From the IMG/VR virus record IMGVR_UViG_3300023198_000515, positions 1 through 46,985 of that record: DNA of 46,985 nt; one strand, 5' to 3'. The stretch is from a virus. Below, piece after piece: positions 1-46,985 of the stretch (its first letter is position 1; every line of letters begins with the position of its first letter). The position numbers were made by a program, and so were the translations under genes. Below the pieces are notes generated by a model that ran no database searches, had not been told where the DNA came from, and was given only the letters and a program-made list of their open reading frames with translations.

Positions 1-46
1 GCCCAGACAGACCAACTATTAACATATTTTAAATAACACCAGAGCA

Positions 47-154
47 ATGAAGACAGCAGGAGAATATTTAATTAAACAATACGACTATGAAACTACCAAT
101 GAAACAATCAAGGAGATTCAAACCATCACAATGTGGTATGCCTTCCGATATTAG
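47..154 (+). CDS. possible 35-aa peptide
   Basis: A short reading frame starts at an ATG at 47 and ends at TAG. Its composition looks protein-like (acidic and Thr-rich, with a YLIKQYDYE stretch). It overlaps the first 68 bases of the next frame if that gene starts at 87, but only 17 bases if that gene starts at its internal ATG at 138. Short overlaps of that size recur elsewhere here. I do not recognise it, and it may be spurious. Confidence 0.3.
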   Translation: MKTAGEYLIKQYDYETTNETIKEIQTITMWYAFRY

Positions 155-497
155 AGCTAAGAAACAGCTTAGGAACAGGAGTATGCCATTAACTGACACA
201 CAACGCCAAGTACTCAATAAAATGGGTATTAGGTTAAGTAGAAATGCTACTGAAAAAGATGCAGTAAAGATTGCTAAAAGAATTTGTAGCTTTGATAAGA
301 ACTACAAAGAACCTGGACACATTAGCCAATGGACAAGGAAAGGGCATAGTGCTAAACCTAAGGCTATAACTGCACGTCAACATAGGATATCATTATACCT
401 ACATAGAATGGCAACACCTTTTACTACAATAGTCAACGATGAAGTCATTAGACATTCTGGTAGTAAACGTGCAGAGAAAATGTTATCCAAAGCTTAA
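87..497 (+). CDS. small basic protein with W..NQIS.W-like module
   Basis: This is a very basic 136-residue protein, or 119 residues if the ATG at 138 is the start. I recognise no known family. Residues 54-85 contain a DAVKIAKR segment followed by HISQW, which resembles a module found twice in the 1063-residue protein at 1657-4848 (DALALARQ then NQISGW; RALNIATE then NQISQW). This suggests a shared small helical fold or a common partner. It is the first of a run of same-strand genes; the next frame begins 10 bases after its stop. Function is unknown. Its charge would allow nucleic-acid binding, but that is only inference. Confidence 0.6.
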   Translation: MKLPMKQSRRFKPSQCGMPSDIRAKKQLRNRSMPLTDTQRQVLNKMGIRLSRNATEKDAVKIAKRICSFDKNYKEPGHISQWTRKGHSAKPKAITARQHRISLYLHRMATPFTTIVNDEVIRHSGSKRAEKMLSKA

Positions 498-507
498 ACA
501 CACTACT

Positions 508-663
508 ATGGAAAATTTAGAATATGAATTCATTGACCGTTCTATTTCAGCAATGAAAGACGGTTATAATGAAGAAGCCGCTAAGATTGTTGAGGAGGAG
601 TCTAATCTCACCCTTAATGAAGCAAGAACTTTTGTATCACTTCTACATCAAATGGGGGAATAG
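508..663 (+). CDS. small acidic protein, unknown
   Basis: A 51-residue acidic protein rich in Glu, predicted helical, with the segment NEEAAKIVEEESNLTLNEA. The frame is open further upstream to an ATG at 439, but that start would lie inside the preceding gene. The ATG at 508, just after that gene's stop and behind an AT-rich leader, fits the pattern of neighbouring starts better. The next gene starts 3 bases after its stop, so the two are probably cotranscribed. No family was recognised. Confidence 0.55.
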   Translation: MENLEYEFIDRSISAMKDGYNEEAAKIVEEESNLTLNEARTFVSLLHQMGE

Positions 664-665
664 AT

Positions 666-977
666 ATGAATAAACTCCGTAAGTTCTTACTATTGTTTTT
701 ATACACATTTAGAGCAATATTTCCAATGAAACGAGTAAATCCATTAAAGAGCCGAGCTATTTGTACAGCATGTAGTTGGTCTGGTAAATATAATGAGGCC
801 AAACACAGAACCCATAATCAACTTGTATCAAGAGGTGTTACCAATCAACAAGGTACTATAATTGATGCATACATTTTAAATGTCAAACGTCGTAATGGCG
901 GTTGGGTTGATTTATCATGGTGTCCTAAATGTGATTGCTTTATTGAGGTATATTATGAATCTGAAGACAGTGGTTAA
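666..977 (+). CDS. zinc-ribbon protein with hydrophobic N-terminus
   Basis: A 103-residue protein with two CxxC pairs (C33/C36 and C86/C89, with an extra C91). This is the classic layout of a four-cysteine zinc ribbon with a long insertion between the knuckles. Residues 7-20 are hydrophobic (LLLFLYTF), so the N-terminus may be a short membrane anchor or signal. Zinc ribbons of this size in phages often bind nucleic acid or act as adaptors, but nothing here identifies a partner. The gene overlaps the next by 23 bases, which suggests translational coupling. Confidence 0.65.
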   Translation: MNKLRKFLLLFLYTFRAIFPMKRVNPLKSRAICTACSWSGKYNEAKHRTHNQLVSRGVTNQQGTIIDAYILNVKRRNGGWVDLSWCPKCDCFIEVYYESEDSG

Positions 978-1614
978 CAAAAATATTATTATTTGGTACT
1001 ATGTAGAGATCAAACCTACATTAACCAAGTACAGAAATAGGACAGACAGGTTAATAGAACCATTTGTGTCTAAGTTTCAACGATGGTGTTATTTACATAA
1101 TATACCTAGTACAAAAGACTTTACACAATGGTTCTATGGAACCTATAAATCTGATAATGACACTTACGTGTATCACCAAGGTGTTATTCGTTTACAGTTC
1201 CCATTACGTATTAAACGTGGTGAGACTGTTATAACTAAGTATGGTCCAGGTATTATCAAATCTATTATCATAGATGAAGATGAGATCATACAAAGTGTTG
1301 AGGTTTCAATGCTATCTTATAACTTTCGTAGATCGAGAGGATATAGTAAATACCTTAATCAAAACGATTTATCACAATTACAGGTGTATCACAAACCCTC
1401 TAACCAATATGTGCTATTAACCCCAAGGGATTATGCGTATATTATAAATGAGAATCAAGATATTTGGTATCGCGTTACTAATAGAAAGTATGCCACTCTT
1501 CAGCCTAACTATAAGGCAAACATAGAATATATTAAAATATTCAATAACGAAAGAGGTGGGCCTGAAATCCTTAGAAAACTCTTGAAAAAGGGTTACGTAA
1601 TATCAAAGAAGTAA
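955..1614 (+). CDS. hypothetical protein with SH3-like barrel signature
   Basis: A 219-residue protein. The open frame extends to an ATG at 880, but that would bury 98 bases in the preceding gene, so I prefer the ATG at 955 (MNLKTVVNK). The middle part reads GETVITKYGPGIIKSI followed by alternating hydrophobic strands, which resembles a small SH3/KOW-type beta barrel. Flanking regions are rich in Tyr, Arg and Asn. No catalytic motif is visible and the family was not recognised. It ends 42 bases before the large acidic protein gene. Confidence 0.6.
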   Translation: MNLKTVVNKNIIIWYYVEIKPTLTKYRNRTDRLIEPFVSKFQRWCYLHNIPSTKDFTQWFYGTYKSDNDTYVYHQGVIRLQFPLRIKRGETVITKYGPGIIKSIIIDEDEIIQSVEVSMLSYNFRRSRGYSKYLNQNDLSQLQVYHKPSNQYVLLTPRDYAYIINENQDIWYRVTNRKYATLQPNYKANIEYIKIFNNERGGPEILRKLLKKGYVISKK

Positions 1615-1656
1615 ATCGTGTCGTATTAATTTCTCGCTATATTAAACATATAAAAC

Positions 1657-4600
1657 ATGAATAATACAGCAGAAAAACTTGAGTACCAAGCTCAAATGGA
1701 AGATATGCTTGGTCTTAGCAAACAAGCTTTTGCAAGGACTATCTGGGATGACCCAGAAAAAGCTAAATCTCTGTGGGGGTTTTGGAAAGCTTTCGCTCAT
1801 GAGTATTCTGAAAATGTCGATAGAAAGACTATGGCTCAAATGGAGATGCGTAGGATTGAAGCTATTATGCTAAAAATGACCGATATCAATACCGGTTTTT
1901 ATGGTACTAAAGCTTCATCATATATCAATGATGTTGATTCAACTGCAACTGATATAGAAGAAATCCTACCTGAATCTAATGAATCAGAGTCTGAAGAGCA
2001 AGGTAAAGTCGTACCTCTTCACAAAGTGAAGGATTTAGGCGACAAACCACTTCAAGCAGATATATCACAAGCTGCAAGAGAATTGCTTGCTGAAGGCAAG
2101 GAAGAAGACGCATTAGCGTTAGCAAGACAGTACCTTGGTAAAGGTAATTACACTCCTCGTAAGGAGAAGACAACACCTAAGCCTTGGGAAGAAAATCAAA
2201 TTAGTGGTTGGATTAGGAATCTTAAGAAAGGCCCAAAACCTATTGAGACATCTAAACCACCTGCTACGGATAGTGAATCAATGGAGTTTGGAAAACATAA
2301 GACTACGCTTGGTGCGGAGACTCATGCTTTGAAAGACTTCTCTGAACGTTATGTTAAACTTGCTACTGGTGGTTCTGAAGATGCTTTGGCAGCTGAAGAT
2401 CTTGCTGGTATATTCTTTAAGCACCGTAATTACAGTGCTAAGCAAGTTCAAGTATGGAAAGAGACAGTTACTAAAAATAACGATATCTCCAGGCTTGACC
2501 ACTTTGCTGTACTTGGTACAATGGGTACCCTTACTGCAGAGTTAGTGGATAATGACAAAAAGTATGAGAAGATTAATGAAGCAATCAAAAATGCTATGCA
2601 AGACATCCAAGTTACTAAGCCTGCGCTTGAGAATAAAGATGGTTTGCTTACATATCTGATTACTGAAATAGGACGTAAGTTCTATGACAATCTTATCAAT
2701 ACTGCGTTCGAAAGCTCTGAAGGTACAGTGTATGAAATGTACACTAAACTTCATGTTAACGACTTTATAGAAAGGGTCGTTACTGCAAATTTTACCGAAT
2801 CAGACTCCCAAGTCACAACGAACGAGCAGGCCACCCAGGAACAAACTGGCGAGGCTTCCGATTCTAATATTACTGTTGAGGAACTCAAAGAACAGCAATC
2901 AACGGGTAAAACTGTTAAAGCTGTTACAGTAGCTATTATTAGGAATCAAGGTGTTATTGAAGATGCTTTTGCGAGTGAACAATATAACAAGTTTGTTGGT
3001 GAAGGTAAGGAGTATGAAACAAGGGAAGAACTCGACAGGTACGTCGATGAAAATTTCCAAGAGTGGCATGACGACTATAGGAATGGTCTTACAACCTTCC
3101 CACTTGATATATTCAATGAAGTAGTTGAAACAGCTTACTTAAAAGAAATTTCTGTGGAAGATATTATTAAGGAAGCTAAAGGACATGTTATTAAACCTAA
3201 TGGTGGTGTATTAGTCCTCATTAGGCCAGATGAAGAAGGTAAAACTTTTGAAGTCAAATTTAACAAGCCTGAGGATATCGATGATTATGTCAAAGGTATT
3301 TATAACTCTCTTGATAAGGAGAAAGCGGAAAAAGAGGCACAAGCCAATGATGAGACCGAAACTGTAGAAGAATCCACTATTGAAGTAGAGGAGACAACTG
3401 AAAAGCGAGTGGAAGAAGAGTCATCAGCAGACAAAAGTAGTGGGGAAGCTATACAACCTGCCGTTGAGTCTAAAAATACTACTGGTCCTACAGTTAAAGT
3501 TAAGTATATTGAAGATGTCTGTTATAAAGCGATTAAAGGAGGCCAAGATATGGCCTATCTCATGAAGGATAGGAAGATACAGCAACTGGTAGCAGAAGGT
3601 GGTACTATTACTGGTCCCACTAAAGATATCAGTCAATCTTATGATACTTCATCAGAATCGTTTGAAAAGCTTAAGGCAGATCTTGAGCAAATTTACGCAA
3701 GAATTACAACCAAGAAGGGTGGTAAGAAAACTATTGTTGAAAAAGTAAAAGAAATCACGTCTATTAGTAAAGGTGAGGAGCCTGAAACTAAAGAGACAGA
3801 AGTAGTTGATAAACAGCCAGATAAAGGCGAGGAGTCTAAGTCTACCAATACTGTTGATACAACACCTACTTCAATTAACTCTTTTGCTGAAGCGCAAATA
3901 GCTGGCTTTCAACTCATCAAAGGGGGTTGTACGAAGTATGATCTAATGTCCTGGGGTAAGGAAGTGTTTTTAAATCGTAAGATGAAGGAACATGCTAATG
4001 ATGAACAAAAGTTCACTACCCAGGAAAAAGTAGAAATATTCATGAAAGGATTCTTTAAAGACTTTCTTAAAAGTGAAGAACCTGCTAAGGAGGAAACAAA
4101 AGAGCCTGGTCTTACATTGGAACATCTTACTCAAACTGTTATTGATAACAGTAAAGAGGAAGGTATGACATATGCTAAACTATGTATCATGGTTAAAACA
4201 GCATGTAAGAATAGTACATTGGATCTCTCTACAACAGATCAACTCAGACTTGTTCGTGAAAATGCAGAAGAACTGTATAAAGTTTTCCGTGACAAGCAAT
4301 ACCAGCAGAATGAAGAGACCAAAAACAAAGTTTTCGTACCAGAAAAGGTATCCGAGACAGAACCCACTGTGTGGGATAAAGTCAAAGGATTTACCACAAT
4401 TGGTGAGATCTATGCAATATCAATGGAGCTTATTGAGACCGGAGAGTGGCAGAGAGCACTTAATATAGCTACTGAGCTTATTAAGTTAGGCAACATTACT
4501 GATGCACAGAATTGGGATGATAATCAAATTTCTCAATGGTTTGGTACTAATGTACTTAAAAAACCTACAGTAAAAAAAGCTGAAAAGGTTGAGGAGGTTA

Positions 4601-4848
4601 AAGTCGAAGAAAATCTCGATGATAATTTTCGTGCATTACAAACCGCTGATGGGGGGAAATCATTTCGGAATGCTCTCATTAAAATTATGGCCGAAAATGA
4701 AGATAATGAAGCCCTTCGAGATAAAATTATGGCTACCACTAGGGATGGTAGGCGCAATTATGCTCGGAAAATGGCCAAATTACCTACGAAGAAACTACAG
4801 GACAAGATCAACGGTGCAAAAGCCGCTGTCAAGTCCAAAACTAAGTAA
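1657..4848 (+). CDS. large acidic modular repeat protein
   Basis: A 1063-residue, Glu/Thr/Lys-rich soluble protein without signal peptide or membrane segment. It appears to be built from modules joined by low-complexity acidic linkers (roughly residues 560-610 and 690-740). A roughly 50-residue module occurs near both ends: residues 138-190 (DALALARQ, then W177 and NQISGW) and 908-965 (RALNIATE, then W953 and NQISQW). The first gene of the window carries a similar module. Between them, several 60-70 residue helical segments start in a comparable way (about 418, 485, 612, 743 and 819; two contain AIKGG or LIKGG) and may be divergent repeats. The C-terminal 60 residues are basic. I do not recognise a family; a scaffold or multivalent binding protein is plausible. 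A structured terminator follows. Confidence 0.75.
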   Translation: MNNTAEKLEYQAQMEDMLGLSKQAFARTIWDDPEKAKSLWGFWKAFAHEYSENVDRKTMAQMEMRRIEAIMLKMTDINTGFYGTKASSYINDVDSTATDIEEILPESNESESEEQGKVVPLHKVKDLGDKPLQADISQAARELLAEGKEEDALALARQYLGKGNYTPRKEKTTPKPWEENQISGWIRNLKKGPKPIETSKPPATDSESMEFGKHKTTLGAETHALKDFSERYVKLATGGSEDALAAEDLAGIFFKHRNYSAKQVQVWKETVTKNNDISRLDHFAVLGTMGTLTAELVDNDKKYEKINEAIKNAMQDIQVTKPALENKDGLLTYLITEIGRKFYDNLINTAFESSEGTVYEMYTKLHVNDFIERVVTANFTESDSQVTTNEQATQEQTGEASDSNITVEELKEQQSTGKTVKAVTVAIIRNQGVIEDAFASEQYNKFVGEGKEYETREELDRYVDENFQEWHDDYRNGLTTFPLDIFNEVVETAYLKEISVEDIIKEAKGHVIKPNGGVLVLIRPDEEGKTFEVKFNKPEDIDDYVKGIYNSLDKEKAEKEAQANDETETVEESTIEVEETTEKRVEEESSADKSSGEAIQPAVESKNTTGPTVKVKYIEDVCYKAIKGGQDMAYLMKDRKIQQLVAEGGTITGPTKDISQSYDTSSESFEKLKADLEQIYARITTKKGGKKTIVEKVKEITSISKGEEPETKETEVVDKQPDKGEESKSTNTVDTTPTSINSFAEAQIAGFQLIKGGCTKYDLMSWGKEVFLNRKMKEHANDEQKFTTQEKVEIFMKGFFKDFLKSEEPAKEETKEPGLTLEHLTQTVIDNSKEEGMTYAKLCIMVKTACKNSTLDLSTTDQLRLVRENAEELYKVFRDKQYQQNEETKNKVFVPEKVSETEPTVWDKVKGFTTIGEIYAISMELIETGEWQRALNIATELIKLGNITDAQNWDDNQISQWFGTNVLKKPTVKKAEKVEEVKVEENLDDNFRALQTADGGKSFRNALIKIMAENEDNEALRDKIMATTRDGRRNYARKMAKLPTKKLQDKINGAKAAVKSKTK

Positions 4849-4862
4849 TTAGAATACTCTTT

Positions 4863-4982
4863 ACTCCAGTGCTTAATATTTTACTAATGTCATTTGATTG
4901 TGCCCCTTATCCACCACAACCAAAACACATGTGTGAATTAATACTTTTGGTTTACCAATGGTAGGCACTGGAGTTTTTATTA
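4863..4982 (+). terminator. long-stem structured terminator / possible sRNA
   Basis: A perfect 10-bp outer stem (4863-4872 with 4965-4974) is followed directly by a T tract (TTTTTATT). It encloses 92 nt containing a second perfect 8-bp stem (4918-4925 with 4945-4952). It terminates the transcript of the large acidic protein. The branched interior is much larger than a normal terminator loop, so the element may also be a stable small RNA. Confidence 0.7.
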
Positions 4983-4997
4983 ACTTAAAATACTATA

Positions 4998-5246
4998 ATG
5001 AGGTTTCATAACACACCAAAGACAAGACGTAGTGATAGTCTTGTACGAGGTATCAACAACAGGAAGCTTAAATCATTACATAAGCAACTTGCAAAAGTAA
5101 TAGACCAACCAATACATAGACAATCAGATCATATAGCAACCGATCATCATGGTCGCACAATAATAAGAACAAATGGTGGTCTTATGATTCTTACTCAGAA
5201 AGGTAAATTATTACAGAAGATCCAAACGATTGAAAATACAAAATAA
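4998..5246 (+). CDS. small basic protein, unknown
   Basis: An 82-residue basic protein rich in Arg, Lys and His (for example NNRKLKSLHKQ, and DHHGRTIIRTNGG near the C-terminus). It is the first gene after the structured terminator and therefore probably the first gene of a five-to-six gene unit running to the adenylate-forming enzyme at 6444. The start has an AT-rich leader (AATACTATA) and no Shine-Dalgarno sequence. Charge suggests nucleic-acid contact, but no motif confirms this. Confidence 0.6.
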   Translation: MRFHNTPKTRRSDSLVRGINNRKLKSLHKQLAKVIDQPIHRQSDHIATDHHGRTIIRTNGGLMILTQKGKLLQKIQTIENTK

Positions 5247-5247
5247 T

Positions 5248-5775
5248 ATGAGTAAACCAAAGATTAACGAACGATCGGTCATTGAAAGGTGTATACAACG
5301 ATCTAAGTATATTCTTACTGCTCAATCTGTACAACATACTAGAAAGGATGATGATTTCTTCCTTAAACGTATGCCTACCAGTACTTTAGTATCAATGAAA
5401 CATTTACCAGAACTTGACAAAGAATTACTTGTTTTAATAGATGGATGGAAAAGAGATGTAGCTAATTTTCTTAGACCACTTTTTCATGCAAGCAATATTG
5501 AAATAGATGATAAGTTCTGGTTTAGTACACATGAACTAAAGGATGGTTATGTGCTACTTAGTAGTAAAAGTATGGTACAATATGGTATACATGATTTTGT
5601 ATTACTACTTTCAAATGTAGATTCAAACAAACTCTTAGCAGGTCAAATCATTACTTGGATACAATTCAGAGAAGTGATGGACCTTATTGAAGGTGTTGTA
5701 GATGACAAGTCATTTGTAACACATTATATGTTACATAAAATACACAAAAATGCACAAACAAATCAAAGTAGGTAG
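5248..5775 (+). CDS. hypothetical protein
   Basis: A 175-residue protein starting at MSKPKINER, one base after the stop of the preceding gene. The frame also has an ATG at 5230, which would overlap that gene by 17 bases. It is a mixed alpha/beta soluble protein with no visible catalytic motif, signal peptide or membrane helix. Its last 26 bases overlap the following gene, so the genes are tightly coupled. The family was not recognised. Confidence 0.65.
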   Translation: MSKPKINERSVIERCIQRSKYILTAQSVQHTRKDDDFFLKRMPTSTLVSMKHLPELDKELLVLIDGWKRDVANFLRPLFHASNIEIDDKFWFSTHELKDGYVLLSSKSMVQYGIHDFVLLLSNVDSNKLLAGQIITWIQFREVMDLIEGVVDDKSFVTHYMLHKIHKNAQTNQSR

Positions 5776-6061
5776 CATTGTAGTGGTTGAAGAAGGTATG
5801 CATTATGGTCATTTACCTGGAGCAGTTACCAAAGTGGCAGCTAAACCAGGTGTGATAGATGATAAGACTTCCTCTTTTGTGGGTACCCGTAATCTTGAAG
5901 ATTATCGTCATGTAATTATGTGTGAAGATATGACTTCTAACACAGTACCTAAGTCAACCTATTTAAACAAACCAGTTCTGTATGAACAGGTTAGAGACCT
6001 TCGCCCTGCTACTGAATCAGAGAAGGAGATATATCGTCTAATCAAAAAACACAAACGATGA
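5750..6061 (+). CDS. small protein with KOW/SH3-like N-terminus
   Basis: A 103-residue protein. It opens with KVGSIVVVEEGMHYGHLPG followed by further short strands, reminiscent of a KOW or SH3-like beta barrel (VGxxVxV...G). The C-terminus is charged and helical. It overlaps the upstream gene by 26 bases and the downstream gene by an ATGA junction, so it is part of the same operon. No enzymatic residues are apparent. Confidence 0.6.
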   Translation: MHKQIKVGSIVVVEEGMHYGHLPGAVTKVAAKPGVIDDKTSSFVGTRNLEDYRHVIMCEDMTSNTVPKSTYLNKPVLYEQVRDLRPATESEKEIYRLIKKHKR

Positions 6062-6447
6062 ATCAACCAAACAGTATTGAGAAGCCTGTCATAAATGATG
6101 CTGCAATGTCTATATTCAAATACTTATTTGCAAGTAGGATAATGGATTTAGAAGAACAGGGTAGTCAATTGGCAACATTCTCGAAGCAAGCTCAGATTCA
6201 ACATTTAAGAGGTGTTATGAAGAAGTTTATGTTCAGTAGAGCATATTCATTCTTTAAAATAGTCATACTACCTAACAATGGTATGGACCTTGCAAATGCT
6301 GAAGTCTCACTCGAAATTAAAAATTTTGATTATTTCATCAAAGACCTTGAACCTAAACGGTATGTACTAGCAATCAGTTGTACCTGGGATACATTCACTG
6401 CCTTTGAAGAGACCGTCGACAAAAATCTTATAAAACTAGGGTTATGA
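6058..6447 (+). CDS. hypothetical protein
   Basis: A 129-residue protein of unknown family. The N-terminal half is predicted helical (MSIFKYLFASRIMDLEE). The second half alternates hydrophobic strands. It overlaps the gene before it and the adenylate-forming enzyme gene after it by four-base ATGA junctions, the classic sign of translational coupling. A role together with the ANL enzyme is therefore possible, but it has no DSL serine motif or other mark of an acyl or peptidyl carrier protein. Confidence 0.6.
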   Translation: MNQPNSIEKPVINDAAMSIFKYLFASRIMDLEEQGSQLATFSKQAQIQHLRGVMKKFMFSRAYSFFKIVILPNNGMDLANAEVSLEIKNFDYFIKDLEPKRYVLAISCTWDTFTAFEETVDKNLIKLGL

Positions 6448-8012
6448 GAAGACTGATCTTAAATATAATCGAAAGTAATTGGGATCGACAAATATTTGTT
6501 GGTACACCAATGTCAACCTTCTTCATTGATATATATAGATATTTAATATTATTAAATACAGTATATGTTGATGATACTCACTTGATTGCTATACATGGTA
6601 GACGTTCAAGGAATTGGATTGCCTTATACTTAGCTTGTTGGATTGCAAACGTAAACTTTATAATACTATCACCTAGTCTAGAGAGGGTTAAGTTGTTAAG
6701 TATATTACAGTTTGTAAATGCAAGTTATTTATTTACTCAACCATATCTAATAAACTTTTGTCATAACGATATGAAAAATGTACCTTTTCTTAAAGGGGCA
6801 TATGATATGGATAACGTAGAACAAATATCACTACGACAAAGTGTATACAATCAAAATTTAACATTAAACTTAGTTAACAGGCTAGATCCTAGTTTGGTGA
6901 CAAAGCGGTTGTTAAAAGAAATAAAGAAGATGTTTGGTCCAAGTAAAACCCATGATGTGATGAACCTTACACCTGGTATAACTCATCATGTTAACAAGAT
7001 AGTTGTATCAACCAGTGAATCAATATTATCCACTGTTCTCAATGGGATTGAAACACTACCATTCACTTCACAACATTCCATATATTCAAAAGTAGAATTT
7101 GCAGACTCACATGTACTATCTATACTTATACCATTTATCAAAGGGTGTACGTTTGGAGAAATAAGAGATGAAGCAAATGTTATTATTGAATCAAGAGAAA
7201 CCTTTGAAAGAATGTGGTATGATACCGTAGATTCTATATTAGAGTCTAAGATAATATACTGGTTCTTTAAAAAGCGTGCTTTTAGTAAGTTATTTGAAAA
7301 ATATGCAAGTGAAAGTATAAAACGTCATTATGGTAACATGGAATATGTTATTGTACATAATGGTGATATACACGAACGCTGTTTAACTACAGCAAAAAAA
7401 GCTTTACCATTGATTGTAACGTATGGTAGTCAAGAGACTAATCAATTAGTTGCAGTTAATGACTTTTCAACACCTGCATATAATGTACCAGGGTCTGTAG
7501 GGAGACTATTTGGTACACCTCATGTAACTAAGAAAGGTGAATTACTTTTAATGTCTAAAGGAGTATTTAAGAAGTATTTGAGTGACGAAGCTCATACTAA
7601 TTATATTCTTGGACCAGACGGTAGTATACGTACCTCTGATCACTTCACCTGGAAAGACGATCTTCTTACATACAATGGCCGAATGGATGCTGTATATGAG
7701 AAGAATGGTAACATTGTACATTTAGATAAGATTGAACGTCATATAAGGAGCTTACCGTGCATTGAGGAATGTGTACTGCTACCTTGGGAAGATGGTTTGG
7801 TACATCTAAATGTAAAAGTGAACCTACGTTTCGTTGAGGCACACAAACAAGGGTGGAATGAAACAACAAGAATATTAAACAGTTTTTATGATAGCCTAAG
7901 AGCTAGTTTTACTAACTCTATGATATTAGGGAAGGCAGTTATTTCCCCAGTACCACTTAAAAAGGCTTTCAATGGGAAAGTTAGGACATACCTATATAGA
8001 GATCCATCCTAA
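6444..8012 (+). CDS. ANL-superfamily adenylate-forming enzyme homologue
   Basis: A 522-residue protein with the overall order of acyl-CoA synthetase/AMP-ligase enzymes. The N-terminal part has the early 'xxGRRSRNWIALYLACW' helix. Residues 327-332 are YGSQET (A5 motif YGxTE). PGSVGR follows. A TSD with D399 matches the ribose-binding TGD, and GRMDAVYEKNG from G412 matches the hinge motif A8. PLKKAFNGKVR with K512 matches the A10 catalytic lysine. Known ANL enzymes activate a carboxylate with ATP to an acyl-AMP. The phosphate-binding loop (about 174-185, NLTPGITHHVNK) is degenerate compared with TSGTTGxPKG, so activity may be altered or lost. No carrier protein gene is adjacent. It closes the 4998-8012 operon and is followed by the long gene-free region. 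Confidence 0.75.
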   Translation: MRRLILNIIESNWDRQIFVGTPMSTFFIDIYRYLILLNTVYVDDTHLIAIHGRRSRNWIALYLACWIANVNFIILSPSLERVKLLSILQFVNASYLFTQPYLINFCHNDMKNVPFLKGAYDMDNVEQISLRQSVYNQNLTLNLVNRLDPSLVTKRLLKEIKKMFGPSKTHDVMNLTPGITHHVNKIVVSTSESILSTVLNGIETLPFTSQHSIYSKVEFADSHVLSILIPFIKGCTFGEIRDEANVIIESRETFERMWYDTVDSILESKIIYWFFKKRAFSKLFEKYASESIKRHYGNMEYVIVHNGDIHERCLTTAKKALPLIVTYGSQETNQLVAVNDFSTPAYNVPGSVGRLFGTPHVTKKGELLLMSKGVFKKYLSDEAHTNYILGPDGSIRTSDHFTWKDDLLTYNGRMDAVYEKNGNIVHLDKIERHIRSLPCIEECVLLPWEDGLVHLNVKVNLRFVEAHKQGWNETTRILNSFYDSLRASFTNSMILGKAVISPVPLKKAFNGKVRTYLYRDPS

Positions 8013-8019
8013 TTAGTAC

Positions 8020-9650
8020 AACAATTTCGTTAATACCTTAACCGTCCCGTTTTAACCTAGTATGATTTACTACAAAGGGTATAAGTGTAGTTAAACTCAT
8101 TAGGAGGTATTAACGTCGATAGTGTATAATCTGGAGTCAGATGCCAGTGTGATACGTGAGTGGAAACATGCATGGAAGCGCTCGTATTGGGCAAACTTGG
8201 TACGCAAAACGTTGTGAGAGGTCACAACCATAAGCCTTTTTATACTGACGCAACATATATGAGTAGTGGAAGGGGTGGGATTCCCCGGTTCTAAAATCTA
8301 TCAAGACTACCGAAGAAAACATATTAAGTTAACAGAAACGATGACGTTATGGCGAGGGGCAACCATGCCTACACTTTACTATATATGCTCACTGAGAGGT
8401 GGGGGATAGTATTGTGTAATGGGGGGTCCAGATAAGACTGGATAACGTAGAGGAACACAGTACCTTTTATGACTACTATGGGTAACCAAACCCTTTGTGA
8501 AATGAATGTAGTGGCGCGCTTCGCTGCGAGAACCCAAGTGCGAAAGTTACTACAGTCTCTGTAGGGAACCGAGACTGACTGAAATAAGCGGGACCTTAAT
8601 TCATTCTAGCCGTTTGATGGCAAGTATGTGCAGAAGCATTACTGAATGAAGGACAACCGTCAAGTATATTTGTCAAGTCTATTATTTTGTTGTACTTAAT
8701 TCGAGTACCTTTTATAGTATCGTACCCAAGAGTATCTCTACCGCAACAGCATCGGAACATATATTATCTATCGCTGAGAAGCATTTATAGAAATATCGAG
8801 AGTAGTACAAAGGAGCTTTGTCGTAAGCAAAGTGCCAAAAAAGTTCATTATATATCTTACTTCCCCAAGTTTTCAAAATATACATTGAACATATGGCTTC
8901 GTAGGTTAGAATCCTACCAATACTTAAAGTGAAAAAATCAAGTTGAGAATTTGGTAATAGCATATCATTACCCTTACAGTCGACCGTGACGTCGCTAAAA
9001 ACTAACGTATTTTACTGACTATGCAAAAGCCTTCGAGATTAAGGCGAGTCCCTCTGCGTATCTAGGGGTCCAAACCTTAGATTTTACGATTAACACTCGT
9101 GTCACAAGACGTTAGACAGAGGTAATAGCAAGCACAGGCTGAGTTGTGCGATATATAGACTCAGATGGTGAAAAGTAATTCATACATGCGTGAAACGTCG
9201 AATTTGTCTAAAAGTTAGCAACTGCGAGTTTCTCATAATAGACTACTATGTCGTTTTCAAACATAACAAACTATGTCGGAAATATGAGTAAGCGAGTAGA
9301 CTCCTATGTGAAAGTAGGAAATAGCGCTATGAAGCGAAGTAACCAATCTATACAGAAAATGTAAACATCCAATTTAGGAGCGTCTAGAGAAGACAAAACA
9401 ATACATTCCGAAAGTGCCATCAGATGGCGGAGTTAGGAATTAAAGCAACTCAACCGAAGCGGTTGGGATAGTTACCGATAACCAGATACTTATACCCTCA
9501 CTAGGACGTACTTTATAGTTGTCAATAGGAGTTAAATAAGGTTGGGGCATGAAACCCCCACGGCAAAAACATTAGAGCAAACCCTGCGGTTTACAGTCAC
9601 GACACAGTGGCCATGGTCTCAGAAGGTACTATCCACGCTTCAATATTATT
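8020..9650 (+). ncRNA. candidate large structured non-coding RNA (~1.6 kb)
   Basis: No convincing gene lies between 8012 and 9668; open frames on either strand are at most 83 residues and do not look like proteins. The plus strand has very dense pairing. Stems include 8028-8038/8105-8115 (11 bp, perfect), 8211-8217/8222-8228 (7 bp, 4-nt loop), 8553-8559/8571-8577 (7 bp), 8600-8606/8644-8650 (7 bp), 8901-8905/8913-8917 (T-loop-like), 8953-8958/8967-8972, 9002-9008/9109-9115 (long range), 9139-9144/9159-9164, 9416-9420/9424-9428 inside 9405-9409/9436-9440, 9451-9456/9460-9465 and 9579-9583/9588-9592. Purine-rich internal loops (GAAA, GGAA) are frequent and composition differs from the flanking genes. 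The size and density recall large ornate phage RNAs (GOLLD, ROOL), but I cannot assign it to a known class. The strand is inferred from neighbours. Exact ends are unknown. Confidence 0.7.
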
Positions 9651-9667
9651 AATTTAAATTATTTGTT

Positions 9668-10102
9668 ATGCGAATTAAAGAAGTATATACACTAATCAAA
9701 AGTGATGTACCTGAGATTTGTAACAGACAAATAGTGAAGGATCAAGATGTTGGTGGCATCAAACTCGTCTATTGGAGACGTAGAATGATGGTGAAAGACA
9801 TCAGTTTCGGTCCTATCGAATTCTCTTATCCAGTGAGAATCTTTAAAAGAAAAAAGGTTGTATTCCTCAGACCTTATAAAGACCACTGGGATCATGAAAG
9901 AAATAGGTTACCATATAATTATTGGGGTAAGACATCAAACCCTTTAACCAATATGTGGATAACTGTTGAACAGGATTATAAAGTATGGTCTAACACTACT
10001 GTTAGATTCAAAGATCAGGTTACTGATCATAGTATGATCAAGTCTCTCAAATCAATTGAAGAGACCTTTTCAGTTTTTATTAATCAAAATAAATTACAAT
10101 GA
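9668..10102 (+). CDS. hypothetical protein
   Basis: A 144-residue basic protein, first gene after the 1.6 kb structured region, with an AT-rich leader before its ATG. It is rich in aromatic and basic residues (YWRRRMMVK, RIFKRKKVVFLRPYKDHWDHER). No known motif, signal peptide or membrane helix was seen. It overlaps the next gene by an ATGA-type junction (stop at 10102, next start at 10099), so they are probably translated together. Confidence 0.65.
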   Translation: MRIKEVYTLIKSDVPEICNRQIVKDQDVGGIKLVYWRRRMMVKDISFGPIEFSYPVRIFKRKKVVFLRPYKDHWDHERNRLPYNYWGKTSNPLTNMWITVEQDYKVWSNTTVRFKDQVTDHSMIKSLKSIEETFSVFINQNKLQ

Positions 10103-10572
10103 AAAACCAAGACGTAAAAATGCATCTCGACTTTTCAGTTGAAGGCATTCGCGCTGCTGTTAAAAATGCAGTTGACGTACAAAAAGTTGTTTTGGATGTA
10201 CCTTGTGTAGATCCTAGAAAGCTTCATATCGATGACAAGATCTATGGTCTTAAAGTCGTTCCGGTAAAAGACTCTGAAAAGAGTAAGACTCCTTCTGTCA
10301 GGTGTACTGTTGGTGTTGTAGAAATCAACATTGATAACCTGAGTGGTGTTGTCAAGCAAGGATATGTAACTGTTAACACAGGTATTGATATTCCTAAGGA
10401 ATTAGGCCGTACCAATGCCGTTACAGACGTATACTTCGAAAGCAAAGAGGCAGCCCGTCAAGTCGCCATGATCTTCTTAGAAGAAGAAATGGTAAGAGCT
10501 GAAGAAGCCGTCACTGAAGCAAAAGAAATTCGTGAATTTCTTGCAGAACAACTTGAAAACGAACGAGTGTAA
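10099..10572 (+). CDS. hypothetical protein with helical acidic C-terminus
   Basis: A 157-residue protein. Residues 1-115 look like an alpha/beta domain. From about 118 to the end there is a long charged helix (EEEMVRAEEAVTEAKEIRE), likely a coiled coil that could mediate oligomerisation. It has no signal peptide or catalytic motif. It sits between another unknown gene and the membrane protein at 10584. The family was not recognised. Confidence 0.65.
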   Translation: MKNQDVKMHLDFSVEGIRAAVKNAVDVQKVVLDVPCVDPRKLHIDDKIYGLKVVPVKDSEKSKTPSVRCTVGVVEINIDNLSGVVKQGYVTVNTGIDIPKELGRTNAVTDVYFESKEAARQVAMIFLEEEMVRAEEAVTEAKEIREFLAEQLENERV

Positions 10573-10583
10573 GCTTTATCATA

Positions 10584-11168
10584 ATGAAGAAGCTTAGGGT
10601 ATTATTAATACTAGTTTTCATGTTCGGTTTTCTGTCAAGTTTCACCAAAAGTGAGATTATAACAGATACATCAGGACAAACTAGTACCAATGTATATGTC
10701 GAGTTCGAAAATCCTCGCATCTTAATTGATGATTATAGGACTTATAAGGCTCTGGCAGACATGATGCGTTCAAACACTGAGTTCGACTCAGCCGTAATTG
10801 AGAATATGGCTAATGCCAATACAAATTGGCAGAAGTACATAGAGTCTCAAGAAAGGAGGTATGAGTCCTCAATGGACTACTTAACCCGTAAGACCGGGAA
10901 AACTATTGATGAAATATATAAGGCTTATGAAAAAAGGAGGAAGACAAGAATATCAATTGCTATATTTGGTATCTTATCTGTAATCTTCGCATTTTTCACA
11001 GCATTAAACGATAAAAATAAGAAAGGAGGTTGGCCTGCCCAGTGGGCATTATTTACACTAATGATATTTGTATCAGCATTGTTAATGATGTTAGTGGATG
11101 GCTTGCTCCTATATACAGTCAATAGTGACTATCATTATATTAACACAATTTTAAATTTATCAGGATGA
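10584..11168 (+). CDS. membrane protein with signal-like N-terminus and two C-terminal TM helices
   Basis: A 194-residue protein. Residues 5-20 are hydrophobic after two lysines (KKLRVLLILVFMFGF), a signal peptide or anchor. A helical, charged central domain follows (about 45-118). Two transmembrane helices lie near 123-141 and 154-179, with a basic linker (NDKNKKGG) between. It precedes the secreted M23 peptidase by one gene and the structured intergenic region. A holin-, spanin- or superinfection-exclusion-like role would fit the location, but no family motif decides between them. Confidence 0.65.
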   Translation: MKKLRVLLILVFMFGFLSSFTKSEIITDTSGQTSTNVYVEFENPRILIDDYRTYKALADMMRSNTEFDSAVIENMANANTNWQKYIESQERRYESSMDYLTRKTGKTIDEIYKAYEKRRKTRISIAIFGILSVIFAFFTALNDKNKKGGWPAQWALFTLMIFVSALLMMLVDGLLLYTVNSDYHYINTILNLSG

Positions 11169-11169
11169 G

Positions 11170-11697
11170 ATGAGATTAATTAAAATCACTTCCATTGTTA
11201 GGCTCCGAGTGAAAGAGATGACACTAAACTTACTTACCGAATATGATTATGTTAGGGTTCGTAGATCAGGTTTAGTTACCTTAAAGAGGAAATGGTGGTC
11301 TTTAAGAAGAGACAAAGTGAGTGTGACAGATCTCATAGTAGGAGAAATTCCTAAACGCATTGCTGAAATAGCAAAGCTGGGTGGTAAGGGTGATGAATAC
11401 CTACGTGTATTCAGTAACCATATTGCCTCTGTATTACATATTTCTACGTACTCTAATAACTTCTGTATAGTAGATTATGTATGGGAAAAATTCACTGAAC
11501 TTTGTCTTGAGGTTCCACTCGTATCATTTGAATTTAATGAATTTGAGTTAAACGAGAAAAGGAATCACATATCCTTGGGTCTCTTTGAAGACACTTACTG
11601 GTTAGGGATAATCAATTCCCTGAAACAAAATGCATTACCACCAGTTAAGTCAGAGTTACTCAAACAAGTGAACAAAATCAAAAATAAAGTTCTGTAA
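11170..11697 (+). CDS. hypothetical protein
   Basis: A 175-residue protein whose start follows the stop of the membrane protein gene by one base, suggesting coupled translation. The N-terminal half is basic (VRVRRSGLVTLKRKWWSLRRDK); the C-terminal half is more acidic and aromatic. There is no signal peptide, membrane helix or known catalytic motif. Its transcript runs into the structured region that precedes the M23 peptidase gene. Function is unknown. Confidence 0.65.
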   Translation: MRLIKITSIVRLRVKEMTLNLLTEYDYVRVRRSGLVTLKRKWWSLRRDKVSVTDLIVGEIPKRIAEIAKLGGKGDEYLRVFSNHIASVLHISTYSNNFCIVDYVWEKFTELCLEVPLVSFEFNEFELNEKRNHISLGLFEDTYWLGIINSLKQNALPPVKSELLKQVNKIKNKVL

Positions 11698-11704
11698 TCA
11701 ATTA

Positions 11705-11915
11705 AATCAATTACAGCAAGAAGTTAACGACACACGATACCGGGGTGTGATTAGGAGAGTGGTCGGACGCTTTAGCGCTCGAGCGACTTGGATTAAGCAT
11801 TCGAGAACGAGACTCGACACCCCACTATTTCCCCAAGCAATCAAGCACTTGATGTAACATAAATCAACTCTGTTACGTATAACGAGAAGATAATGTAAAG
11901 ACTTGTCTTTACACA
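11705..11915 (+). ncRNA. candidate structured RNA with tRNA-like closing helix
   Basis: The 239-base gap between 11697 and 11937 is rich in stems. A 7-bp helix (11742-11748 with 11817-11823) closes an 82-nt domain. This domain has an internal hairpin with a 7-nt loop next to the 3' strand (stem 11802-11805/11813-11816, loop AACGAGA), in the position of a tRNA T arm, and a GTCG/CGAC stem (11762-11765/11784-11787). Further 3' are an ATCAAG/CTTGAT hairpin near 11840, a GTAAC/GTTAC pair and a perfect 8-bp hairpin with CTTG loop (11894-11901/11906-11913). No cloverleaf or clear anticodon arm is formed, so I do not call a tRNA. It may be a leader or small RNA upstream of the peptidase. Confidence 0.45.
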
Positions 11916-11936
11916 TGTTGAACCAATTTATAATAT

Positions 11937-12668
11937 ATGAAGAGAATGCTAACCATGCTTTTTCTTCTTTTTTGTCTTAATGGGGCTGCATCATTGGTTA
12001 ATTCTAATGAAGTAGACACACAAGACATGCTTATGGACTATAACAAATTATACAAATATAACGATCTATTGGTCAATAAGATAGAAGAGAAAGAAGACGT
12101 AGTATACCGACATTGGGATAATATACCAGTATTATCACCAATGCAAGTCAGAGACATTAAAAATATAACCAGTGATTATGGTTATAGAGTCCACCCTATA
12201 TACCAAGTTTGGTCTATGCATAAAGGAATGGATTTCTCTGCAAAACCAGGTACTAAGATATTTAGTACCGCTTATGGAACTGTAACTAAAATTAAACATT
12301 CTAAGTATGGCTATGGTAACGAAGTAATTGTTACCCATACAAAAGGTTACAGTACAAGGTATGCACATTTGAATGATACATATGTGAAAAAGGGTGACAA
12401 AGTAACTATATATACATGTATTGGTATTGTAGGTAGTACAGGTTTGTCTACTGGCCCTCATCTACACTATGAGATCATTAAAGACAAGAAATCAATTGAC
12501 CCCCTATACTTCACTTACAGTGACATAAAGGATAGGTCCGTTGGCAAGTATTTTACTACATTGATTGCTTTGGAGAGTCAACGAAATATTGACAAAAATT
12601 TAATGCTTGGTATGTATAACAAGTTCATTGTTGACGAACAGGACGTTAACAATTCCAAAATCAATTAA
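11937..12668 (+). CDS. secreted M23 family metallopeptidase (endolysin-like)
   Basis: A 243-residue protein with an N-terminal signal peptide (about 1-20, KRMLTMLFLLFCLNGAAS). The M23 (LytM/lysostaphin-type) zinc peptidase domain spans about 75-190. Visible hallmarks are TSDYGYRVHP, the HxxxD zinc motif (H95, D99 in HKGMD), a YAHL segment and the HLH motif (H175-L-H177, in GPHLHYEI). M23 enzymes cut peptide cross-links in peptidoglycan, so this is a candidate lysis or entry enzyme acting in the periplasm. The residues after 195 form a short charged tail. It follows a membrane protein and a structured RNA region, and is 2 bases upstream of the next gene. Confidence 0.9.
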   Translation: MKRMLTMLFLLFCLNGAASLVNSNEVDTQDMLMDYNKLYKYNDLLVNKIEEKEDVVYRHWDNIPVLSPMQVRDIKNITSDYGYRVHPIYQVWSMHKGMDFSAKPGTKIFSTAYGTVTKIKHSKYGYGNEVIVTHTKGYSTRYAHLNDTYVKKGDKVTIYTCIGIVGSTGLSTGPHLHYEIIKDKKSIDPLYFTYSDIKDRSVGKYFTTLIALESQRNIDKNLMLGMYNKFIVDEQDVNNSKIN

Positions 12669-12670
12669 AT

Positions 12671-13129
12671 ATGAAAAAGAAGATACGACTAGTCACCGTA
12701 CTGAAGATCAAAAAGCATCTTGAAACTCTAATAGAGGAAACACACAAAGACATACTCAAATACAATGAGACTGATAATAAGATTGATACTCTAATATCTA
12801 GGGCATTAGACTTATCTGATCAGTTGATTGCCATAAAGGAAATCGTTCAGAAAGCTAATCAGGGCCGTCATTTACGCACTGGAAGGACTAACAATTACTA
12901 TATTTTTAAGTATAGCAATTTATTAGCAACCAAACGATTGTACCAGGGCATCACAGGTGTAGACCCGGAAGTATGTCAGATTTCTCCTGATGAAGCAAAA
13001 GTCAAGATTCGAAAGATCGACGCTGAGTTAAATAACATTAGCACTAAATTATCTAATTTCAATTTAAAGAAGCGCGTTACAGTAGAGTTTGATTCTAATC
13101 TAGAATTAGACCACCTACTAGTAGAGTAA
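12671..13129 (+). CDS. hypothetical coiled-coil protein
   Basis: A 152-residue, mostly helical protein with a basic start (MKKKIRL). Two likely coiled-coil regions lie near 10-65 (KHLETLIEETHKDILKYNE) and 110-135 (VKIRKIDAELNNISTKLSN). It has no signal peptide and no catalytic motif. It starts 2 bases after the stop of the M23 peptidase gene, so the two share a transcript that ends at the long-stem terminator immediately downstream. The family was not recognised. Confidence 0.65.
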   Translation: MKKKIRLVTVLKIKKHLETLIEETHKDILKYNETDNKIDTLISRALDLSDQLIAIKEIVQKANQGRHLRTGRTNNYYIFKYSNLLATKRLYQGITGVDPEVCQISPDEAKVKIRKIDAELNNISTKLSNFNLKKRVTVEFDSNLELDHLLVE

Positions 13130-13138
13130 TTATACAAT

Positions 13139-13215
13139 AAAAGAGTAGGTAGGATTCAAGGCCATAATGTTCCCCACGCACTTGACGGTAAGGAAAACGC
13201 CTACTCTTTTTTATA
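13139..13215 (+). terminator. long-stem terminator with ~50-nt insert
   Basis: A perfect 11-bp stem (13139-13149 with 13200-13210, AAAAGAGTAGG paired to its complement) runs into TTTTTT. It encloses 50 nt that contain a further 5-bp TCAAG/CTTGA pairing. It ends the M23 peptidase unit and lies just before the ribonucleotide reductase gene. The large, partly structured loop is unusual for a simple terminator. Confidence 0.7.
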
Positions 13216-13222
13216 CTTTAAT

Positions 13223-15217
13223 ATGGAATTCAAATTAAGTGATAAATTTATTAATAAGTACAGAGATATAAAACCAGTATTTGGTTTCAATGGATTAGGA
13301 GAGTTAGTGTACTTACGTACCTACTCTAGAATTAAAGAAGATGGAACAAATGAGAAATGGTTTGAAACTGTACGGCGTGTTGTAGAAGGCACATATTTAG
13401 TACAAAAGAAACACATTACCAAAGCAGGTCTTGGCTGGGATGAAGACAAAGGTCTATCCTCTGCTAAAGAAATGTACGATAGAATGTTCAATATGAAATT
13501 CCTACCACCAGGTAGGGGTTTATGGGCTATGGGTACTGACATTATTAATGACAGAGAATTATTCGTAGCACTTAACAATTGTGCATTTGTATCTACAGAT
13601 AACCTGAAAGAAGATCTATCGAAACCATTCGAATTTATGATGGATTTCTCTATGCTTGGCGTAGGGGTTGGTTTTGATATAAAAGGTGCAGGTCAAACAT
13701 CCATTCTAAGGCCCCATACAGGCCCATATGGCGACGATCGTACCTTTAGTGTACCCGACACACGGGAGGGGTGGTTAGAGTCCCTTAAACGGGCTCTAAA
13801 TGCGTTCTTTAAAGGGGACGTATATCCTGAGTTCGATTATAGTTTAATTAGAGCTAAGGGTGAACCTATTAAAACCTTTGGTGGCAAGTCCTCTGGACCT
13901 GAACCATTAAAGAAATTACATACCCAGATATTCAACTTACTCACCACCCATATAGGTGAGAAAATAACTGGTCAGGATATTGCTGACATTATGAATATGA
14001 TTGGTGTATGTGTAGTAGCAGGTAATGTTAGAAGAACTGCTCAAATAGTATTTGGTGATCACAATGACAAAGAGTATCTTAAGTTTAAGGACTATCATTG
14101 GGATGAGAAGTCACAGACCTATAAAGGGACTAAGACTGAGCGTGCTGAATATGGTTGGGCTTCTAACAACAGTATATTTGCAGAAGTAGGAATGGATTAT
14201 ACTGAAGTAGCAAATCAAACTGCATTGAATGGAGAGCCTGGTTATGCTTGGCTTGAAAACATGCAGGAATATAGTAGGATGGGTGATAAACCTGATTATA
14301 AAGATCATAGAGTTAAGGGTGGTAACCCTTGCCTTGAACAATCACTTGAATCATACGAGATGTGCTGTTTAGTTGAAACGTTTCCAAGCAGACATAAGGA
14401 TGTGTTAGATTTCAATAGAACCCTGAAGTTTGCATATATGTATGCTAAAACAGTAACTTTGGGTACAACCCATTGGACAGAAACGAATAGGGTTCAATTA
14501 CGTAATAGGCGCATAGGTGCGTCAGTTAGTGGTGTTGCACAGTTCTTAGATACCCATGGTATTGATGAATTGAAACACTGGTTACATAGTGGTTATGATA
14601 CTATACAGTATTATGATGATGTCTATAGTGATTGGTTTGCAGTACCAAAGAGTATCAAGACTACAAGTATTAAACCCTCTGGTACAGTATCATTGTTACC
14701 TGGTGTAACACCTGGTGTACATTACCCAGAGAGTAATTATTACATTCGCAGAATTAGACTAGCTAATAACTCTGAACTTATACCATACATTAACACTGCT
14801 GGTTATAAAGTAGAAGCAGATATGGCTGATCCTGAACATACTATAGTGGTAGAAATACCAGTAGGTATAAAAGGTATTAGAACCATATCTGAAATTAGTA
14901 TGTGGGAACAACTTGAATTAGCTGCATTTATGCAAGAGCATTGGGCAGATAATCAAGTATCATGTACTATTACTTTTAAAGAACATGAGAAGGATCAGAT
15001 AGCTAATGCATTGAATTATTTCCAATACCGATTAAAAGGTGTTAGTTTCTTACCAAAGATGGATTCGGCAAGCTACCCACAAATGCCATACGAAGAAATT
15101 ACTAAAGAGGAATATACCAAACTTATCAAAAAGATTAAACCTCTTCAATTCAATGGTGTTGGTGTTGATTCAAAACCTGAAATGTTTTGTGATACTGATA
15201 CTTGTGAAATAGTATAA
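13223..15217 (+). CDS. nrdJ: adenosylcobalamin-dependent ribonucleoside-triphosphate reductase (class II)
   Basis: A 664-residue enzyme that reduces ribonucleotides to deoxyribonucleotides with a cobalamin-generated thiyl radical, supplying dNTPs for phage replication. It resembles the monomeric Lactobacillus-type reductase (about 739 residues). LPPGRGLWAMGT is present. C120 lies in NNCAF. NPCLE gives C370 (thiyl radical site) and E372, and C381 is 11 residues after C370. The C-terminal redox pair is C656/C661 (CDTDTC). Spacing of C370 to C381 and of the C-terminal pair matches the family reference (C408/C419, C731/C736). Needing no oxygen and no second subunit, it suits an anaerobic gut host that has B12. 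It forms its own unit between two long-stem terminators. Confidence 0.93.
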   Translation: MEFKLSDKFINKYRDIKPVFGFNGLGELVYLRTYSRIKEDGTNEKWFETVRRVVEGTYLVQKKHITKAGLGWDEDKGLSSAKEMYDRMFNMKFLPPGRGLWAMGTDIINDRELFVALNNCAFVSTDNLKEDLSKPFEFMMDFSMLGVGVGFDIKGAGQTSILRPHTGPYGDDRTFSVPDTREGWLESLKRALNAFFKGDVYPEFDYSLIRAKGEPIKTFGGKSSGPEPLKKLHTQIFNLLTTHIGEKITGQDIADIMNMIGVCVVAGNVRRTAQIVFGDHNDKEYLKFKDYHWDEKSQTYKGTKTERAEYGWASNNSIFAEVGMDYTEVANQTALNGEPGYAWLENMQEYSRMGDKPDYKDHRVKGGNPCLEQSLESYEMCCLVETFPSRHKDVLDFNRTLKFAYMYAKTVTLGTTHWTETNRVQLRNRRIGASVSGVAQFLDTHGIDELKHWLHSGYDTIQYYDDVYSDWFAVPKSIKTTSIKPSGTVSLLPGVTPGVHYPESNYYIRRIRLANNSELIPYINTAGYKVEADMADPEHTIVVEIPVGIKGIRTISEISMWEQLELAAFMQEHWADNQVSCTITFKEHEKDQIANALNYFQYRLKGVSFLPKMDSASYPQMPYEEITKEEYTKLIKKIKPLQFNGVGVDSKPEMFCDTDTCEIV

Positions 15218-15221
15218 ATCT

Positions 15222-15299
15222 AATAATGGGGCTCTTAGTAACACCAATAAAGCAGATACTAATCCGCCTAGGTCAATAACTAAACCCCATTATTTTTAT
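15222..15299 (+). terminator. long-stem terminator with ~53-nt insert
   Basis: A perfect 10-bp stem (15222-15231 with 15285-15294) is followed by a TTTTTATT-type tract. It encloses 53 nt containing a 6-bp TTAGTA/TACTAA pairing (15235-15240 with 15257-15262). It ends the reductase transcript. It has the same architecture as the elements at 4863 and 13139 but no obvious shared loop sequence. Confidence 0.7.
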
Positions 15300-15309
15300 T
15301 AACAAGAAT

Positions 15310-15441
15310 ATGCCACAAAAATATCATCGTTGTTTGGTATTTTGGAGGAGAGATTGTGATGGTCCTAATTGTGAAGGTTGTCTAAATTTTGAACCTCTTA
15401 AAAGCCAAATACCTAAACGCAAATCAAATGAAAAAAGTTAA
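15310..15441 (+). CDS. tiny four-cysteine (zinc finger-like) protein
   Basis: A 43-residue frame starting MPQKYHRC with cysteines at positions 8, 16, 21 and 24, plus H6. The C..C....CxxC pattern suggests a small zinc-binding knuckle, followed by a basic tail (KRKSNEKS). It sits right after the reductase terminator, in a leader like those of other genes, and overlaps the next small gene by 14 bases. It could be a redox or nucleic-acid-binding adaptor, but nothing identifies a function. Confidence 0.55.
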   Translation: MPQKYHRCLVFWRRDCDGPNCEGCLNFEPLKSQIPKRKSNEKS

Positions 15442-15544
15442 AAGAACTTTCAGGGATGGTGTTGAACTCAAGAAGCAGAGAAGCACTAGACCTAAGAAGA
15501 AGACATCTATTTCTACTAAACGAAATAAGAGAAGATCACCATGA
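15428..15544 (+). CDS. tiny highly basic peptide
   Basis: A 38-residue frame (starting MKKVKRTF), with about 40 percent Lys plus Arg and no acidic stretch. It overlaps the zinc-finger-like gene before it and joins the following gene by an ATGA overlap (15541-15544), which argues that it is translated. Charge suggests nucleic-acid binding. No homologue was recognised. Confidence 0.5.
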   Translation: MKKVKRTFRDGVELKKQRSTRPKKKTSISTKRNKRRSP

Positions 15545-16173
15545 CAAATTTAATTAACTTAACAGAAGCGTATTTTAGAGGAAAGTCAAAAATTCAAATA
15601 AATAATGAAATATTAGACTTTTGTAAAGAATACGATTTTCAAGAGCGTGATGTAAGAACCATCATTAATAAAATCCAGGATCCTAAGAAGAAACAAGGGA
15701 TCCCTAGCCTTAAAGCTAAGGTGAAGAAAAGATACTTGAATAATCAAAAGGTTATTAAAAGTATTACTCCTATAAGAGAACTACCTCCTAAAAAGAAGTG
15801 GGAAATAGAATACGAAGAATTAAGGTTAAAATCAAAAAATATTCCAACGGATTCGTTGAGTTATCTTGAAATTAAAATATTAAAGATAACAGCTGGTATG
15901 TCAAGAACTAAAGCCTATAAATGGTGGGGCAAATTCCGTAATGAGATAACTCCACGAGATTTTAGAAAGCTTATTCAGAAACACATACCACTTAGTAAAC
16001 GGTTCTATGAATGTCAAGCACTTCAACTACCACCAGTGGTTAAACCACCTAAATATGTTGGTAAAAAGAAGTTACAATTCTTGGCAGGTCTTAGGACATC
16101 AAAAAGTAGAAAGTGTAATATAACACGCTTTATCAAAATCAAAGAAAATGAGCAAAGACAAAAACAAATTTGA
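15541..16173 (+). CDS. hypothetical basic protein
   Basis: A 210-residue, strongly basic protein of unknown family. It is rich in Lys/Ile. A central region (ILKITAGMSRTKAYKWWGKFRNE) could be a helix-turn-helix-like DNA-binding segment, which is inference only. The start overlaps the upstream tiny gene by ATGA. The end overlaps the metallophosphoesterase gene by 26 bases, so it belongs to one coupled string of genes from 15310 onward. Confidence 0.65.
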   Translation: MTNLINLTEAYFRGKSKIQINNEILDFCKEYDFQERDVRTIINKIQDPKKKQGIPSLKAKVKKRYLNNQKVIKSITPIRELPPKKKWEIEYEELRLKSKNIPTDSLSYLEIKILKITAGMSRTKAYKWWGKFRNEITPRDFRKLIQKHIPLSKRFYECQALQLPPVVKPPKYVGKKKLQFLAGLRTSKSRKCNITRFIKIKENEQRQKQI

Positions 16174-17347
16174 CCTATATGTATGGGCAGCTCTATTAAA
16201 GTTTATTAATGACACAGGTGAGATACCTACTATGCCTTATATTATCAAAACATTCGGTACTAGCAATCGTCTTGCCAATGCTTATAGATTTGCCTTAATA
16301 AATAGGTTTGAAATCAACTCAGACCCAGGTTTATCAAAACAATTGGGTCGTGCAAAGAATACAGCAAGAGAATTAAGAAGGATATCTGCTAAACTTACAG
16401 TAGATAATGAAATACTGGAAGCAAAGGTTGACTTTCTAATGGCTCTTGAACAAATGAGTAAAGACATTAAACCAATGACTATCACTAAGTCAATTCCTAG
16501 TGAAGATGAAACAACAGCTATAGCATTATATTCTGATGCACACGTTGAAGAACGTGTTGATATATTAGTTGTCAATGGTCTTAATGAATACAATCCAGAC
16601 ATTGCTAAGATGCGAGTTAACTTCTATTTCCGTCGTCTATTATGGATGATTGATTCATGGCGTAGAGGTGGCTGGAAGATAGACAAACTTGTACTTGCTA
16701 TCCTTGGTGATACAATTACTGGTTATATCCATGAAGAGCTTATGGAAGGTAACTTTATGTCACCTACCGAAGCTGTTGGTTTCTCACAAGAACTCCTCAT
16801 AGAAGGTATTCAATATCTTGCAGATGTAGGTAGATTCAAAGAGATCACAGTAGTATGTAAGTTTGGTAACCATGGTAGGATTTCAAAGAGAAAGAAATTC
16901 TCTACTGGATATAAGAACTCATATGAGTATATGATGTATACTCAAATTCAAAAGATATTTAGGGATCACAAGACTGGTTATAACCATATCAATTTCGTTA
17001 TTGAAAAAGGTGAATTTACAACAATTCCAGTCTATGATAAAGTATTGTGCTTTAGTCATGGTGATCACTTCAATTACCAAGGTGGTATCGGTGGTATACT
17101 TATACCGTTTAACCGTTGGATTCACAAGATGGACCCAGTACTCGGTGCTGATAAATACTATGTTTCACATTGGCATGGCTATAACAGTATTAAACGTGGT
17201 GTAATGAATGGTTCAATCATTGGTTACAGTCCATTTGCTATTGGTCATGCTTTTGAACCAGAACCACCACAACAACATTTGGAACTTATTGATAGTAAGC
17301 GTGGCTTCTCACTCAATGCTCCTATCATCTTAGAAGATTGGCAATAA
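16148..17347 (+). CDS. calcineurin-like metallophosphoesterase
   Basis: A 399-residue protein with the full set of dimetal phosphoesterase motifs: DxH (D130, H132 in SDAHVEE), GDxxxG (D188 in LGDTITG), GNH (N241, H242), H304 (FSHGDH) and the final HxH (H341, H343 in SHWHGY). These bind two metal ions and hydrolyse phosphoesters. Relatives include SbcD/Mre11-type nucleases and phage phosphoesterases. An N-terminal region of about 120 residues is helical (ARELRRISAKLTVDNEILEAK) and may bind DNA or oligomerise. No SbcC partner is visible nearby. DNA end or nucleotide processing is plausible; the substrate is not decided by sequence. Confidence 0.85.
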   Translation: MSKDKNKFDLYVWAALLKFINDTGEIPTMPYIIKTFGTSNRLANAYRFALINRFEINSDPGLSKQLGRAKNTARELRRISAKLTVDNEILEAKVDFLMALEQMSKDIKPMTITKSIPSEDETTAIALYSDAHVEERVDILVVNGLNEYNPDIAKMRVNFYFRRLLWMIDSWRRGGWKIDKLVLAILGDTITGYIHEELMEGNFMSPTEAVGFSQELLIEGIQYLADVGRFKEITVVCKFGNHGRISKRKKFSTGYKNSYEYMMYTQIQKIFRDHKTGYNHINFVIEKGEFTTIPVYDKVLCFSHGDHFNYQGGIGGILIPFNRWIHKMDPVLGADKYYVSHWHGYNSIKRGVMNGSIIGYSPFAIGHAFEPEPPQQHLELIDSKRGFSLNAPIILEDWQ

Positions 17348-17366
17348 AAACTAAAAACAATATCAA

Positions 17367-17606
17367 ATGTTAAAAGTAGAAGAATATTTACAAAAAGTAT
17401 TTGAAGTTATTCGCATAGACGGATCACTCGAAGAAATACGTAGGATATCAGTAGCAGTACCATGTAGTGCTACACTACAGAATCGTGAAACTCAACTACA
17501 TCACCGTAAGGAAGAACTCCTTAAGGAAATGGGTAGTGAGTACACCCCTGTGGAAATGGCACCCTATGAACAGTACATTGAAGTAGAACTGCAACACACA
17601 AAATAA
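17367..17606 (+). CDS. small hypothetical protein
   Basis: A 79-residue acidic, helical protein (start MLKVEEYLQK) of unknown family. It contains one Cys and no recognisable motif. It lies 19 bases after the metallophosphoesterase gene. Its stop codon overlaps the start of the next gene (TAATG), which suggests coupled translation. Confidence 0.6.
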   Translation: MLKVEEYLQKVFEVIRIDGSLEEIRRISVAVPCSATLQNRETQLHHRKEELLKEMGSEYTPVEMAPYEQYIEVELQHTK

Positions 17607-19351
17607 TGGTACCACAAGGTACTGCAAAAGACGTTGCACGTATCGTAGATTATCAGAGGTTTCGTAGACCAACGTTAAGTGAATTCATAATTGAATTTGA
17701 ATACGAATACGTGCAATTTTCTTTTGCTAAAATATATGAAAATTTGCCAGACTTAGACGAGACAGGTAAGAAACCTACTTGTACTTATCATGAAAGTTGG
17801 CGTAAAGGAGTTTGGGGAACTCCACAAGGAATCATGAGTATTAATCATATCAAAGAACTGATGAAGAAAAATAAAGTAAGGGCTCTTAATTTTGTTCCCA
17901 CATCATACTACAAAGAGCTACTTAAAAAACATCCTTTATCATTTAGCTGGAGGGACATGCATGTAGTTGTGTACCCAAAGAAGGTCATTGAATCAAATGA
18001 TGAAGAAGTACTTGATAACCACAAGGTATACATAAATGGTGTATCAGAGAGGTTATTAAGAACAAAACCTGAATCTAAGTTATACAAGAAATGGTTTAGT
18101 AGAATAGATAAAGACAGTATTAGATTCGATTGGAGATATCTATTAGACTTAGACTGGCCAGAACAACCTGGTAATGACACACTGTATATATACTTTGAAG
18201 GTATATATAAAGGTTCAGAAGACGTGTTTTCTAATATAGATGAAAACTTTAAGACTGGAGAAGTAAAAAATAAGCCTCAAGTTTTTCATAAAAGACCTGA
18301 AACTAAAGGACAACGTAAAAAGGTTATGGCTGAAATACGTATGGCTAATAAAGCTGTACGAAATATGGAGTCACCTAAACCTATACGTGTTGCAAATACT
18401 CGTAAACCAGATGATCAAGTATCTAAGGTTACAATAAAGGGTCGTAAAGTAAGTGCTGAAAGACGTATCAGGCGTATCGTTGTAGAAGAAACACGTAGGG
18501 CTAACAAAGAACAGAAACTGTTCGAACGTAAGTCAGCTGACAATAAGAATCAAGCTAAGATGCATCAACTTGAAATGGTTTGCATTGAACGTCAAGAGGA
18601 TAGTAAAATATTTAAGGTATCTAGACAGAAAGCCAACTTCTTAACTAAGAACGGTAAGTATGTACATGTACCTAAACATAAGTGGAAACGTCAATTATCG
18701 GTTGAACGTACAGAACGTAAGAATAACACTGAAGAAAACCGTGTTACTCCCACCGGACCCAATCGTCAGGCTACTAGAACAGCAGATAATAAACATAAAC
18801 CAATGAATCAATATGCTAAGTATCAGCATATACCTGGTAAATATGAATGGGATGTAGAGAACCCGATTGTTAATGAAGATGGTAGTTATACTTATGTTCT
18901 ATTAACAGAAGAAATAACAATGCTTTGGCCTGAAGGTGAATATGAATATTTACCTGTATTTTACGGTAAACGTCACCCAACTAAAGCAGGTGAACCATTT
19001 ATGATATATCAGTATAATGACGATAATGAAAAAATATTAGTACAAGCTACTAAACGTATGTTAAGACAAACAATACCAGTAGAAGTAATGGCTACTATAC
19101 CTAAGATCAAAAGTAAGAAAAAGAATATTGTACAACATAACTATCCCTCTAAGGTAGGAGTTCAGCGTAAGAAAGTTAAAGCTGCTATTAAAGAGGCTAA
19201 AGACTCACAAAATGTCGAATCAAAGGAACAAGTGGAAAAGAGTCAGCGTCCTAATTCCAGGAAGAACAAAAGGACGAAACAAAAAAATAAAGGTGTGGAA
19301 GAAACTAGAGGAGATGACAAAAGGGTCAAAACCCCTAATACTAAGCACTAA
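17606..19351 (+). CDS. large basic hypothetical protein
   Basis: A 581-residue protein. Residues 1-210 look like a folded alpha/beta domain with many aromatic residues (HESWRKGVWGTPQG, RFDWRYLLDLDWPEQPG). A long, very basic and probably extended region runs from about 225 to 400 (QRKKVMAEIRMANKAVR, ERRIRRIVVEETRR). A second compact part (about 400-500) and a Lys/Arg-rich tail follow. No catalytic motif was recognised. Its charge suggests RNA or DNA binding, or an internal virion or nucleoid role. It starts in a TAATG overlap with the previous gene, and its end overlaps a small alternative frame. Confidence 0.7.
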   Translation: MVPQGTAKDVARIVDYQRFRRPTLSEFIIEFEYEYVQFSFAKIYENLPDLDETGKKPTCTYHESWRKGVWGTPQGIMSINHIKELMKKNKVRALNFVPTSYYKELLKKHPLSFSWRDMHVVVYPKKVIESNDEEVLDNHKVYINGVSERLLRTKPESKLYKKWFSRIDKDSIRFDWRYLLDLDWPEQPGNDTLYIYFEGIYKGSEDVFSNIDENFKTGEVKNKPQVFHKRPETKGQRKKVMAEIRMANKAVRNMESPKPIRVANTRKPDDQVSKVTIKGRKVSAERRIRRIVVEETRRANKEQKLFERKSADNKNQAKMHQLEMVCIERQEDSKIFKVSRQKANFLTKNGKYVHVPKHKWKRQLSVERTERKNNTEENRVTPTGPNRQATRTADNKHKPMNQYAKYQHIPGKYEWDVENPIVNEDGSYTYVLLTEEITMLWPEGEYEYLPVFYGKRHPTKAGEPFMIYQYNDDNEKILVQATKRMLRQTIPVEVMATIPKIKSKKKNIVQHNYPSKVGVQRKKVKAAIKEAKDSQNVESKEQVEKSQRPNSRKNKRTKQKNKGVEETRGDDKRVKTPNTKH

Positions 19352-19403
19352 CGATGAACCGATGTATAGAGTTCCTCGAAAGAGGGATATCACATTGGAT
19401 TAA
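19212..19403 (+). CDS. possible small overlapping basic protein
   Basis: A 63-residue frame in a different phase overlaps the last 140 bases of the large basic gene and continues 52 bases beyond it. It ends 2 bases before the terminator stem. A shorter version starts at the internal ATG at 19314 (MTKGSKPL, 29 residues). The close fit of its stop to the terminator suggests that at least the short form may be real. The upstream part may simply reflect the basic codons of the overlapped gene. Confidence 0.35.
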   Translation: MSNQRNKWKRVSVLIPGRTKGRNKKIKVWKKLEEMTKGSKPLILSTNDEPMYRVPRKRDITLD

Positions 19404-19405
19404 AC

Positions 19406-19435
19406 AGGGTTGGGGAGAAATCCCCACCCTTTTTA
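19406..19435 (+). terminator. intrinsic terminator with GAAA loop
   Basis: A GC-rich stem of about 10 bp (AGGGT-TGGGGA against TCCCCACCCT, with one bulged T) is capped by a GAAA tetraloop and followed by TTTTTATT. It ends the 15310-19403 gene string just before the replication block. Confidence 0.85.
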
Positions 19436-19448
19436 TTCTTTAATTAAA

Positions 19449-19646
19449 ATGATTGATATGCAAAATGAAATAACTTATGCCACTCTTGAACTTACTGATA
19501 AAGTAGGGACATTTGCAGGTATGTTAAGTGATGTTCTTAAAAACAATAATGGAGATTTTACAGAAGCTATCAAAGATGATTTACTTAAAGAACTGAATGA
19601 CGTGACAAAACACGTTATTACTATAATGAAAGAAATACTTGACTAA
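19449..19646 (+). CDS. small acidic helical protein
   Basis: A 65-residue acidic, helical protein (start MIDMQNEITY) with leucine-rich heptads, of unknown family. The frame is open upstream to 19410, but that would begin inside the terminator hairpin, so the ATG at 19449 (or 19458) is chosen. It ends 2 bases before the DNA polymerase start and shares its transcript, so a replication accessory role is possible. Confidence 0.6.
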   Translation: MIDMQNEITYATLELTDKVGTFAGMLSDVLKNNNGDFTEAIKDDLLKELNDVTKHVITIMKEILD

Positions 19647-19648
19647 GA

Positions 19649-21511
19649 ATGACTTGGGTATTTGATATAGAATCGTACCCTAATTTCTTTTCAGTTATAT
19701 TTAAAAATGTAACCACTAAAGAAATTAAGGAATTCGTAGTATTTGAAGATCGTAATGATATTGATGAATTACATACTTTTATAAATGACTCTAGACAGTG
19801 GTTTGTAGGGTATAACTCATTCAATTTCGACAACCAGTTGTTAAACTTCATATACAAGAATCACTTCGAGTTATCTATGTCACCTACTTCTGCAATTACC
19901 GACAACATTCACATGCTAGTGATGCAAATCATTAACTCTGATGTTATTACTTATAAGTATAGGTTACCATTTAAGTCTTTAGACTTAATGAAAATTGGTT
20001 TCTATAGAAAGTCATTGAAACTAATAGGAGTAGCACTCAAGTGGCCTAAATTACAAGAACTACCCTATCCACCAGGCAGTTATATTATGGCAGACCAAGT
20101 TGATACTGTATTAAAATATAATATGAACGATGTGCTAATAACTGAACAACTGTTTTATCATTTAGAAGATAATATTAAATTACGGTTTAATATTGCTAAG
20201 AGATATGGTGTACGAGTATATACAGAATCAGATAGTGGAATAGCTAACAGACTACTAGAGAAATTCCATTCTGAAGCAACTGGATTACCATTTAGTGCAT
20301 TTAAAGAATTAAGAACCATACGTAAGTTTATACCATTTAATCAAGTAGTGTTTGATGAAATACACTTCAATACAAATACCTTTGATAAATTGTTAGAAGA
20401 AGTAAAAGACTTTAAGTATTACAAAGACTTACCGTTCTTCTCTAAAACAGTTACTTTTGATGGTATAAGGTATAAGATGGGAGTAGGCGGATTACACTCA
20501 ATTGACACTGGTGCACAATTTGAAGAAACTGATGAAGCATACTTAATAGATGCAGACATTGGTAGTATGTATCCTGCTACTCTAATAAACAACCAATTAG
20601 CACCTGCTCACCTTGGTAGTAAGTTTTTAAAGAATTTTACTAACCTTAGAGATGAGCGACTATTGGCTAAGAAAAACAAGGACATGACACCAGCAGAGGG
20701 TTTAAAGATTGTATTAAACTCCGCTATAGGTAAGACATTAAACGAACACCATTGGTTATATGACCCAATAGTGAATTTAAAAGTTACCGTCAATGGTCAG
20801 TTATTCTTATTTATGTTAATTGAAAGACTAGCACTATCAGGGTTACACACTATATCCGCTAATACTGATGGTATTACTGTTATCGTACCAAAAAATGAGT
20901 TGAGTAAATATCAGGAAATCTGTAAAAGCTGGGAAGCTGACACAAGGTATGATCTTGAGTACACTTACTATAAAAAGTATGCTCGTAGAGATGTCAATAA
21001 TTACATTGCTATTAAAGATGATGGTGATGTAAAAACTAAAGGCATTTTTATTAAGGACTGGCCTAGTAAATTCTCCAACATGACAGACCCACTGAATAAA
21101 GGGTTTGATAAACCAATCGTATCAATTGCTTTGTACAATTTCTTTGTAGATGGTACCCCAATTGAAGATACAATAAGAAATCATACAGATATATACGACT
21201 TTTGCATATCCAAAAAGATTGACGACAAATTTACAAACGAATTTCATTACATTAAGGATAAGGAACATGCAATAGAAACTATACAAAAATCTGTACGGTA
21301 TTATGTTTCAACAAATGGTGGTACACTACTTAAAGTAGACAGCCAAACCAAAGCAGTATATAACTATGAAGCCGGTAAGGCAGTCACTATATTCAACGAT
21401 TACGTTGAAAAAGATGATTATAAGTTAGACTACGCTTATTACATAAATCAAGTACAAAAAGTAATTAACGAAATTATCAATCCTCAATTATCATTATGGG
21501 ACAGCAACTAG
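19649..21511 (+). CDS. family B DNA polymerase
   Basis: A 620-residue replicative DNA polymerase, short for the family. The proofreading exonuclease comes first: Exo I DIE (D6, E8 in VFDIESYP), Exo II in GYNSFNFDNQ (D61) and Exo III YNMND (Y157, D161). The polymerase domain has motif A DIGSMYP (D303, DxxSxYP), motif B around NSAIGKTLNEHHW and motif C NTDG (D407) in place of the usual DTD. Family B enzymes of this compact form occur in crAss-like and other tailed phages. The gene opens the replication block, 2 bases after a small acidic gene, and overlaps the next gene by 16 bases. I see no terminal-protein gene adjacent, so protein priming is not indicated. Confidence 0.9.
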   Translation: MTWVFDIESYPNFFSVIFKNVTTKEIKEFVVFEDRNDIDELHTFINDSRQWFVGYNSFNFDNQLLNFIYKNHFELSMSPTSAITDNIHMLVMQIINSDVITYKYRLPFKSLDLMKIGFYRKSLKLIGVALKWPKLQELPYPPGSYIMADQVDTVLKYNMNDVLITEQLFYHLEDNIKLRFNIAKRYGVRVYTESDSGIANRLLEKFHSEATGLPFSAFKELRTIRKFIPFNQVVFDEIHFNTNTFDKLLEEVKDFKYYKDLPFFSKTVTFDGIRYKMGVGGLHSIDTGAQFEETDEAYLIDADIGSMYPATLINNQLAPAHLGSKFLKNFTNLRDERLLAKKNKDMTPAEGLKIVLNSAIGKTLNEHHWLYDPIVNLKVTVNGQLFLFMLIERLALSGLHTISANTDGITVIVPKNELSKYQEICKSWEADTRYDLEYTYYKKYARRDVNNYIAIKDDGDVKTKGIFIKDWPSKFSNMTDPLNKGFDKPIVSIALYNFFVDGTPIEDTIRNHTDIYDFCISKKIDDKFTNEFHYIKDKEHAIETIQKSVRYYVSTNGGTLLKVDSQTKAVYNYEAGKAVTIFNDYVEKDDYKLDYAYYINQVQKVINEIINPQLSLWDSN

Positions 21512-21846
21512 TAATACATAATTTTAAACAACCTCTTAACATCACATTAGATGATGTTCTATGTTACATGGTTGATGATGAGCCAGTGTATGAGCCTCCT
21601 TCAAACAAGGAAATCAGACTGGCCATAGAATTAGCCAAACAATTGAATCCTTTGTTCAAATTTAACGTAAAAGAACAAGTGGACTTAATACAAAGGATTT
21701 GTATGTATCCTGTTGAAGAAGACAAGATACTGAACGTCAAATCCTTCAAGGAAATATTGTTCAAAGAAATTATAATAGGTGTCAAATATTTAGGTGATGG
21801 TAAATACAAAGTTAAACTTAAAAGGGTAAGGAGAAGACATACCTAA
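21496..21846 (+). CDS. hypothetical protein
   Basis: A 116-residue protein beginning MGQQLVIHNF in a different frame from the polymerase end, with a 16-base overlap. It has a proline-rich acidic region (VDDEPVYEPPSNKE), a helical middle and a basic C-terminus (KVKLKRVRRRHT). No family was recognised. Its position between the polymerase and the putative helicase loader suggests a replication role. A small CTAAATT/AATTTAG hairpin follows in the 46-base gap. Confidence 0.6.
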   Translation: MGQQLVIHNFKQPLNITLDDVLCYMVDDEPVYEPPSNKEIRLAIELAKQLNPLFKFNVKEQVDLIQRICMYPVEEDKILNVKSFKEILFKEIIIGVKYLGDGKYKVKLKRVRRRHT

Positions 21847-21892
21847 ATTACCATAGTACCAAATTTAGTATCTCCCCTATATAACGGGTGAT

Positions 21893-22480
21893 ATGATATT
21901 AGAAATAGACACTTCATATTTAATAAAAAACAAGATTACAGCTCACCAATATACTATTGCAAAGCTGGTTAGAGAAGATAGGTTACCTGAACTTAAAAAG
22001 TATCTCGTCACAACAGATACTCAATTGAGTTTAAGGAAAGACCTTGAAGATTTATTCAAAGCTGGTTTTGTTACGTCACCGCCTGGTAGCGCCATAAGCT
22101 TAAATACAATTAATATAACTACTAAATTTTCTCAGTCTCATACATTCACAAAAGATCCGTTCGAAGAATTGTATGACGCCTTCCCAACGAAGGCCTTGAG
22201 ACCTGATGGCAGTTATGACTACTTAAGAGTAGACCAGAAACGGTGCAGGAAAATATACTATAACATAATAAGAGAGAGTCCGACCCTACACGACTTTATA
22301 CTTCGATGTCTTGCCGTTGAAGTAAATGACAGAAAATCGAAAGGTCAGATGTCGTTTATGAAACGAATGCCCACTTGGCTGTCATCCGAAGGATGGAAAG
22401 CTTATGCCGACGTTGTGGAGCACTGCGACGATAGTACTCTGGATGAAAAATCTACTGGATATGGACAAGAAATCGAATAG
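21893..22480 (+). CDS. putative replisome organiser / helicase loader
   Basis: A 195-residue protein immediately upstream of, and overlapping by 20 bases, the DnaB-like helicase. The N-terminal part (about 10-65, ITAHQYTIAKLVRED ... DLEDLFKAGFV) looks like a winged-helix domain. The C-terminal part ends with FMKRMPTWLSSEGWKAY, resembling the C-terminal pattern of phage replication initiation proteins that bind origin DNA and load helicase. It has no Walker motif, so it is not a DnaC-type ATPase. Function is inferred mostly from position and weak pattern likeness. Confidence 0.5.
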   Translation: MILEIDTSYLIKNKITAHQYTIAKLVREDRLPELKKYLVTTDTQLSLRKDLEDLFKAGFVTSPPGSAISLNTINITTKFSQSHTFTKDPFEELYDAFPTKALRPDGSYDYLRVDQKRCRKIYYNIIRESPTLHDFILRCLAVEVNDRKSKGQMSFMKRMPTWLSSEGWKAYADVVEHCDDSTLDEKSTGYGQEIE

Positions 22481-23432
22481 GAGTCTCACTTATAGACATG
22501 TAAAAGAGCCAGCCACTGAAATTATTAGGTACATTGATGACAGACGCAAGGGAGTCGTCAAATCTCTTAAAACTAGGTGGAAGAAGTTCAATAAACAGTG
22601 TATGGGGGGGATTGAATACAACGTGATATACACCATAGCGGGTATGTCAGGTAGTGGTAAATCCTCGTTTGTTAATAGTTTAGAAACGGATTTGTTTGAG
22701 AACAATCCTAATGAAAGTTTTATCGTATTGTCATTTAGTTTTGAAATGCTAAGTGCAAGACAGATAGGAAGGAAACTATCATATAAGATGAAGAAGACGA
22801 CCTCTGAACTGTATGGTGGTGGACTAGATTATTATAAGGGTCTTTCAGACAAAGACTATTATCAAGCAAAAAAACACGCAGAACGAATCAGCAAGTACCC
22901 TATCTACTATGTAGACAGCCCTGGTACTGTTGAGGAAATAGGGAACACGATAGATTTATTTCATGAGAAGATTAAAGGTACTAATAAGGGCCTTATAGTC
23001 ATCCTTGATCATGCCTTACTTACTAAAGGTATGGAGGGTCTTCGAGAACGAGAGAATCTGTACGAGTTACAGAAAATCTTTATTGAGAAGAAAAAGGTCG
23101 GTAAGACCACCATAATACAGGTGAGTCAACTGAATAGGAATATTGAAGCTAGTGAGAGAATCAATAATCCTTCTATGCATTATCCAATGCGTAGTGATCT
23201 ATTCGGGAGTGACGCTTTATTTCACGCTTCTGACTATGTTATAGTATTACATAGACCCGAACTGCTTAATATAAAAGAGTATGGACCTACAATACCCAAG
23301 CAACCTGTAGAAGATATGGTTTATATGCACTTTTTGAAAGCACGAGAGGGTGAGCAGAAAATACTCAGGTTCAAAAACAATCTAAAACATAATAGTATAG
23401 ATGAGCCTGATGAATTCAATTTAAAATCATAA
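22461..23432 (+). CDS. DnaB-like replicative helicase (RecA fold)
   Basis: A 323-residue ATPase corresponding to the C-terminal motor of DnaB; the N-terminal primase-binding domain is missing or much reduced. The Walker A is GMSGSGKSS (G61-S69). A SFEM segment follows. A Walker B-like VILDHALL lies near residue 180. The conserved QVSQLNR helicase motif comes next, then GSDALFHASDYVIVLHRP near the C-terminus. It unwinds the fork as a hexamer. The frame is open from 22404, but the ATG at 22461 reduces the overlap with the preceding gene to 20 bases and gives a sensible N-terminus (MDKKSNRS). Confidence 0.88.
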   Translation: MDKKSNRSLTYRHVKEPATEIIRYIDDRRKGVVKSLKTRWKKFNKQCMGGIEYNVIYTIAGMSGSGKSSFVNSLETDLFENNPNESFIVLSFSFEMLSARQIGRKLSYKMKKTTSELYGGGLDYYKGLSDKDYYQAKKHAERISKYPIYYVDSPGTVEEIGNTIDLFHEKIKGTNKGLIVILDHALLTKGMEGLRERENLYELQKIFIEKKKVGKTTIIQVSQLNRNIEASERINNPSMHYPMRSDLFGSDALFHASDYVIVLHRPELLNIKEYGPTIPKQPVEDMVYMHFLKAREGEQKILRFKNNLKHNSIDEPDEFNLKS

Positions 23433-23437
23433 CGAAT

Positions 23438-24154
23438 ATGCTTATAATTCAAAACCTTATCTCTTCACAGAAGAAGAGTAAGCAAATACATAAGAAGAAA
23501 TCTTTTGTGATAGTCAACGATGATCATCATGGAGGATATCTGGTAAAGAATATAGTTAGCTCTATGCGTAGCAGTGGGCTTGTAGAACAAGATGCCCGCT
23601 TTGGAAGCAAACGTGCCAAGAACATCAAATTATTTGATGCAATTGTTGTTGGAGATTCTAATGACAATACTTACTTTGACTATGATTTTCGTGTAGTTAA
23701 ACATAAGCAGCAGAATACACTTGATGACCTTGATGGCCGTGCATTCAAAGTGTTCAGTGTCATTAATGACTACCATGCTATTTTGAATAAGATTTCAGAA
23801 TATGCAAAGGCTAATAATTCTATTACACCTTGTGGTGGTGGATACCAATCCCATGGATATGGTTTCAAACCAAAGAAAAGAAAGTCGCAACCAAAACATG
23901 TTAACGTAACAGTTAAATTTAAAGAGGAAGCGCAACCTGTATTTGCAGCAAAGAACGTTGTTTCTGTAAAACGGTTAAGTCCTATACAGACTACCGAGAA
24001 ATGTACCTTCTTTGATGACTGGGTTAAAATTGGTATGCACCAATTTGATGTCGAATGGGATTGCCTGGGTAACCAGTTTATCTCCGATGCCAAACTCAAC
24101 AGGTATTATATTCGCGAAGACCGCACTGGTCGACGCTTTTTGGTTACTCAGTAA
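23438..24154 (+). CDS. hypothetical protein
   Basis: A 238-residue basic protein of unknown family, 5 bases after the helicase stop and last gene before a terminator. It has a DDHHGGY segment near residue 30 and a Gly/His-rich linker (CGGGYQSHGYGF) near the middle. The C-terminal domain carries WVKIGMHQFDVEWD and is rich in aromatic residues. No catalytic set is obvious. Location suggests a part in replication. Confidence 0.65.
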   Translation: MLIIQNLISSQKKSKQIHKKKSFVIVNDDHHGGYLVKNIVSSMRSSGLVEQDARFGSKRAKNIKLFDAIVVGDSNDNTYFDYDFRVVKHKQQNTLDDLDGRAFKVFSVINDYHAILNKISEYAKANNSITPCGGGYQSHGYGFKPKKRKSQPKHVNVTVKFKEEAQPVFAAKNVVSVKRLSPIQTTEKCTFFDDWVKIGMHQFDVEWDCLGNQFISDAKLNRYYIREDRTGRRFLVTQ

Positions 24155-24165
24155 TGAGTAATACA

Positions 24166-24195
24166 GGTTCCTCCCTTCGGGGAGGTACCTTTTTT
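24166..24195 (+). terminator. intrinsic terminator with UUCG loop
   Basis: A 10-bp stem (24166-24175 with 24180-24189, one mismatch) is capped by a TTCG tetraloop closed by C-G and followed by TTTTTT. This is a textbook strong terminator, placed between the helicase operon and the Sak4-like/SSB operon. Confidence 0.9.
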
Positions 24196-24215
24196 AACTA
24201 TAAAACCTAATTTAA

Positions 24216-24866
24216 ATGAACACAACTCCGTACCAAATTGCCCTTGTTGGCATGTCTGGTAGAGGTAAGACCATGGCGTTCAGGAATTTAGACCCTGAAA
24301 AGACTGGTTTTGTCAATATGGAAAATAAACCGTTGCCGTTCATTAACAAATTCAAGCATTATAGTTCGCCTAATAACTGGCAAGAATGTTATCAGAAACT
24401 TATCGAATATGCAAAGGACGACTCTATTGAAGTAGTTGTGCTTGATAGTTTTTCGGCATATGTAGATAGCCTGCTGAAGGCTAGTAGAGAAACCCAACGT
24501 GGTTTTGATATTTGGAATAAATACAATGAAGAGATCGGAAAACTTTTGTTCGCAATAAAGAAATACCCAAAGCATATCATTGTCGCCGCTCATTATGAGT
24601 GGGTCGAGACTGAAGCTGGCGCTGTAGAAAAGCGCATCATGGTTAAGGGTAAGGAATGGAAAGGTATGGTCGAGAAAGACTTTACTATAGTACACTACGC
24701 CGACATGCGTATGGAGGACAAGAAGCGTAAATATACGCTCACTTTAAATTCAGATGGTACTAGCTCCGCTAAGACCCCACCCATGTTTATTGAGGACGAA
24801 GTTGATGCAATCCCAAACGATTATGGTCCCTTCATAGAGAAAATGAATGATAAGTTGAATAACTAA
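24216..24866 (+). CDS. Sak4-like RecA-fold ATPase (recombination)
   Basis: A 216-residue RecA-fold ATPase with Walker A GMSGRGKT (G12-T19) and a Walker B-like VVVLDSFSAY near residue 74. Length, the short N-terminus before the P-loop and the AAHYEWVE segment fit the Sak4 group of phage single-strand annealing ATPases. These work with an SSB to pair homologous DNA. The SSB-like gene follows after 10 bases and two PD-(D/E)XK nucleases lie downstream, which supports a recombination role. A generic AAA_24 phage ATPase is the alternative label. Confidence 0.8.
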   Translation: MNTTPYQIALVGMSGRGKTMAFRNLDPEKTGFVNMENKPLPFINKFKHYSSPNNWQECYQKLIEYAKDDSIEVVVLDSFSAYVDSLLKASRETQRGFDIWNKYNEEIGKLLFAIKKYPKHIIVAAHYEWVETEAGAVEKRIMVKGKEWKGMVEKDFTIVHYADMRMEDKKRKYTLTLNSDGTSSAKTPPMFIEDEVDAIPNDYGPFIEKMNDKLNN

Positions 24867-24876
24867 TAATGCAAAT

Positions 24877-25467
24877 ATGTATAAAGTAGATAAGAGCGTA
24901 AACTCTGAAGCAAGGACTACCAACTTCCTAGATGTTGGAATTCATGAGGATGTAGAACTAACCGGAGCAGAATACAAGACCAGCCCTGAAGGGGGTAATG
25001 AGTTCTTGGTATTCCACTTCGAAAAGGATGGGAAAAAGCTGTCCCACACCGAATGGAAACCTAGGGATGTTGATCCTGACAAGCTTGTAAACAAACAAGC
25101 CAATCAGATTAAACGCGTAAAACACATTGTTACTAAATATATCTCAGAAGATGCGTATACTTTCGAAGCCGCCGATTTCAAAGGCTTCTGTGAGTCTACG
25201 ATTACATTACTGGGACAAAGTTACGTAGGTAAGAAAGTAAGATTGAAGGTCGTATATTCCTTTAACAACTATACTTCACTTCCGAACTACGTACCTTTTA
25301 TTGAAACGATGGACATACCTACAGAAAAGACAAAACTTGAGATCCTTTCCATTGATAAGATGGTTAAGACTCAAGCTGATGTAGAACGTCCACAAAATGG
25401 TAACCCGTTTGAAGCACCTACTACCGATAAGGATAGTACAGATGCTGATACGGATCTACCATTCTAA
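24877..25467 (+). CDS. single-stranded DNA-binding protein-like
   Basis: A 196-residue protein. The main domain (about 20-155) is rich in beta strands, suited to an OB fold. The last 35 residues are a disordered acidic tail (TDKDSTDADTDLPF) ending in DLPF, the hallmark C-terminal peptide of bacterial SSBs (DDDIPF), which docks partner proteins. It lies between the Sak4-like ATPase and a terminator, a pairing seen in phage recombination modules. The OB fold itself is inferred, not proven from motifs. Confidence 0.75.
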   Translation: MYKVDKSVNSEARTTNFLDVGIHEDVELTGAEYKTSPEGGNEFLVFHFEKDGKKLSHTEWKPRDVDPDKLVNKQANQIKRVKHIVTKYISEDAYTFEAADFKGFCESTITLLGQSYVGKKVRLKVVYSFNNYTSLPNYVPFIETMDIPTEKTKLEILSIDKMVKTQADVERPQNGNPFEAPTTDKDSTDADTDLPF

Positions 25468-25476
25468 TATACACAT

Positions 25477-25523
25477 AAAGGGTTACCACGAAGCGGAGTC
25501 TGGCCTAGGGTAACCCTTTTTAT
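25477..25523 (+). terminator. long-stem terminator with 21-nt insert
   Basis: A perfect 11-bp stem (25477-25487 with 25509-25519) encloses 21 nt and leads into TTTTTATTC. It ends the Sak4-like/SSB unit just before the primase gene. Confidence 0.85.
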
Positions 25524-25532
25524 TCTTTTTAT

Positions 25533-26528
25533 ATGACATATGATACAGCAAAGGTAACCGACGAATTAACTTATGATAAGTTGTTGTCAAAATTAAACCC
25601 ATTCCACATCTATGCTTATTACATTGGAAAAGAAGTAAAACTTAACAGACCTATCAATTCACCCTTACGTAGTGACAAGAACCCCTCGTGGACCTTATTT
25701 AGAGGACGTAGTGGTGATATAATGTGGAAGGACTTTGCTACTGGTGACAGTGGTGGAGTAGTCCAACTTGTTGGTAAAATGTATGAACTCAAATACTATA
25801 AAGCACTAGAGAAGATCTGGTTCGATATGGTAGATGGGCATATAATGAAGGAGAAGAACACTACATTCGTTGAACGAATAAGTACTCCAGTTACAGTAAT
25901 AACTGTCAAGCGAAAGTATTTCACACAGACAGATGATAATTACTGGGGTCAATATGACCTAACTAGAGATATACTTAAGTTCTATAATGTATCTCCTATA
26001 GAAATGTTCTGGAGGAATGAAGTACAAAGCAAGCTCATATACAGTAAAGCTTCACCTATGTACTCCTATAAGATCTTTGACAAGTTCAAGATATATAGGC
26101 CTTACTCCAGTACCAAGAAGGATAAGTGGCGGAACAACTGTGGATCGTATGACCTACAGGGGTTCGAACAATTACCTGAATCAGGTGATTTACTAATTAT
26201 AACAAAGTCTCTCAAAGATGTAATGGTTCTATACAAGTATGGTTACACTTCAGTAGCCCCACAGAGTGAGACAGCATCAATACCTATAGTCCTGATGAAT
26301 CACTTAAAACAGCGATTCAAAAAAATTATAATATTTTTTGACTATGATGAGGGTGGTATTAAAGGTGCAGAATCTATATGTGGAAAACATGACTTAGAAA
26401 AGACATTCATATCGAAACATTATCTTGATATATACGGTATAAAGGATATAAGCGACTTCGCTAAGGAAATGAGTGAACAAAAAACAATTGAATTATTAAA
26501 AGAACTATTCGATGAAAAGAAAGACTAG
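25533..26528 (+). CDS. DnaG-like Toprim primase
   Basis: A 331-residue primase-type protein. The N-terminal part carries SPLRSDKNPSWTLF followed by WKDFATGDSGGVVQLV. This is the pattern that follows the zinc finger in DnaG-type primases, but the CHC2 cysteines are absent. The Toprim domain has LLIITKSLKDVM near residue 225, where the usual catalytic Glu is replaced by Lys, and an intact DxD in FFDYDEGG (D270, D272). It would make RNA primers for the family B polymerase. The next gene overlaps it by 17 bases. The missing zinc ligands and Glu suggest a divergent phage subfamily. Confidence 0.8.
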   Translation: MTYDTAKVTDELTYDKLLSKLNPFHIYAYYIGKEVKLNRPINSPLRSDKNPSWTLFRGRSGDIMWKDFATGDSGGVVQLVGKMYELKYYKALEKIWFDMVDGHIMKEKNTTFVERISTPVTVITVKRKYFTQTDDNYWGQYDLTRDILKFYNVSPIEMFWRNEVQSKLIYSKASPMYSYKIFDKFKIYRPYSSTKKDKWRNNCGSYDLQGFEQLPESGDLLIITKSLKDVMVLYKYGYTSVAPQSETASIPIVLMNHLKQRFKKIIIFFDYDEGGIKGAESICGKHDLEKTFISKHYLDIYGIKDISDFAKEMSEQKTIELLKELFDEKKD

Positions 26529-26961
26529 AGTATACATAGCTGGTAAGCTCAATGCAGATGCAGTTGGTTACTTAAAGAACGTAAGCAACATGATGGAGAC
26601 TGCTGAGGCTATACGCCTTGCAGGTTTCTCTGTATTTATCCCTGCTATTGATTTACTGTGTGGTATTAAACATGGTTATGACAGCTATGAAGAATATTTT
26701 GAGAATGGTCAACCATGGTTAATGGCAGCTGATGCAGTGTTCCTCGTCCCAGGTTGGGAAACATCAGAAGGAACTAAGAAAGAAATTGAAACTGCTGAAG
26801 ACCTAAATATACCCGTATTTGATGATATGCTTGACCTTATTGAAGCTCAAAATAGTGATACATTACAACGTCCATTCGTAGACGAAGTAATCACTGAAGT
26901 GGCTGATGACATAGAAGAGGTTAAGGAACTCTTTAAAGAAGGTATGAAAAATGCAGAGTAA
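26512..26961 (+). CDS. DUF4406-like nucleoside deoxyribosyltransferase-fold protein
   Basis: A 149-residue protein with the DUF4406 pattern: RVYIAGKLN at the N-terminus, AEAIRLAGFSVFIPA, then LMAADAVFLVPGWETSEGTKKEIETAEDLNIPVF. The fold is related to nucleoside 2-deoxyribosyltransferases, which exchange or release bases from deoxynucleosides, but for DUF4406 itself the reaction is not settled. The acidic C-terminal 40 residues are an extension. It overlaps both neighbours (primase and dNTP hydrolase-like genes), pointing to nucleotide metabolism. Confidence 0.8.
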   Translation: MKRKTRVYIAGKLNADAVGYLKNVSNMMETAEAIRLAGFSVFIPAIDLLCGIKHGYDSYEEYFENGQPWLMAADAVFLVPGWETSEGTKKEIETAEDLNIPVFDDMLDLIEAQNSDTLQRPFVDEVITEVADDIEEVKELFKEGMKNAE

Positions 26962-27310
26962 GACTGGTGGGTTAAGGTATAACGAGTCCAAACCCAGATG
27001 GGGTTTAGTAGATTTCGATGCTCTCATAAGTATGGTACGTGTACTAGAATATGGAGAGCAAAAGTATGATGCTCACAATTGGAAGAAAGGATTACCCTAT
27101 ACATCCACTGTAGAGTCCATGCTACGCCACTTGTATGCTTTCCTTAACGGAGAGGATACAGACCCTGAATCAGGATTACCTCACACAGGACACATAATGT
27201 GTAATGCTATGTTCTTAGATTACTATTCACAGTACTGTAAGGACATGGATGATAGATTTATAGATGAGAAGAAAGAGAACAGCACGAAGCAAGAACAAAA
27301 AGGTTCGTAA
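26951..27310 (+). CDS. dATP/dGTP diphosphohydrolase-like protein (DUF5664)
   Basis: A 119-residue helical protein with the features of the phage dATP/dGTP pyrophosphohydrolase family: SKPRWGLVDFDAL, VLEYGEQKYDAHNWKKG, then RHLYAFLNGEDTDPESGLPH and HIMCNAMFL. Acidic residues in E.GEQKYD and GEDTDPESG probably bind metal, as in MazG-type enzymes. Such enzymes remove diphosphate from purine dNTPs to shape the dNTP pool; in Z-genome phages a relative works beside PurZ. No PurZ is seen in this window. It overlaps the DUF4406 gene by 11 bases and the nuclease gene by 47. Confidence 0.78.
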   Translation: MQSKTGGLRYNESKPRWGLVDFDALISMVRVLEYGEQKYDAHNWKKGLPYTSTVESMLRHLYAFLNGEDTDPESGLPHTGHIMCNAMFLDYYSQYCKDMDDRFIDEKKENSTKQEQKGS

Positions 27311-27731
27311 TGCTACTGTTCTTGAATACTATGGTATAACATTCAAAAGCAAACTTGAATTACACTGTTACAAATCATTAAAACAAGCTAACATAAAGTT
27401 CCAATATGAACAAGTTAAGTATGAGTTAGTACCCTCGTTTAAATTTAAGAATGATAGTTACGAGCTTTATAAGAAGAAGGGTGAACGATACTTCGGTCCT
27501 CAGAGACCAAATATCAGGGCAATAACCTACACACCAGACTTCGTAGGTACACACAATGGTGTACTATTCATTATCGAGACTAAAGGTAACCCAAACGATG
27601 CTTTTCCTTTGAGATGGAAACTATTCAAGAAGTACCTTCATGATAATAAAATTGATTGCGTAGTATATATGCCACGTAATCAGAAGCAAGTAACTGAAGT
27701 AGTAGAACTTGTAAAAAATATTGGGAAGTAA
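27264..27731 (+). CDS. PD-(D/E)XK endonuclease (DUF1064-like)
   Basis: A 155-residue nuclease with a very basic N-terminus. After SKLELHCYK, which holds the usual helix glutamate, it has YTPDFVG (D92) and FIIETKGN (E105, K107). Together these give the PD...ExK metal site. The order FxSKxE, PDF, ExKG fits the DUF1064/phage endonuclease group (related to T7 endonuclease I and TnsA-like folds). It may resolve branched DNA or cut host DNA. The N-terminus overlaps the preceding gene by 47 bases with no later in-frame ATG near the start. The next gene begins at its stop codon. Confidence 0.8.
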   Translation: MRRKRTARSKNKKVRNATVLEYYGITFKSKLELHCYKSLKQANIKFQYEQVKYELVPSFKFKNDSYELYKKKGERYFGPQRPNIRAITYTPDFVGTHNGVLFIIETKGNPNDAFPLRWKLFKKYLHDNKIDCVVYMPRNQKQVTEVVELVKNIGK

Positions 27732-28711
27732 TGAAAAACTATTACGATGTAAAAGCAGTCAGTAACTCTTCACTGTCTTGGTTGAAAGATGGGTCACCTA
27801 AATACTTCAAGATGAAGTTAGATGGGTTGATTTCAGACCCACCTAGAGCATACTTTGAAAAGGGACAGCAGATACATATGTACATACTCGAACCAGAAGA
27901 GTTTGAGAAAGAATATACTTTCCTAAGTTATTCAAAACCTAAGAGTGCACAACAGAAGGAATTCTGTGATTCATTCGCTAGGTTGAAGAAAGGTAAGAAG
28001 GATGAAAAGTTAGTACAAGCCTATAAGAAAGCGTACACAACAAAAGAATCTGAAGAGAAGATATTGGAGAAAGCAAAGACACTTGAGAAACAATATACAG
28101 AATATATAAAATTTACCAAAATGTCTCCAATGTACACTGCAGTGTTGCCAACTTCGATGCTGACCATATTCAATGAAATTAAGACTAACATACGCAACCA
28201 TGCGAAAGCAAGGGAATTGTTATTCAATGATGAACACACAGTATTCGGCAATTCAGATAAACTGTTTATACAGAATGAGATCGCAATCTATTGGAAGTAC
28301 CCTAACGGTTTGGATTGTAAATCTATGATTGACCGTTTAGTCATAGACTACGAAAACAAAAAGGTCCAGTTAATAGACCTTAAAACATCATCCCAACTCT
28401 ACTCTTTCAAAGAGAAAGTAGATGAATATTCGTATCACAGACAATTAGCATTCTACTGGATGGCACTATACTGGTACTTTAAAAATGAACTAAAGATATC
28501 TTTAGACGATTGGATAAAGGAGACCTACATAGTAGCAGTCAGTACAGTTAACCCACATGAAGTAAAAGTATTTGAATTGACAGATGCTAAACTTAACAGT
28601 GGTGCAGAAACCATTATGCAATTGATGGATACCCTTAAGTGGCATTTTGATAATGATGCATGGGAGTACGATACGAAATACTATAATAATATTTTAGTTG
28701 AAAAAATATAA
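27731..28711 (+). CDS. Cas4/RecB-like PD-(D/E)XK exonuclease
   Basis: A 326-residue protein with the pattern of phage PDDEXK_12-type exonucleases. It starts with VSNSSLSWLKDGSP and then YFEKGQQIHMYILEPEEF, where the histidine helps bind metal. DRLVIDYENKKVQLIDLKTS carries the D..DxK site (D216, K218), and HRQLAFYWMAL follows (QxxxY motif). Such enzymes resect DNA ends and would feed single strands to the Sak4-like ATPase and SSB upstream. Start and stop overlap both neighbours by one base, so this is a tight operon. No cysteine cluster of an iron-sulfur Cas4 is present. Confidence 0.82.
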   Translation: MKNYYDVKAVSNSSLSWLKDGSPKYFKMKLDGLISDPPRAYFEKGQQIHMYILEPEEFEKEYTFLSYSKPKSAQQKEFCDSFARLKKGKKDEKLVQAYKKAYTTKESEEKILEKAKTLEKQYTEYIKFTKMSPMYTAVLPTSMLTIFNEIKTNIRNHAKARELLFNDEHTVFGNSDKLFIQNEIAIYWKYPNGLDCKSMIDRLVIDYENKKVQLIDLKTSSQLYSFKEKVDEYSYHRQLAFYWMALYWYFKNELKISLDDWIKETYIVAVSTVNPHEVKVFELTDAKLNSGAETIMQLMDTLKWHFDNDAWEYDTKYYNNILVEKI

Positions 28712-29073
28712 TGAGCCTTTATAACAAGACAACGTGGTTATTAATGCCTATGGCATTCTATAATAAAAGTATCAAAGGTTTCGATATTTTAGCAACAAAC
28801 GGATTTATATCAGCGTACATAGCTGACGCCGATATACCAGATCTAGATGATAAACTAATCTTGGAATACGAAGACAGAGATGAATTCTATGATATACCTG
28901 ATAAGTTTAAAGAAGATTACTGGAAGATAATATGTAGTCAATATCATGAGGTCCACCCTCTATATCTTGACTATGTATTAGACTTCTGGGGGGGTAAGTT
29001 TAAACCACCCTTAGGACCATACGATGAATTCGAGATATTCGAAGAAGTCAAAAACATGGGGGTGCTATTGTAG
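28711..29073 (+). CDS. hypothetical acidic protein
   Basis: A 120-residue acidic protein rich in Asp, Tyr and Phe (for example DADIPDLDDKLILEYEDRDEF), last gene of the recombination operon. Its start overlaps the exonuclease stop. The terminator stem overlaps its own stop codon. No family or catalytic motif was recognised. The strong negative charge could hint at DNA mimicry, but that is speculative. Confidence 0.65.
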   Translation: MSLYNKTTWLLMPMAFYNKSIKGFDILATNGFISAYIADADIPDLDDKLILEYEDRDEFYDIPDKFKEDYWKIICSQYHEVHPLYLDYVLDFWGGKFKPPLGPYDEFEIFEEVKNMGVLL

Positions 29074-29088
29074 CACTCCCTTTTTTTA
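29058..29088 (+). terminator. intrinsic terminator overlapping a stop codon
   Basis: A 10-bp stem (29058-29067 with 29071-29080, one G-T pair) with a 3-nt loop is followed by seven T. The last codons of the preceding gene form the 5' arm, an economical arrangement. Confidence 0.9.
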
Positions 29089-29154
29089 TTCCCAAATATA
29101 ACAAATATGTCGATAAGTAAATATTTTCAAGTAACATTTTAAACCTAACAAAGA

Positions 29155-29667
29155 ATGAAAGTAAATTTATTTAATGACAAACAAGTAAAGACAATTGTTG
29201 AATCTGTTAACCGTATATTTGTTAACAAGTTTACCGTAGCAGAGAAAGAACTAGAAGCCCTTTTAGATGCTGAGATTAAAATTCAACTTGAGTCAACTGA
29301 TGTATCTGAAGTTCGAACCGAACGTGAAGAAAAGAAAGTTGAGTTATCCACATTGTCAGATCTTCAAAATCAGATTAGAAAATTAGACCATACTGCATGT
29401 ATTTATGTAAAAAAGTCTTGTTATAAACAAGCTCTAACTGACTTTGATGCTATTAAATTTGACACAGATACTGAAGAAAGAGTAAATAACAAAGCTAAGC
29501 AATTAGCAGAGAGGGTCTTGGGTATAGATGATATTAGTTATCGTCAAAAGTGCCTTAGAGCCGACATTGCTGCACGTACTGCAACAATGGCTGTAACTGA
29601 CTATGATAGTGTCGTATCACAGTTAGAGAAGCAGATTACCATTAAAGATTATTTCGTAACTTTATAA
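29155..29667 (+). CDS. hypothetical helical protein
   Basis: A 170-residue, mostly helical and charged protein (EKKVELSTLSDLQNQIRKLD) of unknown family. It starts a new unit after the terminator, with a long AT-rich leader of about 70 bases. It has no signal peptide, membrane helix or known catalytic motif. The next gene begins 8 bases later. Confidence 0.65.
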   Translation: MKVNLFNDKQVKTIVESVNRIFVNKFTVAEKELEALLDAEIKIQLESTDVSEVRTEREEKKVELSTLSDLQNQIRKLDHTACIYVKKSCYKQALTDFDAIKFDTDTEERVNNKAKQLAERVLGIDDISYRQKCLRADIAARTATMAVTDYDSVVSQLEKQITIKDYFVTL

Positions 29668-29675
29668 TTGATAAT

Positions 29676-30677
29676 ATGTCAGAGAAAACAAAAGTAACAA
29701 ATACTGTTGAAATAAGTGCCGATAAACTAATGTCTACTGTACTTGAACGTAGCATTAGTGATAAAGACCAAACTATTGGTGCTCAGCGAGAACATGTTAG
29801 TACTCTTCGTGAAGACGTTAGAAAACTTAAAGACGAACTTAAGGAAGCTAAAGAAGAAGTTTTAATTGTTGCTGATGATCAGAAGATAGCAATTGTATCA
29901 GAACAGGTCAAAAGAAGTATGAGATGTGCTGATTGTGAATATGTTCATAGTTATTCTAAAAGCCGCAATCGTTGTAGAAATTGTGGTTCAGATCTGCCTT
30001 TTGAGCGTGGTGACCTTGAGATAATTGAGTATCGTAATATGGATACTACTATTGAAAATATCCGCAAAGAGGAAGCTAAGAAGCTTAAAGTTGATAATGT
30101 TGATTTGACAGAAAAGCTTAATAATACAGAATTTGAACTTAACAAAACTGTAACAGAGTTAAAGAAAGTTGAAAGTGTTCAAGCAGAGGAACTGACTAAT
30201 GCCAAACGCGATGTTCGTGAGAGGTATCAGAAGGAAGTTGCCACTAATGAAAAGAAAATTGAGGAGCTTGCTGTAGAGATACAGAAGCTTGAAGAAAATA
30301 AGACTGACGAGGCTGTTGAAGAAGCCAGGAAACAAGAGATCATTGATCTCAAAGAGCAAATAACTGAACTTACTGAAACAATTGAGGAAGCTAAGAAAAT
30401 TCCAAGATTGAAGAAGTATTTCCAGAGAGTTGCTGCTCGGTCTGAAGCACGTAAATTAAAAGCCGATAAGGATGCTAAAGAAAAACGTGTTGAAGAAATC
30501 TCTAATAATTACCCAAAGGCTGCCACTGAGTCTAAAAACCGATGGTGGACTGAAGGTAAATATGCTAAAGCTAATATTAATGAAAAGATTAATATGAAAG
30601 AAGATGCTGAGATATCTAATTGGGTTCGTAGTCACAATACTCACTATACCGATTTAAGCTGTTTTAAGCCGTTTTAA
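29676..30677 (+). CDS. coiled-coil protein with zinc ribbon
   Basis: A 333-residue protein. A four-cysteine zinc ribbon (C84, C87, C100, C103; CADC...CRNCG) sits between two coiled-coil regions, about 25-65 and 115-285 (rich in Glu/Lys heptads such as LKDELKEAKEE). The C-terminal 50 residues contain RWWTEGKY and end in FKPF. The layout suggests an elongated oligomer that binds a partner or nucleic acid. No family was recognised. It is followed by a structured RNA region and lies upstream of the AAA+ ATPase. Confidence 0.7.
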   Translation: MSEKTKVTNTVEISADKLMSTVLERSISDKDQTIGAQREHVSTLREDVRKLKDELKEAKEEVLIVADDQKIAIVSEQVKRSMRCADCEYVHSYSKSRNRCRNCGSDLPFERGDLEIIEYRNMDTTIENIRKEEAKKLKVDNVDLTEKLNNTEFELNKTVTELKKVESVQAEELTNAKRDVRERYQKEVATNEKKIEELAVEIQKLEENKTDEAVEEARKQEIIDLKEQITELTETIEEAKKIPRLKKYFQRVAARSEARKLKADKDAKEKRVEEISNNYPKAATESKNRWWTEGKYAKANINEKINMKEDAEISNWVRSHNTHYTDLSCFKPF

Positions 30678-30685
30678 GAGACTTT

Positions 30686-30842
30686 AGCCCCTGGTAAGGG
30701 TAACATACCACTCAGAGGAGAAGTGCCGCGTATGGGCCTTAAAAGGGCCTCTACGGGCATCCTCGTGTCTGCACTTAGGTTTAGCCTACGCTGATTCATG
30801 ACCAGGTGTATGACCACTTATAGTTGTTCATAGTATAAGTTT
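30686..30842 (+). ncRNA. candidate structured leader RNA or small RNA
   Basis: The 193-base gap before the AAA+ ATPase gene folds strongly. One long, nearly continuous hairpin pairs 30715-30719/30760-30764, 30724-30727/30556+200 (30756-30759) and 30729-30732/30752-30755, with a GGCC-type tip around 30734-30750. AAGTGC at 30721-30726 is also fully complementary to GCACTT at 30771-30776, a mutually exclusive or pseudoknot pairing. Smaller hairpins follow at 30776-30788 and 30816-30840 (7-bp ACTTATA/TATAAGT). It could control the ATPase gene or be a stable RNA. No known riboswitch class was recognised. Confidence 0.45.
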
Positions 30843-30870
30843 TAATTAATATTAACGAAAGTTATCCAAT

Positions 30871-31869
30871 ATGTTTTTATTTGATAAATCAAAAGACCCT
30901 GACAAGTTTGTACTGATGCCAGGGCAAATGAATGAGACTAAAGAGAAGTTAGAGGCTGGTGTCTACAACCTCAACCTTATCCCTCAAGGGATGAGTGAAC
31001 CTCTTATCTCGTTTGAAAAGACCACTAAATATGAAGGTGGCATGATTATTAAAGGTGGTGTGTTCGATGAAGCTCATGCTAGTTTAGATAAGTTTGCCGA
31101 ACCTGAAATGTATGAAGCCCGTAATGACATGGGTATGATGCATAAAGTAGGTGTCATATTTGATGGTAAACCAGGGACAGGTAAGACGTTCTTAGCAGGT
31201 CAAGTGTGCGAACGATTTGCAAGAGAACATAATGCTATTGGTATAATATCTACTCAGCATAAATTACCCTACCCAGAGATTATTGATAGTATACGAGAGT
31301 TTGACAAAGATCGTTTAATTGTATTGGTGATGGATGAATTTGAGAAGAGTAACGCTCGTCATTACACTAGTATGCTATCATTTCTTGACGGATCTGATAG
31401 TCGTGATAACATTATTGTTATTGCTACTATTAATGATATCTCAGATATGCCCTCCTACCTTAAAGATAGGCCCGGTAGATTTGAAAACATATTAAAGTTC
31501 CGTTCTGATGATAAGCTTATCCTTAAGTCTATTGTTACTCAGTGTATACCTGAAAAGTATAAGAAAGACTTTAATGTCGATACACTTGTGACACAATTCA
31601 CTACTAAGTCTAATGCTGAAAGGTTTGGACTTAAGAATGAACGTGATGATTTTACTGTAGACAGGCTACGAGTTGTTATTCGTGACCTCATTGCTGGTAA
31701 AATTAAGGAACATAATTCTAAAGAGACAGGTACTGTTGACCTTAAAGCTCAAATAAAATTAGCTACGCAATCTGTTAAATCTGTTGATACAACACCTACT
31801 GATACGTATGATGATTTGACCTTTGAAGCGCTAAATGAATTTGTTGATGGATTACCAGGAAGTAATTAA
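30871..31869 (+). CDS. AAA+ ATPase
   Basis: A 332-residue protein with one AAA+ domain: Walker A GKPGTGKT (G99-T106), Walker B VLVMDEFE (D155, E156), sensor 1 in IATIND and a DRPGRFE segment with the arginine finger region. The N-terminal 90 residues contain GVFDEAHASLDKF. The C-terminal 60 residues include a Thr/Asp-rich tail. AAA+ proteins remodel proteins or nucleic acids in an ATP-driven ring. The pattern is closest to Rubisco-activase/FtsH-type AAA+ proteins found in large phages; the client is unknown. It is the last plus-strand gene before the convergent virion block. Confidence 0.82.
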   Translation: MFLFDKSKDPDKFVLMPGQMNETKEKLEAGVYNLNLIPQGMSEPLISFEKTTKYEGGMIIKGGVFDEAHASLDKFAEPEMYEARNDMGMMHKVGVIFDGKPGTGKTFLAGQVCERFAREHNAIGIISTQHKLPYPEIIDSIREFDKDRLIVLVMDEFEKSNARHYTSMLSFLDGSDSRDNIIVIATINDISDMPSYLKDRPGRFENILKFRSDDKLILKSIVTQCIPEKYKKDFNVDTLVTQFTTKSNAERFGLKNERDDFTVDRLRVVIRDLIAGKIKEHNSKETGTVDLKAQIKLATQSVKSVDTTPTDTYDDLTFEALNEFVDGLPGSN

Positions 31870-31871
31870 AT

Positions 31872-31912
31872 AAAAAAAGGGGTTCTCGTAATGAGGCCCC
31901 TTTATTTTTTTC
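31872..31912. terminator. bidirectional terminator between converging blocks
   Basis: AAAAAAAGGGG and GGCCCCTTTATTTTTTT flank a short loop that contains a CTC/GAG pairing. The A tract on one side and T tract on the other make it a terminator for the plus-strand AAA+ unit and also for the minus-strand virion unit whose last gene ends at 31936. Confidence 0.85.
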
Positions 31913-31935
31913 TATATTATATTCAATTACACTAG

Positions 31936-34900
31936 CTACTTGAACCATTGAATTGTTTCCTCTACGTCCCTTGCTTTATACCATTGCTTCCATATAGGTA
32001 CGAAGTTGATTAAAGTCTTACTTATCTTATATTGACCTTTCCATGGACCACGTTCATACTGTTCCATTGGTGAAAACATTTGATCAATAAGTTTAATTGT
32101 ATTTTCTATTACAGTCATACTAGCAGCTGGTGACCTTAGGATGGTCATTGCTTCATCTAGCTTAGGTGTCCAGAATAGTAATTCTGTCTGTAACCTATAT
32201 GCTTGATATGCCCAATAACCTAATAACCAATCGTCTTCATCGTCCTCTGCTAACCCCTTGTATAGGAACATAGCAGCTACACTAGTAGATATGATGGCTA
32301 TAGTCTCCCCTATAGCACGACGTATATTAGCTCTCTCATGATCGTTTAGAGCAGCCCATTCTTCGGACATCATTGCGGTTTTGAATATCTTTAAGTCCTT
32401 ACTCATGTTCTTCATGAACTTAATCATAGATACATAATCACCCTCGACCTCTTGACCTAACCTCTCTATATACCTTGTCTTACCCCATCTACGCCTATAA
32501 CCAGGTACTACGAACTTACGGAACATATAGGCCATACGACCTACTGCTAGACGTTGTATTGCTACCCGACCTAGATCAGAATATTCACCGTGCATCCTTG
32601 ATAGTAAACCTTTAGCTCGTACATTAAAAGCAGTTTGTTCACTAGTAGTCCACTTTGACTTTTCTAAACTAACTTCTTTGTTAAGTATAAGGACACCATC
32701 TTCAGCATGGTATTGGTCTAACATAGACCCGAGATGATTACCATCTTTATCATATGCTTGTTTCTCTTCTAGTAATGCGAAGTAAAACCTGCCTTGCATC
32801 CAGTGTTCACCAGCCTTCTGTATCATAAAACCAGTACTTAAATCAAAGTGCTGACCCACTTTAGTCTTCTTAGAGAAGTCAACATCAGTCACACTACTAT
32901 GTAATATGTTAGCTTGCTCTATTAATAAGGAACCTACATTAGTTGGTACCCGCATACCCCAATCACCCATCATACCAGGTAACCACTTGTTATATCTAAG
33001 AGTAGCCTTAGTTAATGACTTAGCTGTTACATGCTCCTTAGCAAAGGCATCAATCGCTTGCATAGTCTCACCTATGAGTACGTTAGCAGCACCCTGAACC
33101 ATATTGAATGCTAATAAACTTAACGAGGTATACCTATTCATAGCATCTACAAACTTAGCAGTATCAATCACTAAGTCTTCTCTTATATGCCACAATGAAC
33201 CTGGTTTAGCTTTTTTACTATACACTGCCATTTCAAACCAATCACTAAACTGTTCTGCAATCTGAGTCTTAGCTATCATTGATGGTACTCCTTCTGCTTG
33301 ATCTTCTTCAAGCTCATCTATATTACCCTTACTTTTGATATTCAACTTAGACATTACAAATTGGTCTAGTGAATTACGTTTCTTAGCGTTACGGGTATCT
33401 ATAAAGAACTTAGCCATCTCTATCTCTGGTAGTATCTGACGTTTGATATTGTAGTCATTAGCAGATTCCCAGAATCTAAAGTATATACCAGGTAGATCAA
33501 AGGATTGATTCTCTAGTTCAATATTGTTTACATAGTGTATAGGTAAGAACATCCTAGGCCTACCTTGTTCATCAGTAAGAATCTCATCACCACGTTCAGT
33601 ATCTTCAGGCCTAAGTAGGAATTCAGCCTTAAACGTATTCTTGGTTATAAGTAATGGATCTTGACCTTCTTTTATACGTTCAGATTGTATCTTAGGTACA
33701 CCTGGTAAGCGACCACCTAATCTATAACTATACGGTACCTTCTTATCTGCTTCTATAGATAAGTCTAAAATATACATGTAATACTTAGCCTCTGGATGCT
33801 CTGACTGACGCATTAGGTCTTCTTGTTGATAGTATGGTATTTTAGTAGATATACCTATTCTTTTCATGAACGTCTCCCATTGAGGATTCTTCCACGTATC
33901 TATTACATCAGAGAATTTATATAAGTTAGATGATAACCATGTTGAATACAATCCAGCCGCCTCTACTGATATATCACCACGTTCTGCTAATTTCCTAGGA
34001 GTTTCATTATAGTTATACTCTATGTTATTCTTTATTTTCTCAATCATATCTTGAGTAACAACAACTTGATCAGTAATAGGATCAGTCTTATCAACAAGTG
34101 ACTGCATGTATTCTACACCAGCTATTTGATAAGCATCTCTATCAGTATTTAAATTTGAATTACGCCAGCTAGATAATGCAATAGCCATGTTCTGTCGCCT
34201 AGTTGCACGAACTCCTTCTTTAGTTTTCAAACCAACCTTAATATCAGATTCCATCCTACTCAGAGTATCAGGATCTTCTTCTGCACCTTCTTTAAATATA
34301 CGTTTACGTTGCCTAGCATCTTCCGCTATTAAATCACTACGCCATGGCCTAAGTAACCATTGCGTTGCTACACCTTGTAAATCAAACTCAAGAGCAAACG
34401 AATAGTATGATATCTCTGATGTAAGATTACCCTTAGGCCTATTCTTTTCAAACTCTATTTGTTCCTTTATAATCTCAGTCCTTTTCTTTATGGACTCTAG
34501 TCTAGATTGTTGTTCAGCTTGTGTAAATGCATTTACTACAGCAGCAGCTACAGGATCTGATGTATCTAACATATTATCAATCCACCTAGTAAGTACAGAG
34601 ATATCCCTACTAGCAGTAACCAACTCCTTTTTCATAAGATCTTCAGTCTCGAAATCCAAACTACCTTTCTGAAAACTCATTTTGTTTTCAACGTATTCTG
34701 CTTCGGTTACACTAACTACATCTTTCCGATGCTCCTTACCTTTCTCCTTCTTTTTATATTCTCTACGATATTCAGCACGTTTTTTTTGTTCAAACTTCTT
34801 ACGTATACCATTATAATATGGTGATAACCACTTGGCTAACATATCTATACCCTCTGTTTGATATAAACTTTTAAGGAAGTTCTTAGTTTTAATAGTAGCA

Positions 34901-36078
34901 TCTAAGGCTTTAGTTATTGACTCATTTTGCATAATACTTGGGTCCTTCAACATGAGAGACTGTAGCTCATCTAAAGCATCATATGCTATAAGAAAATCAG
35001 ACCATGTTTGTAATGTCCTTGGTGTTAGTTTTTCCCCACTCTCTTGTAATGCTTTGTACCTATCATATAGTTGTTCAGTTACTTTAGCTGAGTATATAAC
35101 AGCATCAACAAGTGCTTTTGTAACATTATTATTTTCTAGATAATCATCTAGGAATTCTTTAAAGTCCTGTCGTGATATGAAGTCATAATCTCGTTCCATA
35201 ATAGCAATACGCTTGTTAAAAGCAGCTGTTACCTTACTGTGTAAGACCTCTAGATCAGTCATATTTTCCCTAGTGATAAATGCCGCTGGGAATCGTTCTT
35301 TAAGATCTGCCCTAACTTCACCGAACTTAGCACCACGTGCCAATAACCTAATGTGTGCACTAGTTTCTTGTGATATATCATAAGTGATGTTTACATGATA
35401 TTTATTAGCTTTACCCCTACTCGTATTAGCTTGTACTATAGTAGAAGGATACCCGTCTTTAGTGGCCCGGTCTGCTATACGTTGTGCTTTGAGTCTGCTA
35501 AATGCATTCTTAGGTCTAAAAGGTATACCAGAAAATTTATCTGTTTTCCATATAGCACCACCTTGTACAACACCTAATTCTTCTTCCTTATCCCATACGA
35601 GTGGGTTAACTCTATTGTTTATAATATTAGGACCCTTCTCTTTCAGTGCAGCTTGTACCCTAGGATCTGGATGCACCCCTCTTTGTTCGTTTATATTAAC
35701 CTCACCACCTGTATGGTCTTGTATAATAAGATAAGAGGCAGGTATTAAATCACCTTCACTAACCTCATAGTTATTATTTACTAACTCATTATATATAGTC
35801 TCATCCTTAGCAATAAGAAATATAGGTGCAGTTTCACCAGAGTCATATACCATGGTTATAACCTTAGGCTCACCATACTCATCTACTGCTAGAGAAGTAT
35901 TCTCAGCTTCAGTAATCCAATCACCAAAACGTTTTACAAACCAATCTGAGTGAACACCCTGGTATACACGCTTAGCCCATTCACGATTGTTACTAATCGC
36001 CAATAGATCTGTCCATAGTTTTGATTTTACTTCTCTACCCCTACTTATAATTATAGGATGTATATTACAATTTGCCAT
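31936..36078 (-). CDS. large virion-associated protein (crAss-like, putative cargo/ejection protein)
   Basis: A 1380-residue protein on the virion strand, starting 11 bases after the stop of the giant RNA polymerase fusion and almost certainly cotranscribed with it. It is mostly helical and charged with long coiled-coil-like stretches (EKNKMSF, KKRAEYRREYKKKEKGKEH). A hydrophobic segment lies near 1250-1275 (TIAIISTSVAAMFLYKGL) close to the C-terminus. I see no catalytic motif. In crAss-like phages several very large proteins beside the RNA polymerase are packaged in the capsid and ejected with DNA; the gene order and size support the same role here. The exact homologue is not identified. Confidence 0.65.
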   Translation of the reverse strand: MANCNIHPIIISRGREVKSKLWTDLLAISNNREWAKRVYQGVHSDWFVKRFGDWITEAENTSLAVDEYGEPKVITMVYDSGETAPIFLIAKDETIYNELVNNNYEVSEGDLIPASYLIIQDHTGGEVNINEQRGVHPDPRVQAALKEKGPNIINNRVNPLVWDKEEELGVVQGGAIWKTDKFSGIPFRPKNAFSRLKAQRIADRATKDGYPSTIVQANTSRGKANKYHVNITYDISQETSAHIRLLARGAKFGEVRADLKERFPAAFITRENMTDLEVLHSKVTAAFNKRIAIMERDYDFISRQDFKEFLDDYLENNNVTKALVDAVIYSAKVTEQLYDRYKALQESGEKLTPRTLQTWSDFLIAYDALDELQSLMLKDPSIMQNESITKALDATIKTKNFLKSLYQTEGIDMLAKWLSPYYNGIRKKFEQKKRAEYRREYKKKEKGKEHRKDVVSVTEAEYVENKMSFQKGSLDFETEDLMKKELVTASRDISVLTRWIDNMLDTSDPVAAAVVNAFTQAEQQSRLESIKKRTEIIKEQIEFEKNRPKGNLTSEISYYSFALEFDLQGVATQWLLRPWRSDLIAEDARQRKRIFKEGAEEDPDTLSRMESDIKVGLKTKEGVRATRRQNMAIALSSWRNSNLNTDRDAYQIAGVEYMQSLVDKTDPITDQVVVTQDMIEKIKNNIEYNYNETPRKLAERGDISVEAAGLYSTWLSSNLYKFSDVIDTWKNPQWETFMKRIGISTKIPYYQQEDLMRQSEHPEAKYYMYILDLSIEADKKVPYSYRLGGRLPGVPKIQSERIKEGQDPLLITKNTFKAEFLLRPEDTERGDEILTDEQGRPRMFLPIHYVNNIELENQSFDLPGIYFRFWESANDYNIKRQILPEIEMAKFFIDTRNAKKRNSLDQFVMSKLNIKSKGNIDELEEDQAEGVPSMIAKTQIAEQFSDWFEMAVYSKKAKPGSLWHIREDLVIDTAKFVDAMNRYTSLSLLAFNMVQGAANVLIGETMQAIDAFAKEHVTAKSLTKATLRYNKWLPGMMGDWGMRVPTNVGSLLIEQANILHSSVTDVDFSKKTKVGQHFDLSTGFMIQKAGEHWMQGRFYFALLEEKQAYDKDGNHLGSMLDQYHAEDGVLILNKEVSLEKSKWTTSEQTAFNVRAKGLLSRMHGEYSDLGRVAIQRLAVGRMAYMFRKFVVPGYRRRWGKTRYIERLGQEVEGDYVSMIKFMKNMSKDLKIFKTAMMSEEWAALNDHERANIRRAIGETIAIISTSVAAMFLYKGLAEDDEDDWLLGYWAYQAYRLQTELLFWTPKLDEAMTILRSPAASMTVIENTIKLIDQMFSPMEQYERGPWKGQYKISKTLINFVPIWKQWYKARDVEETIQWFK

Positions 36079-36089
36079 ATTCTTCTATA

Positions 36090-39000
36090 TTAACAGACTG
36101 GTTGGTTATTTGCTGAATTATTAATGATTTTCTCATCTGCCTGAGCTATAATCTCTTCTATTGAATCAATCTCTGGTGCACCTAGTTTCTTGAAACCATT
36201 ATTCTTAGTAGTAGACTGTGCTAATTCATCTGCCTTATTATTACCAGCAGTGTGTTGATCAACTTTTGTGTTGTCAACAGCACCATCCTCAGCTAAATAA
36301 ACGTGTGAATAGTTCTGTGTTTTAGAACTATCAGCATGACCAGGTACCCATTGAAATCTAACTGATCCACCATTCTCCTCTATACGTTCAACTATCTTCA
36401 CTATCTCAGACACTAAGTATGATATCCATGGAGCCTTATCACCAGCATCTGGTTTAGTGGATTTAAGTCGCTTACCTTCTTCACCTTGAATCGGTTCGCT
36501 CCTATTTGTATTAACCATAGCACGCTCCCACAGTCCTTCATAATTTACTGCATTCTTATTATCAGTGTATACATATAAGTGCTCATGTGTACTTTGGAAC
36601 TTACGTAACGCTTCAGATATAGCTAGTAATTCCATTACGTATGCTACATTCTTCTGCTCTTTAAACCCTATGTTATCTTTCATTATACGATTGACATCAA
36701 GGTTAACACCGCTCATATCATGTGATATATTATTCCACATAAAATGTGCACCATAACCCATCGTACCATCCTTAGGTTTATGAGAACCATCAGTGTATAT
36801 ATTAATAGGCATGCTAGGTGTACTCAAGGAGTTAGCCATCACTATTTCGTGGGGTTCACCTGTGAGTACCTCAACCAATATACTCTTAACCTTATTGGCT
36901 TGACTAGTAGTTAAACGACTACCTGCATTACCTGCTACGTTAAGAGTCTCTACATTGTTTTCTACTAACCATTGACGTATAGCATCTGGATTAGCAGTTG
37001 TATCTACTTCTAGGAATGGTTTACCTGCATTCTCAGCGGCCCTCCTAGTAGCCCAGTAACCACCCTTACGTTGATTAGGTATCTGGAAGTATATAGTAGC
37101 ATCTGAGTTAAGTACGTTAAGGGTTGTCCTTGGTGTGTATACATCATCTTTACCATACTGTTCAGACTCTGCATCTGTAATCTCACTTAGTCCATAGTCC
37201 TTGAGACCATAATTTCTACCACCTTCTATTACAAAGTTCTTAGGTGCAGTACCACCTGTAAGAAACCCTAACATCTTAGCTACTATGAGTCCTATGTAGT
37301 CAACACCTGTTTGTCCACCTGATATAATCTTAGTAGTAGGTATGGTTTCAACTTTTACTATATTACCAGAAGTAAAAGTTTTCATTAAATCTAGGAATTC
37401 ACTATTAAACATCACATTATTTGGTATAGGTCCAGCCGCTAAGAACATCCTAGCCATATCTTCTGAGGTGTATCCGTTTAGATTACGTGTATTAACCCGA
37501 TATGCAACCAAGTACTCCTTACTAGTATTAGCACTAGCCTCTTCATACATCCCTTTAATGTTCGTAGTTATCTCTTGGGGAGTAAGGGATCGTTTTGCAC
37601 CAGGAGCTGTTACAGTCTGTATACCATAAGCCCTACCAGATTGTGATATAGTGTTAGCCATGTTCTCACCCTGTTGTACACCAGCATTTTCGTGTGCCCA
37701 CAAGGCAGCTCCACCAGTTCTTTTAGCTGGATTACCATTCACACCCAACGGATTGCTACCAAATACGAATACTTGATTCTCCTTAAGATCTTCTACGTTA
37801 TCCTCATAGGACTTAATATTAGTTATATTAACACCTACTGTTTTACCAGACATTTTCGTAAAGTCTTTAAACATACCATCCATATACCTAGATTTATCTG
37901 TTACTTCTTGTGACTCAAATGGTATAAGCTCTAAGTCTTCGTTACCTTTCATCATATTGAAAAATGCCTTTTCACTTATTCCTTGGTTCTGACTCTCTAT
38001 AATAGAGTTCTCAGTTTTGAAACCATACTCACGTAGACCGAGTCCACCTTCATAAAACCCCTTACGTGGTATTACCCTATATATTACTTGAACCTCTTTA
38101 CTATTAATAGTCTTCTTATTATAACCAACGTACTCCATAAGGTATTTACCATCCGTATCTTCTACATATACATATGGAGCGAATATATGCTTACCATCCT
38201 TGTTTCTACCTTGATAATGCTTCTTATTAGGTCCCTCAAATTCGACTACCTTGCCTATTATGCGATCTTCATCTTTTGGATGAGTTATGTCCTCTGTGAG
38301 TCCAGGAGCTATTTTAGCAACTATACCACTATTAAACCAATTGTTTCTAAAGAAGTGCCTTATTATGTTATTCATGTTATCAGTAGTTTTACTAGGGTCT
38401 GATAACCTACGCCTTAACTTTTTTACATACTCGTTGAAACTAACATATTTATCACCTTCGACCCATACCTCCTTGTTCATAGAAGCAGGAGTGTAGGTGT
38501 GGAAGGAGTGTCTACGTTGACGCCAACCTGTTGTATAGAATGAGTATACGTAAAGCATTTTAGAAAGTTCCCTTACATCCTTAGATTCGTGTGCAGCTAG
38601 TGCTTCATAGTCGTTTACGTAGTCATCTGTCTCCCAACGATCATTAAGAGTACGAAATGGTGTACGTATATACCAGCCTAATGGTGACCTCTCATTGTAG
38701 TCAACTACCATCATACCAATTAACTTGTTATCCTTCAAGGATTCATATGCAGCATGGGACTCTGTCTTAATCTTTCTAAGTTGTTCAAAGACACTACTCT
38801 CAGGATCTTGTAATAATTTCTTTATGTAGTCATGGTCTATACCAAGACCATCTTCTTTATCTACAAAGAAGTCAGCTGATAACTGTGCAAACAATTCTTC
38901 TGTCATATGATTTACAGTACGTGTATCAGAATATAAACCACCTGGTGTTAATTCCATTAACTTACCAAAGATAGTACTAAAACCAGCTGTACCATATATA

Positions 39001-42000
39001 CTCTTATCTGCCATTAGTTCTAAACCAAACAATACACTATTCTTGAACAGAGTAGATAGCATAGTACCTCCTTCAACTCGTTCACCATCAGATTTAATCA
39101 ATCTATCTAGGTTAACAAAGTTATCTGCTTCCTCTAGAGCATATATCTTACTAAGGAACATACGAAGCTCAATAGGTGTCGTACCATACTTCTTCGTATC
39201 AATCCTAGACGCCATAACAACCCTAGTTAGGTCCTTAGCAACTTTCTTTAAACTAATGAAGTGTTCAAGTATTGCAAGTTGTTCAGATACATATTTTTCT
39301 TTATCGGCTTTTTTTAATCCTTCATGTTCTTTAAACCCTTTGATATTATTAATAAGCTTACCTGGTTTCAATAATGAAGCCAGTGCAATTTTTGTATCAT
39401 ATGAGTTTACATTAACATCTTCTTCCCCAATCTTTTCTCCCCAGTAAGCAGCTACTTTATTAGCAGCGTACCTTTCTGGGTGAGCTGGATCAGCATCCAT
39501 GGCTTCTTCACTCCTTATCTTACCACTAGCATTGAATACCTCTTCAGCGAAGTCCCTAATGATAGGTTGTGACATGAAATCAAATGTAACCTCACCTACC
39601 CCAGCTCTAATCATCAGGTTAACAACATCCACTGTAGCATCATTAACGTTAAGACGTATAATATATGGATCCTTAGCAGCATCAACGTGAGCATCAATCA
39701 GGGCAGACAGCCAGTCTGTAATAGGTTTTCTGTCTTGTCCTTCAATCAGATTGAACCACATGGTACCATCCTCTTTTTCTTCAAAACCAAACCTATTTGT
39801 AGATTTTATGCCAAAGTCAGCGTGCTGAGTTAAGGCATGGTGTGCATTAGATAACGCAAACTTACCGATACCCTGATCAGCACCAATAAATATCTCTCTA
39901 GTCTTAGACTGGAATGACGGTATAGTTGTCTCTAAAGAATTTAATTCCTTTTGCGTGTCGTAGTATCTATCGAAATCCCTAGCCTTCTTCTGAAGTGGTC
40001 TCGTAGATCCAACAAGTGGAGTAGAGGTTTGTAAAAAATGTTTATCATCACCCAACACCGCATTAAACATGTCCAATATCCTATTCTCATTAGCTTCTCT
40101 AGTGTTTTGTTTCTCCTCAGTCTGTTTTGCAAAAACTTCCTTAATTGGTAATACACCAGCTGACACGAGGATTTTCATTGCTATTTCTATATCACTCTTA
40201 TTAGCAACGTCCACATAGTTTAGTTGACTCATACCTATCAACTCCTCTAAATCAGTTATGCTCATTAACACTTTTACGTGCTCATCAATAAGATTTTGAT
40301 CACCTTTACCTGCAGCTAATTGATCCTTTATCTCTGCTTCAAGAGCGTATGCTGCTTTTAAATCAACGTTTAAAGTAGACCTATTAGTACGTTCCTTCTT
40401 CCTATCACGTTTAAAGTCTTGTATCTGTTGAAAGAGTTCGTTCCCTATAATATTAGGGTTGTTTTCATATATACGTAGGATCTCATTAAACTTAGCCATG
40501 TACCTAAGATTGACAGCTGTATCTGTGTCACCTTCAATAAACTTAACCCGTTCAATTCTACCCTCTGCTTTAGCAGTCTTATCATAGTTATAACCTATAA
40601 CAAAGAGCTTATCAATGTCAAAGTCAGAACCAGTAAGTGCTGTAAACTCAAGTGGTAGATGTATAACATCACCAGCTTGTTCACGTAGGAAACCAACTAT
40701 CTTTAAACGAACTGTTGAATTCTGACCCTGTACAGGCACCCTATAACCAATTACTTTAAGCTCTGATTTAAGAAACGCAACTCTTTGATCATGATTAAGT
40801 GCTTCATAATTAGGTATGATATGCTTAAATAACCTCGTAGATACACGTACCTCAAGTTCGGTGACATTACCATCCTTATCCGGATGACTATACTTTAGAT
40901 CTTTGTCATAAGTACTGTGACCATAATCTGATACCTGTATCAACTGATTACCAGGTAGATTCATATCTATAGTTTCCCTACCGATCAGGGCCATTATTCT
41001 CTTATATACCCATCGTCTATCAGTAAAAGCATCTAACTCTAGATACATCTGTCCATCCTCTTGAACATGGAGTGCTTGAATGAAATCGTACGACTTCTTA
41101 GCACGTTTAGCGTCGTTAGCTAAAGTAGCAATCAATCGCTTGTTGTCAATACGACTACCCTTTACACCAAATTTAGCCTTAACTCTATCCCTACCTAGAT
41201 CACTAAGTGATTCCCTACTCCTTGTAAGTAGTTCTAATAGTTCAGCACCAGTACCAAAACTACCGTATTCTTCTAGCTTACGTATGTTAGATGTTAATAC
41301 CTTATATGCCTGTGAAGCAACGGTCTGTCGCTCTACATCATGTACATCAGTAACTACCTGATGTTTAAGATTATCAAAAAACTGTTTCTGTACAAGAGCC
41401 TCACTAAGATCTGATACAGTAGTCCTATTGACATTATCTGTGAATAAGTCAATACCAGGTCTACCACCAACTTTAGTAGCAGTGTCATACTTAAATGCGT
41501 GAATAGGTTCTAGTCCTTCTATATCAGCATATTTACCCTTAAGTTCCATACGATCAAGTAACTCTTCTATAGGAGTACCCACTACCTGACGCCTAAATAT
41601 AGTAGACATAGCCATCTTATCATAAATGAGTAAGTCTAAATCATTAAACTTTTGTTTACCCATATACACTGTCTTAATTGGTTGCATTACTATACCCATA
41701 GCAACTATCTCTTCTTCTGCTGATAATACCTTATCTGATACTAACAGATCATAGGCATCCCTTCTAGAATCAGTCCACATACCCAATCTCCTAGACATAG
41801 ATCTGAACATCTCAGGTGATATGAGCATGGTACCATCCGTTGGATCAATCTTCTTAAGGGCTGCTAGATTAAGACTAGCTCTACGCTTAGCTTCCTCTTC
41901 TGTAAGACCTGCCTTCTCATATAAATCTACTTGCTTACCATGTATTGCCTCATAATATATACTAGGGAAATGTTGTGTGTTTAAAGTAGACACATTGAAG

Positions 42001-45000
42001 TGAGTGTCTGGTTCTGACTCAGTAGCAGTAGCAAACCTGTCACCACTAGAGCCTACACCAAACCACCTCTTATACATATCCTCAGCTACATCCGCCTCAG
42101 AATTAGGATCCTTTGCAAAGAATGCAGGATCAGCAAAGAATACCTTCTCTGACTCCATAGTAGCCATAGAGCCATTGATCATAAAATCAGATAATATCTT
42201 AGCCACTACATAGGTATTTCTTTTAGTTTCATCGTTAATACTACTTTCAGCATCTAATATACCAGCCTCTTCACTATATAAAGCACTAAGTTTTAGATTA
42301 CCACCCTTCATTGTAATGGCACCAATCTTAGCAGCATGTTTATATTCTTTTTTAAATAATCCATTCAATATACCTGATATAATTGCCTTCTCTTTTTCTT
42401 CACTGAGGTTATTAATCTTAGTAGGATCCTTGTATTGATTGAATGCCTTGAAGTGTATAAACTTAAATGCGTTACCCTTAGCTATATTTAAATTACCAGT
42501 ATAATGGTAATTCTTCACTAGGCTATTTTTGATTGCTTTCTTACGCTCATCAGACGTCTCTGGATTAAGATATTCTTTTCTTAAATCATGAGCAGCAAGT
42601 ACCCGTTCTTTCTCATCTAAAAAGTAACCATGGAATAAGTCTAATACCTCTTTATTAAATTCCAATTCAATACCTTTGTTTGTGATCTTTATATCAGTGG
42701 CTACATCCTTAAGTATAGGTATACCTGACATAAAGTAGAACTGCTTCCTATTAGCCATGACAGGTAATGGTAGGAAACCAAAGCCAATGGCATTAAACCT
42801 AACCAGATAGTCCTCTAATCTAACAATCTGTTTATAATCCCTACCCTGGTCCTCACGAGTTCTTTCTTTAAGTGAACTATATGACATCAGATAAAAGGCA
42901 TCACGTATCTCTGCATCTTCTTGTAATAGTTTAAAGACCCTTGAATGCTTATTGTTTAACAAACCAAGTCTGGTCTTAAGATACTCATCGTCATGTTTAA
43001 GTTTACGGACTATATCCGTAGCCATATTGTTTGGTGAGTAAGTAAAGTATTTATTACCATTTGCCCCTAATACTACATTTTCTTGTAATTCAGGATGTGT
43101 AAGGGCATATGCTTTACTTATAGCCCTACTAGATATACTTGATAAGTATATAACAGGATTATTAATAAAGGAAGATTGAACCTTAAGTATATCCTCATCT
43201 TCCGTTTCTTCCTCTTCGGTCTTTATCACTGCTTCTTGATATAGTACACTACTTGTACCAAACACTTTCTTAGCGTCACCATCTAGCATTGTAAACAACG
43301 AGTCAAGATCTGTAGCTTCAGTATAAAATTCACTAAGTGCAGTATATATAGTAGCATCATCAACCTCAATGTGTAATCTATTATACAACTCCACTAATTT
43401 TTTTACATGCTTATCTACATACTTATTTTCTATTCTACTGTTATTAACATCTTCTTCTACTGCCTCTATCAATGCCCTATAGTCTTTTTCTAACTCAACG
43501 AAAAAATCCTCGTCTAGAACCTTCTTACCTTCCTTGTCAGTATTGACGATCTGTTGATCTAGGTAGAATCTTTCATTCCAACCTAATGTTTGATTTCTAG
43601 CAAGTTCAGTCTCACTATTACCTTCATAGCTAAATACCCAATCAGCATTCTCTCCCTTGTTATCTCTACCAAATGTGAATGTGATAAAATCATTCTTCCA
43701 TATGTTAAATGTCTTCCTAAACTGATTCTTTTGGTTTTCAGAACCCACCTCTAGTTTCTTAGCTAACTCAATATACCATGGCTTATCCAGTGCTTGTGCC
43801 CCTAATACTTTAAGTTCATCTATCATATCCTGTATATCCTCAAACTCATTCAGATTCAATAGAAGTGAGGACCATACCTCATTAAACTCCACAAATGGTT
43901 GTATACCAGTGAGTAAATCATATTCTGTGGATGCGTGTAAAGTATGAATAAAGAACTTCACACTAGCCATAGCATTGTCTTTAAGTGAAACCTCCCATGA
44001 ACTACGTTTATCTACATCTAACCTACCAGTAATCTCTTCGTCAGAATCCAGAGCCTCAATATCTTCTTCACTTAGACTAGCATTCCTAGCTTCAATACCT
44101 ACAGTGCTGAAATGATCTATCACCATATCCCAGAAGATAGCTTTGTTCCTACCTACTTCTTTTAGAACTAAGTTGAATTGATCTGCTGCAGCCTGCTTCT
44201 CCTCAGTTTCTTGTTTATATTCATCAAGATCTTTTGTTGTACGTTTAATCCAATCAAATAGTGGACCTGCTTCAGGTTGTTCCCCTTCCCTTATAGAATT
44301 AAGATCTGTAATAGGACTTAACTGTATAGCCCTATCTGCTAGTAATGTAACTATATCTTTCCTGTGTTTACTACTAGTGATAGTTTGAAACTTATGTTTA
44401 CCAACAGCCATAGCAACCTCACCAGGCTTGATGTTATTAATGTTTTCTTCTAATACCTTATTGTTAGCATACTTACCAGCATATATTTGCTTAAACATTT
44501 GATCTACTTCGTTCTCCCTAAGTCTACTTGGACCAGCGAATATACTCTTTATCCAATCATATATTTGTTGGAAGAAGCGACGTATAGCACTATGTTGTTT
44601 AGGTTTCTCCGTCTGAGCCTCTTCGGATAATACGAATTTCCTAAATTCCTCAGCAAGTACTTCTTCTACCTCTCTATTAGTAGCATCTTCACCTAACTTG
44701 TATACTTGTTTAGCAACACGATATAGATTTAATCTCTCTGTTTCAGTAAGGTATCCCAGACTAACCCTGTGCCATGCTTCATGATATAGAGCTCCTTCTG
44801 CAGCTCCTTCGTATACTTTAATTGCGTCATGTGAGTATAGAGCAAATGCACGTCTACCAGTACCCGCAAGTGGTAATAAACGTTTAACAATCTCTATCTT
44901 ATTCATACCAACTCTAGAAGCAACCCATGCCATCTCCTTATTGAGATCTATCTTACGAACAATTTTAGGAGTACTCTCCATAGCAATAGTAAACTGATCG

Positions 45001-46985
45001 TAGTCTAATGGATTAGCCTTTGGTTTCTTCTCTTGTTTATATTCATGTAATGTCTTAGCCCTATCTACCATAGAGTCGAACATACTATTCGTCTTAGCCC
45101 TTTCACCATCAGTTTCAGCAGCAGACAAAGCCTTCTTACGTCTAGCTTCAATCTTATCTAATTCAGCCTGTAGACCTTCTGTAGTAGCAAGTTTATCAAC
45201 CTTCTCCTGCTCCTTCTGTTCCTCAGACTTATTTTCTTGTACTGTTGGTTTAGGTTGCTCTGCTCTTACCTGCTGTGTATTAGTCTTTTTTGGTTTCTCT
45301 TCCCTAATTATAATCTTATTCTTAGCTGAATCTATGCCAAGTTCGAGTAGTGGATTATTAAATACGATACCAGTCTCTTCTATTTGTTCTGCATCAGTAG
45401 TAATCCAATTGTTATTGATAAGGAACCCATTATAGTTTTCCTTAGCATCATGTTCAACCCTATCATGTTTCCCAAATGAAAATGACCTACCACCAAGGAA
45501 ACCACTTTTCTTATTTATTAGAGTGGAGTCATCAGATGCATCCTTAACCAAATGTCTGTTAGATATACTTATAGCATAATTCTTATTGGCAGCCATCCAC
45601 TTGGCAAAATGTTCCTCCTTAGCACGAATGTTTGCATCGTCTAACATATCCATTTCAAATGGAGAATCTGTGTCTGGATTATAACCGTAGTATACGATAG
45701 CACTAGTACCAGTTGTCTCTAAATATAGTGTTTTATTACGTAACAATTCCGCATGTTTTTCACTACGAAGAATTGATCTAAAGTGTTTAGATTTAGGACT
45801 AGTTAATCTCTTTCCATGTGCAACCAATAAATCTATAAATTCCATTGGTTTAATACCAGTTACCCCATCGAAAGATTTGTGCCAATTTACAGCATACTCA
45901 GCATTTTTATTTATAGTGTCACTATTACCATGCTTCTTTATAGCAGCCTTTTTCTTGCCATGCATTGCTTTACCAACAAAACGAAATGCTTGTACTAATA
46001 AGCTAGCGTGTTCTAGTGCTATATTAGAGGTGTTAACTTTCAACGCATAACGTTTACCATTAACAGTCTTCATGGTAAGCACAAACATATTACCACTACC
46101 ACCAAACTTCTTATCAGTTCCGATTCTACTGTTCTCTCCATCCCACATATTAGAGAAGAGTGGGTTAGCGGAATCAGGTTTAGTTATAGCTAATCTAACT
46201 TTGTTGGCGGCTATACCTAATACTTCTGATATATTACGCCTACGTGCTTTTTTATCTAACTCTTTGGATATAGTATTTGGACTACCCCTACCTACACGAA
46301 GACCACTGGTGAACAGGGACTCACCAGTTAAAGTCTTTAGCAATATACCATTACGTACTTGCCTTGCCTCTTCCATCTTCTGAGCAAGATATTCCCTTAT
46401 AGCATTTGGGTTAGTCTTGTTCTGTTTAATCACACTATGTGGAACCTTTATAAACTTAAAATTGGCAGCGTGTAGATATAACCCACCATCTTTACTTGTA
46501 TGGGTTGTACCTTCTATAGTAACCTTGACTGATATAGGGAACTCCCCTATGGCATGGTCTACAGGTAATTTGTTAGTAAGATTTACAAACGAAGAAGCCT
46601 CATCCGATGTAAGATGTTTTTTCTGTAATACCTTATTTAGTAATGTATTTAGTTTCCTAAGTGTAGTAAGTCTCTCCTTGTCTTTTTCCTGATTAGCTTC
46701 AGCAAACATCTTAATCTCAGTCTTAATCTTACTACGTATATTTAAGATCTCAGAAATATCTTCTAGATCAAGGTACAACTCAGACTCTGAATCAGCATAA
46801 CTAGTCTTAGGATTAGATAATACATTCGCAAGTTTTTGATTCCTGACAATAAATTCATTAGTTACAGGATCTTGATGAACGTATGACAGATTCAATATGG
46901 GACTAATCGTACCATTATTACTTTCATTGGCTTGTAGATCATCTACACCTAGATTAACTTGCTGATCAGTATCAATAGGATCAAT
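36090..46985 (-). CDS. giant crAss-like virion RNA polymerase fusion: zincin + RNAP + macro-like + SLOG + RNase HI (5' end missing)
   Basis: The frame is open to the window edge, so at least 3631 residues are present and the start is outside; numbers below count from the edge. Domains in order: an unknown N-terminal region; an HEAWH zincin motif (735-739, with EE near 779-780 as third ligand); an Ala/Glu/Gln-rich region; the RNA polymerase core with DFDID (2121-2125, in FTALTGSDFDIDKLFVIG) preceded by VPVQGQNSTVR; a macro-like domain from about 3065 (VFVFGSNPLG, TGGAALWAHE); a SLOG Rossmann domain from about 3215 (KIISGGQTGVD, then LNVAGNAG); and a complete RNase HI at the C-terminus (TDGS with D3399, then MELLA, YTDNK, PGHAD and NNKADELA). 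The DFDID single-chain polymerase is the known virion RNAP of crAss-like phages that transcribes early genes after ejection. The C-terminal trio is unusual. The protein is probably packaged. Confidence 0.88.
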   Translation of the reverse strand: MDPIDTDQQVNLGVDDLQANESNNGTISPILNLSYVHQDPVTNEFIVRNQKLANVLSNPKTSYADSESELYLDLEDISEILNIRSKIKTEIKMFAEANQEKDKERLTTLRKLNTLLNKVLQKKHLTSDEASSFVNLTNKLPVDHAIGEFPISVKVTIEGTTHTSKDGGLYLHAANFKFIKVPHSVIKQNKTNPNAIREYLAQKMEEARQVRNGILLKTLTGESLFTSGLRVGRGSPNTISKELDKKARRRNISEVLGIAANKVRLAITKPDSANPLFSNMWDGENSRIGTDKKFGGSGNMFVLTMKTVNGKRYALKVNTSNIALEHASLLVQAFRFVGKAMHGKKKAAIKKHGNSDTINKNAEYAVNWHKSFDGVTGIKPMEFIDLLVAHGKRLTSPKSKHFRSILRSEKHAELLRNKTLYLETTGTSAIVYYGYNPDTDSPFEMDMLDDANIRAKEEHFAKWMAANKNYAISISNRHLVKDASDDSTLINKKSGFLGGRSFSFGKHDRVEHDAKENYNGFLINNNWITTDAEQIEETGIVFNNPLLELGIDSAKNKIIIREEKPKKTNTQQVRAEQPKPTVQENKSEEQKEQEKVDKLATTEGLQAELDKIEARRKKALSAAETDGERAKTNSMFDSMVDRAKTLHEYKQEKKPKANPLDYDQFTIAMESTPKIVRKIDLNKEMAWVASRVGMNKIEIVKRLLPLAGTGRRAFALYSHDAIKVYEGAAEGALYHEAWHRVSLGYLTETERLNLYRVAKQVYKLGEDATNREVEEVLAEEFRKFVLSEEAQTEKPKQHSAIRRFFQQIYDWIKSIFAGPSRLRENEVDQMFKQIYAGKYANNKVLEENINNIKPGEVAMAVGKHKFQTITSSKHRKDIVTLLADRAIQLSPITDLNSIREGEQPEAGPLFDWIKRTTKDLDEYKQETEEKQAAADQFNLVLKEVGRNKAIFWDMVIDHFSTVGIEARNASLSEEDIEALDSDEEITGRLDVDKRSSWEVSLKDNAMASVKFFIHTLHASTEYDLLTGIQPFVEFNEVWSSLLLNLNEFEDIQDMIDELKVLGAQALDKPWYIELAKKLEVGSENQKNQFRKTFNIWKNDFITFTFGRDNKGENADWVFSYEGNSETELARNQTLGWNERFYLDQQIVNTDKEGKKVLDEDFFVELEKDYRALIEAVEEDVNNSRIENKYVDKHVKKLVELYNRLHIEVDDATIYTALSEFYTEATDLDSLFTMLDGDAKKVFGTSSVLYQEAVIKTEEEETEDEDILKVQSSFINNPVIYLSSISSRAISKAYALTHPELQENVVLGANGNKYFTYSPNNMATDIVRKLKHDDEYLKTRLGLLNNKHSRVFKLLQEDAEIRDAFYLMSYSSLKERTREDQGRDYKQIVRLEDYLVRFNAIGFGFLPLPVMANRKQFYFMSGIPILKDVATDIKITNKGIELEFNKEVLDLFHGYFLDEKERVLAAHDLRKEYLNPETSDERKKAIKNSLVKNYHYTGNLNIAKGNAFKFIHFKAFNQYKDPTKINNLSEEKEKAIISGILNGLFKKEYKHAAKIGAITMKGGNLKLSALYSEEAGILDAESSINDETKRNTYVVAKILSDFMINGSMATMESEKVFFADPAFFAKDPNSEADVAEDMYKRWFGVGSSGDRFATATESEPDTHFNVSTLNTQHFPSIYYEAIHGKQVDLYEKAGLTEEEAKRRASLNLAALKKIDPTDGTMLISPEMFRSMSRRLGMWTDSRRDAYDLLVSDKVLSAEEEIVAMGIVMQPIKTVYMGKQKFNDLDLLIYDKMAMSTIFRRQVVGTPIEELLDRMELKGKYADIEGLEPIHAFKYDTATKVGGRPGIDLFTDNVNRTTVSDLSEALVQKQFFDNLKHQVVTDVHDVERQTVASQAYKVLTSNIRKLEEYGSFGTGAELLELLTRSRESLSDLGRDRVKAKFGVKGSRIDNKRLIATLANDAKRAKKSYDFIQALHVQEDGQMYLELDAFTDRRWVYKRIMALIGRETIDMNLPGNQLIQVSDYGHSTYDKDLKYSHPDKDGNVTELEVRVSTRLFKHIIPNYEALNHDQRVAFLKSELKVIGYRVPVQGQNSTVRLKIVGFLREQAGDVIHLPLEFTALTGSDFDIDKLFVIGYNYDKTAKAEGRIERVKFIEGDTDTAVNLRYMAKFNEILRIYENNPNIIGNELFQQIQDFKRDRKKERTNRSTLNVDLKAAYALEAEIKDQLAAGKGDQNLIDEHVKVLMSITDLEELIGMSQLNYVDVANKSDIEIAMKILVSAGVLPIKEVFAKQTEEKQNTREANENRILDMFNAVLGDDKHFLQTSTPLVGSTRPLQKKARDFDRYYDTQKELNSLETTIPSFQSKTREIFIGADQGIGKFALSNAHHALTQHADFGIKSTNRFGFEEKEDGTMWFNLIEGQDRKPITDWLSALIDAHVDAAKDPYIIRLNVNDATVDVVNLMIRAGVGEVTFDFMSQPIIRDFAEEVFNASGKIRSEEAMDADPAHPERYAANKVAAYWGEKIGEEDVNVNSYDTKIALASLLKPGKLINNIKGFKEHEGLKKADKEKYVSEQLAILEHFISLKKVAKDLTRVVMASRIDTKKYGTTPIELRMFLSKIYALEEADNFVNLDRLIKSDGERVEGGTMLSTLFKNSVLFGLELMADKSIYGTAGFSTIFGKLMELTPGGLYSDTRTVNHMTEELFAQLSADFFVDKEDGLGIDHDYIKKLLQDPESSVFEQLRKIKTESHAAYESLKDNKLIGMMVVDYNERSPLGWYIRTPFRTLNDRWETDDYVNDYEALAAHESKDVRELSKMLYVYSFYTTGWRQRRHSFHTYTPASMNKEVWVEGDKYVSFNEYVKKLRRRLSDPSKTTDNMNNIIRHFFRNNWFNSGIVAKIAPGLTEDITHPKDEDRIIGKVVEFEGPNKKHYQGRNKDGKHIFAPYVYVEDTDGKYLMEYVGYNKKTINSKEVQVIYRVIPRKGFYEGGLGLREYGFKTENSIIESQNQGISEKAFFNMMKGNEDLELIPFESQEVTDKSRYMDGMFKDFTKMSGKTVGVNITNIKSYEDNVEDLKENQVFVFGSNPLGVNGNPAKRTGGAALWAHENAGVQQGENMANTISQSGRAYGIQTVTAPGAKRSLTPQEITTNIKGMYEEASANTSKEYLVAYRVNTRNLNGYTSEDMARMFLAAGPIPNNVMFNSEFLDLMKTFTSGNIVKVETIPTTKIISGGQTGVDYIGLIVAKMLGFLTGGTAPKNFVIEGGRNYGLKDYGLSEITDAESEQYGKDDVYTPRTTLNVLNSDATIYFQIPNQRKGGYWATRRAAENAGKPFLEVDTTANPDAIRQWLVENNVETLNVAGNAGSRLTTSQANKVKSILVEVLTGEPHEIVMANSLSTPSMPINIYTDGSHKPKDGTMGYGAHFMWNNISHDMSGVNLDVNRIMKDNIGFKEQKNVAYVMELLAISEALRKFQSTHEHLYVYTDNKNAVNYEGLWERAMVNTNRSEPIQGEEGKRLKSTKPDAGDKAPWISYLVSEIVKIVERIEENGGSVRFQWVPGHADSSKTQNYSHVYLAEDGAVDNTKVDQHTAGNNKADELAQSTTKNNGFKKLGAPEIDSIEEIIAQADEKIINNSANNQPVC

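Follow-up and report, generated by a model that had tools for sequence, protein, structure and literature searches.

Gene layout of the locus

The window, as the whole 46,985-bp virus record analysed here is called, encodes a DNA polymerase that matches PHROG 1252 and is nearest to those of crAss-like phages, with the Suoliviridae giving the best match, so that an earlier guess at a crAss-like phage was correct. These phages rank with the most abundant viruses found in human guts. The genes of the window are otherwise closely tiled, the runner-up gap between tiled ORFs measuring 323 nt, and by far the largest intergenic gap is a stretch of 1,655 nt (8013-9667) between the ORFs at 6444-8012 and 9668-10102 (Table 1). 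AlphaFold gives no confident fold (pLDDT 37) for the 144-aa protein encoded downstream. Further along, at 13223-15217, this environmental crAss-like phage encodes a ribonucleotide reductase with matches to the B12-dependent class II domains PF17975 and PF21995. Neither tRNA nor tmRNA genes were found in the 47-kb window.

The first-pass annotation of this DNA had read about 1.65 kb as lacking a credible reading frame on either strand, and this is borne out: the longest open frame in any of the six frames of the gap is 104 aa, within the range of shuffled sequences (mean about 90 aa, 95th percentile 116-125 aa). Peptide matches among the homologous gaps of related phages are spread alike over every frame, and therefore reflect DNA similarity and not coding; the same six-frame comparison, which also served as a check for missed genes, found no conserved codon structure. 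Promoter-like sites occur at chance level only, and all terminator-like sites are on the minus strand.

Table 1. Features of the non-coding region, its neighbours and its gut counterpart (window positions unless a record is named)
Feature	Position	Strand	Sequence or evidence
Upstream neighbour, 522-aa AMP-binding-like protein	6444..8012	+	PF00501, E 1.5e-7; adjoins the RNA in relatives too
Large structured non-coding RNA region, predicted; ends approximate	8013..9667	+	no frame; homologous gaps; RNAalifold energy and covariation above shuffles; strand bias
Long stem	8028..8115	+	8028-8038 CGTTAATACCT / 8105-8115 AGGTATTAACG
Conserved 14-mer	8163..8176	+	GAAACATGCATGGA; identical in 4/4 environmental homologs
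Best conserved module, model R1 (72-nt)	8252..8319	+	stem 8263-8267/8306-8310 around hairpin 8272-8275/8283-8286
Neighbouring hairpins 8520-8525/8539-8544 and 8553-8559/8571-8577	8520..8577	+	CAGTCTC/GAGACTG; CTATCAT/GTGATAG; CCATCTT/TAGATGG
Helix 8688-8693/8746-8751	8688..8751	+	TGTTGT/ACAGCA, TGTTAG/CTAACA, TGTTGG/CCAACA, TACCAT/ATGGTA
Hairpin TTTG/CAAA (relatives CCCA/TGGG), loop TCGTAAG	8817..8831	+	4/4 pairs doubly substituted, 0 broken
Hairpin GTAGG-TTAGAAT-CCTAC, T-loop-like 7-nt loop	8901..8917	+	G006 and G004 have a similar hairpin, G010 a less clear one
Stem 9002-9008/9109-9115	9002..9115	+	CTAACGT/ACGTTAG
3′ hairpin	9595..9612	+	AGTCAC/GTGGCC; two relatives read GATTAC/GTAATT and TGTTGT/ATAACA; absent from G010 as aligned
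Downstream neighbour, 144 aa, no assigned function	9668..10102	+	kept beside the RNA in relatives
Gut RNA, unannotated, structured	L037 14443-16551; L038 9278-11424; 21 further Suoliviridae sequences		2.0-2.5 kb

Environmental relatives

Three relatives retrieved from IMG/VR by their DNA polymerases (G004, G006 and G008) carry a homolog of the AMP-binding gene (24-25% identity), a gap of 1.6-1.8 kb and then a homolog of the 144-aa gene; the gap of G008 is identical to that of G004. A fourth (G010, 69 kb), added by a pattern search with the first shared DNA block, has the same gene order around a gap of 1,673 nt. All four distinct gaps (window, G004/G008, G006 and G010) are thus flanked by the same two genes, whose proteins are only 24-41% identical, and the gaps range in length from 1.59 to 1.77 kb. 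The PF00501 gene itself is kept adjacent to the region in four environmental relatives of this crAss-like phage. Conservation along the gap is patchy and takes the form of short DNA blocks that occur in the same order, with 80% identity over 71 nt at window positions 8252-8318. A blastn search of the phage collection with the window region and a search with the AMP-binding gene alone gave no match, and profiles of the flanking genes recovered known contigs only; one further match, L075, was rejected as due to chance.

Conserved structure of the window RNA

The two halves of the region fold better than dinucleotide shuffles with z scores of -2.5 and -3.0, which are modest on their own, and the real evidence for a structured RNA comes from the comparison of the four homologs. 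RNAalifold assigns the four aligned sequences a consensus energy of -346 kcal/mol, against -257±7 in column-shuffled alignments, and the first three sequences -602 against -481±15. Pairs that are doubly substituted yet fully paired in the four sequences number 64, where shuffled alignments average 43 and never exceed 52. The plus strand folds better than the minus strand in all eight sequences compared. Consensus energy and compensatory changes thus support the original reading of the region as a large structured RNA, and the covariation check that had been proposed for homologous regions found covariation above the level of shuffles. Several helices seen with three sequences become weaker once G010 joins the alignment, which is in part alignment error, and because there are only four distinct environmental sequences, few changes stand behind most single helices.

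The strongest local case is the module at 8252-8319, where 40 of 40 cells are paired, 5 of 10 pairs are changed on both sides, and the covariation score is reached by none of 500 shuffles; structures slid by 1-3 columns leave only 30-55% of the cells paired. Its stem reads GTAGT/ACTAC, GTGAG/CTCAC, GTAGC/GCTAC and GTAAC/GTTAC across the four phages, its hairpin has a T-loop-like loop of 7 nt (TGGGATT), and every varying pair of the 72-nt module is changed on both sides. The covariance model R1 matches homologous sites only, with E values of about 1e-20 to 1e-23. Elsewhere, five of the six pairs of the helix starting at 8688 are doubly substituted and none is broken, and the pair of hairpins starting at 8520 has one unpaired cell each in the three-way alignment (in the four-way alignment the first has three and the second is not listed). 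Two perfect longer-range stems had been picked out by eye, and both are present in the sequence. In the relatives, the outer part of the first (8028-8032/8111-8115) reads TATTC/GAATG, CATTC/GAATG and AATTC/GAATG, with double substitutions and 1 of 20 cells unpaired; no conservation of the second, at 9002-9115, was seen. G-U pairs are present in the kept stems. Inspection by eye for kissing interactions among the hairpin loops gave no firm candidate.

A counterpart in gut Suoliviridae

In the annotated genomes cr52_1 and cr4_1 an empty gap of 2.1 kb is found at nearly this position, with a sigma factor on its upstream side and DNA polymerase B on its downstream side. A set of distinct Suoliviridae or Suoliviridae-like sequences, mostly human gut phages of five subfamilies, was gathered by blastn and by position, and a gap of 2.0-2.5 kb occurs in 23 of 23; no Suoliviridae genome without the gap was encountered among those examined. 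Consensus folding again exceeds shuffles (Loutivirinae -575 against -411±12, Oafivirinae -277 against -131±6, Uncouvirinae -787 against -671±12), and covarying pairs reach about twice the shuffled number or more. In the Loutivirinae alignment, 15 local helices have five or more pairs and two or more double substitutions, against 0-1 in shuffles; one of them is a covarying pseudoknot in which every cell is paired (TAGAAC/GTTCTA, TAAAGC/GCTTTA, TAGGAT/ATCCTA, TAGAGT/ACTCTA). Since a Loutivirinae profile matches the RNA in Uncouvirinae, Bearivirinae and Boorivirinae with E values down to 1e-22, and blastn connects the Loutivirinae RNA with that of Oafivirinae, the gut RNAs are treated here as one family. 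None of them has a match in Rfam. Pattern searches for the gut RNA returned a single contig from IMG/VR, presumably the cr131_1 genome, and a similar pattern gave nine matches in varied GTDB genomes.

Most gut records are blank at the RNA, and a few annotate short or opposite-strand ORFs. Hypothetical proteins are annotated antisense to it at L040 3935-4372, L041 3937-4374, L062 2722-3204 and L066 2568-3074 (minus strand); judged from the sequences, these are most likely spurious because close relatives do not keep them. The gut RNA also has a hairpin and a ribosome-site-like motif ahead of the next gene. The motif ATCAAGnnnnGnnTCAAnAAGG stands directly before the L037 gene at 16552, recurs inside the RNA at about 14820, and is found at the 3′ ends of the L045 group as well, perhaps as a signal for ribosome binding or processing.

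What links the environmental RNAs with those of the gut phages is approximate position, size and style. Both belong to phages of the order Crassvirales, seem to lie in a nearly matching neighbourhood upstream of DNA polymerase B, are of similar size and rich in hairpins with T-loop-like loops, and have no Rfam match; loop types common to both groups include GGG-TGGAAWT-CCC, YCGTAAN and NTCCAAA. In the gut RNA, however, similar loops occur in another order, so that recurrence as tertiary motifs, rather than homology, may explain them. A profile of the environmental RNAs against the gut RNAs gives a best E value of 0.14, and the reverse search 1.5 or none, whereas in the same comparison the gut profile reaches the other subfamilies of gut phages at about 1e-20; the model R1, which covers a single 72-nt module, has no match inside any gut RNA region. 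Placement is near-syntenic but the two groups have different genes alongside, and a single pair (a 175-aa and a 186-aa gene, E 0.011, probability 4%) is a weak candidate for a shared neighbour. Both groups might descend from a single ancient RNA gene, common to much of the Crassvirales, that has diverged past sequence recognition and acts as an RNA machine or particle in infection; this is conceivable but rather doubtful.

Comparison with known RNAs and other crAss-like families

A search of the window against Rfam gives no family at threshold, and a relaxed search gives chance matches only; weak matches to snoJ33, sucC and nuoG fall below the gathering score, come from unrelated lineages and were set aside as chance. 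Of the models named beforehand for this check, those for GOLLD and ROOL match neither the window nor its relatives, the OLE model has no match, and group I and group II intron models have none in the window, its relatives or the gut RNAs, relaxed thresholds included. GOLLD (over 800 nt) and ROOL (659 nt in the solved example) are RNAs of phages and prophages that form RNA-only nanocages (PMC12286853), and OLE RNA, of about 600 nt, occurs in Bacillota (PMC12054373). The window RNA resembles GOLLD in being very large, ornate, phage-encoded and of unassigned function, but is roughly twice as long, does not match it in Rfam and stands in a window without tRNA, whereas GOLLD is often near tRNA islands. 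It shares with ROOL a large, ornate, phage-borne form without a known protein partner, and differs in being at least 2.5 times longer, in lacking a tRNA island and in the Rfam result. OLE is likewise a large conserved RNA with adjoining protein genes; it is, however, cellular and belongs to other hosts, whereas the window RNA is phage-borne and unmatched by its Rfam model. By this sequence-based measure, with no Rfam family matched, the window RNA would be a new RNA class. What it has in common with GOLLD and ROOL goes no further than being, loosely described, large, ornate and phage-borne, and if these were lumped together it would be a new class within that kind.

Other families of crAss-like phages were sampled by one genome each, mostly seen in part. 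In crAss001 (Steigviridae, L072, NC_049977), a Ro60-like gene, which matches TROVE and Ro60 vWA, adjoins a gap of about 0.9 kb on the minus strand (42966-43870). Within this gap is a tRNA-like RNA that the record leaves unannotated; it matches Rfam tRNA at E 1.3e-8, stretched over 144 nt. This was rejected as an instance of the same RNA, being a different thing; it might serve the phage Ro60 protein as a Y-RNA-like partner. The part of one Intestiviridae genome that was viewed shows no gap comparable to that of the window near the DNA polymerase. In the Crevaviridae genome cr127_1 (L073) the largest gap seen, of about 1.4 kb (1782-3227), has no annotation and lies far from the polymerase between minus-strand genes.

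Interpretation

By comparison of the sequences, the region is conserved, structured and non-coding, is oriented on the plus strand and keeps a fixed position; that 8013-9667 is a large structured RNA is close to certain. We propose that it would be the gene for a very large free-standing RNA, read with the replication-side gene block, that would fold as many small hairpins, often with loops of 5-7 nt, several of them T-loop-like. In known large RNAs such loops dock helices together through tertiary contacts, and the RNA is therefore probably compact and built of several domains. Its most likely role would be that of a stable scaffold or particle, acting by itself or together with phage proteins, that accumulates during infection and works like GOLLD and ROOL. 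The discrete transcript, its accumulation, the compact fold and the scaffold action we infer from size, T-loop-like hairpins and likeness to GOLLD and ROOL. A scaffold or particle role is offered tentatively, with a little less than even confidence, and the statement as a whole, a free-standing large RNA gene with such a role, with confidence about evenly divided. The cage, packaging and host-control roles raised in the first-pass annotation would be speculative.

The possible alternatives, in falling likelihood, are several adjacent RNAs, a cis-acting leader, a ribozyme and a DNA element. If the region held not one molecule but at least two distinct structured RNAs, such as small RNAs with a leader of the next gene, this would account for the patchy conservation, the local nature of the majority of supported helices, and the hairpin and motif before the next gene in the gut RNA. 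The total length is nevertheless stable within the environmental group and within the gut group, no clear unconserved spacer is seen and a number of conserved helices reach across 60-90 nt or more, and this reading is unlikely. Less probable again is a giant leader or attenuator controlling translation or transcription of the downstream genes: co-directed genes follow the RNA closely on its own strand, and in gut phages it ends near the ribosome-binding-site-like motif, but at 1.6-2.5 kb it far exceeds known leaders. The gene immediately downstream also differs between the environmental and gut groups, and a free-standing RNA therefore fits better than a leader.

Size and structural complexity would also suit a new large ribozyme or the relic of a mobile intron, and crAss-like phages carry many self-splicing introns (PMC7886860); against this improbable origin stand the unmatched intron models and a location that is intergenic, not within a gene, and fixed in every genome examined, unlike that of mobile introns. 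A replication origin, packaging site or other DNA-level element would be non-coding and near replication genes, as the region is. It is very improbable, since the strand preference in folding is shared by every sequence, the G-U pairs of kept stems and the covarying gut pseudoknot fit RNA, and GC skew has no inflection at the gap. Missed protein genes are the remotest reading: a few gut records do annotate ORFs there, and in Bohxovirus up to 198 aa are open on one strand of the RNA region, but close relatives lose such ORFs, environmental frames are not above chance and peptide matches fall in all six frames.

Implications for crAss-like phages

Full-text searches on non-coding, intergenic or structured RNA in crAss phages returned no description of either RNA, and term searches in the main genome survey, a Crassvirales review and the Zeta-group paper found no mention of such an RNA; subscription papers and bioRxiv lay mostly outside this scope, and an earlier report is possible. 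Existing gut annotations leave the region of about 2 kb blank or fill it with doubtful ORFs. The 2.0-2.5 kb RNA of the Suoliviridae is a finding in its own right even if it should be unrelated to the window RNA. To our knowledge, no phage RNA class is larger than GOLLD and ROOL; at 1.6-2.5 kb, a conserved RNA would exceed both in size, and the gut and window RNAs would rank among the largest structured phage RNAs so far. Were the two indeed one ancient gene, no conserved structured RNA class known from phages would be larger. A conserved RNA of this length would raise the question of what use a phage has for an RNA as large as ribosomal RNA.
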